This document shows positions 1-64,000 of a stretch of DNA of 64,000 bases, one piece after another; positions within the stretch are counted from its first letter, which is position 1; the number at the start of each line of letters is the position of its first letter. The notes beneath the pieces are model-generated. The model made no database searches. It had not been told where the DNA came from and saw only the letters and a list, made by a program, of their open reading frames with translations. The position numbers and the translations under genes are program-made. This stretch comes from Acidipropionibacterium acidipropionici (lineage in GTDB: Bacteria; Actinomycetota; Actinomycetes; Propionibacteriales; Propionibacteriaceae), in assembly GCF_001441165.1 (NCBI RefSeq), contig NZ_CP013126.1:124001-188000 (forward strand), in the 5' to 3' direction.

Positions 1-114
1 ACGGCCCGCGGCCGAGTCCCGCTCCGGACGTCCGGTGCCCGGCTCCCTGCTCACGCTCTTCTTCTCGGTCGTGCCAATCTTCTCGGTCGTGCCATGGTCG
101 GCGGCGTCTGCCAT
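1..114 (-). CDS. N-terminal fragment of an unidentified protein, cut by the window edge
   Basis: Thirty-eight codons are open on the minus strand from an ATG at 114 to the first base of the window. A good Shine-Dalgarno sequence (GGAGG, 120-124) lies five bases before the ATG. The N-terminus is hydrophilic, rich in Glu, Lys, Arg and Thr, and contains the pentapeptide GTTEK twice, from a duplicated stretch of DNA. No domain can be recognised. It diverges from metB, so 115-288 should hold both promoters. It could be the cytoplasmic head of a membrane protein or a disordered N-terminus; I cannot tell. The open frame and ribosome-binding site make a real gene likely. Confidence 0.5.
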   Translation of the reverse strand, partial: MADAADHGTTEKIGTTEKKSVSREPGTGRPERDSAAGR

Positions 115-288
115 CAGAACCTCCATCGAGTCGAGCGGGCGGGCCCCGCACCAGCCATCATGCGCCGGCCGGCGAGGCCTCGGACCGCGCCCCCAGTTTT
201 TCACGTACTGGCGACGCCGGGGTCCGGCCTGCATCGATCGCTAGAGTTCGCACCAACGCAGGCATCACCCGGCGGACAAGGAGAAACC

Positions 289-1527
289 ATGAGCGCAGCC
301 GACAGCCAGTCCCCCGTTGCGGGCCACGACCACCGGGATTCCCGGGAAGGGCTGTCCGCGCGAATGCGCGGCCTCACCGCCGGGATGAACGTCGACACCC
401 AGCACAACGCCGTCGTCCCACCCATCTATGTGAGCACCAACTACGGCTTCGACGGCCTGGAAGGGCGCCCCCCGATCGACTACTCCCGTGGCGGCAATCC
501 CACCCGCAACCAGCTCGGCGAGGCGCTGGCCACCCTTGAGGGCGGGGCCGGTGGCACCATCACCTCCAGCGGCATGTCGGCGATCACCCTGCTCGTCGAG
601 GCCCTGGTGCCGATCGGCGGCCACGTCATCGCCCCGCACGACTGCTACGGCGGCACCTGGCGGCTCCTCGACACCTGGGCCGGCACCGGGCGTCTCACCG
701 TCGACTGGGTCGACGAGACGGATCTGTCCGCCCTGGGCGCAGCCCTCACCACCTTCGAGGACGGGCCGGTGCACACCGATCTCGTGTGGATCGAGACGCC
801 GTCCAACCCGCTGCTGCGGATCACCGACATCGCGACGGTCTCCCGGCTCGCCCACGCCCAGGGCGCCGCCGTCGTGGCCGACAACACCTTCTGCTCCCCG
901 CTTCTGCAGCGACCTCTGGAGTTCGGCGCCGATTTCGTCACCGCCTCCGACACGAAGTTCATCAACGGGCACTCCGACATCATCGGCGGATCGGTGGTCT
1001 CGGCCACCGCCGAGGGGGCCGAGAAGATCAAATACCTGGCCAACGTCATCGGCGTCACCGCCTCCCCCTTCGACTCCTGGCTCACCCTGCGCGGTCTGCG
1101 CACCCTGGACGCCAGGCTGCGGGTCCACGCCGAGAACACCGGGCGGATCGTCGAGATGCTCACCGGCCATCCGGCGGTCACCGCGGTGCACTGGCCGGGG
1201 CTGCCCGACCACTCGGGCCACCGGCTCGCCCAGAAGCAGCAGGACGGACCGGGATCCCTGCTCAGCTTCGAGCTCGACGGCGGGATCGACGCCGTGCGCC
1301 GCTTCCTGGACGGGCTGCGGGGATTCACCCTGGCCGAGTCCCTGGGCGGGGTGGAGTCGCTGGTCTGCCACCCCTTCACGATGACCCACGCCGCGATGAG
1401 CGAACGCGCCAAGGCCGACGCCGGCGTCACCGAGTCGATGATCCGGATGAGCGTCGGCATCGAACCGGCCGAGGATCTGCTGGCCTGCCTCCACGAGGCG
1501 CTGGAACGGGCTGGTGGTATCAGCTAA
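289..1527 (+). CDS. metB: Cystathionine gamma-synthase (Cys/Met metabolism PLP enzyme)
   Basis: A 412-residue enzyme of the trans-sulfuration PLP family. It probably condenses an O-acylhomoserine with cysteine to make cystathionine in methionine synthesis. The PLP lysine is K223 in SDTKFINGHSD, the family signature, and the C-terminal domain ends in the usual SVGIEPAEDL segment. The frame is open upstream, but ATG 289 is chosen because AAGGAG (278-283) precedes it and the family homology begins shortly after. It stands alone, divergent from the fragment at 1-114. Cystathionine gamma-lyase and O-acetylhomoserine sulfhydrylase share this fold, so the exact reaction is inferred. The stop codon lies inside a 31-base repeat also found at 17414-17444. 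Confidence 0.88.
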   Translation: MSAADSQSPVAGHDHRDSREGLSARMRGLTAGMNVDTQHNAVVPPIYVSTNYGFDGLEGRPPIDYSRGGNPTRNQLGEALATLEGGAGGTITSSGMSAITLLVEALVPIGGHVIAPHDCYGGTWRLLDTWAGTGRLTVDWVDETDLSALGAALTTFEDGPVHTDLVWIETPSNPLLRITDIATVSRLAHAQGAAVVADNTFCSPLLQRPLEFGADFVTASDTKFINGHSDIIGGSVVSATAEGAEKIKYLANVIGVTASPFDSWLTLRGLRTLDARLRVHAENTGRIVEMLTGHPAVTAVHWPGLPDHSGHRLAQKQQDGPGSLLSFELDGGIDAVRRFLDGLRGFTLAESLGGVESLVCHPFTMTHAAMSERAKADAGVTESMIRMSVGIEPAEDLLACLHEALERAGGIS

Positions 1528-1551
1528 GGGGACGACCCCTTCGAAACCCCG
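1521..1551 (+). repeat. Copy 1 of a 31-base dispersed repeat over a stop codon
   Basis: Thirty-one bases that recur exactly at 17414-17444. In both places the repeat begins with the last Ser codon and the TAA stop of a gene. It contains the small inverted repeat AAGGGG-ACGA-CCCCTT, which could fold as a hairpin just after translation ends. Related cores lie at 17502-17517, 23591-23608, 26347-26366 and 35780-35805. Confidence 0.7.
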
Positions 1552-1657
1552 GGCGGCGACCTGGCCGGTGGTGCGGACAGCACCGCCGGCCACGAGTTCC
1601 GAAACCCCGGGCGGCGACCTGGCCGGTGGTGCGGCCATCACCGCCGGCCACGACCTT
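1542..1657 (+). repeat. Two tandem 58-base units, each with a strong hairpin
   Basis: Two nearly identical 58-base units (1542-1599 and 1600-1657) lie head to tail. Each contains an inverted repeat, TGGCCGGTGGT pairing with ACCGCCGGCCA through one G-T wobble; in unit 1 the arms extend to 13 bases. There is no T-run, as is usual for terminators in high-GC actinobacteria. They sit between metB and the DUF4032 gene and may end metB transcription. Confidence 0.7.
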
Positions 1658-1708
1658 CGGAGTGCAGGTCGATCACCTGCCTCCTCGTGGGGTGGCAGAC
1701 TTGGCCCT

Positions 1709-3109
1709 GTGACGCGATTCCTGTCTGCCAAGCCCGACGCGCGGCTGCTTCCCCTGCCCTGGAGCACGCCGCTGGCCGACTGGCCGACGGATCGGCTCGT
1801 GGCCCTGCCCCGAGGCATCTCCCGCCACGTCGTGCGATTCATCAAGGTGGACGACTCGGTCTACGCCGCCAAGGAGGTCGTCGAGCACCTGGCGATCCAC
1901 GAGTACCGCCTCCTCCACGACCTCAAGCGCCTGGGCACGCCCTCGGTGGAGCCGATCGGCGTGGTCACCGGCCGCACCGATTCCGTCGGCGAACCGCTGG
2001 ACCCGGTGCTCATCACCCGTCACCTCCAGTTCTCCCTGCCGTACCGGTCGCTCTTCCACACCGGGGTGCGCCAGGGCACTGTGATGCGGCTCCTCGACGC
2101 CCTGGTCGTGCTGCTCGTGAGGCTCCACCTGGTCGGTTTCCTATGGGGCGACGTCTCCCTGTCCAACGTGCTGTTCCGCCGCGACGCCGAGGCCTTCGCC
2201 GCCTACCTGGTCGACGCCGAGACCGGGGAGCTGCACGATGCGCTCACCGACGGCCAGCGGGAGCACGACCTGCAGATCGCCCGGACGAATATGTTCGGCG
2301 AGTTCCTCGACCTGGAGGAGGGCGACATGCTCGACTCCTCCCTGGACCCTCTCAACCTGGTGACCACGATCGAGAGCCGCTACCGGGAGCTGTGGAACGA
2401 GCTCACCGGGGTCGAGGAGTACGCCGGATCCGATCTCTCCCAGGTCGAGTCGCGGGTCCGCCGGCTCAACGCGCTGGGCTTCGACGTCGCAGAGCTCGAC
2501 ATCGAGACCTCCCCCGACGGCTCCACCCTGCGCATCCAGCCGAAGGTGGTGGACGCCGGCCACCACCAGCGCCGCCTGATGCGGCTCACCGGGCTGGACG
2601 TCGAGGAGAACCAGGCCCGCCGTCTGCTCAACGACCTCGACACCTTCCGCGCCCGCAAGGGCCTTCAGCACGCCGACGAGGCGGTGGTGGCCCATATGTG
2701 GCTCACCGAGTGCTTCGAGCCGGTGATCGCCCAGATCCCGCCGGAGCTGGCCCGCAAGCGCGAGCTGGCCCAGTTCTTCCACGAGGTGCTGGACTACCGC
2801 TGGTACCAGTCCCAGCGCGAGAACCGTGAGGTCGCCCACGTCGAGGCGGCCAAGGGATATGTGCGCGACGTCCTGGCCAAGCTGCCCGACGAGGCGATGA
2901 GCGCCGAGTCGGTGGTCCCGGTGGAGGGCGAGAGCATCGCCGACCAGGCCGTCCACCAGATGGTCAACCCCTACGATCCGTCGCTGGGATATGTCGAGGA
3001 TCAGGAGGACGAGCCCCCCTACGACCCGTGGGAGGACGCCGCCCCCGCCGACGACGCCCCCCAGGTGCTCGACATGGCGGCGCTGCTGCGCGCCAAGGCG
3101 AAGAAGTAG
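1709..3109 (+). CDS. DUF4032 / kinase-like (InaA-type) protein
   Basis: A 466-residue protein conserved in actinobacteria. The N-terminal half resembles a lipopolysaccharide-kinase or RIO-like fold: a candidate ATP lysine in [14 protein letters not shown], a catalytic-loop-like segment [14 protein letters not shown], and an Asp (VDAETGEL) in the place of a kinase DFG. The C-terminal half fits DUF4032 and ends in an acidic tail. No substrate is known. The GTG at 1709 is chosen because CAGACT (1696-1701) lies seven bases upstream, the leaderless pattern seen across this window, and the protein begins sensibly there (VTRFLSAKP). Longer in-frame extensions would run through the tandem repeats upstream and look spurious. 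Confidence 0.75.
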
Positions 3110-3111
3110 CC

Positions 3112-3175
3112 GAGTTCTGCCAGTGGCGTGCCGCCGGGGGCCCATCCGATCGGTGGCCCCCAGATGGCAGAACTC
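3112..3175. terminator. Bidirectional terminator between convergent genes
   Basis: An 11-base outer stem (GAGTTCTGCCA with TGGCAGAACTC) encloses a second 7-base G/C stem (3136-3142 with 3155-3161). It fills the gap between the stop of the DUF4032 gene (3109) and the stop of the minus-strand gene (3190), so it could serve both. Confidence 0.65.
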
Positions 3176-3189
3176 ATACTCGACGAGGC

Positions 3190-3477
3190 TCAGTCCTCGT
3201 CGTCATCCTCTTCGACGGTCTCCCGGACGACCTTCTTCTTCGGCAGGGAGCTCACCGTGAACCCCTTCCAGGCGGCCGACGAACCCACCTCGGAGGGATT
3301 GACCGGGGAGGACGACGCCGACCGGGCCGGCCCCTGAGCGGGAGCAGCGGGGCTGTCGTCCTCGTCGTCGAAGGGCCTGGCCCCCGGGGCGGTCGGTCGG
3401 ATCGGCTCCCCCATCGCCGCCGCGAGGGCCTGGGCGATCGCGCTGGAGAACGGCTTGTGCTTACGGATCTCGGCCAT
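3190..3477 (-). CDS. Small acidic-tailed hypothetical protein
   Basis: A 95-residue protein of unknown function. The N-terminus ([22 protein letters not shown]) is basic and possibly helical, the middle is Pro/Ala/Ser-rich and probably disordered, and the last residues (EEDDDED) are strongly acidic. No signal peptide or membrane segment is seen. ATG 3477 is chosen because a TACCAT -10 box (minus strand, 3489-3484) ends six bases before it, giving a leaderless message. It is divergent from cysS, with 48 bases between the two start codons. Confidence 0.6.
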
Positions 3478-3512
3478 GGGCCAATGGTAAACATCAGCGG
3501 GCACCGCGCCGG

Positions 3513-3518
3513 TAGGCT
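3513..3518 (+). promoter_or_regulatory. -10 box of leaderless cysS
   Basis: TAGGCT fits the actinobacterial TANNNT -10 pattern and ends exactly seven bases before the GTG of cysS, so transcription should start at or next to the start codon. No Shine-Dalgarno sequence fits in the gap. Confidence 0.6.
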
Positions 3519-3525
3519 GTGGCCC

Positions 3526-4968
3526 GTGACCTTCCAGCTGTACAACACCGCGTCGCGCCAGATCGAGACGTTCACTCCGCTCGCACCCGGCAAGGTGACG
3601 ATCTACCACTGCGGCATGACGGTGCAGTCATCGCCTCACCTGGGCCACATCCGCAAGGAGGTCGTCTTCGACGTCCTGCGACGCTGGCTGGAGCACAGCG
3701 GATATGACGTCACCGTCGTCGCCAATGTCACCGACGTCGACGACAAGATCCTCGCCAAGTCGGCCGCACAGGGGGTGCCGTGGTGGGCGCTGGCCTATCA
3801 CTTCGAGACCGAGCTGCACGCCGCCTACCACGCCCTGGGGTGCCGCCCGCCGACCTACGAGCCTCGCGCCACCGGTCACATCCCGGAGATGATCGAGCTC
3901 ATCGCCACCCTCATCGACCGCGGGCACGCCTACCCGGCCTCCGACGGCTCGGGGGACGTCTACTTCGACGTGAAGTCCTGGCCCCGCTACGGCGAGCTGT
4001 CGGGGATGAAGGTCGACGAGATGGCCCCGGCCGAGGACTCCGATCCCCGCGGCAAGCACGATCCGCGGGACTTCGCGCTGTGGAAGGGCCACAAGGACAC
4101 CGAACCCCTCACCGCCTCCTGGAACACCCCGTGGGGGCGCGGCCGGCCGGGCTGGCATCTGGAGTGCTCGGCGATGGCCGGCAAGTATCTGGGTGACGCC
4201 TTCGACATCCACGGCGGCGGCATCGACCTGCGCTTCCCCCACCACGAGAACGAGCTGGCGCAGTCCGCGGCGGCCGGGCGTCCCTTCGCCCACTACTGGA
4301 TGCACAACGCCTGGGTGACGATGGCCGGGGAGAAGATGAGCAAGTCGCTGGGCAACACGGCCAGGGTCACCGAGGTGACCCGCGACCACGACCCGCGCGC
4401 CGTGCGCTACTTCCTGCTGGCCCCGCACTACCGCTCGACCATCGAGTTCTCCCCCGCCGACGAACAGACCCTCGGCTCCCTGGACGAGGCGGAGAAGGCC
4501 GTCGAGCGGATCGACGGATTCCTGCGCCGCGCCGTCGAGCTGGTGGGCGCCATCGACGACGTCGACCCCGCGCCGACCGCCGAGGAGCAGGCCTTCGCGA
4601 CGGCGATGGACGACGACCTCGGCACCCCGATCGCCGTCGCGGCACTCTTCGACGCCATCGGCGCCGGCAACCGGGCCATCGCCTCGGGATCGGTCGAGGA
4701 CACCGCCCGGCAGTTGGCCGCGGTGCGCCGAATGCTCGACGTCCTCGGCCTGGATCCCGACGGCCCCGAGTGGGCGGACACCCCGGGATCGGCCGAGGAC
4801 AAGCTGGAGCCGGTGGTCGACGGCCTGGTCCAGGCCATGCTGGCCCAGCGTCAGGAGGCCCGCGCCCGCAAGGACTGGGCAACCGCCGATGCCATCCGTG
4901 ACACACTGTCGGGTCTCGGCCTGACCATCGAGGACACCCCCGCCGGGGCCCGCTGGTCACTGAGCTGA
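3526..4968 (+). CDS. cysS: Cysteinyl-tRNA synthetase
   Basis: A 480-residue class I aminoacyl-tRNA synthetase that charges tRNA-Cys. Visible signatures are the zinc-ligand region beginning at C29 (YHCGMTVQ), the HIGH-type motif HLGH at 38-41, and EKMSKSLGN near residue 270. The C-terminal part has the helical DALR-type region of CysS. MshC of mycothiol synthesis is related but shorter and lacks this domain, so CysS is preferred. GTG 3526 gives the family N-terminus ([16 protein letters not shown]) and has a -10 box seven bases upstream. rlmB follows 40 bases downstream in the same direction. Confidence 0.95.
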
Positions 4969-5008
4969 TCCCCGCACCCAGAACCATCCCAGCTCCACAG
5001 GAGGCACC

Positions 5009-5989
5009 ATGCCCGGAAACTCACAGCGTCGAGGCGCCGGCGCCAACCGGTCCGGCAAGAATGCCGGCAAGGGCACCACAGCCGGCTCCGGCGGCCGCGT
5101 GCGGCGCGGCCTGAGGGGTCGCGGGCCGACTCCCAAGGCCGAGGACCGGCCCTACCACAAGGCTTACAAGGACAAGCAGCAGCGCGACGCCCGCCAGCCG
5201 AAGCAGGGCTCCGGGCCTCGCACCCCCAAGGGGGTCGGTCCCGAGTGGGTGATCGGGCGCAACGCCGTCCTGGAGGCCCTCCACGCCGGCCTGCCGGTGC
5301 GCGCCTCCTACGTCGCCGAGGGCGCCGAGCACGACTCGCGGCTGCGTGAGATCCTGTCCTTCACCGCCGACCACTCGATGCCGATGCTCCAGGTGAGCCG
5401 CGGCGAGCTGGACCGGCTCACCGGAGGCACGAACCACCAGGGCGTGGCGATCCGGATGCCGGAGTACGAGTACGCCGAGGTCGACGACCTCATCGCCGCC
5501 GGCGTCGAGTCCCCCGCCGGAGGGCTGGTCGTCGCCCTGGACAAGGTGACCGACCCGCGCAACCTGGGAGCGATCATCCGCTCGGCCGCCGCATTCGGCG
5601 CCCAGGGGGTGCTCATCCCCTCGCGCCGCTCGGCCTCGATGACCGCCGCGGCCTGGAAGACCTCGGCCGGAGCCGCCGCCCGGATCCCGGTGGCGATGGC
5701 CTCCAACCTCAACCAGTCCCTCGGCAAGCTCAAGAAGGCCGGCTACACGGTGGTCGGGCTGGCCGGGGAGGCGGACGCCGACATCAGCGCAGCGCCCGGG
5801 CTCGACGGCCCGCTGGTGCTGGTCATCGGTTCGGAGGGCGAGGGGCTGGCCAGGCTCACCCGCGAGACCTGCGACGTGCTGGCCTCGATCCCGATCACCA
5901 GCCAGGTCGAGTCTCTCAACGCCTCCGTGGCCGCATCCATCGCCCTCTACGAGGTCTCGCGGGTGCGCGGGTCGGGCTCCGTTGAGTGA
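5009..5989 (+). CDS. rlmB: 23S rRNA (guanosine-2'-O-)-methyltransferase, RlmB-type SpoU enzyme
   Basis: A 326-residue SpoU/TrmH-family 2'-O-methyltransferase. The first 70 or so residues are a basic, Gly/Lys/Arg-rich extension common in actinobacterial RlmB. A substrate-binding domain follows, then the knotted SPOUT domain with motif 1 (DPRNLGAIIRSAAAFG), motif 2 (VIGSEGEGLARL) and motif 3 (SLNASVAASIALYEV). It probably modifies G2251 of 23S rRNA. ATG 5009 follows CAGGAGG at 4998-5004. Its stop overlaps the start of the next methyltransferase, so the two are probably translated together. Confidence 0.9.
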   Translation: MPGNSQRRGAGANRSGKNAGKGTTAGSGGRVRRGLRGRGPTPKAEDRPYHKAYKDKQQRDARQPKQGSGPRTPKGVGPEWVIGRNAVLEALHAGLPVRASYVAEGAEHDSRLREILSFTADHSMPMLQVSRGELDRLTGGTNHQGVAIRMPEYEYAEVDDLIAAGVESPAGGLVVALDKVTDPRNLGAIIRSAAAFGAQGVLIPSRRSASMTAAAWKTSAGAAARIPVAMASNLNQSLGKLKKAGYTVVGLAGEADADISAAPGLDGPLVLVIGSEGEGLARLTRETCDVLASIPITSQVESLNASVAASIALYEVSRVRGSGSVE

Positions 5990-6758
5990 CGGGGGCATCT
6001 CCCCCGGCGATCGTCTGGCCCGCGCCCATTCCTTCGGTGAGGCGGCCGCCGACTACCAGCGCTACCGCCCCGACTACCCGATCGAGGCCGTCACATATCT
6101 GGTGGCCGGCACCCCGGCCGGCGGGCGGGTGCTGGATCTGGGGGCCGGCACCGGCAAACTCACTGACCGCCTGGTGGCCCTCGGCTTCGAGGTGGTGGCC
6201 GTCGACCCGTCGGCGCAGATGCTCGCCGAGCTCTCGCGTCGCCGCCCCGACGTCGATTGCCGGGTCGGCACCGGGGAGTCTCTGCCGCTGCCCGATTCCT
6301 GCGTCGACGGCGTGGTGTGCGGTCAGGCCTGGCACTGGATGGACGCCGGGGCCGTCGGCCGCGAACTGGCCCGGGTGATGCGCCCGAACGGGTCGCTGGG
6401 GCTGGCCTGGAACACCGACCACACCGATACCGGATGGCTGGCCCGCATCGAGGCGATCCGCAATGTGCCGCGGGGCGCGGAGCTCAACCGCGGCCCCGAC
6501 CGCACACCGGTCAGCCCGGGCCAGGGCTGGTCTCCGTTCACCCGCCACGACGTCGACTGGACGCGCACGATGACCAAGGAGGACTTCCTGGCACTGTGGC
6601 GGACCCACTCCCAGTGGCTCACTGCCACCGAGGAGCAGCGGATCAGGTGGATGTCCGGATGGCGGGACGTCCTGGCCACCGATCCCCAGGTGGCAACCTT
6701 GGACACGGTCTCGATCCCGATGACCACCGAGTGCTGGGTGACGCGACCGGGAGGTTGA
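5982..6758 (+). CDS. Class I SAM-dependent methyltransferase
   Basis: A 258-residue protein of the Methyltransf_11 / UbiE-like group. Motif I is VLDLGAGTGKLT, the acidic residue of motif II is in VVAVDPSAQ, and the GQAWHWMD segment is typical of a family of uncharacterised methyltransferases. The substrate is unknown. The TTG start at 5982 overlaps the end of rlmB by eight bases, implying coupled translation. The stop lies just before the start of an MFS carrier, so rlmB, this gene and the carrier may form one operon. Confidence 0.78.
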   Translation: MSDGGISPGDRLARAHSFGEAAADYQRYRPDYPIEAVTYLVAGTPAGGRVLDLGAGTGKLTDRLVALGFEVVAVDPSAQMLAELSRRRPDVDCRVGTGESLPLPDSCVDGVVCGQAWHWMDAGAVGRELARVMRPNGSLGLAWNTDHTDTGWLARIEAIRNVPRGAELNRGPDRTPVSPGQGWSPFTRHDVDWTRTMTKEDFLALWRTHSQWLTATEEQRIRWMSGWRDVLATDPQVATLDTVSIPMTTECWVTRPGG

Positions 6759-6760
6759 GG

Positions 6761-7969
6761 GTGGGTGAGCAGAAGCAGGCCGGTAGGGGCCTCAGCCGGG
6801 GCCTGCTGCTCCTCATGGCCACCGCCACCGGCCTGGCCGTGGGAGGCAACTACCTCAACCAGCCCCTGATCGACGAGATCGCACGGCACTTCTCCGTGTC
6901 GGTCTCGACAGCCGCCACCAGCGTCACCGTCACACAGTTCGCCTACGCCCTGGGCCTGGTGCTCTTCGTGCCGCTGGGAGACATGATCAACCGGCGCAAG
7001 CTGGCCGTCACCCTCTTCCTGGTCTCGGCGGCCGGGCTGCTCACCGCGGCCGTCTCCGGATCCTTCGCGGTGATGATGATCGGCACCGCGATCGCCTCGC
7101 TGTTCTCGGTGGCCGCCCAGGTGCTGGTGCCCTTCGCCTCCGAGCTGGCCGCCCCGGGCCGTGGCGGGGCGGCGGTGGGCACCATGATGACCGGCCTGCT
7201 CACCGGCATCCTCGTGGCCCGGGCCGTCTCTGGGATGCTCAGCCTGGTGGGCGGATGGAAGACCGCCTACTGGGTGCTCGGCGTCCTGCTCCTCGTCATG
7301 GCCGCAACCCTGTGGAAGATGCTGCCCGACGTCCCCGTCGCCGAGTCCTTCAGCCTCACCCGGGTGCCGGCGTCCATGGGCCGGGCCTGGATGAGGTACC
7401 CGAAGGTGCGGTCCCGCGCGGTCATCTCCGCCCTGCTCTTCGCCTCCGTCTCGGCCTGCTTCGCCACCATGACGCCGCTGCTGGCCGGCCCGCCGCACCG
7501 TCTGGGCCCCGGCGTCATCGGGATCCTGGGCCTGCTCGGCCTGGTGGGGGCCTTCGCCGCCGGGCCGGTGGGCCGGATGGCCGATCGCGGCCTCGGCAAC
7601 CGGACTGTCGTCCTGGGGCTGGTGATCCTGGCCGCCGGATGGGCGTCGATGTGGTTCGCGACCGGCTCGGTGGTGATGTTCGGGATCGGTTTCATCCTCA
7701 CCGATCTGGGCCTGCAGAGCGCCCACGTCACCAACATGAACGTCGTCTACGCCCAGGAGCCGGCGCTGCGCTCACGGCTCAACTCGCTCTACATGACGAT
7801 GTACTTCATCGGCGGATCAGTCGGCTCGGCGGTGGCCGTGGGCCTGTGGAGCCGGTTCGCCTGGCACGGCGTGGTGATCGCGGCCCTGGCCTTCGTGACG
7901 GCGGCCGGCGTCGTCTTCGCCCTGGAGCGGCTGTCCGACCGGCGCCCTCGGATCGCGTCTCAGGGGTGA
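6761..7969 (+). CDS. MFS transporter (drug/metabolite exporter type)
   Basis: A 402-residue carrier with about 12 hydrophobic segments and the MFS motif A-like loop PLGDMINRRKL after the second segment, repeated in weaker form as GRMADRGLGNR in the second half. This arrangement is typical of DHA1-type exporters similar to the YnfM/AraJ group. The substrate cannot be read from sequence. GTG 6761 is chosen with GGGAGG (6749-6754) upstream; an in-frame TTG at 6755 is possible. It begins two bases after the stop of the methyltransferase gene. Confidence 0.82.
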   Translation: MGEQKQAGRGLSRGLLLLMATATGLAVGGNYLNQPLIDEIARHFSVSVSTAATSVTVTQFAYALGLVLFVPLGDMINRRKLAVTLFLVSAAGLLTAAVSGSFAVMMIGTAIASLFSVAAQVLVPFASELAAPGRGGAAVGTMMTGLLTGILVARAVSGMLSLVGGWKTAYWVLGVLLLVMAATLWKMLPDVPVAESFSLTRVPASMGRAWMRYPKVRSRAVISALLFASVSACFATMTPLLAGPPHRLGPGVIGILGLLGLVGAFAAGPVGRMADRGLGNRTVVLGLVILAAGWASMWFATGSVVMFGIGFILTDLGLQSAHVTNMNVVYAQEPALRSRLNSLYMTMYFIGGSVGSAVAVGLWSRFAWHGVVIAALAFVTAAGVVFALERLSDRRPRIASQG

Positions 7970-8023
7970 CGCCGGCAGACGGCCGGGTACTAGGGTGAAA
8001 CCGCCCGACAACAGGAGGAATCC

Positions 8024-9490
8024 GTGCCCGAGTCCACTTACCCGGAACCCACGAGCATCAACGCGCAGGCCGCCCCGGCCTACCAGACTCTGCTGGACAT
8101 CATCGGTTCGGTCGAGCCGAGGATCGCAGACGCCACCAGGGCCGAGCTGCACGACCAGCGTCACTCCCTCAAGCTCATCGCCTCGGAGAACTACGCCTCC
8201 CTGCCGGTGCTGGCCACCATGGGCACCTGGTTCTCCGACAAGTACGCCGAGGGCACCATCGGCCACCGCTTCTACGCCGGCTGCCAGAACGTCGACACCG
8301 TCGAGTCGGTGGCCGCCGAGCACGCCCGCGAGCTGTTCGGCGCCGAGCACGCCTATGTGCAGCCCCATTCGGGCATCGACGCCAACCTCACGGCCTACTG
8401 GGCGATCCTGGCCCACCATGTGGAGACCCCGGCCCTGGCCGAGTTCGGGTCGAAGAACGTCAACGACCTGTCGGCCGAGGACTGGGAGACGCTGCGTCAC
8501 CGGTTCAATGACCAGCGCGCCATCGGCATGAGCCTGGACGCCGGCGGCCACCTCACCCACGGCTTCCGCCCCAACATCTCGGGCAAGATGTTCAACCAGC
8601 GCTCCTACGGCACCGATCCGCAGACCGGGCTGCTGGACTACGACAAGGTGCGCGAGCTGGCGCGCGAGTTCAAGCCGCTGGTCATCGTGGCCGGCTACTC
8701 GGCCTACCCACGCCGGGTCAACTTCGCCAAGATGCGCGAGATCGCCGATGAGATCGGCGCCGTGCTCATGGTCGACATGGCCCACTTCGCAGGCCTGGTC
8801 GCCGGCAAGGTGTTCACCGGCGACGAGGACCCGGTTCCGAACGCCCAGGTGGTCACCACGACCACCCACAAGTCGCTGCGCGGGCCGCGCGGCGGCATGA
8901 TCCTGGTGGACAAGGAGTACGCCGACGACGTCGACCGCGGCTGCCCGATGGTGCTGGGTGGCCCGCTCGGCCACGTCATGGCCGCCAAGGCCGTCGCACT
9001 GGCCGAGGCCCGCACCCAGGCCTTCCGCGACTACGCGCAGAAGGTCGCCGACAACTCCAGGGCCCTGGCCGAGGGCCTCATGAAGCGCGGCGTCAAGCTC
9101 GTCACCGACGGCACCGACAACCACATCAACCTGCTCGACGTCACCACCAGCTTCGGGCTGACCGGCCGGCAGGCCGAGTCGGCGCTGCTGGACTCGGGCA
9201 TCGTCACCAACCGCAACTCGATTCCCGCGGACCCGAACGGCGCCTGGTACACCTCCGGGGTGCGGATCGGCACCCCGGCGCTCACCTCGCGCGGGTTCGG
9301 CGCCGACGAGTTCGACCGGGTCGCCGCGCTGATCGTCGAGGCCCTCAAGGCCACCACCCCGAAGACCGCCTCGACCGGCAAGCCCGGCAAGGCGAAGTAC
9401 GAGATGGCCGACGGCGTCGCCGACCGGGTCCATGCCGAGGCCGACGAGCTGGTCGGCAGCTTCCCGCTCTACCCCGGTCTGGAGCTCTGA
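8024..9490 (+). CDS. glyA: Serine hydroxymethyltransferase, long form
   Basis: A 488-residue PLP enzyme that interconverts serine and glycine with tetrahydrofolate as one-carbon carrier. The PLP lysine is K283 in [13 protein letters not shown]. It is about 60 residues longer than the common bacterial form (about 420-430). Most of the excess is an insertion around residues 130-190, after the [16 protein letters not shown] segment. The GTG start has a strong AGGAGG (8013-8018). It stands alone between the MFS gene and a membrane-protein gene. Confidence 0.93.
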
Positions 9491-9575
9491 CACCGGAGCG
9501 GGGGGTGGGGCCCGCCCGTAGCTGGACGGCCGGACCCCGGCGAGGCCGGACGACCATGTCCGTATCATTCCTGGG

Positions 9576-10187
9576 GTGAGCACAGCAGCCCCTCCGGACA
9601 CGGTCACCGGCGCCGTGGAGACCGGCGTCGGAATCACCCTGATATTCGTCGCGCTGACGGCCGCCGACCGTCCCATGTCGGTGATGGTGGCCGGTCTGGG
9701 CGTCGCGGTGACGGCCGGAATGTGTCACAGCTACCAGGAGCGGCGAGGAGTCTCCCACACCCGGACGCGCACCCTCGTCCTGGGGGTCGCGGTACTGGCG
9801 GTCCTGGCCCTGTTGGCGCTGGCGGTCGCCCTGGACGCCTCCCGGTCCGGAGCTGCTCTCGGAGCCGGCATCGTGCTGCTCTGCCCGGTGGTGCTCGCGG
9901 CGGCCGAGTTCGCGCTGCGATGGCTGGCCGAACGGTCCCCCGCTCTGACCGGATGGCATCTGGGCGGCTGGGCTCTCACGGCCGTGACGGCGTTGACGCC
10001 GCTGCTCGTGCCGGGCGACAGGGTGATCCTGGTGACCGCACTGGTGTGCGCCGCCGCTCTCATCCTGATGGGTGCGGTGGACAATCGCAGGCTCACCCAG
10101 TTGGTGGGCCCCACTCCTCCGCGTCCCGACCAGCCTCCGAACCCGATCTCCGAGTGGGTGCGGGACAGGCGCCGGTCCGGGCGCTGA
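9576..10187 (+). CDS. Hypothetical multi-pass membrane protein
   Basis: A 203-residue protein with five or six hydrophobic segments (for example ITLIFVALTAADRPMSVMVA, LGVAVLAVLALLALAVAL and VILVTALVCAAALILMG) and a short Pro/Arg-rich cytoplasmic tail. No family is recognised. The GTG at 9576 is preceded by TATCAT (9563-9568) at seven bases, so it is probably leaderless. Its stop faces the stop of the DUF2207 gene 28 bases away. Confidence 0.6.
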   Translation: MSTAAPPDTVTGAVETGVGITLIFVALTAADRPMSVMVAGLGVAVTAGMCHSYQERRGVSHTRTRTLVLGVAVLAVLALLALAVALDASRSGAALGAGIVLLCPVVLAAAEFALRWLAERSPALTGWHLGGWALTAVTALTPLLVPGDRVILVTALVCAAALILMGAVDNRRLTQLVGPTPPRPDQPPNPISEWVRDRRRSGR

Positions 10188-10214
10188 CCGCCTCCCGGGC
10201 GGATCGGCGCCCGA

Positions 10215-11972
10215 TCAGCGGCCGAAGAGGCGGCCCTGGACGGTGGTGACGAAGGCCCCCATGGAGACCGGAAGATCCTGCATGTGCCAGGTGTCGGGGG
10301 CGTGGTACCAGGTGAGGTCCTCGGGGTCCGGGGTGCCGATGTCGTCGTCGGCGGCGGCCAGCGCGTCGAGCCACCGTTCCCGCCCGCCGAGCACCACCGC
10401 GTAGGGAAGGATCTGCGACAGCTCCTCGTAGGCGCGTGCGGGCGGCATCTGGTCGGTGCGGTGGTACATCAGTTCCCCGGCCAGCAGGTGCAGCCCGGCC
10501 AGCACGTCCGACCCCCGGGCGGTGCGCCTGGGCATCTGCTGGCCGACGACGAGCAGGGCCACCGCCACCGCCAGCAGGGCCAGTCCAAGAAGGCCCAGAG
10601 TGGTGAAGGCGACCAGCAGGGCGGCGGCGACGGCGGCCACCACGACCGCTCCGACCCCCATCGCGTTCCAGCGGTTGCGGGTGGCGTCGGGACGACGCTC
10701 GAACCAGCCCTCGCGCACCACCTCGTCGTAGAGGGCGTCCTCCACCTCGGGAATCACCGGCCCGATGGCCTCGGAGATCTCCGACACCTTCACCTGATCC
10801 TCGCCTCGGCGGGGCGCGACGGCGTCGAGCAGGAGGCGTTCGTAGTCGCGCAGCTCGTCCTCGCCCTCGACCCTCTCGAAGGACCAGTCGATCGGCGCGT
10901 GCGGATTCTCCCGCGGCAGTTCGTGGATGATGAGATGGCCGCGGACGGCCAGATCCAGCAGGGTGGCGGTGACGTCGACCGGATCGACCCGCTCGTCGGC
11001 GATGGTGCCCACCTCGCCGGGGCGCACCGGCGCCAGGAGGCTGAACTCCTCCTCGCCCAGGCCCACGGGTGAGAACTCGGCGATCCTGGAGGGCTCCCCG
11101 GAGCCCTCCAGGTCGCGGCCGCCGCGCCGGTGGAGAAGCCAGACCAGGAATCCACCCAGCAGCAGCGCCGCCAGCGCCGACAGGAGAGCGGCGGGGCTGG
11201 CGGAGAAGGCCCGGTCGAGGGTCCACTCGTGCTTGAGGACGGCGTCCGGGGAGACCTGGGTCGAGGAGATCCCGATGGTCATCTCGACCATCTCGCCGGC
11301 TCCGCGCGGACCGTCGGTGAAGACCGGGTCGAGCTGGCCGCCGGCGCCGCCCTGGGACAGCCGGCAGGCGCTCGGGGCCACCGGGGCCCCCGACTGGCAG
11401 GAGTAGCGGTCGATGAGGCCGGGCATCTTCACCGTGCCGCTCGCCTCGCGCACCGGAACCGAGAGCCCTTGGAGCACCCGCCACACGATGGTGGTGTGAG
11501 CCTTGCGGCCCTTCACCTCGGCGTCCTTGGTCGCGGCTCCCCGCACCGAGTAGGAGATGGTCAGCGTCTTGCCGCTGAGCTTGGAGGTGTCGACGGTGAT
11601 CACCTGATAGGTGCCGTCGGTGCTCACCTTCGCGCCCAGATCGCGGCCGCCGCTGGAGGCCTTCAGCCCGCTGATCGTGTACTCGTAGTAGGCATTGTCG
11701 AGCTGGTCGTAGCGGGTGGCCAGACGCTGGGTGAGGGAGGCGGGCGGGTTGTCGCCGCCGGTCCAGGCGATGGTCTCGCGCACCGTCAGCCCGCCGTCCT
11801 TGGCGACCGTCCCCTCGACGGTGTAGCTGGTGGCGATTCCCGCATCGTCGGCGCGGGCCGGTGACGCGGCGGCCACCAGGGATGCCATGAGCGCGATGAG
11901 GGCCACGACCAGACGGGTGAGACGCCGTTGACGCCGTGCGTGCCTGTCTGTGTCGTGCGGAATGTCGGTCAC
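10215..11972 (-). CDS. DUF2207 domain membrane protein
   Basis: A 585-residue protein with a signal peptide (residues 1-42, ending SPARADD), a long extracellular beta-rich domain (roughly 43-270) matching DUF2207, and a transmembrane segment near residues 280-300 (LLSALAALLLGGFLVWLLHRR). A cytoplasmic region and one or two further hydrophobic stretches (about 455-500) follow. The family is widespread in actinobacteria and has no defined function; an envelope role is inferred from topology. The GTG start is preceded by GGGAGG. It diverges from the metallopeptidase gene at 12102. Confidence 0.78.
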   Translation of the reverse strand: MTDIPHDTDRHARRQRRLTRLVVALIALMASLVAAASPARADDAGIATSYTVEGTVAKDGGLTVRETIAWTGGDNPPASLTQRLATRYDQLDNAYYEYTISGLKASSGGRDLGAKVSTDGTYQVITVDTSKLSGKTLTISYSVRGAATKDAEVKGRKAHTTIVWRVLQGLSVPVREASGTVKMPGLIDRYSCQSGAPVAPSACRLSQGGAGGQLDPVFTDGPRGAGEMVEMTIGISSTQVSPDAVLKHEWTLDRAFSASPAALLSALAALLLGGFLVWLLHRRGGRDLEGSGEPSRIAEFSPVGLGEEEFSLLAPVRPGEVGTIADERVDPVDVTATLLDLAVRGHLIIHELPRENPHAPIDWSFERVEGEDELRDYERLLLDAVAPRRGEDQVKVSEISEAIGPVIPEVEDALYDEVVREGWFERRPDATRNRWNAMGVGAVVVAAVAAALLVAFTTLGLLGLALLAVAVALLVVGQQMPRRTARGSDVLAGLHLLAGELMYHRTDQMPPARAYEELSQILPYAVVLGGRERWLDALAAADDDIGTPDPEDLTWYHAPDTWHMQDLPVSMGAFVTTVQGRLFGR

Positions 11973-12101
11973 TGCGCTGCCTCCCGGTGCGGTGGGCTCT
12001 GATCGGGGTCAGTCTTGCACAGGCCCCAGATCAGCTCACCGCAAATTGGACTTCGGGTGCGAGCCCCGCGGAGAGAGCTGCGGGCCGGTACTCTGACGGC
12101 C

Positions 12102-13589
12102 GTGAGCCAGAATCCTTGGGCACCGCACGGTTCCGACAGCGATGAGACCCGGCCCCGGCGTGGCTGGGACGATTCGCGACGGCACCAGGAGGCTCCCGGC
12201 GGCTGGCGTGACTCCAGAACAGGTCAGGCCCGGGGCGCCGCCGGTGCGGCCGGTGGTGGACGCGGAGGCTCGTCCACGTGGGGCGGTCGGCAGGCTCCCG
12301 CGCACAGTTCATTCGGGGCGTATCAGCGGTCTCCGTACCAGCGTCCGCAGCATAGTGAGGAGCGGGCGCCGCAGGGATACGGCCAGCCTCAGCAGGGGTA
12401 CGGACAGCAGGCCTACCATGGTCCCTACGCGCAACCTCCGCAGGCCCCTGGCTACCCCCGTCCGCAGGCTCCCGGATATCCCCAGTCGCAGGCACCGGGA
12501 TACGCCCAGCCGGGGTATCCGCAGGGTTCCCGGTATGCGGCCCCCCAGTATCCTCAGGCGCCTGGTTACCCGCAGGCCCCCCAGCGTCCCCAGTACCCGC
12601 AGTGGGCTCCGCCCGGCCAGCCGGGAGTCTTCCCGCAGCCGGTGCGCAAGCGCCGCAGCTCGGTGTCGGTGCTGGTGTGGGTGATCGTCGCCGGTCTGGT
12701 GCTGGTCGGAGGGGTCGGCGTCCTCGGGGCGCTGGGCGAGTCCACCTCCACGGGGGGCGGGACGGCCTACAAGAATGAGACCTACCAGGTGCCCCCGCCC
12801 GACTCGAACCCGCCGGAGATTCCGGTTCCCGAGTACCGGTCGGAGCTCACCACCTGGACCCGCAGCAACAAGATCTACTCGGTGAACGTCGCCAGACCGG
12901 TGCGCTGCCAGCTGCCCGACATCAACTACGCGTCGACCTCGGACTCCCAGGTGGAGGACCATCTCAATCAGCTCACCGGCTGCCTCATGAGGGTCTGGGG
13001 GCCGGCCCTGGAGGAGGCCGGGTACACGGCGGTACGCCCGACCGTCACCGTCTACACCGGCAATCCGAGCACCGCCTGCGGCAAGGCGCCGAGCCACAAC
13101 GCCTTCTACTGCTCGGGCGACCAGCAGATCTACTTCTCCCACGATCTTCCCGTGACCATTCCTCCGGACCTGCGCTCGAAGCGGCAGGTCGTGGAGGCCA
13201 TCATGGCCCACGAGTTCGGACACGCCATCCAGGCCCGGACCGGCATCCTGGCGGCCAATGCGATCGCCAAACAGGAGTTCCACAAGGCCGGGCAGGACTC
13301 CGACGAGCTGGATGCGGGACGCCGTTCCGAGACCCAGGCCGACTGTCTGTCGGCGCAGTTCACCAATTCGGTGGCCCAGTCCCTCAAGCTCACCTCCGCC
13401 GATGAGAACTACCTCAAGACGCTGTTCTACGACTTCGGGGACGACATCGGATCCGACGGCAAGATCGCTCCCGGGGAGGGCAACCACGGTTCGGGCGACA
13501 GTCGCCGCTCCTGGTACACGAAGGGTCTGGGGTCGACTGCGATCTCGACCTGCAACACCTTCACCGCCCCGGACTCGTCAGTGCAGTAG
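12102..13589 (+). CDS. Neutral zinc metallopeptidase (YpfJ family), membrane-anchored
   Basis: A 495-residue protein. Residues 1-180 are low-complexity and rich in Pro, Gln, Gly and Tyr, with many PGYPQ-like repeats. One transmembrane helix follows (about 188-212, LVWVIVAGLVLVGGVGVLGALG), then an extracellular metallopeptidase domain with the zinc site HEFGH at 370-374. This is the neutral zinc metallopeptidase family (PF04228). No substrate is known; a cell-wall or surface protein is plausible from its location. GTG 12102 has TACTCT (12089-12094) seven bases upstream, so it is probably leaderless; upstream in-frame starts are not supported. Confidence 0.82.
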   Translation: MSQNPWAPHGSDSDETRPRRGWDDSRRHQEAPGGWRDSRTGQARGAAGAAGGGRGGSSTWGGRQAPAHSSFGAYQRSPYQRPQHSEERAPQGYGQPQQGYGQQAYHGPYAQPPQAPGYPRPQAPGYPQSQAPGYAQPGYPQGSRYAAPQYPQAPGYPQAPQRPQYPQWAPPGQPGVFPQPVRKRRSSVSVLVWVIVAGLVLVGGVGVLGALGESTSTGGGTAYKNETYQVPPPDSNPPEIPVPEYRSELTTWTRSNKIYSVNVARPVRCQLPDINYASTSDSQVEDHLNQLTGCLMRVWGPALEEAGYTAVRPTVTVYTGNPSTACGKAPSHNAFYCSGDQQIYFSHDLPVTIPPDLRSKRQVVEAIMAHEFGHAIQARTGILAANAIAKQEFHKAGQDSDELDAGRRSETQADCLSAQFTNSVAQSLKLTSADENYLKTLFYDFGDDIGSDGKIAPGEGNHGSGDSRRSWYTKGLGSTAISTCNTFTAPDSSVQ

Positions 13590-13672
13590 TCCTCAGTCGG
13601 TGCTGGAGATGCAGTCGGTGAAGGTGCCGCATCAGCGGACCGCACCCGCGTCCCAGTGCCAACATTGGACCC

Positions 13673-14314
13673 ATGCCTGTCAGCCGAACCGATGACCTCA
13701 GATTCGCGGACTGGCTCGGGAGACGAGTCGCCGGCGAGCAGGATCACCTGTACGGGTTCGACCAGTTCGCACAGATTCCGGTTGAGCCGGAGGGAGACCT
13801 GTCCCTTGCGACGCTGAGCGCACTCATCGGCCACCTGAAAAGTGGAACACCTCATCACCTCCACGCCGAGGTGACCTATGGAATCTGGGCGGGCCACCCT
13901 GGATTATGGGGCCAGGCCATCGACGGCCCGTTGATCTCTCCCGGTGGGGGTCCGCTGACGAGGTCGACACTCAGGACAGCGGCCATGGGGGTGCGCATGT
14001 CCGCCCACACTGCGCTTCGCCAAGCATCCAGACGAGAATGGTGGGACGATCTCCTCCACAAGCGGCTCAGCCTCACCGGGAGGCAGTACCTACTCTTCCG
14101 GGGCCCGCTGGCAGCCGTGACCCGGTGGGATCGGGACAGCGGCAAGATCGCATTCCGCCACTCCCCGGACCTCATCTGGCCGGATGACCACTCATGGCTC
14201 GTGATGAGTCACCCAGAGACGCACACCGTCACGGTATCGGGAAGTGGGCGCCTCGCTGCCCTCATTGAGTCGGATCCGACGATCGCGACTGCACCTCGCC
14301 GATCCGCAGGATGA
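13673..14314 (+). CDS. Hypothetical protein overlapping the 3' end of ispF
   Basis: A 213-residue soluble protein with no signal peptide or membrane segment, rich in Trp, His and Arg ([33 protein letters not shown]). I do not recognise the family. It starts at an ATG with a CAACAT -10-like element (13660-13665) seven bases upstream. Its last 53 bases overlap the 3' end of ispF on the other strand, so the two genes are convergent and share sequence. The clean start and full-length open frame favour a real gene, but codon usage is less extreme than in neighbouring genes. Confidence 0.55.
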
Positions 14315-14789
14315 GGGCCGTCGCCACCGCTGCCACTCCCTCTCCCCGGCCGGTGAACCCGAGCCCGTCGGTGGTGGTCGCCGAGACCGAGACCGGAGCG
14401 CCTACAGCCCGGGACAGCACCTCCTCGGCCTCCTGACGCCGGGCCGCTATCCGCGGCCGATTGCCGATCACCTGGACGGCGACGTTGCCGATCTGCCAGC
14501 CCGCCTCGTCGAGCATCCGGGCGGTCTCGACGAGGAACGCGGCGCCGGAGGCCCCTGCCCATTCGGGACGACTGGTCCCGAACACCGATCCCATGTCCCC
14601 CAGGCCCGACGCCGAGAGCAGGGCGTCGCAGATCGCGTGAGCGGCGACGTCACCGTCTGAGTGCCCGGCAAGCCCTTCGGCCTCATCGGGAAAGTGCAGC
14701 CCCGCGACGTGCATCGGCACCCCGGGGCGCAACTGATGGACGTCGGTGCCGATCCCGGTGCGCAGGGACGGCAGTGCTCCAACCGTCAT
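14262..14789 (-). CDS. ispF: 2-C-methyl-D-erythritol 2,4-cyclodiphosphate synthase
   Basis: A 175-residue enzyme of the MEP isoprenoid pathway that cyclises CDP-methylerythritol 2-phosphate, releasing CMP. The metal-binding residues are in GIGTDVHQL, and [16 protein letters not shown] and [16 protein letters not shown] are the other signatures. Its ATG overlaps the last four bases of ispD (ATGA), so the two are translationally coupled. The normal length is about 157-160 residues; this one has a short C-terminal extension that overlaps the convergent gene. Confidence 0.94.
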
Positions 14790-15568
14790 ATCCGATGCCT
14801 CCTGCTCCGTCTGGGATCCAGACCCTTGATGGCCCGCCTGACCCGGCGTCCGGAATGGTGGCCTGCTCCGGCGGTAGCCTTGACCAGCGTCTCGGCGATG
14901 TCGAGATCCAGCGGCTCGGTGATCTTCAACGCCATCCGGGAGCCCTCCACCAGGGTCACCCGGTACCCGTAGTGCTCGCAGCAGGTCACGTCGTCGGTCA
15001 CGTCCAGTCCGTCGGCCGCCAGCCGGTCGTGGCATTCGGTGATGACCTGCCGGTCGAATCCCTGGGGGGTCTGGACGGCCCGCAGCGTCGAGCGGTCGAC
15101 GACATGGCTGGCGGTCTCGGAATCCACGCAGCGGATCGTGTCGATGACAGGAACCGACGGCGTCACCGCCTCGGCTCCGGCCCCCAGAGCCTCGATGACG
15201 TCTTTGACGACGTAGGCCGGAACCAGCGGTCGGACGGCGTCGTGGATGAGCACCTTGCCGGCCTTCGAGAGACGGGGGCTCTCGGCTATCGCCCGCAGGC
15301 CGTTGCGCACTGACTCCTGGCGGGTCGCTCCACCGGTGACGAATCGCACCGGGATCGGTGAGGCCGCGAGAGCCATCTTGAAGTGGTTGTGCATGCCGTC
15401 CTTGACCACCACGACGGCCTCGGTGCATCCGCCGGCGGCCAGCGACTCCACGGCCACCGCGACCACCGCCTTGCCGGTGAGGCTGCGCACCTGCTTGGGA
15501 ACGGGACCCCCGAACCGGGATCCGAGGCCTCCGGCGACGACGACGGCGACGACGGGTTCTGCTGACAT
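14786..15568 (-). CDS. ispD: 2-C-methyl-D-erythritol 4-phosphate cytidylyltransferase
   Basis: A 260-residue MEP-pathway enzyme that joins methylerythritol phosphate to CMP. The CTP-binding loop is [18 protein letters not shown], and HDAVRPLV and AVQTPQGF are family motifs. The last 35 or so residues ([20 protein letters not shown] and onward) are an unusual basic tail. ATG 15568 has TAGAGT (minus strand 15581-15576) seven bases upstream, so the ispDF message is probably leaderless. It is divergent from the isomerase gene at 15609. Confidence 0.93.
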
Positions 15569-15608
15569 GACCGCGACTCTATCCCGCCCCGGCTGCCAGA
15601 ATGAGCCA

Positions 15609-16331
15609 ATGACCAGAGCTCTGCGGGCACCGTTCCTCATCATCAACACGAAGGCGTACCTGTACGGCGACGCCCTGCTGCAGCTGGCCACCGACGCCGA
15701 CGAGCTGAGCGCCGAGTACGGCGTTGACGTCCTGTTCACCGTCCAGCACGCCGACATCCGCCTCATCGCCGAGGGCACCGAGCGCGTCGTGGTGTGCGCC
15801 CAGCACATGGATCCGATCCGGCCGGGAGCGGGAACCGGATTCATCCTCCCGGAATCTCTCAAGGCCGCCGGGGCCGACGCCGTCCTGCTCAACCACGCCG
15901 CGCATCCGGTCACCCTCGCCGACCTGGACGCCGACCTGGCCCGCGCCCACGAGGTCGGCCTGACGTCGGTGGTCTGCGCCGACTCGATCTCCCAGTGCCG
16001 CTCGATCGCCGCCATGAGCCCCGACGTCATGATCTGCGAACCCACCACGGCCATCGGCACCGGCTCCACCAGCACCGACGACTACGTCCGGGAGTCGACG
16101 GCGGCGGTCCGGGCCGTCGACCCGGGCATCATGGTGCTCCAGGGGGCCGGAATCTCCTCGGGAGCCGACGTCGCCCGTGTCCTGGCGATGGGGGCCGACG
16201 CCTCCGGCGCCACCACGGGCATCATCAACTCCCCTGACCCGCGGGCCACCGTGGCCGAGATGCTCGGCGCGGTCCGGGCAGAGAAGGACCGGCGGACGGG
16301 CTCGGGGGACTCGTACTTCCAGCTCAGCTGA
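15609..16331 (+). CDS. Triose-phosphate-isomerase-like sugar-phosphate isomerase
   Basis: A 240-residue (beta/alpha)8 protein of the divergent, archaeal-like TIM group. Visible motifs are the N-terminal NTKAYLYG with the substrate lysine, a histidine in LLNHAAHP, an acidic segment [10 protein letters not shown], and the phosphate-gripping [11 protein letters not shown] and [10 protein letters not shown]. It is unlike the standard glycolytic TpiA. Such paralogues act on other sugar phosphates, for example EryH in Brucella erythritol catabolism. The PTS, dehydrogenase and SorC genes downstream suggest the same kind of job here. A CAGAAT element lies six bases before the ATG. Confidence 0.78.
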
Positions 16332-16472
16332 TTCCCGGACGCCCGCGCGATCCTCCTCCGCGGTGCACCCGTCCCCCATATGGTGACAGAGGACCATCGC
16401 TGCTCACCGGCCCCTCCGAACGGGGACGGACGCATCTGGTCCGACCGGCATCATCGGCGCAGGAGGACCCGG

Positions 16473-17420
16473 ATGGCACATCAGAGCCGCGACGAGCACC
16501 TGATCCAGGTGCTGCACGTCGCCGAGATGTACTACTTCGAGCAGATGACCCAGTCGGCGATCGCCGACCGGCTCGCCTTGAGCCGCTGGACGGTCGGGCG
16601 GATGCTCGAGGACGCCAGGTCCTCCGGGCTCGTCCACATCACCATCGACCACCCGCTGGCCAGGCACCATCGCCTCGAGGTCGACCTCATGAACCGCTAC
16701 CAGCTCACCAAGGCCGTCGTCGTGCCGAGCCAGTCCCACGACGAGGCCACCGTCGACATCGTCTCCTCGGCCGCCGCCGAGCGGCTCACCACGCTGCGCC
16801 CGGCCCCCCAGGTGATCGGAGTCAGCTGGGGACGCACCCTCGCACAGGTCACCCACCACCTTCGCCCCGGGTGGAGCCACGACATCACCGTCGCCCAGAC
16901 CAATGGCGGCGTCGCCATCACCCGCAACGACCTGGTCGGCCGGTCCGTGGTGGAGATGGCCGAACGCGGACGCGGACGCGCCATGACACTCCAGGCCCCC
17001 ACCATCCTCGGCTCCGCCCAGCTGTGCTCGATGCTGCGCGCCGACACGGCCGTCTCGCGCACCCTCCAGCTCGCATCGGACGCCGACCTCCTCGTCTACT
17101 CCCCCGGACCGGCGACCATGGACTCCGTGCTGGCCAGCGCCGGGCACATCACCGGCCCCATGATGACCAGGCTGCGGGAGGCCGGTGCCCGTGCCGACGT
17201 CATGAGCCATTTCGTCGACGCCGACGGCAACCCGGTGGATCCGGACCTGGACGCCCGCACCCTGTCGATAGACCTCGACGTCATCCGCGGCGCGTCGCGG
17301 GTGATGGCGGTGGCCGTAGGCGTGGGCAAGGCCGAGGCGGTCCGCACGATCCTCTCGGGACACCTGTGCACCGAGCTCGTCACCGACTCCGAGGTGGCAC
17401 AGGCTGTGTTGAACAGCTAA
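16473..17420 (+). CDS. SorC/DeoR-family transcriptional regulator
   Basis: A 315-residue regulator. The N-terminal helix-turn-helix (residues about 15-50, YYFEQMTQSAIADRLALSRWTVGRMLED) is followed by the SorC sugar-binding domain, which resembles phosphosugar isomerases and usually binds a phosphorylated sugar or polyol. ATG 16473 follows AGGAGG with good spacing; longer in-frame extensions have no start signal. It lies between the isomerase gene and the dehydrogenase-PTS genes and is their probable regulator. The stop codon is inside the 31-base dispersed repeat. Confidence 0.85.
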   Translation: MAHQSRDEHLIQVLHVAEMYYFEQMTQSAIADRLALSRWTVGRMLEDARSSGLVHITIDHPLARHHRLEVDLMNRYQLTKAVVVPSQSHDEATVDIVSSAAAERLTTLRPAPQVIGVSWGRTLAQVTHHLRPGWSHDITVAQTNGGVAITRNDLVGRSVVEMAERGRGRAMTLQAPTILGSAQLCSMLRADTAVSRTLQLASDADLLVYSPGPATMDSVLASAGHITGPMMTRLREAGARADVMSHFVDADGNPVDPDLDARTLSIDLDVIRGASRVMAVAVGVGKAEAVRTILSGHLCTELVTDSEVAQAVLNS

Positions 17421-17444
17421 GGGGACGACCCCTTCGAAACCCCG
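17414..17444 (+). repeat. Copy 2 of the 31-base dispersed repeat
   Basis: Identical over 31 bases to 1521-1551, again beginning with a final Ser codon and TAA. A partial third copy of the core (GGGGACGACCCCTTCG) follows at 17502-17517. The surrounding sequences differ, so the unit itself appears to have been copied. Confidence 0.7.
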
Positions 17445-17751
17445 ATGCGCCCGTCTGTGCACAGTGGGAGTGCGCGCGCAGGCCTCATCCGGAATGGGTC
17501 CGGGGACGACCCCTTCGCGAACCCTGTCGCAGGCCATCCGGCATCTCCTGCACAAAGACGGCGTATCGCTCAGATGAGCGTCTGATCCAACATAAGTGCA
17601 GAACCCTTCTGCGGCGAGGACTCCCGCAGGCGTCCGGGTTAGTGTCATGGAGTCGGCCGGGACGACCTCCCGGCGGCGTAACCGCACAACTGGCGACGCG
17701 CAGCAGGCCGGGCACAGAGCGCCCCCGCGGCCGTCGTCGCGAAGGAGCATC
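17421..17751 (+). promoter_or_regulatory. Intergenic control region before the dehydrogenase-PTS genes
   Basis: This 331-base gap holds two repeat cores, a short perfect inverted repeat CGCTCA-GA-TGAGCG at 17567-17580, the candidate operator at 17590-17604, a possible -10 box TAGTGT at 17640-17645, and AAGGAG before the next gene. No protein-coding frame here looks real. Confidence 0.5.
17590..17604 (+). promoter_or_regulatory. Candidate operator, site 1 (ACATRAGTGCAGAAC)
   Basis: ACATAAGTGCAGAAC matches 14 of 15 bases at 18934-18948, upstream of the EIIB gene. Site 1 lies about 36-50 bases before a possible -10 box (17640-17645), where an activator could bind. The SorC-family protein encoded just upstream is the natural candidate; binding is inferred. 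Confidence 0.45.
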
Positions 17752-18810
17752 ATGGCCAAGATCGCAGTCCTGGGCGCGGGCATCATGGCGACCGCCCTCA
17801 CCTTCCCGTCCGCCGAGAACGGCAACGAGATCCGTCTCATCGGAACTCACCTCGACGACGAGATCATCGACTCCATCAAGAAGGACGGCACCCACCCGGT
17901 GCTGGGTCTCAAGATCCCCGAGTCCGTCAAGCCCTACTACTTCACCGAGGCGGCCGAGGCCGTCGAGGGCGCCGACATCATCATGAGCGGCGTCAACTCC
18001 TTCGGCGTCGAGTGGGCCGGCGAGCAGCTGGCCAAGCTCGCCAAGCCCGGCCAGACCATCCTGTCGATCACCAAGGGCATGCACGCCGATGAGGACGGCA
18101 CCCTCCACATCCTTCCGGACGTCCTCAAGGAGAAGATGGGCCCGCTGGCCGACCAGGTGAACTGGGCCGCCATCGTCGGACCCTCGATCGCCGGCGAGCT
18201 CGCCGTCCACCACCTCACCTGCGTCACCTTCTGTGCGGAGAAGCAGGACGTCGCCGAGATGCTGGCCCCGCTGTACCGCACCGACTACTACCACGTGTGG
18301 ACCTCCACCGACTTCATCGGCAACGAGGTCGGCTCCTGCATGAAGAACATCTTCGCCTTCGGCGGCGGCTTCGCCCCCGGCATCCTCAAGAAGCTGGGCA
18401 AGGAGGACGACAAGTACGTCATGTACAACTACGCCGCCGCCCTGTTCGGCGAGGGCGCCCGCGAACTCAAGCAGATGGTCGAGCTGCTCGGCGGCGATCC
18501 GACGGTCACCGAGAACCTGGGCGGGGTCGGCGACATGTTCGTCACCACGATGGGCGGGCGCAATGTGCGCGCCGGCACCTACGTCGGCCAGGGCGTGCCC
18601 TTCTCCGAGATCCGCAACGTCAAGATGAAGGGTGTCACCCTCGAGGGCGTCGCCGCCATCGGCGTCGTCGGAGCGGCCCTCGGCAAGCTCACCGAGCGCG
18701 GCGTCATCAAGGACACCGACTACCCGCTGGTGCGCGCCCTCTACGAGATCGTCGCCCACGACGCCCCGCTGGACCTCCCCTGGGAGAAGTTCTTCGGCGG
18801 AGAGCGCTGA
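17752..18810 (+). CDS. NAD(P)-dependent glycerol-3-phosphate-dehydrogenase-like enzyme
   Basis: A 352-residue dehydrogenase. The N-terminal Rossmann fold has GAGIMATAL, followed by ITKGM, IVGPSIAGELAV and an NEVGSCMKNIFAFGGG segment with the catalytic lysine position, as in the GpsA family. Its sequence departs from housekeeping GpsA, and its location between a SorC regulator and PTS genes suggests it oxidises the polyol phosphate delivered by the PTS to a keto-sugar phosphate. AAGGAG (17742-17747) precedes ATG 17752. True GpsA function for lipid synthesis is a less likely alternative. Confidence 0.78.
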   Translation: MAKIAVLGAGIMATALTFPSAENGNEIRLIGTHLDDEIIDSIKKDGTHPVLGLKIPESVKPYYFTEAAEAVEGADIIMSGVNSFGVEWAGEQLAKLAKPGQTILSITKGMHADEDGTLHILPDVLKEKMGPLADQVNWAAIVGPSIAGELAVHHLTCVTFCAEKQDVAEMLAPLYRTDYYHVWTSTDFIGNEVGSCMKNIFAFGGGFAPGILKKLGKEDDKYVMYNYAAALFGEGARELKQMVELLGGDPTVTENLGGVGDMFVTTMGGRNVRAGTYVGQGVPFSEIRNVKMKGVTLEGVAAIGVVGAALGKLTERGVIKDTDYPLVRALYEIVAHDAPLDLPWEKFFGGER

Positions 18811-18824
18811 CCGGGACCAATTGC

Positions 18825-18859
18825 TGGTCCGATCACCGCGGGCGGCGGTGATCGGACCA
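18825..18859 (+). terminator. Hairpin after the dehydrogenase gene
   Basis: A perfect 15-base stem (TGGTCCGATCACCGC and its complement) with a five-base loop starts 15 bases after the stop. It could end or attenuate transcription before the PTS genes, giving more dehydrogenase than PTS message. No T-run follows. Confidence 0.6.
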
Positions 18860-18933
18860 CAATGGAGCGCAACCTGCCGTCGCTCCTGAACTCGAGACCC
18901 GTCCGCTCGACCAACCATCGACGGTCAAGATGC

Positions 18934-18948
18934 ACATGAGTGCAGAAC
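18934..18948 (+). promoter_or_regulatory. Candidate operator, site 2
   Basis: ACATGAGTGCAGAAC, nearly identical to 17590-17604. Here it overlaps a perfect inverted repeat TGCAC-ATGA-GTGCA (18931-18944), as expected for a dimeric or tetrameric regulator. It lies about 140 bases before the EIIB start codon, which suggests a second regulated promoter. Confidence 0.45.
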
Positions 18949-19086
18949 GGGTCGGATTCACTTCCCGCGTGGTAACTGTATCCAGCAGAATCACCATCGC
19001 CGGGTCCGGGTGCGATGTTGCAGCCCGAAACCCCTGGGCGGGCCGCACAACGGATCCCGCTCACCAAACAAAGGAGTACGGACAAC

Positions 19087-19380
19087 ATGGTCAGCAAGAA
19101 GATCCTTGTGTGTTGTGGCACCGGCATCGCCACATCGGTTCAGGTCGCCAACAAGCTTCAGAAGCTTCTCAAGGACCGCGGGGTCACCACGACGATGAAG
19201 GAGTGCAAGGCGGTCGAGGTCCCGGCGCAGACGGCCGCCTTCAAGCCCGATGCGATCGTCTCGACCACCGTCGTGAAGTCCCCCTCGGCCGACGTCAAGG
19301 TCTACCGGGGCGTCGCCTTCCTCACCGGCGTCGGTGCGGACAAGCTCGCCGATCAGATCGCCGAGGATCTCAAGGGCTGA
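19087..19380 (+). CDS. PTS EIIB, galactitol family
   Basis: A 97-residue phosphocarrier with the phosphate-accepting cysteine (C10) in VCCGTGIATS, the GatB-type P-loop. It would receive phosphate from the EIIA encoded at 21527 and pass it to the polyol entering through the EIIC encoded next. A ribosome-binding site (AAAGGAG) lies about a dozen bases before ATG 19087. It has its own upstream region with a candidate operator. Confidence 0.88.
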   Translation: MVSKKILVCCGTGIATSVQVANKLQKLLKDRGVTTTMKECKAVEVPAQTAAFKPDAIVSTTVVKSPSADVKVYRGVAFLTGVGADKLADQIAEDLKG

Positions 19381-19437
19381 TCCGGCCCTGCACGGGGACG
19401 CCGGCACTAGCCCTGCCGGCCGCCCCCACACATAGGA

Positions 19438-19470
19438 AGGGTCCTCGGCCCTAGCCCGGCCGAGGACCCT
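19438..19470 (+). terminator. Intercistronic hairpin between EIIB and EIIC
   Basis: A perfect 13-base stem (AGGGTCCTCGGCC and its complement) with a seven-base loop lies between the EIIB stop and the EIIC start. It may partly terminate or stabilise the upstream message, raising EIIB relative to the membrane subunit. Confidence 0.5.
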
Positions 19471-19496
19471 CATGACAGAAGAAAGCACCTTCCATC

Positions 19497-20981
19497 ATGG
19501 GAACAGTCACAACCGTCATCCAGTACATCTTGGATCTGGGCGCGAGCGTCGTCCTGCCGATCATTATATTCCTGCTCAGCTTGTTCTTCCGAATGAAGCC
19601 CGGCAAGGCCATACGGGCAGCGCTGACGATCGGCATCGGCTTCATCGGCATCAACCTGGTCATCGGCCTGCTGGGCAACAGCCTGGGGCCCGCCGCCCAG
19701 AAGATGATCGAGAACACCGGGCTCAACCTGCCCATCATCGACGCCGGCTGGCCGGTCGCCGCGGCGATCTCCTTCGGCACGGCGAAGGTGGTGCCCTGGA
19801 TCTTCATCCTGGGCATCGCCATCAACCTCCTCATGATCGGCCTGAGGTGGACCACCACCCTCAACGTCGACATGTGGAACTTCTGGCACTTCATCTTCTC
19901 CTCGGCCTTCGTCTACATCGCCACCGGGAACTTCTGGCTCGGCCTCATCGTCGGCCTGATCACCCTCGTCATCGTGCTCAAGCTCGCTGACGTCTGCGCA
20001 CCCGTCATCCAGGACCACTACAAGATCCCCGGCGTCACGACCGCCCACACCGACACCGTCTCGTGGGCCCCGGTCGGCTGGTGTCTCAACAAGCTGCTCG
20101 ACCACGTTCCCGGGTTCCGTCACAACAAGATGACCCCCGAGTACATCCAGGACAAGTTCGGCTCCTGGGCCGAGCCGATGGTGATGGGCACCATCCTCGG
20201 CGCCGTGATCGGCATCCTCGCCTACTTCCCCGACTTCGCCGGGCCGTGGGGCACCGCGATCAAGGGGATCGTCACCGTCGCGATCTCGATGGGCGCGGTG
20301 ATGCTCCTCCTGCCGAGGATGGTCGCCCTGCTGATGGAGGGCCTCATCCCGCTCTCCGACGCCGCCCAGGAGTGGATCAAGGCCCGCTACCCCGACCGTG
20401 AGCTCAACATCGGGCTGGACGCCGCGATCCTGGTCGGCTACCCGGCCAACATGTCGGTGGCCATCATCCTGGTGCCGATCACACTGCTGCTCGGTGTCGT
20501 CATGAGCTACGCCGGCCTCAATCAGATGCTGCCCTTCACAGACCTCGCCGACACGCCGTTCTTCGCGGTCTGGGCCACCACATGGTGCCGGGGCAATATC
20601 GCCAGGGGCTCGGTGATAGGCACCTTCTTCGTCGCCTGCATGCTGACGATCGGCACCTTCATGGCCCCGGCCACCACGGTCCTCGCCCACCAGGCCAATT
20701 TCACGATCCCCCAGGGGGCCAGCCAGATCTCCTCGATCGACTCCGGCGCCCACCTCATAGCGTATTTCTTCGCATTCTTCTTCGTATTCGGGCAGGCGAA
20801 GGCCTACGGCACCGCGTTCATCATCTTCAGCATCTTCCTGCTGACCGTCTCGGTGATCTGCTACGTCGTCTTCTTCGTCCACATCCTGCGCGGCGGCAAG
20901 CCCGGCATGGAGGATCGCGAGAGGTACATGAGCGACGAGGAGCTGCAGGCCGAGGCCGAGGCAGCCGAGGCCGGGTGGTGA
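19497..20981 (+). CDS. PTS EIIC, galactitol (GAT) family permease
   Basis: A 494-residue membrane permease with about ten hydrophobic segments, of the GatC type (EIIC-GAT). It would carry a polyol across the membrane while EIIB phosphorylates it. The C-terminal tail is acidic (EELQAEAEAAEAG). The ATG at 19497 has only a weak ribosome-binding site. The family covers galactitol, arabitol and other polyols; with a TIM-like isomerase and a small polyol-phosphate dehydrogenase next to it, a short polyol such as a tetritol is my inference, not shown directly. Confidence 0.87.
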   Translation: MGTVTTVIQYILDLGASVVLPIIIFLLSLFFRMKPGKAIRAALTIGIGFIGINLVIGLLGNSLGPAAQKMIENTGLNLPIIDAGWPVAAAISFGTAKVVPWIFILGIAINLLMIGLRWTTTLNVDMWNFWHFIFSSAFVYIATGNFWLGLIVGLITLVIVLKLADVCAPVIQDHYKIPGVTTAHTDTVSWAPVGWCLNKLLDHVPGFRHNKMTPEYIQDKFGSWAEPMVMGTILGAVIGILAYFPDFAGPWGTAIKGIVTVAISMGAVMLLLPRMVALLMEGLIPLSDAAQEWIKARYPDRELNIGLDAAILVGYPANMSVAIILVPITLLLGVVMSYAGLNQMLPFTDLADTPFFAVWATTWCRGNIARGSVIGTFFVACMLTIGTFMAPATTVLAHQANFTIPQGASQISSIDSGAHLIAYFFAFFFVFGQAKAYGTAFIIFSIFLLTVSVICYVVFFVHILRGGKPGMEDRERYMSDEELQAEAEAAEAGW

Positions 20982-20987
20982 TGAGCC

Positions 20988-21422
20988 ATGGTCAACAGCA
21001 TGCTCGACATGATGCTCGGCCACTGGTGGCGGCCGCTGCTGGACTACTACTTCGCCCACTTCACCTGGATCTCCGTCCCGCTGGTGGCCTGGCTCGCGGT
21101 GCTGGTGGTCTCCCATCTGGCCGTCAAGGACGCTGAGAAGTCCATGCGTGCCGCCCTGGACGGCATGCCGGACGCCAAGAAGGCCAACGGGAAGACGCTC
21201 ACGAGGAGGCTCGAGCCGGTCATCCGGGAGGCGGCGTCCAGGCATCGCTGGATGCCCGCCGGCCCGGGGGGGATCTGGATCCGGCGCTGTGATCCCGACG
21301 ACCTCGTCGAGCACATGACCCACCTGCCGAACTACCTTCTCCGGTTCCGTGACCAGCACTTCGGGCTGTCTCCCAAGCAGCGCGGGCGCGGTGCGAAACC
21401 GCGCCGATCGCCGGCCCGCTGA
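20988..21422 (+). CDS. Unidentified single-pass membrane protein within the PTS operon
   Basis: A 144-residue protein that starts six bases after the EIIC stop. One strong transmembrane helix (about residues 23-43, HFTWISVPLVAWLAVLVVSH) is followed by a basic cytoplasmic region ending in Arg/Lys-rich sequence (QRGRGAKPRRSPAR). No PTS domain, phosphorylation motif or known family is visible. Its place between EIIC and EIIA suggests an accessory of this transporter. An in-frame start at 20981-20983 is not available, so ATG 20988 is used. Confidence 0.6.
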   Translation: MVNSMLDMMLGHWWRPLLDYYFAHFTWISVPLVAWLAVLVVSHLAVKDAEKSMRAALDGMPDAKKANGKTLTRRLEPVIREAASRHRWMPAGPGGIWIRRCDPDDLVEHMTHLPNYLLRFRDQHFGLSPKQRGRGAKPRRSPAR

Positions 21423-21526
21423 ACCGTAGCCGGACGACGATTCCCACACCGACCACACGGCGCGCCGGTTCCGGGCTCCGGGACCGGCGCGCCCCGCACA
21501 CTCACATCGAAGGACCATTCACGATC

Positions 21527-21994
21527 ATGACCGACGCCCCACGTTTCCTCGTTCTCGACGCCGACACCGCCAGCCAGGAGGAGCTCTACTCCGTCGTCAA
21601 CGCCCACCTGCTGAGCCAGGAGGCGGTCCACGAGACCTTCCTCGAGGCCGTCAGCGCCCGTGAACTGAAGTACCCGACGGGCCTGGACTTCGGCCACTGC
21701 CAGGTCGCGATCCCCCACATCGATCCCGAGCACATCATCACCCCCGGCCTGCTGGTGTGCCGCAACGCCCGTCCGACCCCCTTCCACGCGATGGACGACC
21801 CCGAGCGCACCCTCGACGTGCAGCTGTCCATCTGGCCACTGGTGACCGACCCGCAGAACCAGACCGGCATGCTGGGCGCCGTCATCGCACTGCTCCAGGA
21901 GGAGGCCTCCTACCAGCGCCTTCTCACCGAGTCCCCCGAGAACCTCGAGGAGCTGCTCTCCGGCGTCCTGGCCGCGATCGGCAGCGAGGACTGA
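21527..21994 (+). CDS. PTS EIIA, fructose/mannitol type 2 domain
   Basis: A 155-residue EIIA (PTS_EIIA_2) with the phosphorylated histidine H64 in VAIPHID. It takes phosphate from HPr, encoded at 27579 in this window, and gives it to the EIIB at 19087. It follows the unknown membrane protein by 104 bases and is the last gene of the cluster; a long hairpin follows. Confidence 0.87.
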   Translation: MTDAPRFLVLDADTASQEELYSVVNAHLLSQEAVHETFLEAVSARELKYPTGLDFGHCQVAIPHIDPEHIITPGLLVCRNARPTPFHAMDDPERTLDVQLSIWPLVTDPQNQTGMLGAVIALLQEEASYQRLLTESPENLEELLSGVLAAIGSED

Positions 21995-22030
21995 GGAGCC
22001 GCCATCCGGGCTCCCCGAGGGTCCGGACGC

Positions 22031-22066
22031 GCTTCGGCCCCCACGGACGTCCGTGGGGGCCGAAGC
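22031..22066. terminator. 36-base perfect palindrome, bidirectional terminator
   Basis: An 18-base arm (beginning GCTTCGGCCCCCACGGAC) is followed at once by its exact complement. It lies between the convergent EIIA and carD genes and probably terminates both. A few T residues follow on the plus strand. Confidence 0.75.
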
Positions 22067-22107
22067 CGTCTTGCGCTACTGAGCGACGCTACTGGGGATG
22101 AGGGGCC

Positions 22108-22593
22108 TCAGGAGGCCAGCACCTCGTCGAGCATCTCCTCCGCCTTGTCCTCCTCGACCTTCTCGGCCAGGGCGAGCTCGGAGACGAGGATCTGACGGGC
22201 CTTGGAGAGCATCCGCTTCTCGCCGGCCGACAGGCCGCGGTTGCGCTCACGGCGCCACAGGTCGCGAACCACCTCGGAGACCTTGATGACGTTGCCGCTG
22301 TGGAGCTTCTCCATGTTGGCCTTGTAACGGCGCGACCAGTTCGTCGGCTCCTCCACGTGAGTCTGACGCAGCACATCGAAGACCTTGGCCAGACCCTCCT
22401 CGTCGACGACGTCCCTCACGCCGACCAGATCCAGGTTGCACGCCGGCACCCTGACCACGAGATCGCTCTGTCCGATGATTCTCAGGACCAGGTAGAGCTT
22501 CTCCTCACCCTTGATGGTCCGGGTCTCGATATCCTCGATGACCGCCGCCCCGTGATTGGGATAGACAACCGTTTCGCCGACGTTGAAAGTCAT
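22108..22593 (-). CDS. carD: CarD-family RNA polymerase-binding transcription factor
   Basis: A 161-residue essential-type actinobacterial regulator. The N-terminal Tudor-like RNA-polymerase interaction domain starts [22 protein letters not shown]; the C-terminal helical DNA-binding domain includes the [16 protein letters not shown] tract. CarD stabilises open complexes at rRNA and many other promoters. ATG 22593 has a GAAAGGGG ribosome-binding site. TAGGAT (minus strand 22624-22619) is a possible -10 box. It diverges from the lipoprotein gene at 22877. Confidence 0.93.
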
Positions 22594-22876
22594 GTACGCA
22601 ACCCCTTTCGGGGATCCATCCTACCATGATTCTTCCCTCATTGGAAGACGTCACGCCTAGTCACCGGCAGATCGACCCTATACCAATGGATTGACATTCC
22701 GCCACCGATGTGCGTGTCGAGAGGTCTGAGCCCGCCCATCTGCGGCGTGACTAGGCGATGGACGACCGAACATGGAGACGGGCCCCGATATCACACGACC
22801 CGCCGATCGGCGCCACGGGGGTGCCCAGATCCGATAGGCTCGGCGTCGATCCCGTCGTCGGCCAGAAGAGCAGAAG

Positions 22877-23455
22877 ATGATCAGCGCGCGCACACTCCGC
22901 AGCAGGGCCACCACCGTCGTCGTGGCCGTCACCCTCCTGGCACCCGTTCTCGCGGGATGCAGCCAGGAGCCCAAGGTCATCCGGCCCTACACGCCGGCCG
23001 CCGGCGTCAACACCGCCAACGACACGGTGAAGCTGCGCGGCCTCGCTCTGGTCCATGCCGACGGCCAGGCCCGGCTCTCCGGGATGGCGACGTCCTCCCA
23101 CAACGATGCGATCACCGGCGTCACCGGCGAGGCGATGGGCCCCGACGACTCGGTCGCCGGACCGCTGAAGCCCAGCACCACCCGTGTCGCGCTGACCGCC
23201 AACGAGGGGAAGAACCTCGCGACCGCGGGCATCCAGGTGTCCTCCGACGACCTGAAGGACGGCCTGCTGGCCTCCATCACCATCACCTTCGCCAACTCGG
23301 ATCCCGTCACCGTGCTCACCCCGGTGATCTCTGCCGGCAACCCCGACTTCACTCCCGCCGCGCCGACCCCCTCGTCAACGCCCTCGGCCCCATCGTCGAC
23401 TCCGTCGGCCCTGTCCTCGGGCTCCCCCGCCCCGACGTCGACCCCCAGCTCCTGA
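22877..23455 (+). CDS. Secreted lipoprotein, LpqE-like
   Basis: A 192-residue lipoprotein. The signal peptide ends in the lipobox VLAGC, with Cys at about residue 25. The central beta-rich domain (about 40-155) resembles actinobacterial LpqE / copper-chaperone-like lipoproteins, though no metal-binding Met/His cluster is visible. The C-terminus is a Ser/Thr/Pro-rich low-complexity tail. GATAGGCT at about 22834 could be its -10 region. Confidence 0.7.
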   Translation: MISARTLRSRATTVVVAVTLLAPVLAGCSQEPKVIRPYTPAAGVNTANDTVKLRGLALVHADGQARLSGMATSSHNDAITGVTGEAMGPDDSVAGPLKPSTTRVALTANEGKNLATAGIQVSSDDLKDGLLASITITFANSDPVTVLTPVISAGNPDFTPAAPTPSSTPSAPSSTPSALSSGSPAPTSTPSS

Positions 23456-23457
23456 GT

Positions 23458-23543
23458 GCGATCGCGGACCCCACCCGCGACGCAGAACCGCGGAGCGCGA
23501 TCGCAGACCCCACCCGCAGCGCCAGGCCCGCGACGCAGAACCG
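23458..23543 (+). repeat. Short interleaved direct repeats
   Basis: A 21-base element (GCGATCGCRGACCCCACCCGC) occurs at 23458-23478 and 23497-23517 with one difference, and a 17-base element (CCCGCGACGCAGAACCG) occurs at 23474-23490 and 23527-23543. Together they form a tandem-like array in the gap between two convergent genes. Confidence 0.6.
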
Positions 23544-23590
23544 ACCACCGACCAAGCCGCCGCTACGGGGAGGCAGGAGCGAAGCGACGT

Positions 23591-23608
23591 GGAGGGGTCG
23601 GCCCCTCC
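23591..23608. terminator. Hairpin after regX3
   Basis: GGAGGGG-TCGG-CCCCTCC-type inverted repeat directly beside the stop codon of the regX3 gene (23610). It belongs to the same core family as the dispersed repeats at 1521 and 17414. Confidence 0.5.
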
Positions 23609-23609
23609 G

Positions 23610-24284
23610 TCAATCGAACTTGTATCCCAGGCCCCTGACCGTGATGATGCGGACCGGATGGGAGGGATCGGCCTCGATCTTGGCCCTCAGACGCTTGATG
23701 TGGACGTCCAGGGTCTTGGTGTCCCCCACATAGTCGGGTCCCCACACCAGGTCGATGAGCTGGCCGCGGGTCATGACCCGGCCGGCATTGCGCAGCAGCA
23801 CCTCCAGCAGCTCGAACTCCTTGAGCGCCAGCGACACCTCCCGTCCCCCCACGCTCACCTCGTGACGCTCGACGTCCATCCGGACCCCGGACTCCTCGAT
23901 GACGTCGCTCATGCCCCCGGACTCCTGGCCGCGCCGCAGCACCGCCCTGATCCTCGCGACGAGTTCGCGATGGCTGAACGGCTTGGTCACGTAGTCGTCG
24001 GCGCCCAGCTCGAGGCCGACCACCTTGTCGATCTCGGAGTCGCGGGCGGTCACCATGATGATCCCCACGCCGCCGCGCTGACGCAGCTCCCGGCACACGT
24101 CGGTGCCGGGCATCCCGGGCATCATGAGGTCCAGCAGCACGATGTCGGCCCCCGACGTGTCGTACTCCGCGAGGCCGGATCTGCCGTCCGCGGCCTCGAC
24201 GACGTCGTACCCCTCCTTGCGCAGCATGTACGCAGTGGCCTCGCGGTAGGACTCCTCGTCCTCGATGATCAGTACTCGGGTCAT
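23610..24284 (-). CDS. regX3: Phosphate-responsive response regulator RegX3
   Basis: A 224-residue OmpR/PhoB-type regulator. The receiver domain has the acidic pair at E8-D9, phospho-acceptor D52 (VLLDLMMPG) and the conserved KPF lysine. A winged-helix DNA-binding domain follows (about 130-224, ending GLGYKFD). It overlaps the histidine kinase gene by four bases. Divergent phoU and PHO-box-like arrays upstream support a phosphate-starvation role. Confidence 0.92.
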   Translation of the reverse strand: MTRVLIIEDEESYREATAYMLRKEGYDVVEAADGRSGLAEYDTSGADIVLLDLMMPGMPGTDVCRELRQRGGVGIIMVTARDSEIDKVVGLELGADDYVTKPFSHRELVARIRAVLRRGQESGGMSDVIEESGVRMDVERHEVSVGGREVSLALKEFELLEVLLRNAGRVMTRGQLIDLVWGPDYVGDTKTLDVHIKRLRAKIEADPSHPVRIITVRGLGYKFD

Positions 24285-25480
24285 CCGTTCAGATCCTCAT
24301 GTGTTGAATCGGTCTCGGTCGCATCCGGTAGCTCGTCGCCGGCCCCGGCGTCTCCACCGGGCAGTCTCAGAGTGAAGGTCGACCCCTGCCCCAGCTTGCT
24401 CCACACGTCCACGGAGCCACCGTGCACCCGGGCGATGTGCTTGACCAGGGACAGTCCCAGGCCGGTGCCCCCGTTGTCGCGGGAGCGGGCGTAGTCCACC
24501 CGGTAGAAGCGCTCGAAGATACGGTCGAGATCCTTGTCGGCGATGCCGATGCCGTTGTCCGAGACGGCGATCTCGACCAGACCCTCGTTGCTGCGGGCGC
24601 TCACCGACACCCGGGCCCTCGGCGCCGAGTAGACGATGGCGTTCTGCACCAGGTTGGCCACCGCCTCGGTGAGCTGGGCGGCGTCGCCCATCACCTGCAG
24701 CCCCTCCTGGCAGCGCACCACGACGGCCACCTCGCGGCTCTCGGCGAGCTCATCGCTGCGGTGCACGGCGTCCTCGATCACCTCGACGGCCCGGACGGCC
24801 TCCGCCCGCAGCAGCGGCTCGTCGGACTGCAGTCGGGAGAGGTCGATCACCTGGGTGACGAGGGCCGACAGCCGTGCGGTCTCGGCCTGCATCCGTCCCG
24901 CGAAGTGCCGGACGCCGTCCGGATCATCGGCCGCCCCCTCGACCGCCTCGGCGAGGATCGACACCGCGCCGATCGGGGTCTTGAGCTCGTGGCTGATGTT
25001 GGCCACGAAATCACGGCGGGCCTCATCTGCCCGCATCAACGGGGCCCGATCGGTCACCACCAGGATCATCGTCCCGTGGCCGTCGATCGGCCCGGTCAGC
25101 ACTATCCAGTGAAGCAGCGGCCCGTGCAGGACCTGCCTCAGGTCGAGCTCCCGCCTCACCCCCTCGTCCTTCTCTCGGGAGGCGCGGACCAGCTCGATCA
25201 CCTCCTTGTCGGCGACCCGCGATCCGTCCACCACGCCCTGGGCCACGGCCGCGTCATTGGCGTGAAGCACCTCATCGTGGGCGCTCACCACCGCCACCGG
25301 CACCTCCATGAGGTCGACGGTCGACTCCAGCGTGGGTTCCACCGGCAGCACCTGGACCTGCGAGGCCAGGGTGTCGACGGGATGCCTGCTCTCCTCGACG
25401 GCGCGGCTCACCAACCACGTCCCGAGGATTCCGATGCCGAGGCCCAGCAGGCCCGCCAACCACCACACGGCACTGAGCAT
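24281..25480 (-). CDS. senX3: Phosphate sensor histidine kinase SenX3
   Basis: A 399-residue kinase: one N-terminal transmembrane helix (WWLAGLLGLGIGILGTWLV), a PAS-like region, the HisKA box FVANISHELKTP, and the ATPase domain with N, G1 (DNGIGIADKDL) and G2 (GGTGLGLSLV) boxes. The frame is open to 25537, but ATG 25480 is chosen for two reasons: the product then begins at the membrane helix like mycobacterial SenX3 (about 410 residues), and the PHO-like box at 25510-25525 then lies upstream rather than inside the gene. No good ribosome-binding site is seen, so the start is the least certain point. Confidence 0.88.
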   Translation of the reverse strand: MLSAVWWLAGLLGLGIGILGTWLVSRAVEESRHPVDTLASQVQVLPVEPTLESTVDLMEVPVAVVSAHDEVLHANDAAVAQGVVDGSRVADKEVIELVRASREKDEGVRRELDLRQVLHGPLLHWIVLTGPIDGHGTMILVVTDRAPLMRADEARRDFVANISHELKTPIGAVSILAEAVEGAADDPDGVRHFAGRMQAETARLSALVTQVIDLSRLQSDEPLLRAEAVRAVEVIEDAVHRSDELAESREVAVVVRCQEGLQVMGDAAQLTEAVANLVQNAIVYSAPRARVSVSARSNEGLVEIAVSDNGIGIADKDLDRIFERFYRVDYARSRDNGGTGLGLSLVKHIARVHGGSVDVWSKLGQGSTFTLRLPGGDAGAGDELPDATETDSTHEDLNG

Positions 25481-25509
25481 AGGGGTCGCCACGACACTCG
25501 TGACCGGCA

Positions 25510-25525
25510 TGAACAGAGGGTGAAC
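25510..25525 (-). promoter_or_regulatory. PHO-box-like direct repeats facing senX3
   Basis: On the minus strand GTTCA occurs twice with exactly 11-base spacing (plus-strand TGAAC at 25510-25514 and 25521-25525), the unit length of actinobacterial PHO boxes (GTTCACC-type). It is a likely RegX3 autoregulation site. Confidence 0.55.
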
Positions 25526-25575
25526 GGCACCGGACAAGCGCTCGAGCGGCTCGGGAACAGATCCGCGCGTCGGGA

Positions 25576-25602
25576 GTTCATCGAAGGTTCACGGGAGGTT
25601 CA
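25576..25602 (+). promoter_or_regulatory. PHO-box-like triple repeat facing phoU
   Basis: GTTCA occurs three times at 25576, 25587 and 25598, each 11 bases apart, upstream of phoU. Three in-phase units are a strong match to the direct-repeat architecture bound by PhoP/RegX3-type regulators. Confidence 0.65.
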
Positions 25603-25673
25603 GCGACCCGACACGGGGCGGTTCCACCGACCGTTAGGCTCAACTCGTCAGGCCCATAACCTTGGAGGTTCGC

Positions 25674-26342
25674 ATGCGCGAGAGCTATCACGACGAGTTG
25701 GAGGGGACGACCAACGACGTCGTCACGATGGCCCAGCTGGTCCGCACGGAGGTCGCCGAGGCCACGTCCTCACTCATCGGGGCCAACCTGGCCCTCGCCG
25801 AGAAGGTCATCAGCGACGACAACAAGGTCGACGCCCTGCACGACGGCGTCGAGCAGCGCTGCTTCAACCTGCTGGCCCGCCAGGCTCCCGTCGCCGGGGA
25901 GCTGCGCACCGTCATCGCGGTGCTGCGGATGTGCTACGAGCTGTCCCGGATGGGCGACCTGGCCGTCCACGTCGCCGAGACCGCCCGGCTGCGCTTCCCC
26001 GAGCATGCGGTGCCCGATCCCGTCGCCGCACAGTTCACCGAGATGGCCAGGCTCGCCGACCAGATGATCGCCACCGCCACCCGCACGCTGGTCGACCGGG
26101 ACGCGAAGAACGCCGAGCGTCTGGCCAGCGACGACTCGGCGGTCGACGACCTGCGCAGCGAGCAGTTCCGGCTTCTTCTGGGCGACGACTGGACCTACGG
26201 CGTCGAGAAGGCCGTCGACACCGCCCTGCTCGGCCGCTACTACGAGCGGATCGCCGACCACGCCGTCGCGATCGGCTCCCGGGTGATCTACATCGTCAGC
26301 GGGCAGGCTCCCGAGGGAGAGAACTGGCCCAAGGCCTTCTAA
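25674..26342 (+). CDS. phoU: Phosphate signalling and transport regulator PhoU
   Basis: A 222-residue all-helical protein with two PhoU repeats, each holding an E/DxxxD-type metal motif region (CYELSRMGDLAVHVAE and LLGRYYERIADHAVAIG). PhoU links the Pst transporter to the SenX3-RegX3 system. ATG 25674 has TTGGAGG five bases upstream; an in-frame TTG at 25662 is inside that site and is rejected. It is divergent from senX3. Confidence 0.92.
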   Translation: MRESYHDELEGTTNDVVTMAQLVRTEVAEATSSLIGANLALAEKVISDDNKVDALHDGVEQRCFNLLARQAPVAGELRTVIAVLRMCYELSRMGDLAVHVAETARLRFPEHAVPDPVAAQFTEMARLADQMIATATRTLVDRDAKNAERLASDDSAVDDLRSEQFRLLLGDDWTYGVEKAVDTALLGRYYERIADHAVAIGSRVIYIVSGQAPEGENWPKAF

Positions 26343-26645
26343 TGAAGGGAGGGGACAACCCCTCCCCGCTCGCCAGGGCTCGCTTCCTCCCCGAATGGGT
26401 TCAGTCCGTGACCGCGTGCCCGCCCCCCCTGCACCCCTCGTAGCGGGGGCTCAGGTGCGCGACCAGTCAGCCTCGCAGGCCGCCTGCTGCGGCTCGTCTC
26501 CGCGACCGCGTCCCCCACTCTTCGGTCGACGGCATCCAAACTTGGCGGCGGCAGTGGAATTCCACTGCCGCCGCCAAGTTTGGATGCCGTCGAGCCCGGG
26601 CCAACAGGGCCGGCCCGGACCCGACCGGATCAACAGGTCAGGACG
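26343..26645. other. Convergent intergenic region, phoU to gpmA
   Basis: This 303-base gap starts with a GGAGGGG-ACAA-CCCCTCC hairpin (26350-26367 region) right after the phoU stop and contains the 68-base palindrome at 26526-26593. No credible coding frame is present. Confidence 0.6.
26526..26593. repeat. 68-base perfect palindrome (long-hairpin family, copy A)
   Basis: Thirty-four bases are followed directly by their exact complement, centred on GGAATTCC. Its arm is related (24 of 31 positions) to the arm at 59839-59869, and changes between the two copies are matched on the opposite arm. It lies between convergent genes and may terminate both or be a REP-like repeat. Confidence 0.85.
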
Positions 26646-27395
26646 TCACTTCTTGCCCTGGTTCGCCACGGCCTTCTGACCGGCCTCGGCGGCCTCCGGG
26701 TCGAGGTAACGGCCGCCCTTGACGACGGGCTTGAGGTTCTCGTCGAGCTCGTAGTACAGCGGGATGCCGGTCGGGATGTTCAGCCCGGCGATGTCGTCGT
26801 CGCTGATGTCGTCGAGGTGCTTGACCAGCGCGCGCAGCGAATTGCCGTGAGCGGCGACCAGCACGGTGTGCCCGTCCTTGAGGTCCGGGACGATGTCGGA
26901 CTCCCAGTAGGGCAGCATCCGGGCCACGACGTCCTTGAGGCACTCGTGCAGCGGGCGCTCGTCGGCGGGGATGTCGGCGTACCGGGGATCGTTGAACTGG
27001 CTGAACTCGCCGTCCTTCTCGATCTCTGGCGGCGGCACGTCGTAGGAACGGCGCCATGCCATGAACTGGGTCTCGCCGTACTTCTCGCGGATCTCGGCCT
27101 TGTTGAGGCCCTGGAGGCTGCCGTAGTGGCGCTCGTTGAGGCGCCAGGAGCGACGCACCGGGATCCAGTGGCGGTCGCAGCCGTCCAGCGCCAGGTAGGC
27201 GGTGTGGATGGCGCGACGCAGCAGGGAGGTGTGCACCACGGTCGGCAGCAGGTCCTCGGACTTCAGCAGCGCGGCGGCGTTCTTCGCCTCGCCGACGCCC
27301 TTCTCATTGAGGTCGACATCCACCCAGCCGGTGAACAGGTTCTTGGAGTTCCATTCGCTCTCGCCATGGCGGAGCAGGATCAGCTTGGAGGTCAT
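26646..27395 (-). CDS. gpmA: 2,3-bisphosphoglycerate-dependent phosphoglycerate mutase
   Basis: A 249-residue glycolytic enzyme interconverting 3- and 2-phosphoglycerate. The catalytic histidine is H10 in [10 protein letters not shown], and the second histidine is in [16 protein letters not shown] 27395 is chosen over a GTG nine bases upstream because TATTGT (minus strand 27408-27403) ends seven bases before it, the leaderless pattern of this window. It is divergent from ptsH. Confidence 0.94.
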
Positions 27396-27578
27396 GGACC
27401 CCACAATATCGACGCGGCGCGAGGATCAGGAGACCAGGCCTCTCCCCGTCCCCGCCGATGCGCATCGCCGCGCATCCCGAATGTCGACGCATATATAGGA
27501 CCACCCAAGTCGTCCCCCCACGGTTTCGGTTATCGTCATGGCAGAGGTTTCGACCATGTCCATCGAAGGAGCAGTTCC

Positions 27579-27845
27579 ATGCCCAGCCGCATCACCACAA
27601 TTGCCGCAGCCAGCGGGCTCCACGCACGTCCGGCCGCCATGTTCGTCCAGGCCGCATCGAAGTCCGGACTGGCGGTGACGATCGGTCGTCCGGGCGAGAC
27701 TCCCGTCGACGCCCGCAGCATCCTGTCTGTCATGGGTCTCGGCGCCAAGTGCGGCGAGAGCGTCGAGCTGACTGTCGAGGGCGACGGCGCCGACGAGGTG
27801 CTCGAGGCCCTGGTCGCCAACCTCCAGACCGACCCGGAGGCCTGA
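27579..27845 (+). CDS. ptsH: Phosphocarrier protein HPr
   Basis: An 88-residue PTS phosphocarrier with the phosphorylated H15 in ASGLHARPAA. The region around residues 45-50 (RSILSVMGLG) corresponds to the regulatory-serine segment of Gram-positive HPr. AAGGAG precedes the ATG. It passes phosphate from enzyme I, encoded immediately downstream, to sugar-specific EIIA proteins such as that at 21527. TATCGT at about 27530 is a possible -10 box. Confidence 0.94.
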   Translation: MPSRITTIAAASGLHARPAAMFVQAASKSGLAVTIGRPGETPVDARSILSVMGLGAKCGESVELTVEGDGADEVLEALVANLQTDPEA

Positions 27846-27850
27846 GCGAC

Positions 27851-29524
27851 ATGCAGACACTCACAGGTCTCGGTGTCTCGGCCGGCGTCGGCCAGGCCGA
27901 GGCCCTTGTCGTCTCCCCGGCCCCCGGCCTGCCGGAGACCGACCCCAAGGGCGAGGTCAAGGATGACCTCGCGACCGTCCAGGCCGCGCTCAACAAGGTG
28001 GCCGACCGACTCGACTACCGGGCCATGCACGCCGACGCCGCCGCCGTCGCCGTCCTCACCGCCACCGCGATGATGGCCCGCGACCCGGGCCTCGGCTTCT
28101 CCGTCGAGAACCATCTCAAGTCCGGATCCGGCCCCGCCCACGCCCTGTGGGACGCCTTCGACGAGTTCTGCGACCAGCTGGCCGCGGCCGGCGGCTACCT
28201 GGCCGAACGGGTCACCGATCTCAAGGACGTCCGCTCCCGCACCCTCGCCGTCCTGGCGGGGCTTCCCGAGCCCGGCGTCCCGACCATCGACCGTCCCACC
28301 ATCCTCGTCGCCGAGGACCTGGCACCGGCCGACACCGCCACCCTCGACCCGGAGATGGTCAAGGGCCTGGTCACGGCCGCGGGCGGGCCCACCTCGCACA
28401 CCGCGATCCTGGCCTCCCAGATCGGCATCCCGGCGATCGTGCGCTGTCCCCAGGCGCGCTCGATCACCAGTGGCACCAAGCTGGCCGTCGACGGCGTCAC
28501 CGGGACCGTTCTCGTGGAGCCCGAGGAGGAGGCCGTCGCCGTCCTCGTCGCCCGGGCCGAGAAGCGCAAGGAGGTGCTCGACGCCGTCCCCGAGGGCGAG
28601 ACGCACACCAGGGACGGGCTGCGGATCCTCACCTTGGCCAATATCGGTGCCCCCGCGGACGCGGCCGCCGCGAAGAAGAAGGGCGCCGAGGGAGTCGGGC
28701 TCTTCCGTACCGAGTTCCTCTTCCTGGAGCGCCAGGACGCGCCCACGAGGACCGAGCAGGTCATGGCCTACTCGCAGGTGCTGGACACCTTCGACGAGGA
28801 CGCCAAGGTGGTCTTCCGCACCCTGGACGCCGGCGCCGACAAGCCTCTGGCCTTCGCCGACCTGGGCCCCGAGGAGAACCCCGCCCTGGGTCGACGCGGG
28901 CTGCGCCTCTCCCAGGTGCGCACCGACCTTCTCGACACCCAGCTCGCGGCCCTGGCCGAGGCTGCGCAGAAGACCGGGAAGATGCCCTACGTGATGGCGC
29001 CGATGGTGGCCACCCCCACCGAGGCCAAGTGGTTCTCCGACCGGGCCCGCGAGGCCGGTCTGGGCATCGTGGGCGTCATGGTGGAGGTGCCGGCCGCGGC
29101 GCTGCGATCCTCCCAGGTGCTGGAGACCGTCGACTTCGCGTCGATCGGCACCAACGACCTCACCCAGTACGCGATGGCCGCCGACCGCCTCCAGGGCGAG
29201 CTCTCCAACCTGCTGACACCCTGGCAGCCCGCCGTGATGCAGCTGGTCAAGAGCACCTGCGACGGTGCCGGCGGGCGCCTCATCGGCGTCTGCGGGGAGG
29301 CCGCGGGCGACCCCCTGCTGGCCCTCGTGCTCGTCGGCGTCGGAATCCGCTCGCTGTCGATGGCCGCCGGCAAGATCCAGGCCGTCAAGGCGGCGCTGGC
29401 CCTGCACACCCAGGCCCAGTGCGAGGCGATCGCCGAGGCCGCCCTGGCCCAGCCCACCCCCGAGGAGGCGAAGAAGGCCGCCCTGGCCCTGGCCGATCCG
29501 GGCATGGAGGTGCTGGTCAGCTGA
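27851..29524 (+). CDS. ptsI: PTS enzyme I (phosphoenolpyruvate-protein phosphotransferase)
   Basis: A 557-residue enzyme I that takes phosphate from PEP and gives it to HPr. The N-terminal domain carries the phospho-histidine in GGPTSHTAIL (near residue 182); the C-terminal PEP-binding barrel has GVGLFRTEFLF, the MVEVPAA segment and GTNDLTQYAMA. The ATG lies five bases after the ptsH stop, so the two form an operon. A long hairpin follows. Confidence 0.95.
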   Translation: MQTLTGLGVSAGVGQAEALVVSPAPGLPETDPKGEVKDDLATVQAALNKVADRLDYRAMHADAAAVAVLTATAMMARDPGLGFSVENHLKSGSGPAHALWDAFDEFCDQLAAAGGYLAERVTDLKDVRSRTLAVLAGLPEPGVPTIDRPTILVAEDLAPADTATLDPEMVKGLVTAAGGPTSHTAILASQIGIPAIVRCPQARSITSGTKLAVDGVTGTVLVEPEEEAVAVLVARAEKRKEVLDAVPEGETHTRDGLRILTLANIGAPADAAAAKKKGAEGVGLFRTEFLFLERQDAPTRTEQVMAYSQVLDTFDEDAKVVFRTLDAGADKPLAFADLGPEENPALGRRGLRLSQVRTDLLDTQLAALAEAAQKTGKMPYVMAPMVATPTEAKWFSDRAREAGLGIVGVMVEVPAAALRSSQVLETVDFASIGTNDLTQYAMAADRLQGELSNLLTPWQPAVMQLVKSTCDGAGGRLIGVCGEAAGDPLLALVLVGVGIRSLSMAAGKIQAVKAALALHTQAQCEAIAEAALAQPTPEEAKKAALALADPGMEVLVS

Positions 29525-29559
29525 GAAGGAGGAGACGACTCCCCGCGTAGCGACCATTG

Positions 29560-29602
29560 CGAGGGCGCCGGGGTCCTGGTTCACAGGGCCCCGGCGCCCT
29601 CG
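29560..29602 (+). terminator. Terminator of ptsHI
   Basis: A perfect 14-base G/C-rich stem (CGAGGGCGCCGGGG and its complement) with a 15-base loop, followed by TGTGT. It starts 36 bases after the ptsI stop. Confidence 0.75.
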
Positions 29603-29788
29603 TGTGTCCGGGGGTACCGGGGCCCTACCCGGCAATCCAGCGAGACCGCGCCCTTCACGTGGCGTTCTTGTCCCAGACCCCCGGTGTCTCGCTGAAATAC
29701 CCGGCTTGGTGGAGGTACGGCGGCGGCGGAGCGGCCCAGTCTCCGAGGATGCCTGATCCGAGTCCGGCTCAGGGGCGAGAATGGCCCC

Positions 29789-30535
29789 ATGAGTACTGCT
29801 GTTGTCACGGGAGCCAGTTCAGGAATCGGCGCCGCCACCGCCCGGGCGCTCGCACGCGACGGCTGGACGGTGATCTGCGCGGCCCGGCGGGTGGAGCGGA
29901 TCACCGAGCTGGCCGAAGAGATCGGTGGGAGGGCCGTCCCCTGCGACGTCACCTCCGACGCCTCGGTCGCGGAACTCGTCGAGGCCGTGGGCCCCACGCT
30001 GGGCCTGCTGGTCAACAATGCCGGCGGGGCGGTCGGCCAGGAACCGGTCGACAGGGCCGATCTCGACGCCTGGCACACCATGTACGAGACCAACGTGATC
30101 GGCACGGCCCGGGTCACCAAGGCCCTGCTGCCCGCACTGGAGGCGGCCTCCGGGATGATCGTGTTCATGTCCTCGACCGCCGCCGACGGCGCCTATGAGG
30201 GCGGGGCCGGGTACAACGCGGCCAAGGGAGGCGAGCGGATGATCGCCGAGGCCATGCGCCTGGAGCTCTTCGACCGCGACGTGAGGATCTGCGAGATCTG
30301 CCCCGGCATGGTGAAGACCGACGAGTTCTCCCTCAATCGCTTCCACGGGGACCGGTCTCGGGCCGAGCAGGTCTACGCCGGCGTCCCCTCCCCGCTCACC
30401 GCCGAGGACGTCGCCGAGTGCGTCCGATGGGTCTCGGGGCTCCCCCACCACGTCAACATCGACCGTCTGACGGTCCGCCCCCGCGCCCAGGCCGCCCAGC
30501 ACAAGGTCTACCGGGTCACCGAGTACAGCGAGTAG
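29789..30535 (+). CDS. Short-chain dehydrogenase/reductase
   Basis: A 248-residue classical SDR. The nucleotide-binding motif is TGASSGIGAATA near the N-terminus, NNAGG marks strand 4, and the catalytic serine, tyrosine and lysine lie in the SSTAADGAYEGGAGYNAAK stretch. It resembles YdfG-type 3-hydroxy-acid or serine dehydrogenases, but the substrate is not certain. A GAGAAT element six bases before ATG 29789 suggests a leaderless start. It stands alone, convergent with the transcarboxylase operon. Confidence 0.8.
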   Translation: MSTAVVTGASSGIGAATARALARDGWTVICAARRVERITELAEEIGGRAVPCDVTSDASVAELVEAVGPTLGLLVNNAGGAVGQEPVDRADLDAWHTMYETNVIGTARVTKALLPALEAASGMIVFMSSTAADGAYEGGAGYNAAKGGERMIAEAMRLELFDRDVRICEICPGMVKTDEFSLNRFHGDRSRAEQVYAGVPSPLTAEDVAECVRWVSGLPHHVNIDRLTVRPRAQAAQHKVYRVTEYSE

Positions 30536-30568
30536 GAGATCTGCCCGGCCCCTGCGCCCGGACATGCA

Positions 30569-30601
30569 GGACGCCGCGCCCCCCGAGGGGACGCGGCGTC
30601 C
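30569..30601. terminator. Bidirectional terminator, SDR / transcarboxylase operon
   Basis: A 10-base stem (GGACGCCGCG and CGCGGCGTCC) is extended inside by CCCC with GGGG. It lies between convergent stop codons and probably ends the transcarboxylase message on the minus strand. Confidence 0.7.
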
Positions 30602-30641
30602 GGAGTTCCGCGAGTGACGGATCAGGTCGTTCTCAGCCTGA

Positions 30642-31007
30642 TCAGCCGACGGCCACCAGGCCCTGGCCACCCTGGACGGCGTCGCCGACGGCGACCAGGA
30701 TGCTCTTGACGGTCCCGTCGGAGGTTGCGGTGATCTCGGTCTCCATCTTCATGGCCTCGAGAGTCAGCACGACATCGCCGGCCTTCACCTGGTCCCCCTC
30801 CTTCACGAGGATCTTGGCGACGGTACCGGCCAGCGGGGCGGGAATCTCGCCCGCACCGGCCTTGCCACCGCCGGACCCGCCCGCAGCGCGAGCCGGGCCG
30901 CCGGACCCGCCGCCGAAGATGATCGGCGGGATCGGGGAATTGTTGGTCTTGTCAACGTCAACGTCGACGTCATAAGCGACGCCGTTGACAGTCACCTTGA
31001 GCTTCAT
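30642..31007 (-). CDS. Methylmalonyl-CoA carboxytransferase 1.3S biotin carrier subunit
   Basis: A 121-residue biotinyl protein. The biotin attachment site is K87 in EAMKMETE. The N-terminus ([20 protein letters not shown]) is the conserved segment that binds the 5S and 12S subunits, and a Gly/Ala-rich linker joins the two. It carries the carboxyl group from the 12S to the 5S active site. It is the last gene of the operon and closely resembles the P. freudenreichii 1.3S subunit. Confidence 0.95.
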
Positions 31008-31022
31008 ATCAGTCTCTCCGGG

Positions 31023-31268
31023 TCAACGAATGGAATGGTTCTGGAGCGCCCTGCGACCCTGACGGGTCCAGTTCTCACTCGGGGCGAAACGGATGGCCTG
31101 AACCTTCCCGTCATTGCCCAGGTAGGCCGCCACGGCGGCGCTGATCACGGTCACGACGTCCTCGGGGACGTCGGCGCTCTCGGCCTTCAGCCGGCTGACG
31201 TCGGCCTCCAGCGCGGAGAGCCGCTTGGTCAGCGTCTCGATGACGCGATCCTTCTCGTTGTCAGTCAT
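31023..31268 (-). CDS. Small accessory protein of the transcarboxylase operon
   Basis: An 81-residue protein. The first 35 or so residues form a probable coiled coil (DRVIETLTKRLSALEADVSRL); the rest (VVTVISAAVAAYLG, then RFAPSENWTRQGRRALQ) resembles the short epsilon-type or OadG-like proteins that accompany biotin-dependent carboxylases in actinobacteria. It lies 12 bases after the 12S gene and 15 before the 1.3S gene. A scaffolding or assembly role is inferred. Confidence 0.75.
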   Translation of the reverse strand: MTDNEKDRVIETLTKRLSALEADVSRLKAESADVPEDVVTVISAAVAAYLGNDGKVQAIRFAPSENWTRQGRRALQNHSIR

Positions 31269-31280
31269 CTGTTCCTCCGA

Positions 31281-32855
31281 TCAGCACGGCATATTGCCGT
31301 GCTTCTTGGCCGGACGGGACTGACGCTTCGTGGCGTAGGTCTCCAGAGCGGCAGTGATCCTGCGACGGGTGTCGGCGGGGTCGATGACGTCATCGACCTG
31401 TCCGCGGGCAGCCGCCACATACGGCGTGTTGAACGCCGTCTGGTACTCCTCGATCTTCTCCGCGCGGGTGGCGGCGGGATCATCGGAGGCCTTGATCTCA
31501 CGACGGAAGATCACGTTGGCTGCGCCCTCGGCGCCCATCACGGCGATCTCGGCGGTGGGCCAGGCGTAGACGGCGTCGGCACCCAGGTCACGGTTGCACA
31601 TGGCCAGGTAGGAGCCGCCGTAGGCCTTGCGCAGCACGACGGTGATCTTCGGGACGGTGGCCTCGGAGTAGGCGTACAGCATCTTCGCGCCGTGGCGGAT
31701 GATGCCGCCGTACTCCTGCTGGACGCCCGGAAGGAATCCGGGGACGTCCACCAGCTGCACCAGCGGGATGTTGAACGAGTCGCAGAAGTTGATGAACTCC
31801 GCGGCCTTGTCCGAGGCGTTGATGTCGAGGCAGCCCGACATCACCTTGGGCTGGTTCGCCACGATGCCCACCGAACGGCCGTTGATCCTGGCGAAGGCGG
31901 TGACGATGTTTGTCGCCCAGCCCGCCTTGACCTCCAGGTAGTCGCCCCAGTCGACGATCTTGGCGATGACGTCGCGGACGTCATATCCCTTCTTGCCGTC
32001 GATCGGCACGATGTCGCGCAGCTCGGGGATCGGGGAGATGTCGTTGTTCGGGAACTCGATCGTCGCGTCCTGGGTGTTGTTCTGCGGCAGGAAGCTCAGC
32101 AGCTTCTGCGCGATCAGCACCGCGGCGTCGTCGTCCTCGGCCACGAAGTGGATGTTGCCGGAGGTCGACATGTGCGCCTCGGCACCGCCCAGCTCGTCAC
32201 CGGTCACGTCCTCGCCGGTCACCGACTTGATAACGCCGGGGCCCGTGATGAACATCTGGGCCTTCTTCGTCATGATGATGAAGTCGGTCAGAGCCGGGGA
32301 GTAGGACGCACCACCGGCGCAGGGGCCGGCGATGATGGCGATCTGCGGCACGACACCCGACAGCTTGACGTTCGCGTAGAACATCTTGCCGTAGCCGGAC
32401 AGCGAGTCGATGCCCTCCTGGATCCGGGCGCCGCCCGAATCGTAGAAGAAGAGGAACGGTGTGCCGGTCAGCAGCGCCTGCTCCATGGTCTCGACGACCT
32501 TGGTCGACTGGGTCTCGCCGGCCGACCCGCCCATGACGGAGAAGTCCTGGGAGGCCACGTGGACCGGGCGGCCGTTGACGGTTCCGCGGCCGGTCACCAC
32601 GCCGTCGGCGGGCACCTCGGCGGTGTCCATCCCGAAGAGGCTGGTGCGGTGCTCACGGAAGGCGCCGACCTCGTCGAAGGAGTGCTCGTCGAGGAGGTTG
32701 TCGATCCGCTCGCGGGCGGTCTGCTTGCCCTTGTCGCGCTGCTTCTGGAGGCGCTTCTCGCCACCTCCGAGCTCAATCTTGTGACGCTGTTCGGTCAGCT
32801 GCTCGAGACGACCTTCCATCGTCTCGGCGAGCTTGACGCGCTTCTTGTTAGCCAT
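31281..32855 (-). CDS. Methylmalonyl-CoA carboxytransferase 12S subunit
   Basis: A 524-residue carboxyltransferase of the AccD/PccB type with two crotonase-like halves. Oxyanion and CoA-binding stretches include the FYDSGGARIQEGIDSL and GPCAGGASYSPALTDF segments and, in the second half, VPGFLPGVQQEYGGIIRHGAK. It moves carboxyl from methylmalonyl-CoA to biotin. ATG 32855 gives 524 residues, the size of the P. freudenreichii protein, and has a GAGGG ribosome-binding site; a TTG nine bases upstream is less likely. It starts 15 bases after the 5S stop. Confidence 0.95.
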   Translation of the reverse strand: MANKKRVKLAETMEGRLEQLTEQRHKIELGGGEKRLQKQRDKGKQTARERIDNLLDEHSFDEVGAFREHRTSLFGMDTAEVPADGVVTGRGTVNGRPVHVASQDFSVMGGSAGETQSTKVVETMEQALLTGTPFLFFYDSGGARIQEGIDSLSGYGKMFYANVKLSGVVPQIAIIAGPCAGGASYSPALTDFIIMTKKAQMFITGPGVIKSVTGEDVTGDELGGAEAHMSTSGNIHFVAEDDDAAVLIAQKLLSFLPQNNTQDATIEFPNNDISPIPELRDIVPIDGKKGYDVRDVIAKIVDWGDYLEVKAGWATNIVTAFARINGRSVGIVANQPKVMSGCLDINASDKAAEFINFCDSFNIPLVQLVDVPGFLPGVQQEYGGIIRHGAKMLYAYSEATVPKITVVLRKAYGGSYLAMCNRDLGADAVYAWPTAEIAVMGAEGAANVIFRREIKASDDPAATRAEKIEEYQTAFNTPYVAAARGQVDDVIDPADTRRRITAALETYATKRQSRPAKKHGNMPC

Positions 32856-32870
32856 GATCGGCAATCACCC

Positions 32871-34364
32871 TCACGCAGGCTCGACGGTCACGTCGTGGCT
32901 GCGGCCACCGACCGTGACGCTGTAATTGACCGGACCGGAGACGGACGTCGATCCGTTGCCCTCGGCCTCGGCCTTCATCTGGGCCTCGGTCATCGCGACG
33001 CTCTTGGGGCCCTGCGGGCGCTCCTTGAAGAACTTCGGGGCGACTCCCGGGAACAGGGCGTTGGTGAGCACGTCCTCGTCGGATCCGTCGAAGCCCTCGA
33101 GCTCGGCGGACTGCTTGACCAGGTCGTCCCACTCGTTATCGATGAGATCGGCCGGGCGCACGTCGATCGGCTTCTTGCCGGTCTGCTTCTCGGCCATCTT
33201 GATGAGCTCGGGGTTGAGCTCGCCGACCGGCTTGCCGTAGTAGCCGAGCATCAGGTCGGCGAACTCGGCGGTCAGGTTCTTGTAGGAGCCGTTGCCCATC
33301 AGGACGTTGAACACGGCCTGGGTGCCGACGATCTGGGAGGACGGGGTGACCAGGGGCGGGTAGCCGGCATCCTTGCGGACGCGCGGCACCTCCTTCATGA
33401 CCTCGTCGGTGCGGTCCGAGGCGCCCTGGGCGGCCAGCTGGGACTCCATGTTGGAGAGCATGCCGCCGGGGATCTGGGACTGGAAGATGTTGGTGTTGAC
33501 CAGGGTCTTCGACTCGAACTTCTTGTACTTCGGGCGGACCTTCTTGAAGTGGTCGCGGATCTTGATGAGGCGATCCATGTCCAGGCCGGTCTCGTAGCCG
33601 GTGCCCTCGAGCATCTCGACCAGGGACTCGGTCGGGTTGTGGCCCGGCCCCAGCGACATCGAGGAGATGGCGGTGTCGACGACGTCGACGCCTGCCTCGA
33701 TGGCCTTCATGAGGGTCACCAGGGTGACGCCGGTGGTGGAGTGGCAGTGCAGGTTGATCTGCACGTCGGGGTGGTTCTCCTTGATGCCCTTGATGATGTC
33801 GTAGGCGGGCTGCGGCTTCAGCAGGGCGGCCATGTCCTTGAAGGCGATGGAGTCGGCGCCCATGTCGATGAGGCGGTCGGCCTGCTTGACGAAGCTCTCC
33901 GGGGTGTGGATTGGGGAGGTGGTGTAGCAGATCGTGCCCTGGGCGTGCTTGCCGGTCTTCTTGACGGCGGCCATCGCGCGCTCGAGGTTGCGGGGATCGT
34001 TGAGGGCGTCGAAGACACGGAAGACGTCCATGCCGTTCTCGGCCGACTTCTCGACGAACTTGTCGACGACGTCGTCACCGTAGTGGCGGTAGCCGAGGAG
34101 GTTCTGGCCGCGCAGCAGCATCTGCAGGCGGGTGTTGGGCATCAGCTTGCGGAAGGTCCGCAGCCTCTCCCAGGGATCCTCGTTGAGGAACCGGATACAG
34201 GAATCGAAGGTAGCTCCACCCCAGCACTCAGCGGACCAGTAGCCAGCCGCATCGATGTCGGCACAGGCATCGACCATGTCCTCCATGGACATCCGGGTTG
34301 CAATCAGGCTCTGATGCGCGTCGCGGAGCGCGAGCTCGGTAACGCCAATCTTTCGCGGACTCAT
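32871..34364 (-). CDS. Methylmalonyl-CoA carboxytransferase 5S subunit
   Basis: A 497-residue pyruvate-side carboxyltransferase. The TIM-barrel HMGL-like domain has LRDAHQSLIATRM near the N-terminus, the carbamyl-lysine region around FKDMAALLKPQPAYD, and the metal histidines in NLHCHSTTGVT. The C-terminal part resembles the conserved carboxylase domain (PYC_OADA). It transfers carboxyl from biotin to pyruvate, giving oxaloacetate for the propionate cycle. ATG 34364 gives the family N-terminus; AAGGA, or AAGGAT acting as a -10 box, lies just upstream. It is the first gene of the operon. Confidence 0.95.
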   Translation of the reverse strand: MSPRKIGVTELALRDAHQSLIATRMSMEDMVDACADIDAAGYWSAECWGGATFDSCIRFLNEDPWERLRTFRKLMPNTRLQMLLRGQNLLGYRHYGDDVVDKFVEKSAENGMDVFRVFDALNDPRNLERAMAAVKKTGKHAQGTICYTTSPIHTPESFVKQADRLIDMGADSIAFKDMAALLKPQPAYDIIKGIKENHPDVQINLHCHSTTGVTLVTLMKAIEAGVDVVDTAISSMSLGPGHNPTESLVEMLEGTGYETGLDMDRLIKIRDHFKKVRPKYKKFESKTLVNTNIFQSQIPGGMLSNMESQLAAQGASDRTDEVMKEVPRVRKDAGYPPLVTPSSQIVGTQAVFNVLMGNGSYKNLTAEFADLMLGYYGKPVGELNPELIKMAEKQTGKKPIDVRPADLIDNEWDDLVKQSAELEGFDGSDEDVLTNALFPGVAPKFFKERPQGPKSVAMTEAQMKAEAEGNGSTSVSGPVNYSVTVGGRSHDVTVEPA

Positions 34365-34692
34365 GGGTCCAATCCTTGCACCCGCGACGGACAAGTTCAG
34401 CACTGGGGTCGAGGTTGACGCACTGAACATCGTTCAAAATATTGGCGTGTCGCAGCACCCTCCAGATCCCCGCGCCGATTCCTGTGGGAAACGCGACAAT
34501 CGCACCCCGGGATTGTGAGAAATGGCACACGACGATCGGGGCGGATCACCAGACCGCGGGCGGCCCCACGGACCGGATGTGCACGTCCGACCACCGGACA
34601 TGCGACCGGGGCCGGCCCCGAAGGGCCGGCCCCGGCGTCACGCACAACGGGAAACGTCGATCAGACGCTCCCTGATGCGCGCATCGGGAACA
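34365..34692. other. Region between fba and the transcarboxylase operon
   Basis: This 328-base gap holds the fba terminator (34606-34635) and the presumed promoter of the transcarboxylase operon. A perfect inverted repeat TGAAC-ATC-GTTCA (34424-34436) and a further GTTCA at 34395-34399 lie 30-70 bases before the 5S start and may be regulatory. No convincing coding frame. Confidence 0.5.
34606..34635 (-). terminator. Terminator of fba
   Basis: A 13-base perfect G/C stem closes a loop that reads TTCG on the minus strand, the very stable UUCG tetraloop. It lies just after the fba stop codon. Confidence 0.8.
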
Positions 34693-35718
<1,026 letters not shown>

Positions 35719-35779
35719 ATGTCTGCCTTTCTGCGTATGTGTCTCGCGATGACTGCCCTATTGTCTCGCATTCGCTCGA

Positions 35780-35805
35780 CGAAGGGGGAGTCGACTCCCC
35801 CTTCG
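35780..35805. repeat. 26-base palindrome upstream of fba
   Basis: GAAGGGGGAGTC and its exact complement, plus one flanking pair. It resembles the GGGGACGACCCC-type cores found elsewhere in this window. It lies about 60-90 bases before the fba start and after the next gene's stop, so it could be a terminator of the gene at 35919. Confidence 0.6.
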
Positions 35806-35918
35806 CTCGCGCAAGCGCTCGCTGGCCCCCTCGAGCGGCCACCCTGAGCCCCTCCGGACAGCGTCGCGGGCCACCCGCTGCGAGGCCCCTGTGCGACCGC
35901 GCCCGGCCATGGCGTCAA

Positions 35919-36536
35919 TCAGAAGGGGCGGTCCAGGCCGCTGACGTCAAGGCCCCGACGGCCCCCCGACCAGGCCCGGGCGGCGGAGTCCACCGCTCCG
36001 GGCAGGGCATCGAGCCAGGAGAAGGGCACCTCCCACCGGTGCCCGGCGGCGTCCTCCAGACGCAGCACCGGCCCGGCACCCATCGAGGTGCCCAGGACCG
36101 CGAACTGGGTGACGTCGTCCCACCGCACAAGATCCAGCTCGGAGGCCTCCGGATGGGGGGTGACGTCGGTGAAAGAGGTGCGCGACCCCTTGTCCCGCTG
36201 GGATCGGCGGACCGCGACGCCGGTCGGATCGATCCTCAGCGCGGTGCCCTCGTCGATACTCAGCAGGGCCTTGCGAGCCGAGCGCAGCCTCAGATTCTGG
36301 ATGCCGAAGAGCACCACGAAGAGCACTCCCCAGCCGATCAGCATCCCGACCAGGGTGCCGACGTTGAAGGAGTTCCTGGTCAGTGCCCACACCAGGGCGC
36401 CGACGACCACCAGGACGAGGGCCTCCAGGGCCAGCCGCCACCGGGTCGCCTGGTGCCTCGCCACCCGGCCGGCGGCCGGCACGGGATTGAAGGCGACCAC
36501 CAGCGCCTGATCCGATGACGCCTGATCAGATGACAT
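35919..36536 (-). CDS. Hypothetical two-helix membrane protein
   Basis: A 205-residue protein with two transmembrane helices (residues about 36-51, ALEALVLVVVGALVWAL, and 58-78, VGTLVGMLIGWGVLFVVLFG) and a C-terminal soluble beta-rich domain of PH-like appearance. No family is firmly recognised. ATG 36536 has TAAGCT (minus strand 36548-36543) six bases upstream and is probably leaderless. Confidence 0.65.
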   Translation of the reverse strand: MSSDQASSDQALVVAFNPVPAAGRVARHQATRWRLALEALVLVVVGALVWALTRNSFNVGTLVGMLIGWGVLFVVLFGIQNLRLRSARKALLSIDEGTALRIDPTGVAVRRSQRDKGSRTSFTDVTPHPEASELDLVRWDDVTQFAVLGTSMGAGPVLRLEDAAGHRWEVPFSWLDALPGAVDSAARAWSGGRRGLDVSGLDRPF

Positions 36537-36607
36537 GGCGCCAGCTTAACGGCCGTGCGCCGATCGGCCCCGTCCGGATCCGCCCACCCGGATCAGTCCT
36601 GTGCAGA

Positions 36608-37372
36608 TCAGTCCTGCGCCCACTGCAGCGCCCAGTGGTACATGGCGATCGCCGACGCCGCCCCCGCGTTGATCGATCTCGTCGACCCGTACTGGGTGAT
36701 CGCCACCAGTTGCCGGCACCCGGCCACCACCTCGTCGGTGAGACCCGACCCCTCCGAGCCGAACACCAGACAGCAGTCGCGGGGCAGTTCGGCGGTCTCC
36801 AGGGGCACCGAACCGGGAAGATTGTCGACGCCGATCGGCACCACCTGGCGGGCATCGAGCCAGGCGAGGAACTCCCCCACCGTCTCATGGTGGTGGACGT
36901 GGAGATAGCGGTCGGTGACCATCGCACCCCGCCGGTTCCAGCGTCGTCTCCCCAGGATGTGGACGCCGGCGACGTTGAAGGCGTTTGCGGTGCGCACCAC
37001 CGAGCCGATGTTGAAGTCGTGCTCCCAGTTCTGGATCGCCACATGGAGCCGGCTGCGACGGGTGTCCAGATCGGCCACGATCGCCTCGACGCTCCAGTAG
37101 CGGTACCGGTCGATGACATTGCGCCGGTCGCCGTTCTCCAGCAGCGAGGGGTCCAGCCGCGGGTCGTCGGGCCAGGGAGCCGGCATCGGCCCCACGCCTA
37201 CCGGGGCGCCCGGCGGCACCCGCACCGACAGATCCTCCGACGACGATGCCCCGTCCCCCGCCGGCGCACCGACGCCCACCGGGCCGTCGGCCTCGTCGAC
37301 GATGGCGGTCTTATCAGGCTTCACGGGGCCGCGATCCTCGGAACCGACAGGTGCTGGACAGCTGGGGGACAT
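36608..37372 (-). CDS. TrmH/SpoU-family RNA 2'-O-methyltransferase
   Basis: A 254-residue SPOUT methyltransferase. After a disordered N-terminal stretch of about 90 residues come motif 1 (NIGSVVRTANAFNV), motif 2 (LVFGSEGSGL) and motif 3 (SINAGAASAIAMYHW). rRNA or tRNA ribose methylation is expected; the exact nucleotide is unknown. ATG 37372 is chosen because TACGTT (minus strand 37384-37379) ends six bases before it. It is divergent from the dedA-like gene, only 23 bases apart. Confidence 0.82.
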   Translation of the reverse strand: MSPSCPAPVGSEDRGPVKPDKTAIVDEADGPVGVGAPAGDGASSSEDLSVRVPPGAPVGVGPMPAPWPDDPRLDPSLLENGDRRNVIDRYRYWSVEAIVADLDTRRSRLHVAIQNWEHDFNIGSVVRTANAFNVAGVHILGRRRWNRRGAMVTDRYLHVHHHETVGEFLAWLDARQVVPIGVDNLPGSVPLETAELPRDCCLVFGSEGSGLTDEVVAGCRQLVAITQYGSTRSINAGAASAIAMYHWALQWAQD

Positions 37373-37395
37373 GGCATCAACGTAGTCTTGTCCCC
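37373..37395. promoter_or_regulatory. Compact divergent leaderless promoter pair
   Basis: Twenty-three bases separate two divergent ATG codons. A plus-strand -10 box TAGTCT (37383-37388) ends seven bases before ATG 37396; a minus-strand TACGTT (37384-37379) ends six bases before ATG 37372. The two boxes share two base pairs. Confidence 0.55.
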
Positions 37396-38160
37396 ATGAC
37401 GCAACTCTCCGCCCTGGTGCCGCTACTGCTGCCGTCCTGGCTGGACCCGCAGCACATCGTGTCGGCAACGGGCGCCTCTGCGCTGTGGATCGTGGCCCTC
37501 ATCGTCTTCGCCGAGTGCGGCCTGGCGATCTTCTTCATGCCCGGCGACTCCCTCCTCTTCGCGATCGGCATGTTCACCGCGGTGGGCGTCACCTCCGGCT
37601 CCGACCCGCTCATCCAGTACGGCGGAAAGTTCTCCACGGTCCTGGTGGTGAACATCGTGCTGCTCGTGGCGGCCGTGGCCGGCAACGTGGTCGGCTACTG
37701 GATCGGGCACCGGATCGGCCCCGCCCTGTTCCGGGAGCGCGAGGGCGTCATCGGAAAGCTCTTCAAGCCCGAGTACGTCGACAAGACCAACGCCTTCTTC
37801 GAGCGTCACGGCTCGGCCACCCTCATCCTCGCCCGCTTCGTCCCCATCGTGCGGACCTTCGTCACGATGGTCGCCGGCATCGGAAAGATGCCCTTCCGCA
37901 AGTTCATCACGTACACCGCGATCGGCGGCATCGCCTGGGTGCTCATCGCCGTGCAGGCCGGGCACTTCCTCGGCCAGGTGCCCTTCATCCGTGACAACTT
38001 CGAGATGGCGCTGATCCTCATCGTGCTCATCTCGGTGCTGCCGATGGGGATCGAGTGGCTCCGCTCCCGCCGCAAGGGCGGGAAGGACGTAGACGCCGCC
38101 GACGCCGTCTACGACGACATCGAGCACCGGATGCACGAGCGCTCCACGACGACCGACTGA
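37396..38160 (+). CDS. DedA-family membrane protein
   Basis: A 254-residue DedA/SNARE-associated (VTT-domain) protein. The early segment FAECGLAIFFMPGDSLLF and the later FFERHGSATLILARFVPIVRTFVTMVAGIGKMPF, with its conserved arginines, are family marks. DedA proteins act as flippases or exchangers of lipid carriers such as undecaprenyl phosphate or phosphatidylethanolamine. ATG 37396 has TAGTCT at seven bases, so it is probably leaderless. Confidence 0.88.
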   Translation: MTQLSALVPLLLPSWLDPQHIVSATGASALWIVALIVFAECGLAIFFMPGDSLLFAIGMFTAVGVTSGSDPLIQYGGKFSTVLVVNIVLLVAAVAGNVVGYWIGHRIGPALFREREGVIGKLFKPEYVDKTNAFFERHGSATLILARFVPIVRTFVTMVAGIGKMPFRKFITYTAIGGIAWVLIAVQAGHFLGQVPFIRDNFEMALILIVLISVLPMGIEWLRSRRKGGKDVDAADAVYDDIEHRMHERSTTTD

Positions 38161-38174
38161 CCCCCCCACAACCC

Positions 38175-38208
38175 CTGACGTACCCCGCCCCCGGGTGGGG
38201 TACGTCAG
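38175..38208 (+). terminator. Terminator after the dedA-like gene
   Basis: CTGACGTACCCC pairs exactly with GGGGTACGTCAG around a ten-base loop, 14 bases after the stop codon. Confidence 0.75.
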
Positions 38209-38294
38209 CGACCCGGCCCGATTCACAGCCAGGGACAGTGTCCACATATACTGCTGGCGGCCCATTCCCCTGCAGGACGCTGAGCACCTGAACC

Positions 38295-38948
38295 ATGCGA
38301 TCGACCACCGATCAGCTCCGGCCCCGACACACGGGGCGCCGCATCGCAGCGGCGATCGCACTGTCGTGCACCCTTCTTCTGGCCGGATGTTCCGGGGCCG
38401 CCGCATCGTCCTCGAGCAGTTCCTCCCGCGGTCCGGCCGAGGGAGAGCCCGGCGCCACCGGCACTCCGACCCCTCCTCCCCTCGTCTCCCCGACCGGCAC
38501 CTGGACCCCTCCGGCCAAGGGCGCCTCGGCGGGCCCGACAGCCCCCGCCCCGGTACCCACCCGGTCGGCTGCGCTGAACAGTCCGGTGGCCCTGGACACC
38601 CGGGTCACGGTGCGGCTCGAGTCGGTCTCGGCCACCACGGTCAAGGCCGTGACCCCCGGCCAGGACAGCGGACCGGCCGTCAAGGTGAGCGTCTCGGTGC
38701 AGAACCGCTCCACCGCACCGGTCGTCGTCGACTCCGCCGTCGTCTCGCTGACCGCCGACAAGGGCTCCTCCGGTGTCGGCACCACTGCCGGAGACCCGCA
38801 CCCCCTCAAGGGCAGCGTCGCCCCCGGCGCCACCGCCAGGGGCACCTACATCTTCATGCTGGCTCCCGCCAAGGGCCGCCAGATCACCGTCAGTGTCAAC
38901 TACTCGGCGGGCGAGCCTGTCGCAGTCTTCACGGGAAGGACGGCATGA
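38295..38948 (+). CDS. Secreted lipoprotein with DUF4352-like domain
   Basis: A 217-residue lipoprotein. A basic N-terminus, hydrophobic core and lipobox LLAGC (Cys near residue 32) are followed by a Ser run and a long Pro/Thr/Ala linker (to about 95), then a beta-sandwich domain (about 95-215) resembling DUF4352/TRASH-like extracytoplasmic domains. Its last four bases overlap the ATG of the giant PKD protein gene (ATGA), so the two are translated together. A role in anchoring or assembling that protein is inferred. Confidence 0.7.
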   Translation: MRSTTDQLRPRHTGRRIAAAIALSCTLLLAGCSGAAASSSSSSSRGPAEGEPGATGTPTPPPLVSPTGTWTPPAKGASAGPTAPAPVPTRSAALNSPVALDTRVTVRLESVSATTVKAVTPGQDSGPAVKVSVSVQNRSTAPVVVDSAVVSLTADKGSSGVGTTAGDPHPLKGSVAPGATARGTYIFMLAPAKGRQITVSVNYSAGEPVAVFTGRTA

Positions 38949-41900
38949 GTATGCGGTCCACACGCACAATCCGCCGTCTCCTGGCCTCCGGTACGGCAGC
39001 TGCCGTGATGCTGGGGATCGGCATTCTCGGGGCCACGGCCCCGGCTGCGAGGGCCGACACCGCGACCTACCCGTCGCCGGTGCCGGTGCGCGCCCGCTCC
39101 ACCGACCATGTGACCGCCGATCCGCTGCCCACCGTGCAGATCAACGACGGATACGTGTGGGCCCAGACGACGATCGGCACCACCGTCTACGCCGTCGGGC
39201 AGTTCAAGAACGTCCGCCCCGCGGGGGCTGCAGTGGGTCAGAACCTCACCCCGCGCAGCAACATCCTCGCCTACGACATCACCACCGGCGATCTCATCAC
39301 CACCTTCGCGCCGACCGTGAACGGCGTCATCAAGGCGGTGGCCCCCTCCGCCGACGGCGAGCGGATCTACATCGGCGGCTCCTTCTCAACCGTCAACGGG
39401 CAGGCCCGCACCAATGTCGCGGTGCTCGACGCCAGAACCGGCCAGCTGGTCTCCGGCCTGGCACCCAGCGTCGGGGGTGCCGGCGTGTACGCCATCACCG
39501 CCACCGCCTCCAAGGTCTACGTGGGCGGCCTGTTCACCCAGGCCAACGGCGTGGCCCGCAAGAACCTGGCCGCCTTCGACACGAGCACCGGCGCCCTCCA
39601 GGCCTGGGCCCCGACCACGGACCTGCAGGTCGACGCCATGGTGATGGAGCCGGGGACCGGAAAGGTGGTCACCGGCGGGCGGTTCTACGCCGTCAACTCC
39701 AAGGTGCAGCGCGGTCTGGCGAATCTCGACCCGACCACCGGCGTCGTCAACACCGCCTGGCAGGTTCCCAGCACCGTCAAGAACGGCTGGAACTCCGGCT
39801 CCTACGCCGGCGGTGCCGGCATCTTCGCCCTGGCGGCCGACGCCACCGGCATCTACGGCACCGGATGGGTGCACTCCAACGCCTCGGTGGGCAACCTGGA
39901 GGGCAGCTTCGCCGCCGACGCCGGAACCGGGAAGGTCCGCTGGGTGGCGGACTGCCACGGCGACCACTACGGCGTCTACTCGACGGGCTCGGTGGTCTAC
40001 ACCACCAACCACACCCACCAGTGCGAGACCGTGAGCCTCTGGGGGTACACCCCCACCAAGCTGTACCGCTACGCCGAGTCCTACACCGCCCAGGCCAAGG
40101 GCAAGCTCACCACCTCCTCGGTCCTCGGCAGCCTCTACGCGAACTGGGGCGGCACCCCCGCGCCGGCCGCCTACGACTGGTTCCCCGACTTCACCGTCGG
40201 CAAGACCTCGGGGCTGAGCCAGGCCGGGCTGACCGTCACCGGCGCGAACGGCTACGTCTCCATCGGCGGGGAGTTCGGCACCGTCAACAACCACCTCGTC
40301 CAGGGCCTCACGCGGTTCTCCACCAAGCCGTCGGGCGGTGCGAAGCAGGGCCCCCGCGTCCAGACCGCGGACTGGAAGGCCACCGCGTCGGGCGGAAATG
40401 CCGGCACCGCGCGCATCACCGTGCCGGCGAACTGGGACCGTGACGATCTGGATCTCACCTACACCCTGAGGCGTCAGGGCAGCTCCGCTCCGGTGGCCTC
40501 CAAGGTGGTGGCCTCCACCTGGTGGAAGCTGCCGACCGTCAGCCTCACAGACCCGACGGCCGCCGCCGGATCCAACACCTACACGGTGACGGCCACCGAC
40601 CGCGACGGGAACTCGGTGACGAGCTCTCCGGTCACCGTGAACGTCACCTCGGGCACGGCGTCGAAGTACGCCACAGAGGTGCTCAAGGACGATCCGAGCG
40701 TCTACTACCGCCTCGGCGGTTCCACCGCCGACTGGGCCGGCTCGAACGACCCGGTCTACGGCGGGGGCGTCACGACCACCACTCCCGGCGGCCCGGTCGA
40801 GCAGGGCTCGGCAGGCTCCACCTTCAACGGCAACACCAACGGCCGGGTCTCGACCACCAGCACCTCCCCGGCAACAGCGCCGATCTCCCAGGAGACCTGG
40901 TTCAGGACCACCACCACGAGAGGCGGCGCCCTGCTGGGCTACGGCAATGTGCAGGCCGGTGCGTCGACGAGCCACGACCGCCACGTCTACATGACCAATG
41001 ACGGCAAGATCGTCTACGGCGTCTTCCCCGGAGCGGTCAAGGCCATCCAGAGCCCCAGGGCGTACAACGACGGGGCCTGGCACCACGTCGTCACCACCCT
41101 CGGCTCCGACGGCATGAAGCTCTACATGGACGGAGCCCTGGTGGCCTCGAACGCGTCTGTCACCTCCGCCCAGTCCTACAACGGCTACTGGCGCATCGGC
41201 GGCGACTCCCTCACCGGCGCCTGGCCCAACAAGCCCACGGGCAGCTACTTCGTCGGATCGATGAGCGACGTCGCCTTCTACACCAAGGCACTCACCGCCC
41301 AGCAGATCTCCCAGCACTACCAGCTCGGCAAGGGTTCGACGCCGCCCGCCGCCGCCTTCACCTCGACGAAGAGCAACCTCACGGCCTCCGTGGAGGCCGC
41401 CGGCTCGGCGGCGCCGTCCGGACGCACCATCTCCTCCTACAAGTGGGACTGGGGAGACGGGTCCAACCCCGGCTCCGGGAGGACCGCCTCGCACACCTAT
41501 GACGAGGACGGCACCTTCCAGGTGACCCTCACCGTCACCGACTCGGCCGGCATGGCCGCCACCTCAACGGGCTCCGTGACGGTCGTGGGCCAGAACGCGG
41601 CCCCGACGGCCTCATTCACCAGCGCGGTGGACGGCCTCACGGCGTCGGTCGACGGCACGGGTTCCAGCGACACCGACGGCTCGATCGCCGGATACTCCTG
41701 GAACTGGGGAGACGGCACCGCAGCGGGCACCGGCATGAATGCAGCACACACCTATGCGGAGGCCGGCACGTACACGATCACTCTGACGGTGACCGACGAC
41801 CGCGGCGTCACCGCCACGAGGACCGGAACCGTCACCGTGACCCACGGGGCCCCGACCGCCGCCTTCAACCTGGTGCCCAACGGTCTGGGAATCAGCGTCG

Positions 41901-43645
41901 ACGGCTCATCCTCGACCGCCGATGACGACGCCACCCTCAGCTACGCCTGGGACTGGGGCGACGGAACGGCCGCCGGATCCGGCAAGATCGCGACCCACAC
42001 CTACGCGAAGGCCGGCTCGTACACCGTCAAGCTGACGGTCACCGACAGCCTCGGCCGGACGGCCACCGCCTCCCAGCAGGCCGCCGTCAGCCAAGTGACC
42101 TATCTCGCCTCCGACGACTTCTCCCGCCAGATCGCCTCGGGCTGGGGTGCCGCCGACATCGGCGGTACCTGGTCGGCCATGTACGGGGCGGCATCGGCCG
42201 CCTCTGTCGACGGCTCGGCCGGGAAGATCACCCTGCCCGCGGGCCAGACCCGCAACATGGCACTGCCGGAGGTCTCGGCGCTGGACACCGACTCCACAGT
42301 CCGGTTCTCGCTGAGCGCCGCTCCCTCCCTGGGCAACTCCTACGTCGGCGTCGCCTCCCGGCAGTCGTCGAGCGCCACCTATCAGGTGCGCGCCTGGATG
42401 AAGAACGACGGCACAGTGTGGCTGGTGTCCGAGCAGTCCGGCACGGTGCTCAAGGCCCAGCAGGTCTCCGGGCTCACCTGGGCCTCCGGTGACGTGTTCA
42501 CCCTGCGCACCAGGGTGACGGGCACCAGCCCGACCACCCTGGAGGCGAGGATCTGGAAGCAGGGCTCAACCGAGCCGGCGACCTGGCAGCTCACCACGAC
42601 GGACTCGACCGCCGCCCTCCAGAAGGCCGGGTACACCAGCCTCCACTTCGCCAGGGCGGGCGCGGCGACGGCCCCCTCCACGGTCTCCTTCCAGGGACTC
42701 CGCGTCACCAACGCCTCGACGACGACGCCGGCCCCCGATCCGGTGAATCAGGCCCCGACGGTGTCCTTCACCGCCACTTCCTCGGATCTGACGGCCAACG
42801 TGGACGCCTCCGCCTCCAGCGATGACGCCTCGATCGCCTCCTACGCATGGGACTGGGGGGACGGGACGGCGGCCGGATCCGGGAAGACCGCGACCCACAC
42901 CTACGCCAAGGCCGGCACCTACACCGTCAAGCTGACCGTCAGCGACGGCGACGGTCTCACCGGAACCGCGACGAGGTCTGTCACTGTCACTGCTCCCGCC
43001 ACCGATCCGGGCACCGACACGGGTCTTGCCGCCGACGCCTTCAGCCGCACTGTTGCCTCGGGCTGGGGCACCGCTGACAAGGGCGGAGCCTGGACCACGA
43101 TGTACGGAACCGCTTCGGCGGCCAGCGTCGCCAACGGTTACGGCCAGATCAGCCTGGACAAGGGGCAGACGCGAGCAGAGATACTCAAGGGCCTCTCGAC
43201 CCGGGACGTCTCCCTGCAGACGACCTTCTCACCGACCGAGGAGCCTGGGACCGGCCAGGCCTACGTCGGGCTCACGGCCCGGCAGGACGCCGCCGGGGAC
43301 AACTACCAGGCGCGGGCGTGGTTGAGACCCGACGGCACTGTGTGGCTTGTGATCCAGCACGGCAGCACTGTCCTCAAGACCTACGCCGTGCCCGGCCTCA
43401 CCTGGAAGGCCGGTGACGCCTTCACCCTGAAGACCCAGGTGACCGGTTCCGGGACGACATCCATCCAGGCGAAGTTCTGGAAGGCCGGCGCCATTGAACC
43501 CGGTTCCTGGCAGGTCGCCACCACTGACACCACGGCAGGGCTGCAGGCCGCCGGGATGGTGGGCGTCTCCGCCAGCCGCGGCTCGACGGCCACCACGACC
43601 GGGGTCTTCAGATTCACAGACTTCAGCGCCACGGAGGCCGATTGA
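38945..43645 (+). CDS. Giant secreted PKD-repeat surface protein
   Basis: A 1566-residue secreted protein; the signal peptide ends near residue 37 (AARAD). In order: a beta-propeller-like region with repeated VYVGGxFT and LAxFDTxTG units (about 66-462), an Ig/Fn3-like domain (463-573), a LamG/concanavalin-like domain (574-797), three PKD domains (799-1049, each with the WDWGDGTxAGSGxxxxHTY signature), a jelly-roll-like domain (1052-1259), a fourth PKD domain (1267-1352) and a second copy of that domain (1359-1566). The last domain type recurs in the protein at 48098. No sortase or anchor signal is seen. It overlaps the lipoprotein gene upstream and the polymerase gene downstream by four bases each. 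Carbohydrate binding is likely. Confidence 0.8.
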   Translation: MSMRSTRTIRRLLASGTAAAVMLGIGILGATAPAARADTATYPSPVPVRARSTDHVTADPLPTVQINDGYVWAQTTIGTTVYAVGQFKNVRPAGAAVGQNLTPRSNILAYDITTGDLITTFAPTVNGVIKAVAPSADGERIYIGGSFSTVNGQARTNVAVLDARTGQLVSGLAPSVGGAGVYAITATASKVYVGGLFTQANGVARKNLAAFDTSTGALQAWAPTTDLQVDAMVMEPGTGKVVTGGRFYAVNSKVQRGLANLDPTTGVVNTAWQVPSTVKNGWNSGSYAGGAGIFALAADATGIYGTGWVHSNASVGNLEGSFAADAGTGKVRWVADCHGDHYGVYSTGSVVYTTNHTHQCETVSLWGYTPTKLYRYAESYTAQAKGKLTTSSVLGSLYANWGGTPAPAAYDWFPDFTVGKTSGLSQAGLTVTGANGYVSIGGEFGTVNNHLVQGLTRFSTKPSGGAKQGPRVQTADWKATASGGNAGTARITVPANWDRDDLDLTYTLRRQGSSAPVASKVVASTWWKLPTVSLTDPTAAAGSNTYTVTATDRDGNSVTSSPVTVNVTSGTASKYATEVLKDDPSVYYRLGGSTADWAGSNDPVYGGGVTTTTPGGPVEQGSAGSTFNGNTNGRVSTTSTSPATAPISQETWFRTTTTRGGALLGYGNVQAGASTSHDRHVYMTNDGKIVYGVFPGAVKAIQSPRAYNDGAWHHVVTTLGSDGMKLYMDGALVASNASVTSAQSYNGYWRIGGDSLTGAWPNKPTGSYFVGSMSDVAFYTKALTAQQISQHYQLGKGSTPPAAAFTSTKSNLTASVEAAGSAAPSGRTISSYKWDWGDGSNPGSGRTASHTYDEDGTFQVTLTVTDSAGMAATSTGSVTVVGQNAAPTASFTSAVDGLTASVDGTGSSDTDGSIAGYSWNWGDGTAAGTGMNAAHTYAEAGTYTITLTVTDDRGVTATRTGTVTVTHGAPTAAFNLVPNGLGISVDGSSSTADDDATLSYAWDWGDGTAAGSGKIATHTYAKAGSYTVKLTVTDSLGRTATASQQAAVSQVTYLASDDFSRQIASGWGAADIGGTWSAMYGAASAASVDGSAGKITLPAGQTRNMALPEVSALDTDSTVRFSLSAAPSLGNSYVGVASRQSSSATYQVRAWMKNDGTVWLVSEQSGTVLKAQQVSGLTWASGDVFTLRTRVTGTSPTTLEARIWKQGSTEPATWQLTTTDSTAALQKAGYTSLHFARAGAATAPSTVSFQGLRVTNASTTTPAPDPVNQAPTVSFTATSSDLTANVDASASSDDASIASYAWDWGDGTAAGSGKTATHTYAKAGTYTVKLTVSDGDGLTGTATRSVTVTAPATDPGTDTGLAADAFSRTVASGWGTADKGGAWTTMYGTASAASVANGYGQISLDKGQTRAEILKGLSTRDVSLQTTFSPTEEPGTGQAYVGLTARQDAAGDNYQARAWLRPDGTVWLVIQHGSTVLKTYAVPGLTWKAGDAFTLKTQVTGSGTTSIQAKFWKAGAIEPGSWQVATTDTTAGLQAAGMVGVSASRGSTATTTGVFRFTDFSATEAD

Positions 43646-44994
43646 GCACTATCGCGGCGATCGGCACAGCGCTGGTCGGGCTGTCGGCACTGGTGGTCGT
43701 CGTCCTCCTGCTGAGGGCGATGCCCCGGGCCACCTTCGCCCTCTGGGCGGCCGTGATGTTCTTCGTGCCGGTCTGGGTCGGAGCAGGGCTCGGCAATCTG
43801 TTCCTCTCGGCGATCACAGTCGTCACCCTGGTGGCGATCGTGGCTCTGGACGGGGATCTGAGGCTGTCGGTGGTCGACCTCCTGATGGCGGTCCTGGTGC
43901 TGCTCGCGGTGGCCCAGGCAGTGCTCGGGGTGGTCGAGATCAGCTATTCGGTGACCACCGTCCTGGAATGGGCGCTGCCCTACGTATGGGGTCGTCTGGT
44001 GCTCTCACGGGTGCCGGCGTCCTTCATCATCGACTGCCTGGCTCTGTGCGCGGTGGTCGCGGCGGGTCTGGCCGTCGTCGAGTTCATCACCAGGACGAAC
44101 CTCTTCACGCTCATCCCCTTCGACAATTCCCTGTACGAGACGTGGGGACCACTCCAGGAGCGCAACGGCATCCTCAGGGCCGAGGGCGCGTGGGGCCACT
44201 CGATCGCCCTGGGAGCCGCCCTGGCGATGAGCTCCAGCTTCATCCTGGCCTCGCGCTGGCGACCGCTCGTGCGAGTTCTGGCGCTGATTCTGGTGGCGGG
44301 GGCCACCACGCTGACACTGAGCCGCATCGGCCTGCTGACACTGGTCCTGGTGGTCGCCCTCACCCTCGTGCTGCTCCCCGGGATCGGCCGCACCGTCCGC
44401 ATCGTCATCGCCTCTGCGGGCATCCTCAGTGGGCTCGTCATCGCGCCGTTCATCGGCCGCGTGCTCGCCGGGGCCGGGCAGGAGGCGGCGGGCAGCGCGG
44501 GATACCGCGGGACCCTCTTCTCCCTGTTCAAATACGTCCGCCTCTTCGGGTCGGCGCCCAGCTTCAAGGGGGCGACGGTCGGCGGGGACTATCTGGGCAG
44601 CTTCGCGAAATCGATCGACAACACGATCCTGCTCACCGGGCTGAGGCTCGGCTGGTTCGCGCTGGCCGTGTTCTGCCTGATCATCGCGCTCATCATCATC
44701 CCGGCCCTGTCCCCCGCCCGGGCAGGGACCGCGTCGATCGCGGTCACCGCCACGGCGCCCAGCCTGTTCGCGGTCGCGCTCATCACCCAGTTCGGGATGT
44801 TCTTCTGGTTCCTCGCCGGGCTGGCGGTCGCCCAGCAGGTCATGCGCGATGCCGGATCGAACGCCGGCCCGGGCCGCCAGAGCCGGGGAGTGCACCCTGT
44901 ACACTTCGGCGAGGATGAGGCCGCCGTGCCCGTGCCGTCTCCGGCCCCTCGTCGCGATCCGTTGCTGCCAGGAGGCTCCTCATATGACGTCTGA
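43642..44994 (+). CDS. O-antigen-polymerase-like (Wzy-type) membrane protein
   Basis: A 450-residue protein with 10-12 hydrophobic segments and a large extracytoplasmic loop. A segment around residues 150-200 (LYETWGPLQERNGILRAEGAWGHSIALG) is typical of bacterial O-antigen ligase/polymerase proteins. It probably polymerises lipid-linked repeat units outside the membrane. The TTG at 43642 overlaps the PKD gene stop (TTGA). The C-terminus is a hydrophilic tail that overlaps the start of the next gene by 11 bases. Confidence 0.75.
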   Translation: MSTIAAIGTALVGLSALVVVVLLLRAMPRATFALWAAVMFFVPVWVGAGLGNLFLSAITVVTLVAIVALDGDLRLSVVDLLMAVLVLLAVAQAVLGVVEISYSVTTVLEWALPYVWGRLVLSRVPASFIIDCLALCAVVAAGLAVVEFITRTNLFTLIPFDNSLYETWGPLQERNGILRAEGAWGHSIALGAALAMSSSFILASRWRPLVRVLALILVAGATTLTLSRIGLLTLVLVVALTLVLLPGIGRTVRIVIASAGILSGLVIAPFIGRVLAGAGQEAAGSAGYRGTLFSLFKYVRLFGSAPSFKGATVGGDYLGSFAKSIDNTILLTGLRLGWFALAVFCLIIALIIIPALSPARAGTASIAVTATAPSLFAVALITQFGMFFWFLAGLAVAQQVMRDAGSNAGPGRQSRGVHPVHFGEDEAAVPVPSPAPRRDPLLPGGSSYDV

Positions 44995-46444
44995 ACCCTC
45001 GGGGTGGACTCTCTCCCGCATCTGGGGTGCGCTGAGGAAACTCTGGGTCGTCATCGTCGCATCGATGCTGATCGGGGGCGTCGTCACCTTCGGGGTCACC
45101 TCGGTGATGACGCCGGACTACGAGTCGACGTCGACGCTCGCCTTCTCCGCCGGTCGCGGCTCCACCTCCAAGGAGCTGGCGGACGGCAGCACCTACACCC
45201 AGACCCAGATGCCGACTTTCGCACAGCTGGCCTCCTCCTCGGCGGTGCTGCAGCCCGTCATCGACGATCTCGGCCTGGGGATGAGCGTCAACGCCCTCAA
45301 GAAGCAGATGGTCGTGACGATTCCCCAGAACACGCTGGTTCTGGAGATCCAGGTGTCCTGGACGTCGGCGCAGGAATCCGCGACCGTCGCCAACGCCGTC
45401 GCCCAGAGCCTCACCACCGTCGTCCGCCAGGTGTCTCCGAAGCCCTCTGCCGGCCAGCAGTCCGCCGTGAACGTCACGCTCGTGGACAAGGCCGTCGCGC
45501 CCGACCATCCGACGTCGCCGGACAAGGTGAAGGACCCGATCCTGGGCGGCCTCGCGGGGTTCGTCATCGGCGTCCTCATCGTGCTGCTGTGGTCCCTCCT
45601 GGACACCCGTATCCCCACTGTCGGGGCTCTCAGGGCGATGACCGGCTCCCCGGTGCTCGGCTCGGTCTCACGGACCAGGTCGACGGCGCGGCTGTGGACG
45701 GTCGCCGATCCCGCCGGGCAGACCGCGGAGGAGTTCCGGCGCATCTCCTCGGCTCTCACCTATGCCACTTTCGGCAGACAGGCGCACAGCATCGTCGTCA
45801 CCTCCGCCGGCCCCGGGGAAGGGAAGTCCGCCGTGTCGGCGAACCTTGCCCTGACGCTGGCGGGCCTGGGCAGCAAGGTCCTGCTCATCGACGCCGACCT
45901 GCGCCGCCCGCGGGTCGCCGCGAACTTCGAACTCGTCGACGTCGTCGGGCTCACCACAGTGCTGATGGGCCGCACCTCCCTGCAGCAGGCGATCCAGCAG
46001 CACCCCGGCAGCGACCTGGATGTGCTGACCGCGGGCGCCCTGCCGCCGAATCCTGCGGAGTTCCTCACCTCCGAACGGATGCACGCCCTGCTGGAGGAGA
46101 CGGTCGCCGGCTACGACTTCGTCATCATCGACACCCCGCCGGTGCTCAGCGTGGCCGACGCCGGGCTCCTGGCTCCGATCACCGACGGCGCACTGATTGT
46201 CGTCGACGCCAAGCACACCCGGCAGGCCGCGCTGACCTCGGCCATGACCGGTCTCGAGGACGCCGGGGGCCGGATCACCGGCATGGTGCTCAACCGTGCC
46301 CGGATCGACCGCATGGGAGCCGCACGGTACGGGGAGTACCTCGCCCCGGCGTCCCGGCATTCCCGTCGCACCGACGCCGTCGCGCAGGACGCGGCCCCGG
46401 CCTCTCCGGACACCCCCGTCCAGGCAGCCCGCCGGGCGCGGTGA
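44984..46444 (+). CDS. Wzc-like polysaccharide chain-length ATPase
   Basis: A 486-residue protein: Wzz-type domain with transmembrane helices near residues 20-45 and 185-205, then a cytoplasmic CpsD/Wzc ATPase with Walker A (SAGPGEGKS), Walker A' (LIDADLRRP) and Walker B-like (VIIDTPPV) motifs. It should control chain length and export. The C-terminal tail is Ala/Arg-rich and lacks the usual tyrosine cluster; only the YGEY tyrosines are near. A good AGGAGG precedes ATG 44984. Its stop is adjacent to the convergent flippase gene. Confidence 0.87.
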   Translation: MTSEPSGWTLSRIWGALRKLWVVIVASMLIGGVVTFGVTSVMTPDYESTSTLAFSAGRGSTSKELADGSTYTQTQMPTFAQLASSSAVLQPVIDDLGLGMSVNALKKQMVVTIPQNTLVLEIQVSWTSAQESATVANAVAQSLTTVVRQVSPKPSAGQQSAVNVTLVDKAVAPDHPTSPDKVKDPILGGLAGFVIGVLIVLLWSLLDTRIPTVGALRAMTGSPVLGSVSRTRSTARLWTVADPAGQTAEEFRRISSALTYATFGRQAHSIVVTSAGPGEGKSAVSANLALTLAGLGSKVLLIDADLRRPRVAANFELVDVVGLTTVLMGRTSLQQAIQQHPGSDLDVLTAGALPPNPAEFLTSERMHALLEETVAGYDFVIIDTPPVLSVADAGLLAPITDGALIVVDAKHTRQAALTSAMTGLEDAGGRITGMVLNRARIDRMGAARYGEYLAPASRHSRRTDAVAQDAAPASPDTPVQAARRAR

Positions 46445-46445
46445 C

Positions 46446-47900
46446 TCAGCGATCGCGCCTGAGCATCAGGCGAATGAAGCTCACCAGTTCGCGGGCGTCG
46501 CGCCGGTAGACCGGCACGATGAGGAAGGCGGCCACCGCCACCGCCCCGACGCCGATGCCGGTCAGCAGCGTCAGCCAGGCCCCTGCGTGGATCGAGGACG
46601 CCGTGAGCCATGAGACGGCCGTCACGACGCCGGTGAGCCCGAGGATCCGGAAGCCCCCGAGCCACAGTGCCTTCACCGGAATCGGGGTGATCCGCGAGAG
46701 CCAGTAGATCGACAGGGACCAGGACAGCAGCGGTTCGACAAAGACGCCGGCCGCCACCCCGAGCATCCCGAAGAAGGAGCCGACAACGATGCACACGACG
46801 CGTATCGCCAGTTCGACCAGCGAGTATCGGAACAGTTGACTGCCCAGGCCGCGGCTCACATAGACCCAGTAGCCGACGAAGGCGAGGGTCGACATGAGGG
46901 TCGCCCCGCAGAAGAACCGCATGTACGGGGCGGCCTGGGTCCATTGAGAACCGAGCATGATCTGGACCACAGGATCCGCCAGACCGGCCACCAGGGCGAT
47001 CGGAATGCCAAGGCCGTACCCCAGGGCGATCTGCCCGGCCACGACGTAGGTGTTGAACCGCTCCTCATCCCTCTGGACGCGTGACATCACCGGTATGGCG
47101 ACATTCGACAGCGGGGACCGGATCTGCGAGAAGGTCGTCATGATGAGCTGGTAGGAACGGTTGTAGAGGCCGAGCGGAGTCGTGCCGAAGCGTCCCGCGA
47201 CGATGAGGGTGTCGACCTGCTTACCTCCGTAGGACAACAGGTTCGCACCGACCAGGTTCCAGCCGAAGCGCACGAATGATCGGATCTCGTACTGTCGGGA
47301 GTACCGGTGCGGCAACCAGCGACCGGTCGCGACGGCTCCAAGGAGCAGTGCAAGGCAGCTGACGATCTGCTGAAGCACGAGGGCCCAGTACCCGGCCCCG
47401 AGCAGCGCTGCGACGATCGCCGATCCCAGCGCGACGGTCACAGCCACGATGTCGATGACGGCCATGGCCCGGAAACGCAACGCCCTCATCAGCTGGGCCC
47501 GGTACTGGGTGGTGAGGCCATTGAGGACGAACGTCACCGAGAGCACCCGGACGATCGGAACGAGTTCCGGTGAATGCATGAATGCTTGAACAGGCCAGGC
47601 CAGAACAAACATGACAATGGCCAGGACGACGCCGATTCCTGTGTTGATCCAGAACAGATTGTCGCGCTGCCCACTGGACAGTTCGGATGCCTGCACGGAT
47701 GCCGAGGTGAGCCCGAAATCCCGGAAGATCTCACCGACACCGATGATCACGAGTACCACAGCCATGAGGCCGTAGTCATGCGGTGTGAGAAGTCTCGAGA
47801 GAGTCACCACCGAGAGCAGCTGAAGAAGGATCTTGACACCCTGGGCTCCCAGGGTGAACATCGCCCCCCGGGCCGCCGAACGCCCCAGCGAGGGACTCAC
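46446..47900 (-). CDS. Wzx-like polysaccharide flippase (MOP superfamily)
   Basis: A 484-residue membrane protein with 12-14 hydrophobic segments. The beginning (GRSAARGAMFTLGAQGVKILLQLLSVVTLSRLLTPHDYG, residues 6-44) is the classic start of polysaccharide biosynthesis/flippase proteins of the WzxC type. It would move lipid-linked repeat units to the outer face for the Wzy protein encoded nearby. It begins at a GTG and diverges from the beta-helix protein gene. The start is not confirmed by a clear ribosome-binding site. Confidence 0.87.
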   Translation of the reverse strand: MSPSLGRSAARGAMFTLGAQGVKILLQLLSVVTLSRLLTPHDYGLMAVVLVIIGVGEIFRDFGLTSASVQASELSSGQRDNLFWINTGIGVVLAIVMFVLAWPVQAFMHSPELVPIVRVLSVTFVLNGLTTQYRAQLMRALRFRAMAVIDIVAVTVALGSAIVAALLGAGYWALVLQQIVSCLALLLGAVATGRWLPHRYSRQYEIRSFVRFGWNLVGANLLSYGGKQVDTLIVAGRFGTTPLGLYNRSYQLIMTTFSQIRSPLSNVAIPVMSRVQRDEERFNTYVVAGQIALGYGLGIPIALVAGLADPVVQIMLGSQWTQAAPYMRFFCGATLMSTLAFVGYWVYVSRGLGSQLFRYSLVELAIRVVCIVVGSFFGMLGVAAGVFVEPLLSWSLSIYWLSRITPIPVKALWLGGFRILGLTGVVTAVSWLTASSIHAGAWLTLLTGIGVGAVAVAAFLIVPVYRRDARELVSFIRLMLRRDR

Positions 47901-48097
47901 GAACAGCGCCCTTTCATCGGAATCAGGACCACGTTTCCTCTCCTCACTTCCCGTCGCCCACGACCCTCAGGCGCTCCATGAGACTTTCCGTTCTGCACAG
48001 TGTTCCGGCGAACGAGACTCACGGGACGGCTGTTAACATACTCCCGACTCAAGCCCGATCGGGGCCGCCTCACATGTCCAGTTCCTTAAGGAGCACC
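47901..48097. promoter_or_regulatory. Divergent control region, flippase and beta-helix protein
   Basis: A 197-base gap holding promoters for both directions. TTAACATACT (about 48033-48042) is A/T-rich against its surroundings and could contain the plus-strand -10 box. AAGGAG lies before GTG 48098. Confidence 0.4.
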
Positions 48098-50587
48098 GTG
48101 ACTACCAGCACCTCCGTTCATCCCTCCTTGTGGCGAAGGGTTCTGGTCGGTGCTGTCACAGCGGCTGCGGTCGCTGCAGCGATCATCGCCCCATCGGCCG
48201 CCACGGCGGCCGGCACGGTTCTCGCCAGCGACTCGATGAGCCGCGTTGTGAACAGAGGATGGGGAATGGCCGCCACCGGCGGCAGCTACTCGGCCTCCCC
48301 GAGCACCGCCGGATCGGTGAGCGGCGGGACGGCCTCCCTGGTGAGCCCCGCCCCCGGCGGTACGGCGGCGATGTCTCTGAACTCAGTCAAGGCGCTCGAC
48401 GCCGTCAGCCGTATCGACGTCACCCTGCCGACCCTGCCCTCCGGCAGCAGCAGGGCGTACATCCGGCACTTCCTGCGGGGCACCTCGGCCACGTCCTACG
48501 CCACCATGCTGATGGTCGGCCCCGACGGGTCCAGCAGCGTGATCCTCGAACGCCTCCGCAACGGGGCGGAGACGAAGTTCTCCGAGGTCCCCGGCCCCAG
48601 GCTCACGGCCGGCAAAGCCTTCAGCCTCCAGATCTCGGCGGTCGGCACCAACCCGGTGCGGCTCGGTGCCAAGGTCTGGGCTGCCGGCGCCGCCGAACCG
48701 TCGGCCTGGTCGGCGCTGGCCACTGATGCCGCCGCGGAGAGGGTCACCGTCGCCGGCCCGGCGGGGGTGACGCTCTACGCGTCGAAGTCCGGGTCGGTGA
48801 CGCCGGTGCGATTCGACAACCTCCTCACGGCGTCGACGACCACTGCCCCGTCGAACACCCCGGCACCCACCCCCACACCCACGCCCGTCCTGACCGACTA
48901 CCCGGGCCAGCGCCTCCAGGCAGGGGCGATCGCACCCGGCAAGCAGTCCTACAGCGTCCCGGCAACAGCCAGGTACGTCGCAACGACCGGTTCAGACGCC
49001 AACACCGGCACCCAGGCGAGCCCGTTCAGGACGATCAGCGCCGCCACCAAGGCCGCCGGAGCCGGGGGAACGGTGGTCGTGCGCGGCGGCGTCTACCACG
49101 AGCAGGTCCTCATCTACCCCCACGACAGGCTGACCGTCGAGGCCTATCCCGGCGAGGCCGTGTGGCTCGACGGGTCCGAGCCCGTCTCCGGCTGGGTGAG
49201 GTCCGGGAGCGTGTGGGTGCGCAGCGGCTGGACCAGCTTCTTCGACGCCAGCCCCACCTACACGAAGGGCGCTCCGGACAGCACTGTCGAGAACTGGCAG
49301 TGGATCAACGCGAAGTACCCGATGGCCTCTCATCCCGACCAGATCTGGGTGGACGGCGCCGCGCTCACCCAGGTCGCCAGCCGCGACGCCGTGACCGCCG
49401 GAACCTTCTACGTCGACGAGTCCGCCGATCAGCTCGTGATGGGCACCGATCCGACGGGCCGGAAAGTGGAGGCGAGCACCCTGGCAGAGGCCATGTCCAT
49501 CCGGTCGAAGGACAGCCTGATCCGGGGCATCGGCGTCCGCCGCTACGCCACCAGCGTTCCCATGATGGGCACCGTCTCCACCTACTTCTCCGGCGTCACC
49601 CTCGAGAACGTCACCATCGCCGACAACGCCACCACAGGCCTGTTCATCGGTGCGACAGGCGCTTCCCTCAAGAACGTCACCGTGCGCAACAACGGCCTGA
49701 TGGGAATCGGCGGGAACAAGGCCGACGGGCTCACCGCACACTCCGTGCTGTCGGTCGGCAACAACTCCCAGCACTTCAACACCGCCCCGGTGTCAGGCGC
49801 GTTCAAGATCACCACCTCGCGCAACATCACGGTGACCGATAGCGCATTCATCAACAACAGCGGGAACGGCCCGTGGTTCGACGAGTCCGTCTACAACGTG
49901 ACCTTCACCCACAATGATGTCGTCGGGAATCTGGGCACGGGCTTGGTCTTCGAGCTGTCGGATCGGATGATCGCCGCTGACAACACCTTCATCAACAACG
50001 GCGACGACGCCGTGGCGATCATGAACAGCGGGAATGCCACGATCTGGAACAACACGATCGCCGGCAACGGCGGAGGCATCGATATCACCCAGGATTCCCG
50101 CCGTGCCTCCGACCTGAGCCTGCCGGGCCACGACAAGCGTCAGCCCCTGCCCGATCCCACGGTCCCCTGGATCGTGACCAACGTGTCGGTCGCCAACAAC
50201 GTCGTCTCCCAGAGCGCCGGGGAGTACCTGCTGCGGGTGGCCGACTGGTCGCGGGAGTTCACCGGTGGCCAGATGATCTCCCAGAGTGAGGGCAACCTGT
50301 TCCACCGCGCCTCGGCGACCACACCGACCTATGTGACCGTGTGGTCGCCCCAGGCCGGCGCGGGCAGCAAGGGGTACCCGACCTGGGACGCCTACCGGGC
50401 CGCCACCGGGCTGGACGCCTCATCCCTTCTGGTGACCGGCGCCTCGCCACTGACCTCGGCGTACCGGCTCACCTCCCAGTACGCGTCACGGGCGTCGTCC
50501 TCGCTTCCGGTCACCGCGGAGGTCGCCGCCGCGGCACCGCGCCTGACCGCAGGTGCGAGGGTGCTGGGGGCCTCGACCGGCGATTAG
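48098..50587 (+). CDS. Secreted right-handed parallel beta-helix protein
   Basis: An 829-residue secreted protein. A signal peptide ends near residue 40 (SAATAAG). Residues about 37-248 form a jelly-roll-like domain related to the two copies in the PKD protein at 38945. A Thr/Pro linker follows, then a pectin-lyase-type beta-helix (about 292-735) starting with YVATTGSDANTGTQASPFRTI, with many Asn-rich rungs (NNGLMGIGGNKADG, NNSGNGPWFDESVYNVTF). Such folds act as polysaccharide lyases, hydrolases or epimerases; the activity is not determined. GTG 48098 follows TTAAGGAG; an ATG at 48074 is less well placed. Confidence 0.82.
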   Translation: MTTSTSVHPSLWRRVLVGAVTAAAVAAAIIAPSAATAAGTVLASDSMSRVVNRGWGMAATGGSYSASPSTAGSVSGGTASLVSPAPGGTAAMSLNSVKALDAVSRIDVTLPTLPSGSSRAYIRHFLRGTSATSYATMLMVGPDGSSSVILERLRNGAETKFSEVPGPRLTAGKAFSLQISAVGTNPVRLGAKVWAAGAAEPSAWSALATDAAAERVTVAGPAGVTLYASKSGSVTPVRFDNLLTASTTTAPSNTPAPTPTPTPVLTDYPGQRLQAGAIAPGKQSYSVPATARYVATTGSDANTGTQASPFRTISAATKAAGAGGTVVVRGGVYHEQVLIYPHDRLTVEAYPGEAVWLDGSEPVSGWVRSGSVWVRSGWTSFFDASPTYTKGAPDSTVENWQWINAKYPMASHPDQIWVDGAALTQVASRDAVTAGTFYVDESADQLVMGTDPTGRKVEASTLAEAMSIRSKDSLIRGIGVRRYATSVPMMGTVSTYFSGVTLENVTIADNATTGLFIGATGASLKNVTVRNNGLMGIGGNKADGLTAHSVLSVGNNSQHFNTAPVSGAFKITTSRNITVTDSAFINNSGNGPWFDESVYNVTFTHNDVVGNLGTGLVFELSDRMIAADNTFINNGDDAVAIMNSGNATIWNNTIAGNGGGIDITQDSRRASDLSLPGHDKRQPLPDPTVPWIVTNVSVANNVVSQSAGEYLLRVADWSREFTGGQMISQSEGNLFHRASATTPTYVTVWSPQAGAGSKGYPTWDAYRAATGLDASSLLVTGASPLTSAYRLTSQYASRASSSLPVTAEVAAAAPRLTAGARVLGASTGD

Positions 50588-51597
50588 CCCCGATGCTCGG
50601 CAACGGCGGCACGGTATGCCGCGACGTGATCGGCCCCGGCCCGCTCCCAACCGCGTCGTGACAGATCCGGGGCGCCGCGCACCCCTGCAGCGGCGGACGC
50701 GAACGCGAGGAGGTCCTCGGGGCCGAGCTCCCCGTCGAACATGTGGATCCAGCCCGGCCCCACCTCGCGCGCCAGGTCCTCGTTGACGTCGTTGCGCGGC
50801 ACCAGTACGGGCCGGTTCAGCGAGAGGACGGCCAGCACGGATCCCGAGTTGTGCATGAAGCGGTACGGCAGCACGACGCCGGCGCTGCGCATGATCGCCG
50901 TGGCGAAGTCGGCTTCGGGCAGGTATCTCAGGTCCAGCTCGACACGCCGGTCCCCCGCCGCCCTCTGACTGATCTCGGCGGCCAGCGCCTCACCGGTCGG
51001 GTTGCCGGAGATCCGCAGCCTCAGCTTCGGAGCGGTCTCCGCTGTCTGCGCGAAGGCATCGATGAGCGTCTCGACGCCCTTGTAGTGGCGCACCAGGCCG
51101 ACGAAACCCAGCACATCGGGATCCGGGTCGACGCGGGGCACGTCGGCGAACCAGTCGGCGTAGTGCCCGTGGGGTATCACCGTCGACGCCGACTTCCACC
51201 GGAGTCTCGTCCCGGGGTTGAGGAGAATGCGGTAGTCGGCGCACTCCTCGATGCGGCGCAGCAGCCCCTTCTCGGCGCGACTCGCATCCCCGGGGATCTC
51301 GACGTTGTGGGCAGTCCGGACGATCGCCGTGCCGGTGAGACGGCATTTCAGCAGCAGCGTCCGCAGCAGCATCCGCTTGCCGAGCCGCTTCCACCACGTC
51401 GACCCTTCAATGAGTGTCTCGGGCCAGTGCAGATGCAGCACGTCGATCCGGGTCGTGAGTGCCTGGCGCCAGGAGAAGCGCAGATGTTCGATCTCGGGGC
51501 GCGAGGCCAAGGCCTGATCCAGCTGGACGATGTACGGGTTCGTCGTGCGGCGAGGCCTCCCGAAGGACTGCATGACTCTTGGGCGATTCGCTGACAT
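50584..51597 (-). CDS. Glycosyltransferase (GT4-like)
   Basis: A 337-residue GT-B-type enzyme. The N-terminal half includes VLHLHWPETLIEG, a segment common in GumK/exopolysaccharide transferases; the C-terminal half has FVGLVRHYKGVETLIDAF and the nucleotide-sugar segment VVLPYRFMHNSGSVLAVLSLNRPVL. It probably adds one sugar to the repeat unit. ATG 51597 has TGGGAG upstream; a GTG nine bases before is less likely. Its stop overlaps the beta-helix gene end by four bases. Confidence 0.82.
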   Translation of the reverse strand: MSANRPRVMQSFGRPRRTTNPYIVQLDQALASRPEIEHLRFSWRQALTTRIDVLHLHWPETLIEGSTWWKRLGKRMLLRTLLLKCRLTGTAIVRTAHNVEIPGDASRAEKGLLRRIEECADYRILLNPGTRLRWKSASTVIPHGHYADWFADVPRVDPDPDVLGFVGLVRHYKGVETLIDAFAQTAETAPKLRLRISGNPTGEALAAEISQRAAGDRRVELDLRYLPEADFATAIMRSAGVVLPYRFMHNSGSVLAVLSLNRPVLVPRNDVNEDLAREVGPGWIHMFDGELGPEDLLAFASAAAGVRGAPDLSRRGWERAGADHVAAYRAAVAEHRG

Positions 51598-51695
51598 GTC
51601 TCCCACTCAGATCCCGTTGACGGCGTCCACAACCATATCGGTCGCCCCTGTCCACTCGCCCGGGACCTGCGACGTGCCGTCCGCGAGGCCGATGA

Positions 51696-51701
51696 TAAGC
51701 T
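51696..51701 (+). promoter_or_regulatory. -10 box of the CDP-alcohol phosphotransferase gene
   Basis: TAAGCT fits the -10 pattern. Transcription would begin near 51708, after the ATG at 51692, which argues for a start further downstream. Confidence 0.4.
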
Positions 51702-51739
51702 CACACCGCCCACATGAGGGTCATAGGGAAGGGGCTGTC

Positions 51740-52453
51740 CTGAGTTACGCGAGTTCGTATCGTCAACTTGCCGACGCGCAGAAGGGCCGTGGCCGGGGTG
51801 CGCCGGCCTACTCCCTGTACGTGAACCGCCCAGTGGGCCGCATCCTCGCGGCGGCTCTCAACGAGCTGCACCTCACCCCGAACCAGGTGTCGGCGATCAG
51901 CGCCGTCTTCACCGCCGTCGGCGTCGTCCTGCTGGCCACCGTGCCCGCGTCGGTGTGGCTCGGCATCGTGGTGTGGTTGCTGCTGGCACTCGGCTACGCC
52001 CTGGACAGCGCCGACGGGCAGGTGGCCCGGCTGCGCGGCGGCGGATCGGTGGCCGGGGAGTGGCTCGATCACGTCATCGACGCCTTCAAGACCGTCGCCC
52101 TGCCGCTGTGCGTGGCGATCGGCTGGTTCCGGTTCTTCCCGCTGGAGCACGACGCCTGGCTGCTGGTACCGCTGGCGCTGGCCATCGGCACCACCGGCGA
52201 GTTCTTCGCGATGATCCTCAACGACCTGTTGCGGGCCCGCCAAGGGGTGCCTCAGGCCGCCCAGCAGGGCGGGTCGTCGTTGGCGCGGTCCCTTGCCGGG
52301 CTGCCCACCGACTACGGCGTCCAGTGCCTGGCCTTCGTCCTGTGGGGATTCCCGGGGATATTCGTGATCGTCTACCTGCTGCTGGCCGTCGCGAAGTTCG
52401 GCTACCTCGTGCTCGCCCTGCCCACCTGGTTCCGCAGGATGAAGAAGCTCTGA
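51740..52453 (+). CDS. CDP-alcohol phosphatidyltransferase
   Basis: A 237-residue membrane enzyme with five or six hydrophobic helices and the CDP-alcohol signature DSADGQVARLRGGGSVAGEWLDHVID (D-G-x2-A-R-x8-G-x3-D-x3-D). It moves a phospho-alcohol from a CDP donor to a lipid or sugar acceptor. Start choice is hard: no ATG, GTG or TTG follows the probable -10 box, but a CTG at 51740 has GGGAAGGGG five bases upstream and gives the N-terminus SYASSYRQLADAQK. The ATG at 51692 would add 16 residues. It lies inside the polysaccharide locus. Confidence 0.82.
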   Translation: MSYASSYRQLADAQKGRGRGAPAYSLYVNRPVGRILAAALNELHLTPNQVSAISAVFTAVGVVLLATVPASVWLGIVVWLLLALGYALDSADGQVARLRGGGSVAGEWLDHVIDAFKTVALPLCVAIGWFRFFPLEHDAWLLVPLALAIGTTGEFFAMILNDLLRARQGVPQAAQQGGSSLARSLAGLPTDYGVQCLAFVLWGFPGIFVIVYLLLAVAKFGYLVLALPTWFRRMKKL

Positions 52454-52458
52454 TCGGT

Positions 52459-53628
52459 TCAGGACCGTCGCCGGCGGCTGTCGGCGGCCCCGGCCACCAC
52501 CTCGAGCACCCCGGCGCGATACACCTCGGGGGCGTGACGCCGCCCCGCCTCCGCGCGGGCCCGAGGCACCGCGTCGACCACCTCCGGCCAGTTGTCGCCG
52601 ATCTCACGGATCGCCGCGGCGATCGCGGCCGCGTCGTCGACGGCCACCAGCCGTGTGGTCGGGTATCCGCCGGCCGCCTCCCGCAGCCCGCCCTGATCCG
52701 CGGCGATCACCGGCCGCATCGCCAGGACTCCCTCGACGACGGTGTTGCCGAAGGGCTCGTCCTGGCGCGAGGGCACCACCATGAGGTCGGCCCGGGCCAG
52801 CCGCGGCCAGATGTCGGGGTCGAATCCGGTGAAGGTCACGGGCACCTGCGGCATGTCGGCCGCCTTCGCATGCAGCTGGTCAGCGAACCACTCGTAGCCC
52901 GTGAAGACCTCGCCCACCAGGGTGACATCGACCGGTACTCCCTGGTCGGCGAGGGTCCGCGCGGCGTCCAGCAGCAGGTCGGGGCCCTTGCGCGGAGACA
53001 GCCGCCCGACGTAGACCAGCCGCACCGGGCCGTCGAGAGCCGGCCTCGGGGCCGGCGGATCCTGCGGCCCCTCGACCCCGTTGAGCACGATCCGCGCGCG
53101 CCGCGCCACCCCGGGCAGCACGCGGGCGATGGCCTCGGTGCTGAACCGGCTGTTGGTGATGAGACGGTCGGCCGGGGCGTGCGGCAGGTACAGCGCCAGG
53201 CTCACCAGCCGGGACCCGGAGGCCTGGGCCTCGTGGACGTGAGTCACCACCGGCACCCGGTGCATCCGGCCCAGCAGGGGCCACAGCGGTTCGATGATGG
53301 TGCTGGCGTAGACGACGTCGGGGCGAAGCCTCCCCAGCAGCCGCCACGAGGCGCCCAGACCCCGCACCAGATCGGTGATCAGCCGCATCCATCCCGAGGG
53401 CTTCAGCAGCGCCTTGCGGAGCACGAAGGCGGGGGCGGTCACCACCTGCGCCCCGGCGTCGCGCAGGTGGTCGGCCAGCGGCCCACAGGAAGGCAGAGCG
53501 ACGATGACGCGGGCCCCGCCCTCGACCATGCCGATGACCGACTCGAGGAGCATCCGGTCGGAGCCGAACATCTCTGCCCCCGGATGGACGGCCAGGACGG
53601 TCCTCCCGGCCAGGTCGCCGGAACTCAT
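52459..53628 (-). CDS. Glycosyltransferase family 4
   Basis: A 389-residue GT-B glycosyltransferase. The N-terminal domain begins VLAVHPGAEMFGSDRMLLES; the C-terminal domain has LVYVGRLSPRKGPDLLLDA and the donor-site segment VVPSRQDEPFGNTVVEG (E-x7-E type). It overlaps the next gene upstream by four bases, forming a three-gene transferase operon (55708 to 52459) on the minus strand. Confidence 0.87.
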   Translation of the reverse strand: MSSGDLAGRTVLAVHPGAEMFGSDRMLLESVIGMVEGGARVIVALPSCGPLADHLRDAGAQVVTAPAFVLRKALLKPSGWMRLITDLVRGLGASWRLLGRLRPDVVYASTIIEPLWPLLGRMHRVPVVTHVHEAQASGSRLVSLALYLPHAPADRLITNSRFSTEAIARVLPGVARRARIVLNGVEGPQDPPAPRPALDGPVRLVYVGRLSPRKGPDLLLDAARTLADQGVPVDVTLVGEVFTGYEWFADQLHAKAADMPQVPVTFTGFDPDIWPRLARADLMVVPSRQDEPFGNTVVEGVLAMRPVIAADQGGLREAAGGYPTTRLVAVDDAAAIAAAIREIGDNWPEVVDAVPRARAEAGRRHAPEVYRAGVLEVVAGAADSRRRRS

Positions 53629-54539
53629 CGGAGCACCCCCGGGGCCTGCGACCGCCGCCGGGCCATGACGATGCCCGCGAGGGTGCCGCGCACCGCGGCG
53701 AACAGGGTGCCGGGGTCCTCCAGGATCTGCCGGCGTCCTCCCCTCAGGAGAATCTGCCAGGACTGCCCGGGGGTCGCGCGCAGCCAGTCGCGCCAGGGCA
53801 CCCGGGCGAAACGGCGCCCGAACACCAGCCTGTTGCGGCAGTTCCAGTAGTAGTAGGAGTGGGATTTGGCGCGCCGGCCCTGCGATCCCTGGGTGCCGCC
53901 CTCGTCATGGACCACCTGCAGGTCGTGGCGCACCACCAGACGCCGTCCGGCGGCGACCGCCCGGCGGGAGAAGTCGACGTCCTCCCAGTAGAGGAAGTAG
54001 TCCTCGGCGAATCCGCCGGCCTCCTCGAAGCCGGCGCGGTCGAAGGCCATACAGGCCCCGGTCAGCCAGTTCACCCATTCGGGATCGTCGTCGCCGTCGA
54101 TCCGGCGCATCCTGGTGCGGCCGGTGGCCAGGCTCACCATCGCCCCGTCGAAATCGGTGTGGCCGTCCGAGCCCACGATCCGCGGCGCCACGACGGCGCC
54201 CGGATCCGCGCGGACCGCCGCGGCCAGCGCGGCCAGCACCGGCCCGTCGGCCGAGGCGTCCGGGTTGAGCAGGACGAAGACGCCGAGACCGTCTTCGGCA
54301 GCCGCGCGCACCCCCTGGTTGACGCCGGAGCCGAAACCGTCATTGGCCGGGCAGACCACCAGCGTCCAGTCCCGTTCGGCGCACAGCCGCCGGACCGCCT
54401 CGCACTCGGCGATACTCGAGGGATTGTCGACGATGTAGACCCGGGCGCCCGCCTCGAGCGCCGTTGTCGGCACATTCTCGGCGACCAGCTCATGCGACCC
54501 GTAGTTGACGACGACCAGGGCGAAGGCGGTGCTCGGCAT
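53625..54539 (-). CDS. Glycosyltransferase family 2, rhamnosyltransferase-like
   Basis: A 304-residue GT-A enzyme. VVVNYGS starts the nucleotide-binding domain, VLLNPDASADGPVL holds the DxD-like motif, and WLTGACMAFDRAGFEEAGGFAEDYFLYWEDVDFSRR is the family's acceptor-side ED motif. It resembles WbbL-type rhamnosyltransferases. It lies between two GT4 genes with overlapping codons on both sides. Confidence 0.86.
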   Translation of the reverse strand: MPSTAFALVVVNYGSHELVAENVPTTALEAGARVYIVDNPSSIAECEAVRRLCAERDWTLVVCPANDGFGSGVNQGVRAAAEDGLGVFVLLNPDASADGPVLAALAAAVRADPGAVVAPRIVGSDGHTDFDGAMVSLATGRTRMRRIDGDDDPEWVNWLTGACMAFDRAGFEEAGGFAEDYFLYWEDVDFSRRAVAAGRRLVVRHDLQVVHDEGGTQGSQGRRAKSHSYYYWNCRNRLVFGRRFARVPWRDWLRATPGQSWQILLRGGRRQILEDPGTLFAAVRGTLAGIVMARRRSQAPGVLR

Positions 54540-55708
54540 CAATTCGTGCCCCGGCGTCTGCCGCTGGGATGGGAGCGCAGCCGGGTGACGCCGACCCGGT
54601 GCAGGTCTCGAAGCAGCTCCTCGTAGCGGTCGGTGACGTCGTCCCAGTCGTAGCGGGGGCCGATGTCGGCGCGCAGCCTCTCCCCCATGCCCCAGGCGGC
54701 CCTGGGATCCTCCCGCACCGTCGCCAGCGCGGTGGCCACGCCGTCGGGGTCGGAGAAGAACAGGCCGTTCCCGTCGAGCACCTCGCGGTTGAACACGACG
54801 TCGTAGGCGATCACCGCGGCTCCGGCCCCGGATGCGCGCAGCAACGAGGGATTGGTACCCCCGACGCTGTGGCCGTGGAGGTAGGAGGCGCAGTTGGCAT
54901 AGAGCTGGTTGAGCAGCTCCTGATCCCACACCGATCCGATGAACCGGACGTCGGCCTCCCCGGCGGCCTCGTGGACACTCTGCGTGTAGTCGGGCGAGTA
55001 CGGCGCGGCGCCGGCCACCACCAGCGGCAACAGGGAGCCGGACCTCCGGTACCCCTCCACGATCTCCAGGATGTGGTTCTCCGGCTCGAAGCGGGCCACC
55101 ACCAGATGGAACCGGCGCGGCTCCAGGCCGATCCCGGCCAGCTTGTCGGTGCGCGGGGAGTCGATGACGGGAGCGCCGTAGGCGATCTCGCGGGTGTCGG
55201 CGCCGAACTCCTCGCGGTAGTACTCGGCGATACCGCGGGCGTCGGCGATGAGGGCGTCGGAGAGCTTCACCGCGACGGCCTCGGCTGCGCGGTAGTAGTA
55301 GCGACCGGCCCCCTGCCACTTGGCCCGCTTCCACTCGATGCCGTCGACGTGGGTGGCGGTGGGGATCCGGCGGGCGCGCAGGACGGGCAGCAGCGGCGAG
55401 TTCGCGGCGTTGAACAGGATCGCGGAGTCGACGCCGCGCAGGACCGGGTTGATGACGGACAGGGCCGTGTGGCTGAGGGTCTCCAGGGACCGCCTGCGCA
55501 TCGCCGGCAGATGCACCAGGTCCATACCCTTGTAACTGGGCGGACGCTCGGAGGTGCCGTCGGCGGGAGGACGGCAGAAGACGATGACGCGGTGGCCGCG
55601 GTAGGCCAGCCGGGATCCGATCTGCTCGACCGCGGTCTCGAAGCCCCCGTACCGGGCGGGCACGCCGCGAGTTCCGATCAGCGCGACCTTCAGCAGAGCG
55701 TCGTCCAC
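54539..55708 (-). CDS. Glycosyltransferase family 4 with DUF1972 domain
   Basis: A 389-residue transferase. DUF1972 at the N-terminus (KVALIGTRGVPARYGGFETAVEQIG) is typical of rhamnosyl- and exopolysaccharide transferases; the C-terminal GT4 half has HSVGGTNPSLLRASGAGAAVIAYD. GTG 55708 is chosen because GGAGGA stands just before it; a GTG at 55720 includes that site in the gene. It is first in the minus-strand transferase operon and divergent from the gene at 55829. Confidence 0.85.
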   Translation of the reverse strand: MDDALLKVALIGTRGVPARYGGFETAVEQIGSRLAYRGHRVIVFCRPPADGTSERPPSYKGMDLVHLPAMRRRSLETLSHTALSVINPVLRGVDSAILFNAANSPLLPVLRARRIPTATHVDGIEWKRAKWQGAGRYYYRAAEAVAVKLSDALIADARGIAEYYREEFGADTREIAYGAPVIDSPRTDKLAGIGLEPRRFHLVVARFEPENHILEIVEGYRRSGSLLPLVVAGAAPYSPDYTQSVHEAAGEADVRFIGSVWDQELLNQLYANCASYLHGHSVGGTNPSLLRASGAGAAVIAYDVVFNREVLDGNGLFFSDPDGVATALATVREDPRAAWGMGERLRADIGPRYDWDDVTDRYEELLRDLHRVGVTRLRSHPSGRRRGTN

Positions 55709-55828
55709 ATTTTCCTCCACATTCTCAACTGGCCCATCCTGTCATGCTCCAAAGCCCGCCGTCGGCCGGCCACGGAATCCCACCGGGCCGTGTTGCCGCC
55801 ACCTGTGGCCCATGTCAGACTGACCCCT

Positions 55829-56803
55829 GTGGACGATGTCTACCACTCCGGATCCGAGGCCCCGACGGCAGGCCCGGACTCCCGCGCCGGCGGCTCCCGG
55901 GTCCTGGTGGCCGTCACCACCTTCCGGCGCACCGTGCTGCTGCCCGGTCTCATCGCGCGGATCCGTCAGGAGATGGCCGAGGCGCCGTGCACGTCCCGAC
56001 TGCTCATCGTGGACAATGATCCCGACTGCTCGGCCCGCCCGATCGCGGACGCCGCAGGGGCCGGTTATCTGCCGGTCGCCCGTCCCGGCATCGCCGCCGC
56101 CCGCCAGGCTGCCCTGGCCGCGGGCCGCCCGGACGAGCTCACCGTCATGATCGACGACGACGTCATGCCGCAGCCCGGTTGGCTCTCCGAACTCTTCTCC
56201 GTCTGGGAGGAGACCCGTGCCGCGGTGGTGATGGGATTCGTCGACTACGTATGGCCGCCGGGCTGCGACCCCTGGGTCTCCGACTCGGGATTCATGAGGC
56301 GCACCCGTCACGGCCGCGCCGAGGAGCTGGGCTACCTGGCCACCAGCAACGCCCTCTTCGACACCGGCCAGGTGCGCTCCCTGGGGGTCGATTTCGACGT
56401 CTCGTTGGGGCTTGCCGGAGGGGAGGACACCCGTTTCGGCCGCGATGTGCTGGCGGCCAGCGGGCGGATCGTCGCAGCCCCCGACTCGGTGGTGCGCGCC
56501 GACATCCCGCCCGAGCGGGCCACCAGGGCGTTCGCCCGGCGTCGCGCCAGAGCCCAGGGCGCCTCGCGCTCGAGACTGCTCATCGACGATCCACGGCCCG
56601 CGGTGAGGCTCCTGCGATCGGGTCAGCATCTGATCGGTGGGGTCGTGCGTCTGGCGGCCTTCTCGGCCGGGGCGCTGGTGTTCCCGGCGCGGGTGGACCG
56701 GCGTCGCAATGCGGTGTTCACGAGGCGGGCATGGTTCGCGCAGGGCCGCATTCTCGGGGCTGTGGGCAAGGGCTCTCCGCTGTACACGCGCACTCAGGGC
56801 TGA
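55829..56803 (+). CDS. Glycosyltransferase family 2
   Basis: A 324-residue GT-A enzyme. RVLVAVTTFRRTVLLPGLI opens the domain, MIDDDVMPQPGWL is the DxD region, and GLAGGEDTRFGRDVLAASGRI the acceptor ED motif. A C-terminal membrane-associated stretch (LIGGVVRLAAFSAGALVFPA) is present. GTG 55829 has CAGACT seven bases upstream, so it is probably leaderless; the frame extends further upstream without a good start. It is convergent with the cytidylyltransferase gene, six bases apart. Confidence 0.82.
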   Translation: MDDVYHSGSEAPTAGPDSRAGGSRVLVAVTTFRRTVLLPGLIARIRQEMAEAPCTSRLLIVDNDPDCSARPIADAAGAGYLPVARPGIAAARQAALAAGRPDELTVMIDDDVMPQPGWLSELFSVWEETRAAVVMGFVDYVWPPGCDPWVSDSGFMRRTRHGRAEELGYLATSNALFDTGQVRSLGVDFDVSLGLAGGEDTRFGRDVLAASGRIVAAPDSVVRADIPPERATRAFARRRARAQGASRSRLLIDDPRPAVRLLRSGQHLIGGVVRLAAFSAGALVFPARVDRRRNAVFTRRAWFAQGRILGAVGKGSPLYTRTQG

Positions 56804-56809
56804 GCGGAC

Positions 56810-57244
56810 TCAGGCGATCCTGAGGGCGTCGGTGAGGTAGCCGCGCAGCATCGTCGAGGAGGTTGTGGGGGTGTAGGGCAGGTAGACCACCCGGGCTCCG
56901 ATCTCGGCCATCTCGGCCTCCAGGCGGTCGCCCTTGGGGGTGTCCTTCCAGTCGTCGCCCTTGAACAGGACGTCGAAGTGGTGCCTGCGCCAGGCGATGC
57001 GCTTGTCCTGGCCGACGTCGGGAACGGCCCGGTCGACGCAGCGCAGACCTTCGACCAGCGCCAGCCTCTCCTCGAAGGGGATCACGGGCGCGCGGCCCTT
57101 CATCGCGATGAGCGCCTCATCGGTGGCGACCCCGGCGATGAGCCGGTCGCAGCGCTCCCGGGAGGACTGAAGGATGTTCAGATGACCGATGTGCAGCATG
57201 TCGAAACCGCCCGGCACATAGCCCACCGTCATCGAACCCGCCAT
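56810..57244 (-). CDS. Glycerol-3-phosphate cytidylyltransferase-like nucleotidyltransferase
   Basis: A 144-residue nucleotidyltransferase with the HxGH motif HIGH (GYVPGGFDMLHIGHLNIL) and a C-terminal TTSSTMLRG that matches the RTEGISTT-type site of TagD/RfaE-C proteins. It should make a CDP-activated alcohol such as CDP-glycerol. Start ATG 57244 has GGAGG at seven bases. It could supply the CDP-alcohol phosphotransferase at 51740. Confidence 0.82.
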   Translation of the reverse strand: MAGSMTVGYVPGGFDMLHIGHLNILQSSRERCDRLIAGVATDEALIAMKGRAPVIPFEERLALVEGLRCVDRAVPDVGQDKRIAWRRHHFDVLFKGDDWKDTPKGDRLEAEMAEIGARVVYLPYTPTTSSTMLRGYLTDALRIA

Positions 57245-57300
57245 CAACAGACCTCCGGATCAGTGTGCGGCGAGCCTGAGGGGTCACCGCTCCCGGAGGA

Positions 57301-57306
57301 AGTATA
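57301..57306 (-). promoter_or_regulatory. -10 box upstream of the cytidylyltransferase
   Basis: TATACT on the minus strand, close to the TATAAT consensus in a locally A/T-rich stretch, about 57 bases before the start codon. No clear -35 box is seen. Confidence 0.4.
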
Positions 57307-57433
57307 ACGTCGTCAACATTGTGGACGCCATTCCGGCCCGGGCCCGATCTCCCGCCGCGGCCCACCTGCAGATGGCGCAATAACGCCCCGGCCGCGGGTA
57401 TCGCAGCCAGGGCGGTATGTGGACGGCCGGGAA

Positions 57434-58228
57434 CTACTGGGAGTTCTGGTTTCCCTGATCGCCTGGCTTCCCCTGGGTTCCCCAGGGCTGCTGGGACGGA
57501 TCGGGCTGCCGGGCGGCTTGAGGATCGGGCAGCTGACCGGAGGCCTGGGGGGCCGCATATCCCGGTGCCTGGGCCGGATTCCCCTGGCCGATCTGGGGGG
57601 CCTGACCCTGGTTCTGCTGAGCCTCAGGGCGCTGGCTGATCTCCCCGAAGTTGACGCCGGGCGCCGAGCGCACCGCCGGATCGTCGACCTGGAAGTAGCT
57701 GGCCTTCTCGAAGTGGAACATGCCCGCCACCAGGTTCGACGGGAAGCTCTCGACCTTGGTGTTGTAGGTCTTCACATTCGCGTTGTAGTAGCGCCGGCCT
57801 GCGGCGATGCGGTCCTCGGTGTCGGAGAGCTCGCGCTGCAGCTCCAGGAAGTTCGTGTTGCTGCGCAGCTCCGGGTAGGCCTCCACCTGGGCCACCAGGT
57901 TGTGGACGGCTCCCGAGAGCTGGGACTCGATCTGGGAGCGCTGCGGGTCCGGGGTGTTGCCCTGGGAGTTGGTGGCCATGGCGACGGCCTGGTTGCGCAG
58001 CCGGGTGACCTCCTCGAGGGTGTTGCGCTCGTGAGCGGCGCCGGCGCGCACGGTCTCGACCAGATTCGGGATGAGTTCGTAGCGGCGGTTCAGCTCGACG
58101 TCGACCTGGCGCCAAGACTCCTGGATGGTGTTGCGCAGCTTCACGAAGGAGTTGTAGGGGGCGATGAACAACCCCACTCCTCCGCCGATCACGACGACGA
58201 GAATGATGAGGATGATGAGCAGGGCCAT
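57434..58228 (-). CDS. lemA: LemA family protein
   Basis: A 264-residue membrane protein. One N-terminal transmembrane helix (ALLIILIILVVVIGGGVGLFI) is followed by the LemA coiled-coil domain (YNSFVKLRNTIQESWRQVDVELNRRYELIPNLVETV, residues 25-60). The last 60 residues or so are a Pro/Gln-rich tail (QQNQGQAPQIGQGNPAQAPG). Function in bacteria is not established. It lies 82 bases downstream of the sortase-like gene in the same direction. Confidence 0.87.
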   Translation of the reverse strand: MALLIILIILVVVIGGGVGLFIAPYNSFVKLRNTIQESWRQVDVELNRRYELIPNLVETVRAGAAHERNTLEEVTRLRNQAVAMATNSQGNTPDPQRSQIESQLSGAVHNLVAQVEAYPELRSNTNFLELQRELSDTEDRIAAGRRYYNANVKTYNTKVESFPSNLVAGMFHFEKASYFQVDDPAVRSAPGVNFGEISQRPEAQQNQGQAPQIGQGNPAQAPGYAAPQASGQLPDPQAARQPDPSQQPWGTQGKPGDQGNQNSQ

Positions 58229-58310
58229 CGGGAAGCCTTTCCGGTCACGGGGCGTCTGTGACCGAGGCTACCGGCCACAGGGCCGCTTCCCGATGGTTCG
58301 GACCTCCCGG

Positions 58311-58967
58311 TCAGGTGCGGTTGCGCGTGGAGACGAGGTGCCCCAGGGCGACCGCGCGGCTCGAGGTGGAGACCATGTCCTGGCTGGTGGTCAGCGTGAT
58401 GAGAGGCTGCTGGGCGACGGCGTCGGCATGGCCGGGCACCGGGTCGAGCACCCAGTCATCGGTGCTGTCGACGGTGAGGTCCTGCGGGGCGACGTCGATC
58501 CGGTAGGTGAACACCGCCGAGGAGGTCTCCACGACGACGGTGTCGCCGGCCCGCAGTTCGCGCAGGTCCCGGAATCCGTTGGCCCCGGTCGCCGAGCGCC
58601 CTGCCACCGCGAAGTTGCCCTTCTGGCCAGGCAGCGCGGTGTCGCGGTACCAGGCCAGCCCGCTGGCCAGGGCGGAGTCGGCGTCGTCGGTGGAGGCGTA
58701 GACGGGCCAGGCCCAGCCCGACCCGAGCCGCGGGATCCTCATCACCGCGATGAGCTGGCCCTCGGCAGGCCCCTTGGCCGCCGAGGCCTGCGGGGAGGGC
58801 GCCGCCGACCAGGATCCGGCGGCCGAGGATGCGGCGGCGCGCGCCCGGTCGCCGGGCAGCAGCGTGCTGCCCCACCACGTCCACCCGGCCCACAGCGCCG
58901 CGACGACGACCAGGGTGGCCAGGCTGACGACGGTCCAGCCGAAGGGGCGAAGACGTCGGCGACTCAT
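58311..58967 (-). CDS. Class E-like sortase lacking catalytic Cys and His
   Basis: A 218-residue protein with an N-terminal transmembrane helix (12-32), a linker and a sortase beta-barrel domain. Key segments align with class E sortases: GNFAVAGRSATGANGF in place of the usual GNxxxAGHRxTxGxPF, and ITLTTSQDM in place of LTLTTCxP. The catalytic His is Arg124 and the catalytic Cys is Ser195 (codon AGC); Arg204, nine residues later, is kept. The DNA is otherwise intact, so this is not a frameshifted gene. Transpeptidase activity is therefore unlikely. Its start overlaps the upstream membrane-protein gene by four bases. Confidence 0.78.
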   Translation of the reverse strand: MSRRRLRPFGWTVVSLATLVVVAALWAGWTWWGSTLLPGDRARAAASSAAGSWSAAPSPQASAAKGPAEGQLIAVMRIPRLGSGWAWPVYASTDDADSALASGLAWYRDTALPGQKGNFAVAGRSATGANGFRDLRELRAGDTVVVETSSAVFTYRIDVAPQDLTVDSTDDWVLDPVPGHADAVAQQPLITLTTSQDMVSTSSRAVALGHLVSTRNRT

Positions 58968-59806
58968 CGGGCGGGCCCTTCCGGACGGGCCCGGTCGGCG
59001 CGCTGAGCCGCGGAATTCCTGCCATCGGAGGGTGGGGCGGCCTGTCGCATCTCCCACTCCTCCACGGCCTTGAGCCAGTGGGAGTAGGCGGGAACCCACA
59101 CGCAGATCAGCGCGGTGATCACCAGGGCGACGGCGAGCCAGGTCGGGGTGAGGGGGAAGTGGACGTTCCACCAGAACCACACCGTCCACAGCACGGCGGC
59201 GGCGGTGAAGATCCACCGGTCGATCTGATGGCCGGCGCCCATGGTGAGGGTGAGTGCGCAGCCGGCCAGCGGCAGCAGCACCATCGGCGCCCAGTCACCG
59301 GCAGCCAGGCCGAGGATGAAGGTGCTCACGAGAGGGCCGAGGGTGGACCCGGAGAAGGATCCCTGGAAGAGCCAGATCATCAGGAGTGAGAACAGCCAGA
59401 TGCCGCTCGGGATCATCACGACGATGCGTGCCGCGGTGAGGACTCCCGGGACCGGGGGACGGACGTCGCGCGGCCGGTACTGCTGGGGCCGCGGAACGTA
59501 CTGCGACTGGTGATTGCGGGGACCGTACTGCGGCTGATGCTGCGGAGCGTAGGGCGGCCGGTTCTGCGGCTGGCTCGGGGGCGGCCAGCCCTGTCCCGGA
59601 GGGGCCCAGCCCCTGCGCGGTGGAGGGTTCTGGCCCTGCTGGGGCTGCTGGGGCTGACCGGCAGGGGGCCAGTTCTGCCCGGGCTGTGTCTGTCCTGGGC
59701 CGCCCGTCCCGGGCGGTGTCTGTCCTGGGCCGCCCGTCCCGGGCTGGGGCCAGTTCGGGGGCGCGCTGAGGACCACCTGACCGGATCCTTCCGCCCATGA
59801 ACTCAT
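58964..59806 (-). CDS. Pro/Gln-rich four-helix membrane protein
   Basis: A 280-residue protein. Residues 1-115 are low-complexity, rich in Pro, Gln and Gly, with two copies of GTGGPGQT from a 30-base DNA repeat. Four transmembrane helices follow (about 128-250, for example IVVMIPSGIWLFSLLMIWLF and AVALVITALICVWVPAY). The C-terminus is basic. No family is known. ATG 59806 has TACCAT (minus strand 59818-59813) six bases upstream and is probably leaderless. Its stop overlaps the sortase-like gene (ATGA), so the two are coupled. Confidence 0.72.
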   Translation of the reverse strand: MSSWAEGSGQVVLSAPPNWPQPGTGGPGQTPPGTGGPGQTQPGQNWPPAGQPQQPQQGQNPPPRRGWAPPGQGWPPPSQPQNRPPYAPQHQPQYGPRNHQSQYVPRPQQYRPRDVRPPVPGVLTAARIVVMIPSGIWLFSLLMIWLFQGSFSGSTLGPLVSTFILGLAAGDWAPMVLLPLAGCALTLTMGAGHQIDRWIFTAAAVLWTVWFWWNVHFPLTPTWLAVALVITALICVWVPAYSHWLKAVEEWEMRQAAPPSDGRNSAAQRADRARPEGPAR

Positions 59807-59838
59807 GCCGTCATGGTACCGACCCCTCCCCTCATCCT

Positions 59839-59904
59839 CGAGGGCAGGCAAACCTGGCGACGTCACTGGTATTCCAGTGACGTCGCCAGGTTTGCCTGCC
59901 CTCG
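59839..59904. repeat. 66-base long hairpin (long-hairpin family, copy B)
   Basis: A perfect 31-base stem (59839-59869 with 59874-59904) closes a TATT loop. Its arm matches the arm at 26527-26557 at 24 of 31 positions, with every change compensated on the other side. It lies between two minus-strand genes, downstream of the one ending at 59955. Confidence 0.85.
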
Positions 59905-59954
59905 CCGAATAACACAGAACGGACAGGCGCGGATGTGGGCAGCGGGAGCCGACG

Positions 59955-60797
59955 TCACGCGAAGTAGCTCGCCCCGCCGGGCGGCCCGGGCGACGGCTCC
60001 GGGGCCTCGTCGGTGAAGGGCGTCGCTCCACCGGCCATCCGCTCCAGGGCCGGCCCGTGCACCACCCGGAACGGGAAGGGCGCCCCGGCGCAGCGCCTGG
60101 TCACCTCATCGACCGGCAACGGGGCATGGCTCGCAGCCAGGATGACGTTGCCGTACCGGCGTCCCTTGAGGGTGGCCGACTCGGCCTCCAGGACGACCTG
60201 CCCGAAGACCTCCCTCAACCCGGCAACCGCGCCGCGGGTCAATGTCATCGGCGCCGAGTCGGCGACATTGGCCACCAGGATCCCGTCGGGCACCAGCACC
60301 CTCGAGATGTCGGCGAAGCATTCGGCGGTCACCAGTTCACCGGGCACCCGGGCCCCGGCGAAGGCGTCGAGGATGACGACGTCGGCGAAATCCTCGCGCA
60401 TGGCCGCGATCCCCGCCCGGCCGTCGAGAGGCCGCACCTTGATCCCCGATCGGGGAGGCAGCGGCGCCTTGCGACGCACCTCCTCGGTGAGTCCGGCGTC
60501 GGGCTCCAAGACGATCTGGGGTGACGTCGGCCTGGTCGCACTGACATATCGGGCCAGGTTCATCCCGGCCCCGCCGATGTGCACCACCCGCATCCGCTCC
60601 CCGGCGGGCCGGTGCAGGTCCAGGTGGTCGGCGATGCGCTCCATGTAATCGAACTCGAGGAGGGTCGGGTGGGCGGGATCCACCCAGGACTGGTCCGCCC
60701 CTCCGATCCGCACGAGCCAGGCCCCGGGCCTCTGCGGATCGGGAACCAGGTGCTCCTCGCCGGGATCCGGTGCCTCGCGCCGGCCCCGGTCAGCCAC
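59955..60797 (-). CDS. Spermidine-synthase-like methyltransferase-fold protein
   Basis: A 280-residue protein with the Rossmann fold of spermidine synthases: MRVVHIGGAGMNLARYV as motif I, IVLEPDAGLTEEV as the acidic strand-2 motif, and ADVVILDAFAGARVPGELVTAECF as the region that in true synthases holds the catalytic Asp. It lacks a clear putrescine-binding pattern, so the polyamine role is doubtful. GTG 60797 overlaps the end of the aminotransferase gene by eight bases, which indicates an operon; the longer open frame upstream has no support. Confidence 0.78.
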   Translation of the reverse strand: MADRGRREAPDPGEEHLVPDPQRPGAWLVRIGGADQSWVDPAHPTLLEFDYMERIADHLDLHRPAGERMRVVHIGGAGMNLARYVSATRPTSPQIVLEPDAGLTEEVRRKAPLPPRSGIKVRPLDGRAGIAAMREDFADVVILDAFAGARVPGELVTAECFADISRVLVPDGILVANVADSAPMTLTRGAVAGLREVFGQVVLEAESATLKGRRYGNVILAASHAPLPVDEVTRRCAGAPFPFRVVHGPALERMAGGATPFTDEAPEPSPGPPGGASYFA

Positions 60798-61986
60798 CGA
60801 AGATCTCCATCCGGCGAATCCTCGCGAAGGCCTCGTGGATCCGCTTGACGTCCAGGGTGGCGGCCAACCGGAGGTACCCCTCCCCGGACGCGCCGAAGGC
60901 GGGCCCCGGAATGGTGAGCACATGGGCCTGGTGGAGCATGGCGTCCATCACCTCCGCCGACGACAGCCCGGTGTCGGCGATGTTGACCCACAGGTAGATC
61001 GCCCCGCCCGGTTCCAGGGCGTGCATCCTCGGGGTGTCGCAGATCTCCCGGTAGGCCGCCATGAGCCGGGAGCGGTAGAGCTCGGCGATGGGCGGCATGA
61101 TCTCGTGGCGCAGCCGGATCGCGGCCAGGGCGGCGCGCTGGGAGGGCGCCGGGGCGGTGTAGACGATGTTCTCGTTGATGTCGGTCATCGCGCCGATGAT
61201 CGGCGCCGGTCCCATCGCATAGCCGATCCGCCAGCCGGTCATGGCGTAGTTCTTCGAGAAGGAGCGCACCGTCACGGTGCGCTCCGCCATGCCGGGCAGG
61301 GTGGCGAAGGGGATGAAGGGCTCGGCGTAGGAGAAGGAGGTGTAGATGTCGTCGGCCAGCACCAGCAGATCGTGCTCGGCGGCCACCCGGGCGATGACCA
61401 GCTGCGCCTCGCGGCTCCAGCAGACCCCCGACGGGTTGGTCGGGGTGTTGAGGATGATCGCCCGGGTCCGCGGGGTGATCGCGGCCTCCAGGGCCTCGGG
61501 CCGCAGCTGGAAGCCGTCGGCCTCGCTGGTCGGCACGTGGACGGGCACGCCGCCGGCCTGCTCGATCTGGCCGTCGTAGCAGTTGAAGTAGGGCTCGGGG
61601 ACGATCACCTCCCGGCGCCGGGCCGGCGGCAGGTCGGGGTCGAGCACGGCCATGCAGGCCAGCGCCATCGCATGGCAGGCCGACGCCGTCACCAGCACCT
61701 GGCCGGGCTCGACGTCGACGCCGTAGTCGGCGCGCTGGGCCTCGACGATGGCCGCCACGAGCTCGGGATCCCCGTGGGGGGCCGTGTAGTGGGTGTGCCC
61801 GGCCAGGGCGTCGTCCATCGCCGCACGGGTGATGCGCTGATCGGTGGTGATGTCGGGGTCGCCGATGGAGAAGTTGATGAGATCGTCGAGGCCCGCCCGC
61901 TGGCCGGCGGCCACGGCGTCCGCCAGGATCGAGTGGGGCCGCACCCGGTGCCGGGGGGCCAGGAATCGGGCCGCGTCTTCGCGCAT
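60790..61986 (-). CDS. Class I/II pyridoxal-phosphate aminotransferase
   Basis: A 398-residue fold-type I aminotransferase with the PLP lysine K245 in RSFSKNYAMTGWRIGY, substrate-binding NTPTNPSGV and C-terminal arginine in GEGYLRLA. The sequence fits the aspartate/aromatic aminotransferase group (MalY/PatA-like members also exist), so the amino acid is not certain. It starts at an ATG with GGAGGA in the leader and is followed in the operon by the spermidine-synthase-like gene. Confidence 0.86.
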   Translation of the reverse strand: MREDAARFLAPRHRVRPHSILADAVAAGQRAGLDDLINFSIGDPDITTDQRITRAAMDDALAGHTHYTAPHGDPELVAAIVEAQRADYGVDVEPGQVLVTASACHAMALACMAVLDPDLPPARRREVIVPEPYFNCYDGQIEQAGGVPVHVPTSEADGFQLRPEALEAAITPRTRAIILNTPTNPSGVCWSREAQLVIARVAAEHDLLVLADDIYTSFSYAEPFIPFATLPGMAERTVTVRSFSKNYAMTGWRIGYAMGPAPIIGAMTDINENIVYTAPAPSQRAALAAIRLRHEIMPPIAELYRSRLMAAYREICDTPRMHALEPGGAIYLWVNIADTGLSSAEVMDAMLHQAHVLTIPGPAFGASGEGYLRLAATLDVKRIHEAFARIRRMEIFGG

Positions 61987-62076
61987 GGGCGTCCTCCTGA
62001 TAGATCCTCTCGTGACCCGGCCGAGTCACGAGAACAATCCTCGCGCGCGGGCCCGATCCCCGGCAACATCGGGCGT

Positions 62077-62121
62077 CCTGCACCGTCGGACCCTGCACCG
62101 TCGGCCCCTGCACCGTCATCC
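62077..62121 (+). repeat. Three tandem 15-base repeats
   Basis: CCTGCACCGTCGGAC, CCTGCACCGTCGGCC and CCTGCACCGTCATCC follow one another directly. The shared core is CCTGCACCGTC. Role unknown. Confidence 0.75.
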
Positions 62122-62155
62122 CACCGAACCTGTGCATTGCCTGAGGAGATTCTCC

Positions 62156-62207
62156 TCCCAACACGCCGTCCCCCGGCTCTGGCGGGCTCCGGGACGGCGT
62201 GTTGGGA
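62156..62207. terminator. 17-base-stem hairpin in the divergent region
   Basis: TCCCAACACGCCGTCCC pairs exactly with GGGACGGCGTGTTGGGA around an 18-base G/C-rich loop. It lies upstream of both flanking genes, so it is not an ordinary end-of-gene terminator; a leader structure or insulator are alternatives. Confidence 0.55.
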
Positions 62208-62509
62208 GCAGATTCCCCAGGACGAGGACGTCTCACAATCCCGAACTGTGACATATCTCACCGAATTCTGGACACAGATGAGACGCCGTCAAAGTCCCCC
62301 ACACAGATCCCAACGAGCCTCTTCGACAATCCTCATCTCGCCCCGCCATGATGGGCTCAGACGCAGATCACGGCCACCCCCTCACCGACCCGTATTCCGG
62401 CCACGGATCGCCCGGAACTGCTTGTCCGAAAGGCCATCGTGCCTTGACATTCGCCTCTCGGCCGCCTTGACTCGAAAACACGTCACGCGCCGTGTGGAGG
62501 AGATTTCCT

Positions 62510-64000
62510 GTGCCAGAATTGTTCATCGGTGGAAGCTGGCGAGAGGCCTCTGACAGTGCCGTCCGGGAGATTCACTGCCCCGCCGACCAGAATCTCGTGG
62601 CCACCGTTTCGGAGGCCACCGCCCAGGACGCCGCCGACGCGATTCTCGCCGCCAGGCGGGCCTTCGAGGAGGGCACCTGGCGGGCCACCCCGGCCGCCGA
62701 GAGGGGCCGCCTCCTGGCACGGCTCGCCGACCGCCTGGAGGCCGAGATCGACGACGTCGCCCGGCTCGAGGCCCTGGACACCGGCAAGCGCCTGGTGGAG
62801 GCCCGCGCCGACATGGCCGACATCATCTCCGTCTTCCGGTTCTTCGCCACCCGGGCCGATTCAGACGCCGGCCGCGTCATCGACACCGGCCGGCCCGACG
62901 TCGTCTCCAAGGTGGTCCACGAGCCGGTCGGCGTGTGCAGCCTCATCACCCCGTGGAACTACCCCCTGCTGCAGACCTCGTGGAAGGTGGCCCCGGCTCT
63001 GGCGGCCGGCAACTCCTTCGTCCTCAAGCCCAGCGAGCTCACCCCGTCGACGTCGATCTGGCTGCTGCGCACCCTCACCGATCTCGGCCTGCCCGCCGGC
63101 GTGGGCAATCTCATCCTGGGCGACGGCGGCACAGTCGGACCGGTGCTCACCAGCCATCCCGAGGTGGATCTGGTCTCCTTCACCGGCGGCCTGGTCACCG
63201 GGCGCGCCATCTCCGCCTCCGCCGCCCCCACCGTCAAGAAGGTCGCCCTGGAGCTGGGCGGCAAGAACCCCAACGTCGTCTTCGCCGACGCCGACCTGGA
63301 CGCCGCCGTCGACATGGCCGCCACCGCCGTCTTCCTCGACTCCGGGCAGGTCTGCTCGGCTGGCGCCCGGCTCATCGTCGAGGAATCGATCCACGACCGC
63401 TTCGTCGCCGAACTGGTGCGCCGGGCAGAGCTCATCCGGCTCGGCGGCCCCTTCGACCCCGACGCCGAGACCGGCCCGCTGATCAGCGCGGAGCACCGCC
63501 AGAAGGTCGAGAGCTACGTCCGCGACGCCGTGGCCGAGGGCGCCACGCTGCTGGTCGGCGGGCGGCGCCCGACCGATGACCGGCTCGCCGACGGGTTCTA
63601 CTACCTCCCCACCATCCTGGACGGCTGCACCGCCGACATGGGCTGCGTCCAGAACGAGTCCTTCGGCCCGGTGCTCACAGTCGAGACCTTCTCCGGAGCC
63701 ACCCGCGACCAGGCCGAGGACCAAGCGGTGAAGCTGGCCAACCACACCATCTACGGGCTGGCCGGGGCGGTGTGGACGCGTGACGGTGGACGGGCCGAGA
63801 GGGTCGCCGCACGGCTGCGCCACGGCACCATCTGGATCAACGACTACCACCCCTATGTGGCCCAGGCCGAGTGGGGCGGATACAAGCAGAGCGGTATCGG
63901 ACGAGAGCTCGGCCAGGCCGGCCTGGACGAGTACCGCGAGACCAAGCACATCTGGCAGAACACCCGGCCCGCACCGGGCCACTGGTTCGGTTCCGCCGAC
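62510..64000 (+). CDS. Betaine-aldehyde-dehydrogenase-like aldehyde dehydrogenase (3' end cut)
   Basis: 497 codons are open to the window end; the family is about 490-500 residues, so only a short tail is missing. It is an NAD(P)-dependent aldehyde dehydrogenase with the general base E248 in LELGGKNPN, catalytic C282 in SGQVCSAGARL, and ITPWNYPLLQTSWKVAPALAAGN as the cofactor loop. Overall similarity is to GbsA/BetB, which make glycine betaine from betaine aldehyde. GTG 62510 has GGAGGA upstream and gives MPELFIGGSW. The substrate is inferred from family resemblance only. Confidence 0.85.
   Translation, partial: MPELFIGGSWREASDSAVREIHCPADQNLVATVSEATAQDAADAILAARRAFEEGTWRATPAAERGRLLARLADRLEAEIDDVARLEALDTGKRLVEARADMADIISVFRFFATRADSDAGRVIDTGRPDVVSKVVHEPVGVCSLITPWNYPLLQTSWKVAPALAAGNSFVLKPSELTPSTSIWLLRTLTDLGLPAGVGNLILGDGGTVGPVLTSHPEVDLVSFTGGLVTGRAISASAAPTVKKVALELGGKNPNVVFADADLDAAVDMAATAVFLDSGQVCSAGARLIVEESIHDRFVAELVRRAELIRLGGPFDPDAETGPLISAEHRQKVESYVRDAVAEGATLLVGGRRPTDDRLADGFYYLPTILDGCTADMGCVQNESFGPVLTVETFSGATRDQAEDQAVKLANHTIYGLAGAVWTRDGGRAERVAARLRHGTIWINDYHPYVAQAEWGGYKQSGIGRELGQAGLDEYRETKHIWQNTRPAPGHWFGSAD

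Follow-up and report, generated by a model that had tools for sequence, protein, structure and literature searches.

The window analysed here, a stretch of 64,000 nucleotides from Acidipropionibacterium acidipropionici, encodes a protein (P0001) that is probably a maintained pseudosortase, that is, a membrane-anchored homologue of the class E sortases with a non-catalytic job, which would act by binding. Sortases are described as being defined by a His-Cys-Arg triad, and P0001 has retained the arginine of this triad and lost the other two residues. A sequence-only reading of the same DNA had already proposed a conserved pseudo-enzyme, and this proposal has held up: the catalytic residues Cys and His are lost in all six close relatives, the sortase fold is predicted to be kept, and the gene is under purifying selection. 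Judged from the sequences compared, it is very likely that P0001 is catalytically dead and yet under selection. As to the function retained, some other structural or scaffold role has about an even chance, and the binding of peptides resembling sorting signals is conceivable rather than expected. Among the titles and the beginnings of abstracts in the open-licence literature on pseudosortases and on class E and class F sortases, no pseudosortase was described.

Table 1. Features of the pseudosortase locus (positions in the window).
Feature	Position	Strand	Basis
P0001 (218 aa), probable class E-type pseudosortase	58311..58967	(-)	Open reading frame, profile matches, predicted fold
CGC codon of Arg124, in place of the catalytic His	58596..58598	(-)	Sequence read and alignment
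AGC codon of Ser195, in place of the catalytic Cys	58383..58385	(-)	Sequence read and alignment
Arg204 codon, kept catalytic/substrate-binding Arg	58356..58358	(-)	Aligned with Arg329 of S. coelicolor SrtE1
Tyr107 codon, S3-subsite Tyr	58647..58649	(-)	Aligned with Tyr229 of SrtE1 (5cuw)
P0002, Pro/Gln-rich N-terminal region and multi-pass membrane protein	58964..59806	(-)	Stop/start overlap
lemA	57434..58228	(-)	PF04011 (7.2e-55); synteny
Upstream gene of the family-wide neighbourhood, presumably methyltransferase/spermidine-synthase-like	59955..60923	(-)	Synteny

The reading frame is open throughout, as had been stated, and the altered motifs were confirmed from the sequence: the AGH motif reads AGR, the TTC motif reads TTS, and the arginine nine residues past Ser195 is kept. 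The codons of Arg124 and Ser195 are each one base away from a codon for His or Cys, and P0001 contains no cysteine at all. Membership of the sortase superfamily is clear from the match to the Pfam Sortase profile PF04203 (2.9e-20, 72.7 bits, cut-off 26.6). The best-matching subfamily is the NCBIfam class_E_sortase profile NF033747 (2.7e-43), on which the 148.3 bits of P0001 lie below the curated cut-off of 160; these cut-offs are strict, and the class F protein P0003, which has all three residues, also scores below its own (71.9 bits on NF033748, cut-off 166). Intact class E copies reach 212.9 (L039) and 191.6 bits (L182). P0001 lacks the catalytic Cys of the TLTTC motif and the His of the AGH motif of class E, and it possesses the arginine of strand beta8 (Arg204), the tyrosine of the S3 subsite (Tyr107) and an N-terminal membrane anchor. 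The earlier description of a class E-like sortase domain is borne out by the two profile matches, with a class E score that stays under the curated cut-off.

The fold of P0001 is predicted to be a sortase barrel. An AlphaFold2 model, built from an alignment of 45 sequences that included P0001, has a mean pLDDT of 91.8 and consists of a long N-terminal helix (residues 8-55) followed by a beta barrel. The sequence has a hydrophobic segment near the N-terminus, and the layout would be that of a membrane helix carrying an extracytoplasmic sortase domain. When this model was compared with the PDB using Foldseek, the best matches were 5go6 and then 5go5, both sortase E of Streptomyces avermitilis, with TM scores of 0.86 and 0.85 by target length (E 5.8e-17 and 40% identity for 5go6; 40-41% for the two entries). 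Next in rank came the sortase E of Thermobifida fusca and the Corynebacterium diphtheriae SrtF. The comparison with class E sortases that had been suggested as a check thus places the model among sortase barrels.

The loss of the catalytic residues is shared by the close relatives. We compared six Acidipropionibacterium-type sequences, five from genomes of the genus of the window (its own genome included) and one from Acidipropionibacterium timonense (G053, coded g13); A. jensenii DSM 20535 (G047) is among the former. His and Cys are both missing in 6/6. A loss confined to a single strain, which would have been indicated by close relatives with Cys and His in place, was rejected on this ground. 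That the replacements reflect a sequencing or gene-calling artefact in one genome is an explanation of practically no weight, being refuted by the congeners, A. jensenii DSM 20535 and A. timonense included, in which Cys and His are equally absent. The two replacements differ in their constancy: position 124 is Arg in all six sequences, whereas position 195 is Ser in three, Asn in two and Gly in one, so that, of the two residues whose conservation was to be tested, Arg124 is constant among the six and Ser195 is not. At least six genomes of g13, the genus code that includes A. timonense, lack a match to P0001.

An active sortase E elsewhere in the same genomes had been named as something to look for. 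Each of the five genus genomes contains a single class E match, and none of the five (0/5) exceeds the curated cut-off. The genome of the window contains two PF04203 proteins, P0001 and the class F-like P0003 (L002), a count taken from a search other than the family-wide PF04203 search, which gives one match for this genome and was not used per genome. P0003 keeps HTY, Cys and Arg, and the class F homologues retain His, Cys and Arg in 30/30 loci examined, including the six Acidipropionibacterium-type ones.

Across Propionibacteriaceae, P0001 matches 120 of 147 genomes and 27 are without a match. We read 130 homologues from 119 of the 120 matched genomes (120 sequences from 109 genomes and 10 from another 10), leaving out G069 (E 8e-4) and most of the weaker second matches of other genomes. 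Following the cited portion of PMC13257024, in which His is essential in SrtA of Staphylococcus aureus and dispensable in SrtA of Filifactor alocis and SrtB of Clostridioides difficile, His loss alone would not prove inactivity, and therefore we counted only Cys loss as dead. The same portion states that replacing Cys by Ala abolished the activity of F. alocis SrtA, in agreement with earlier work, and that sortases without Cys were inactive in the cases studied (PMC13257024). By this measure, Cys is missing in 53 of the 130 homologues (45/120 and 8/10), spread over 13 genus codes. Six of the 120 keep Cys and lack His (L041, L044, L045, L048, L057 and L067, with Arg, Asn or Gln at the His site), and these are candidates for His-independent sortases or for intermediates of loss. 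In genus code g21, all 14 matched genomes carry a Cys-lacking copy (L350-L356, L359, L070, L088, L096, L104, L110 and L143). A wider scan covered the best 80 of 571 relatives; among the 43 non-redundant rows in this set that are assigned to a family outside Propionibacteriaceae or to no family, His and Cys are kept in 40. The three exceptions come from Kribbella capetownensis (HS), one Nocardioidaceae MAG (HS) and one Friedmanniella MAG (HA). In presenting a single unusual protein, the sequence-only reading was too narrow, as the same locus has lost Cys repeatedly in the family, while other genera keep it.

The residues found at the two sites bear on whether the domain has acquired a changed chemistry, in which Ser195 would serve as the new nucleophile of a serine transpeptidase or hydrolase and Arg124, or a Tyr, would take the place of His. 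At the His site, the 45 Cys-lacking sequences have Tyr (16), Arg (12), Gln (6), His (6), Leu (2), Asn (1), Val (1) or Thr (1), and at the Cys site Ser is the commonest residue (21), a point in favour of such chemistry, as is the recurrence of a Tyr/Ser pair in 13 of 120 sequences. The remaining residues at the Cys site speak against it, with Ala (7), Asn (6), Glu (3), His (3), Arg (2), Gly (1), Asp (1) and Gln (1) also occurring across the family. Moreover, the AGC codon of Ser is one base from the TGC of Cys, and the new Ser is not accompanied by a conserved new base. In the Acidipropionibacterium clade, serine chemistry was rejected, since position 195 varies between Ser, Asn and Gly in the six sequences, which leaves the earlier suggestion of changed chemistry without support there; for the protein as such, the alignments make this explanation very improbable. 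The 13 Tyr/Ser copies belong to several genera (L065, L083 and L092 in g14; L077, L093, L095, L105-L107 and L114 in g16; and L099, L118 and L123), and convergence between them would depend on the tree position of the g14 copies, which is unstable.

The surroundings of the gene are of the same kind for dead and intact copies. Of the 45 Cys-lacking copies, 42 adjoin at least one of the methyltransferase gene, pyrE and lemA on the same strand, as do 43 copies with His and Cys. In total, 90 of 120 copies do so, 47 of them non-canonical; the other 30 comprise four non-canonical and 26 intact copies, some on short contigs. The gene order in Kribbella is sortase, pyrE, lemA. In the window, lemA follows 82 nt downstream of the pseudosortase gene, with no space for pyrE between the two; that lemA follows had been read earlier from the sequence. 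Tessaracoccus bendigoensis has two copies, the His/Cys copy L182 adjoining pyrE and the Tyr/Gly copy L189 adjoining the methyltransferase gene and lemA. Upstream, the sortase-type gene is preceded by that of the Pro-rich membrane protein P0002, and the end of the P0002 frame shares 4 nt (ATGA) with the beginning of the pseudosortase frame. This 4-nt overlap is present in 6/6 Acidipropionibacterium-type loci (ATGA, once GTGA), which upholds the coupling that had been described; the four helices attributed to the partner are plausible, although a simple hydropathy scan at the threshold used gives three membrane segments in P0002 and three to five across the six orthologues. P0002 matches no Pfam and no NCBIfam profile, and among the 120 loci a partner of its type lies beside the gene in the six Acidipropionibacterium-type loci, with weak hits in L056 and L102. 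Upstream of the Pro-rich gene, at 59839-59904, lies a perfect inverted repeat of 31 bp around a loop of 4 bp. Palindromes related to it are present at about 12 genomic sites, which marks it as a repeated palindromic element.

How often Cys was lost was estimated on a tree of 124 rows and 145 columns, from which the two trait columns were excluded and in which 48 of 120 inner branches are weak. Reversible parsimony gives eight changes at the Cys site and nine at the His site. If no regain of Cys is assumed, there are 14 losses on the best tree, and at least 8, 5 or 4 when branches under 80, 90 or 95, respectively, are collapsed. One might instead suppose that, rather than many losses, the Cys-lacking genes are for the most part a single old clade of dead paralogues that displaced the intact copy from its locus. 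A non-canonical clade of 47 rows (SH-aLRT 88) is compatible with this, as are the intact L182 and the Tyr/Gly L189 side by side in T. bendigoensis, and six g21 and two g11 genomes that likewise carry both an intact and a Cys-lacking copy. However, the 47-row clade still includes six Cys-keeping and four His-keeping rows, more Cys losses lie outside it (g20, g11, K. capetownensis and the Friedmanniella MAG), and a single clade of all Cys-lacking rows (n=48) is rejected (p-AU 0.00046). The clade is also unstable, its make-up differing from that of a 44-row clade in a smaller tree, which puts the g14 Tyr/Ser copies elsewhere and the g11 His/Ala copies inside, and long-branch attraction may inflate it. 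We consider replacement by an old paralogue rather unlikely. Repeated conversion, by which Propionibacteriaceae would several times have remodelled one class E orthologue as a receptor or assembly factor at the surface that works without catalysis, with the grip on the sorting signal outliving the nucleophile, is put forward tentatively, at somewhat less than even chances.

Using the Nei-Gojobori method over 142-152 codons, dN/dS was 0.24, 0.32, 0.40 and 0.43 in the four Acidipropionibacterium pairs and 0.14-0.38 in nine other Cys-lacking pairs (0.14-0.43 for all 13), against 0.04-0.26 in six intact pairs; two pairs with Cys but without His gave 0.15 and 0.41. Selection on the Cys-lacking copies is therefore purifying and somewhat relaxed compared with the intact ones. 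The six Acidipropionibacterium-type copies have no internal stop, and neither do 51 of the 53 Cys-lacking copies, G057 and G043 having one internal TGA each.

The residues that were kept point to a distinction within the cleft. In SrtE1 of Streptomyces coelicolor, Arg329 and Tyr229 form hydrogen bonds with a bound tripeptide, according to the cited portion of PMC5148588. Of the 45 Cys-lacking sequences, 41 keep Arg204, 41 keep Tyr107 and 37 keep both, one or the other being lost in eight; the arginine is also kept in all eight Cys-lacking sequences of the additional set of 10. Tyr107 does not serve as a strict marker of the class here, since only 44 of 55 intact copies have it. Other positions are close to invariant in the 45 Cys-lacking sequences (Gly117 in 45, Asn118 in 44, and Tyr155, Val177 and Pro178 in 45 each). 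By comparison, Phe199 is found in 55/55 intact and at most 7/45 Cys-lacking sequences, Phe119 in 53/55 and 21/45, and Ala122 in 55/55 and 33/45. The grip residues are thus better kept than the catalytic surroundings, and conservation does not extend to the whole cleft, because these three positions near the nucleophile are relaxed.

The relaxed selection could also mean slow decay, in which the gene is gradually being lost because its work has passed to another sortase. Among the syntenic copies, 32 of 47 non-canonical and 6 of 43 intact ones are accompanied by a strong class F match (E <= 1e-30; raw Fisher 1.7e-7), which would suit a takeover by class F, as would the 27 of 147 genomes without a match, the weaker selection and the internal TGA in the dead copies G057 and G043. 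The association may not be independent of phylogeny, there being two phylogeny-independent pairs on supported branches and six on all branches, with no signal, and the dN/dS range, the open frames in 51/53 copies and the near-invariant fold positions argue for function. Decay is for us an improbable explanation. Nor did we accept that class F demonstrably drove the loss, as the strong raw association comes with too few independent pairs. Of the 15 non-canonical copies without a strong class F match, seven are in genomes (G140, G098, G107, G135, G114, G102 and G034) that carry a further class E copy in which His and Cys are present; no other intact sortase was identified for the other eight.

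Searches of the window's genome for sorting-signal proteins, which are weak, gave no clear candidate. Firstly, the Pfam Gram_pos_anchor profile finds nothing over the cut-off in this genome and, at the E-value used, matches 13 of the 14 control genomes. Secondly, TIGR01167 finds nothing over the cut-off there and matches three of the five genus genomes, but it does not discriminate, as nine of the 14 control genomes, Escherichia coli included, also give matches that exceed the cut-off. Thirdly, there are 20 LP[DE]TG sites, against 10 in the reversed control, and 0/20 are followed by a hydrophobic C-terminal tail. Finally, the LAXTG DNA pattern occurs 157+129 times in this genome, not above the control (168+151). 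In A. jensenii, a long open frame (L330) ends with LPGTG, a hydrophobic stretch and a basic tail, and its sequence makes it a possible substrate of the class F sortase. According to the cited portion of PMC13251363, anchoring in Actinoplanes missouriensis depends on SrtE, and a strain of that species without any of its four class F genes shows no phenotype, a case that counsels caution in assigning the anchoring to class F here.

In keeping with the binding or assembly factor that the sequence-only reading had proposed, we envisage for a maintained pseudosortase that the extracellular domain still grips a partner, whether peptide or protein, in the former sorting-signal cleft by means of the retained Arg204 and Tyr107. 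It could thereby serve surface proteins as a receptor, a chaperone or a scaffold. In Acidipropionibacterium, it may work together with the translationally coupled Pro-rich membrane protein, while the class F sortase, in which the active-site residues are present, would take care of covalent anchoring. Repeated loss of Cys, and often of His, while the gene, its locus, its fold and usually the arginine are kept, would show that the sortase fold is useful without catalysis. If repeated conversion is true, class E sortases would have had a second, non-catalytic role from the start, and the family offers a natural series (only His lost, only Cys lost, both lost) for testing this second function. 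Such losses would also be a warning that dead members are present among the sortase annotations of actinobacteria.

Among known systems, the class E sortases SrtE (5go5/5go6) and SrtE1 (5cuw) resemble P0001 in the predicted fold, the membrane anchor, the catalytic Arg and the S3-subsite Tyr, whereas P0001 has Cys and His replaced, has no cysteine and scores below the curated cut-off. Enemella dayhoffiae, Propioniciclava, Microlunatus endophyticus and Kribbella have syntenic class E sortases that are like P0001 in sequence and in some or all of the methyltransferase, pyrE and lemA neighbours; these Propionibacteriales sortases retain the His-Cys-Arg set, which P0001 does not. The class F sortase of the Cutibacterium acnes type belongs to the same sortase family and is encoded in the same genome (P0003), but it is of another class, keeps His, Cys and Arg and is presumably the working transpeptidase here. 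Finally, according to the cited portion of PMC4049620, SipA of Streptococcus pyogenes has a signal-peptidase fold without the catalytic residues and is needed in pilus assembly. Although SipA is unrelated in fold and family, and its role in the pilus was shown experimentally whereas that of P0001 is deduced, it provides a model for how P0001 could work.
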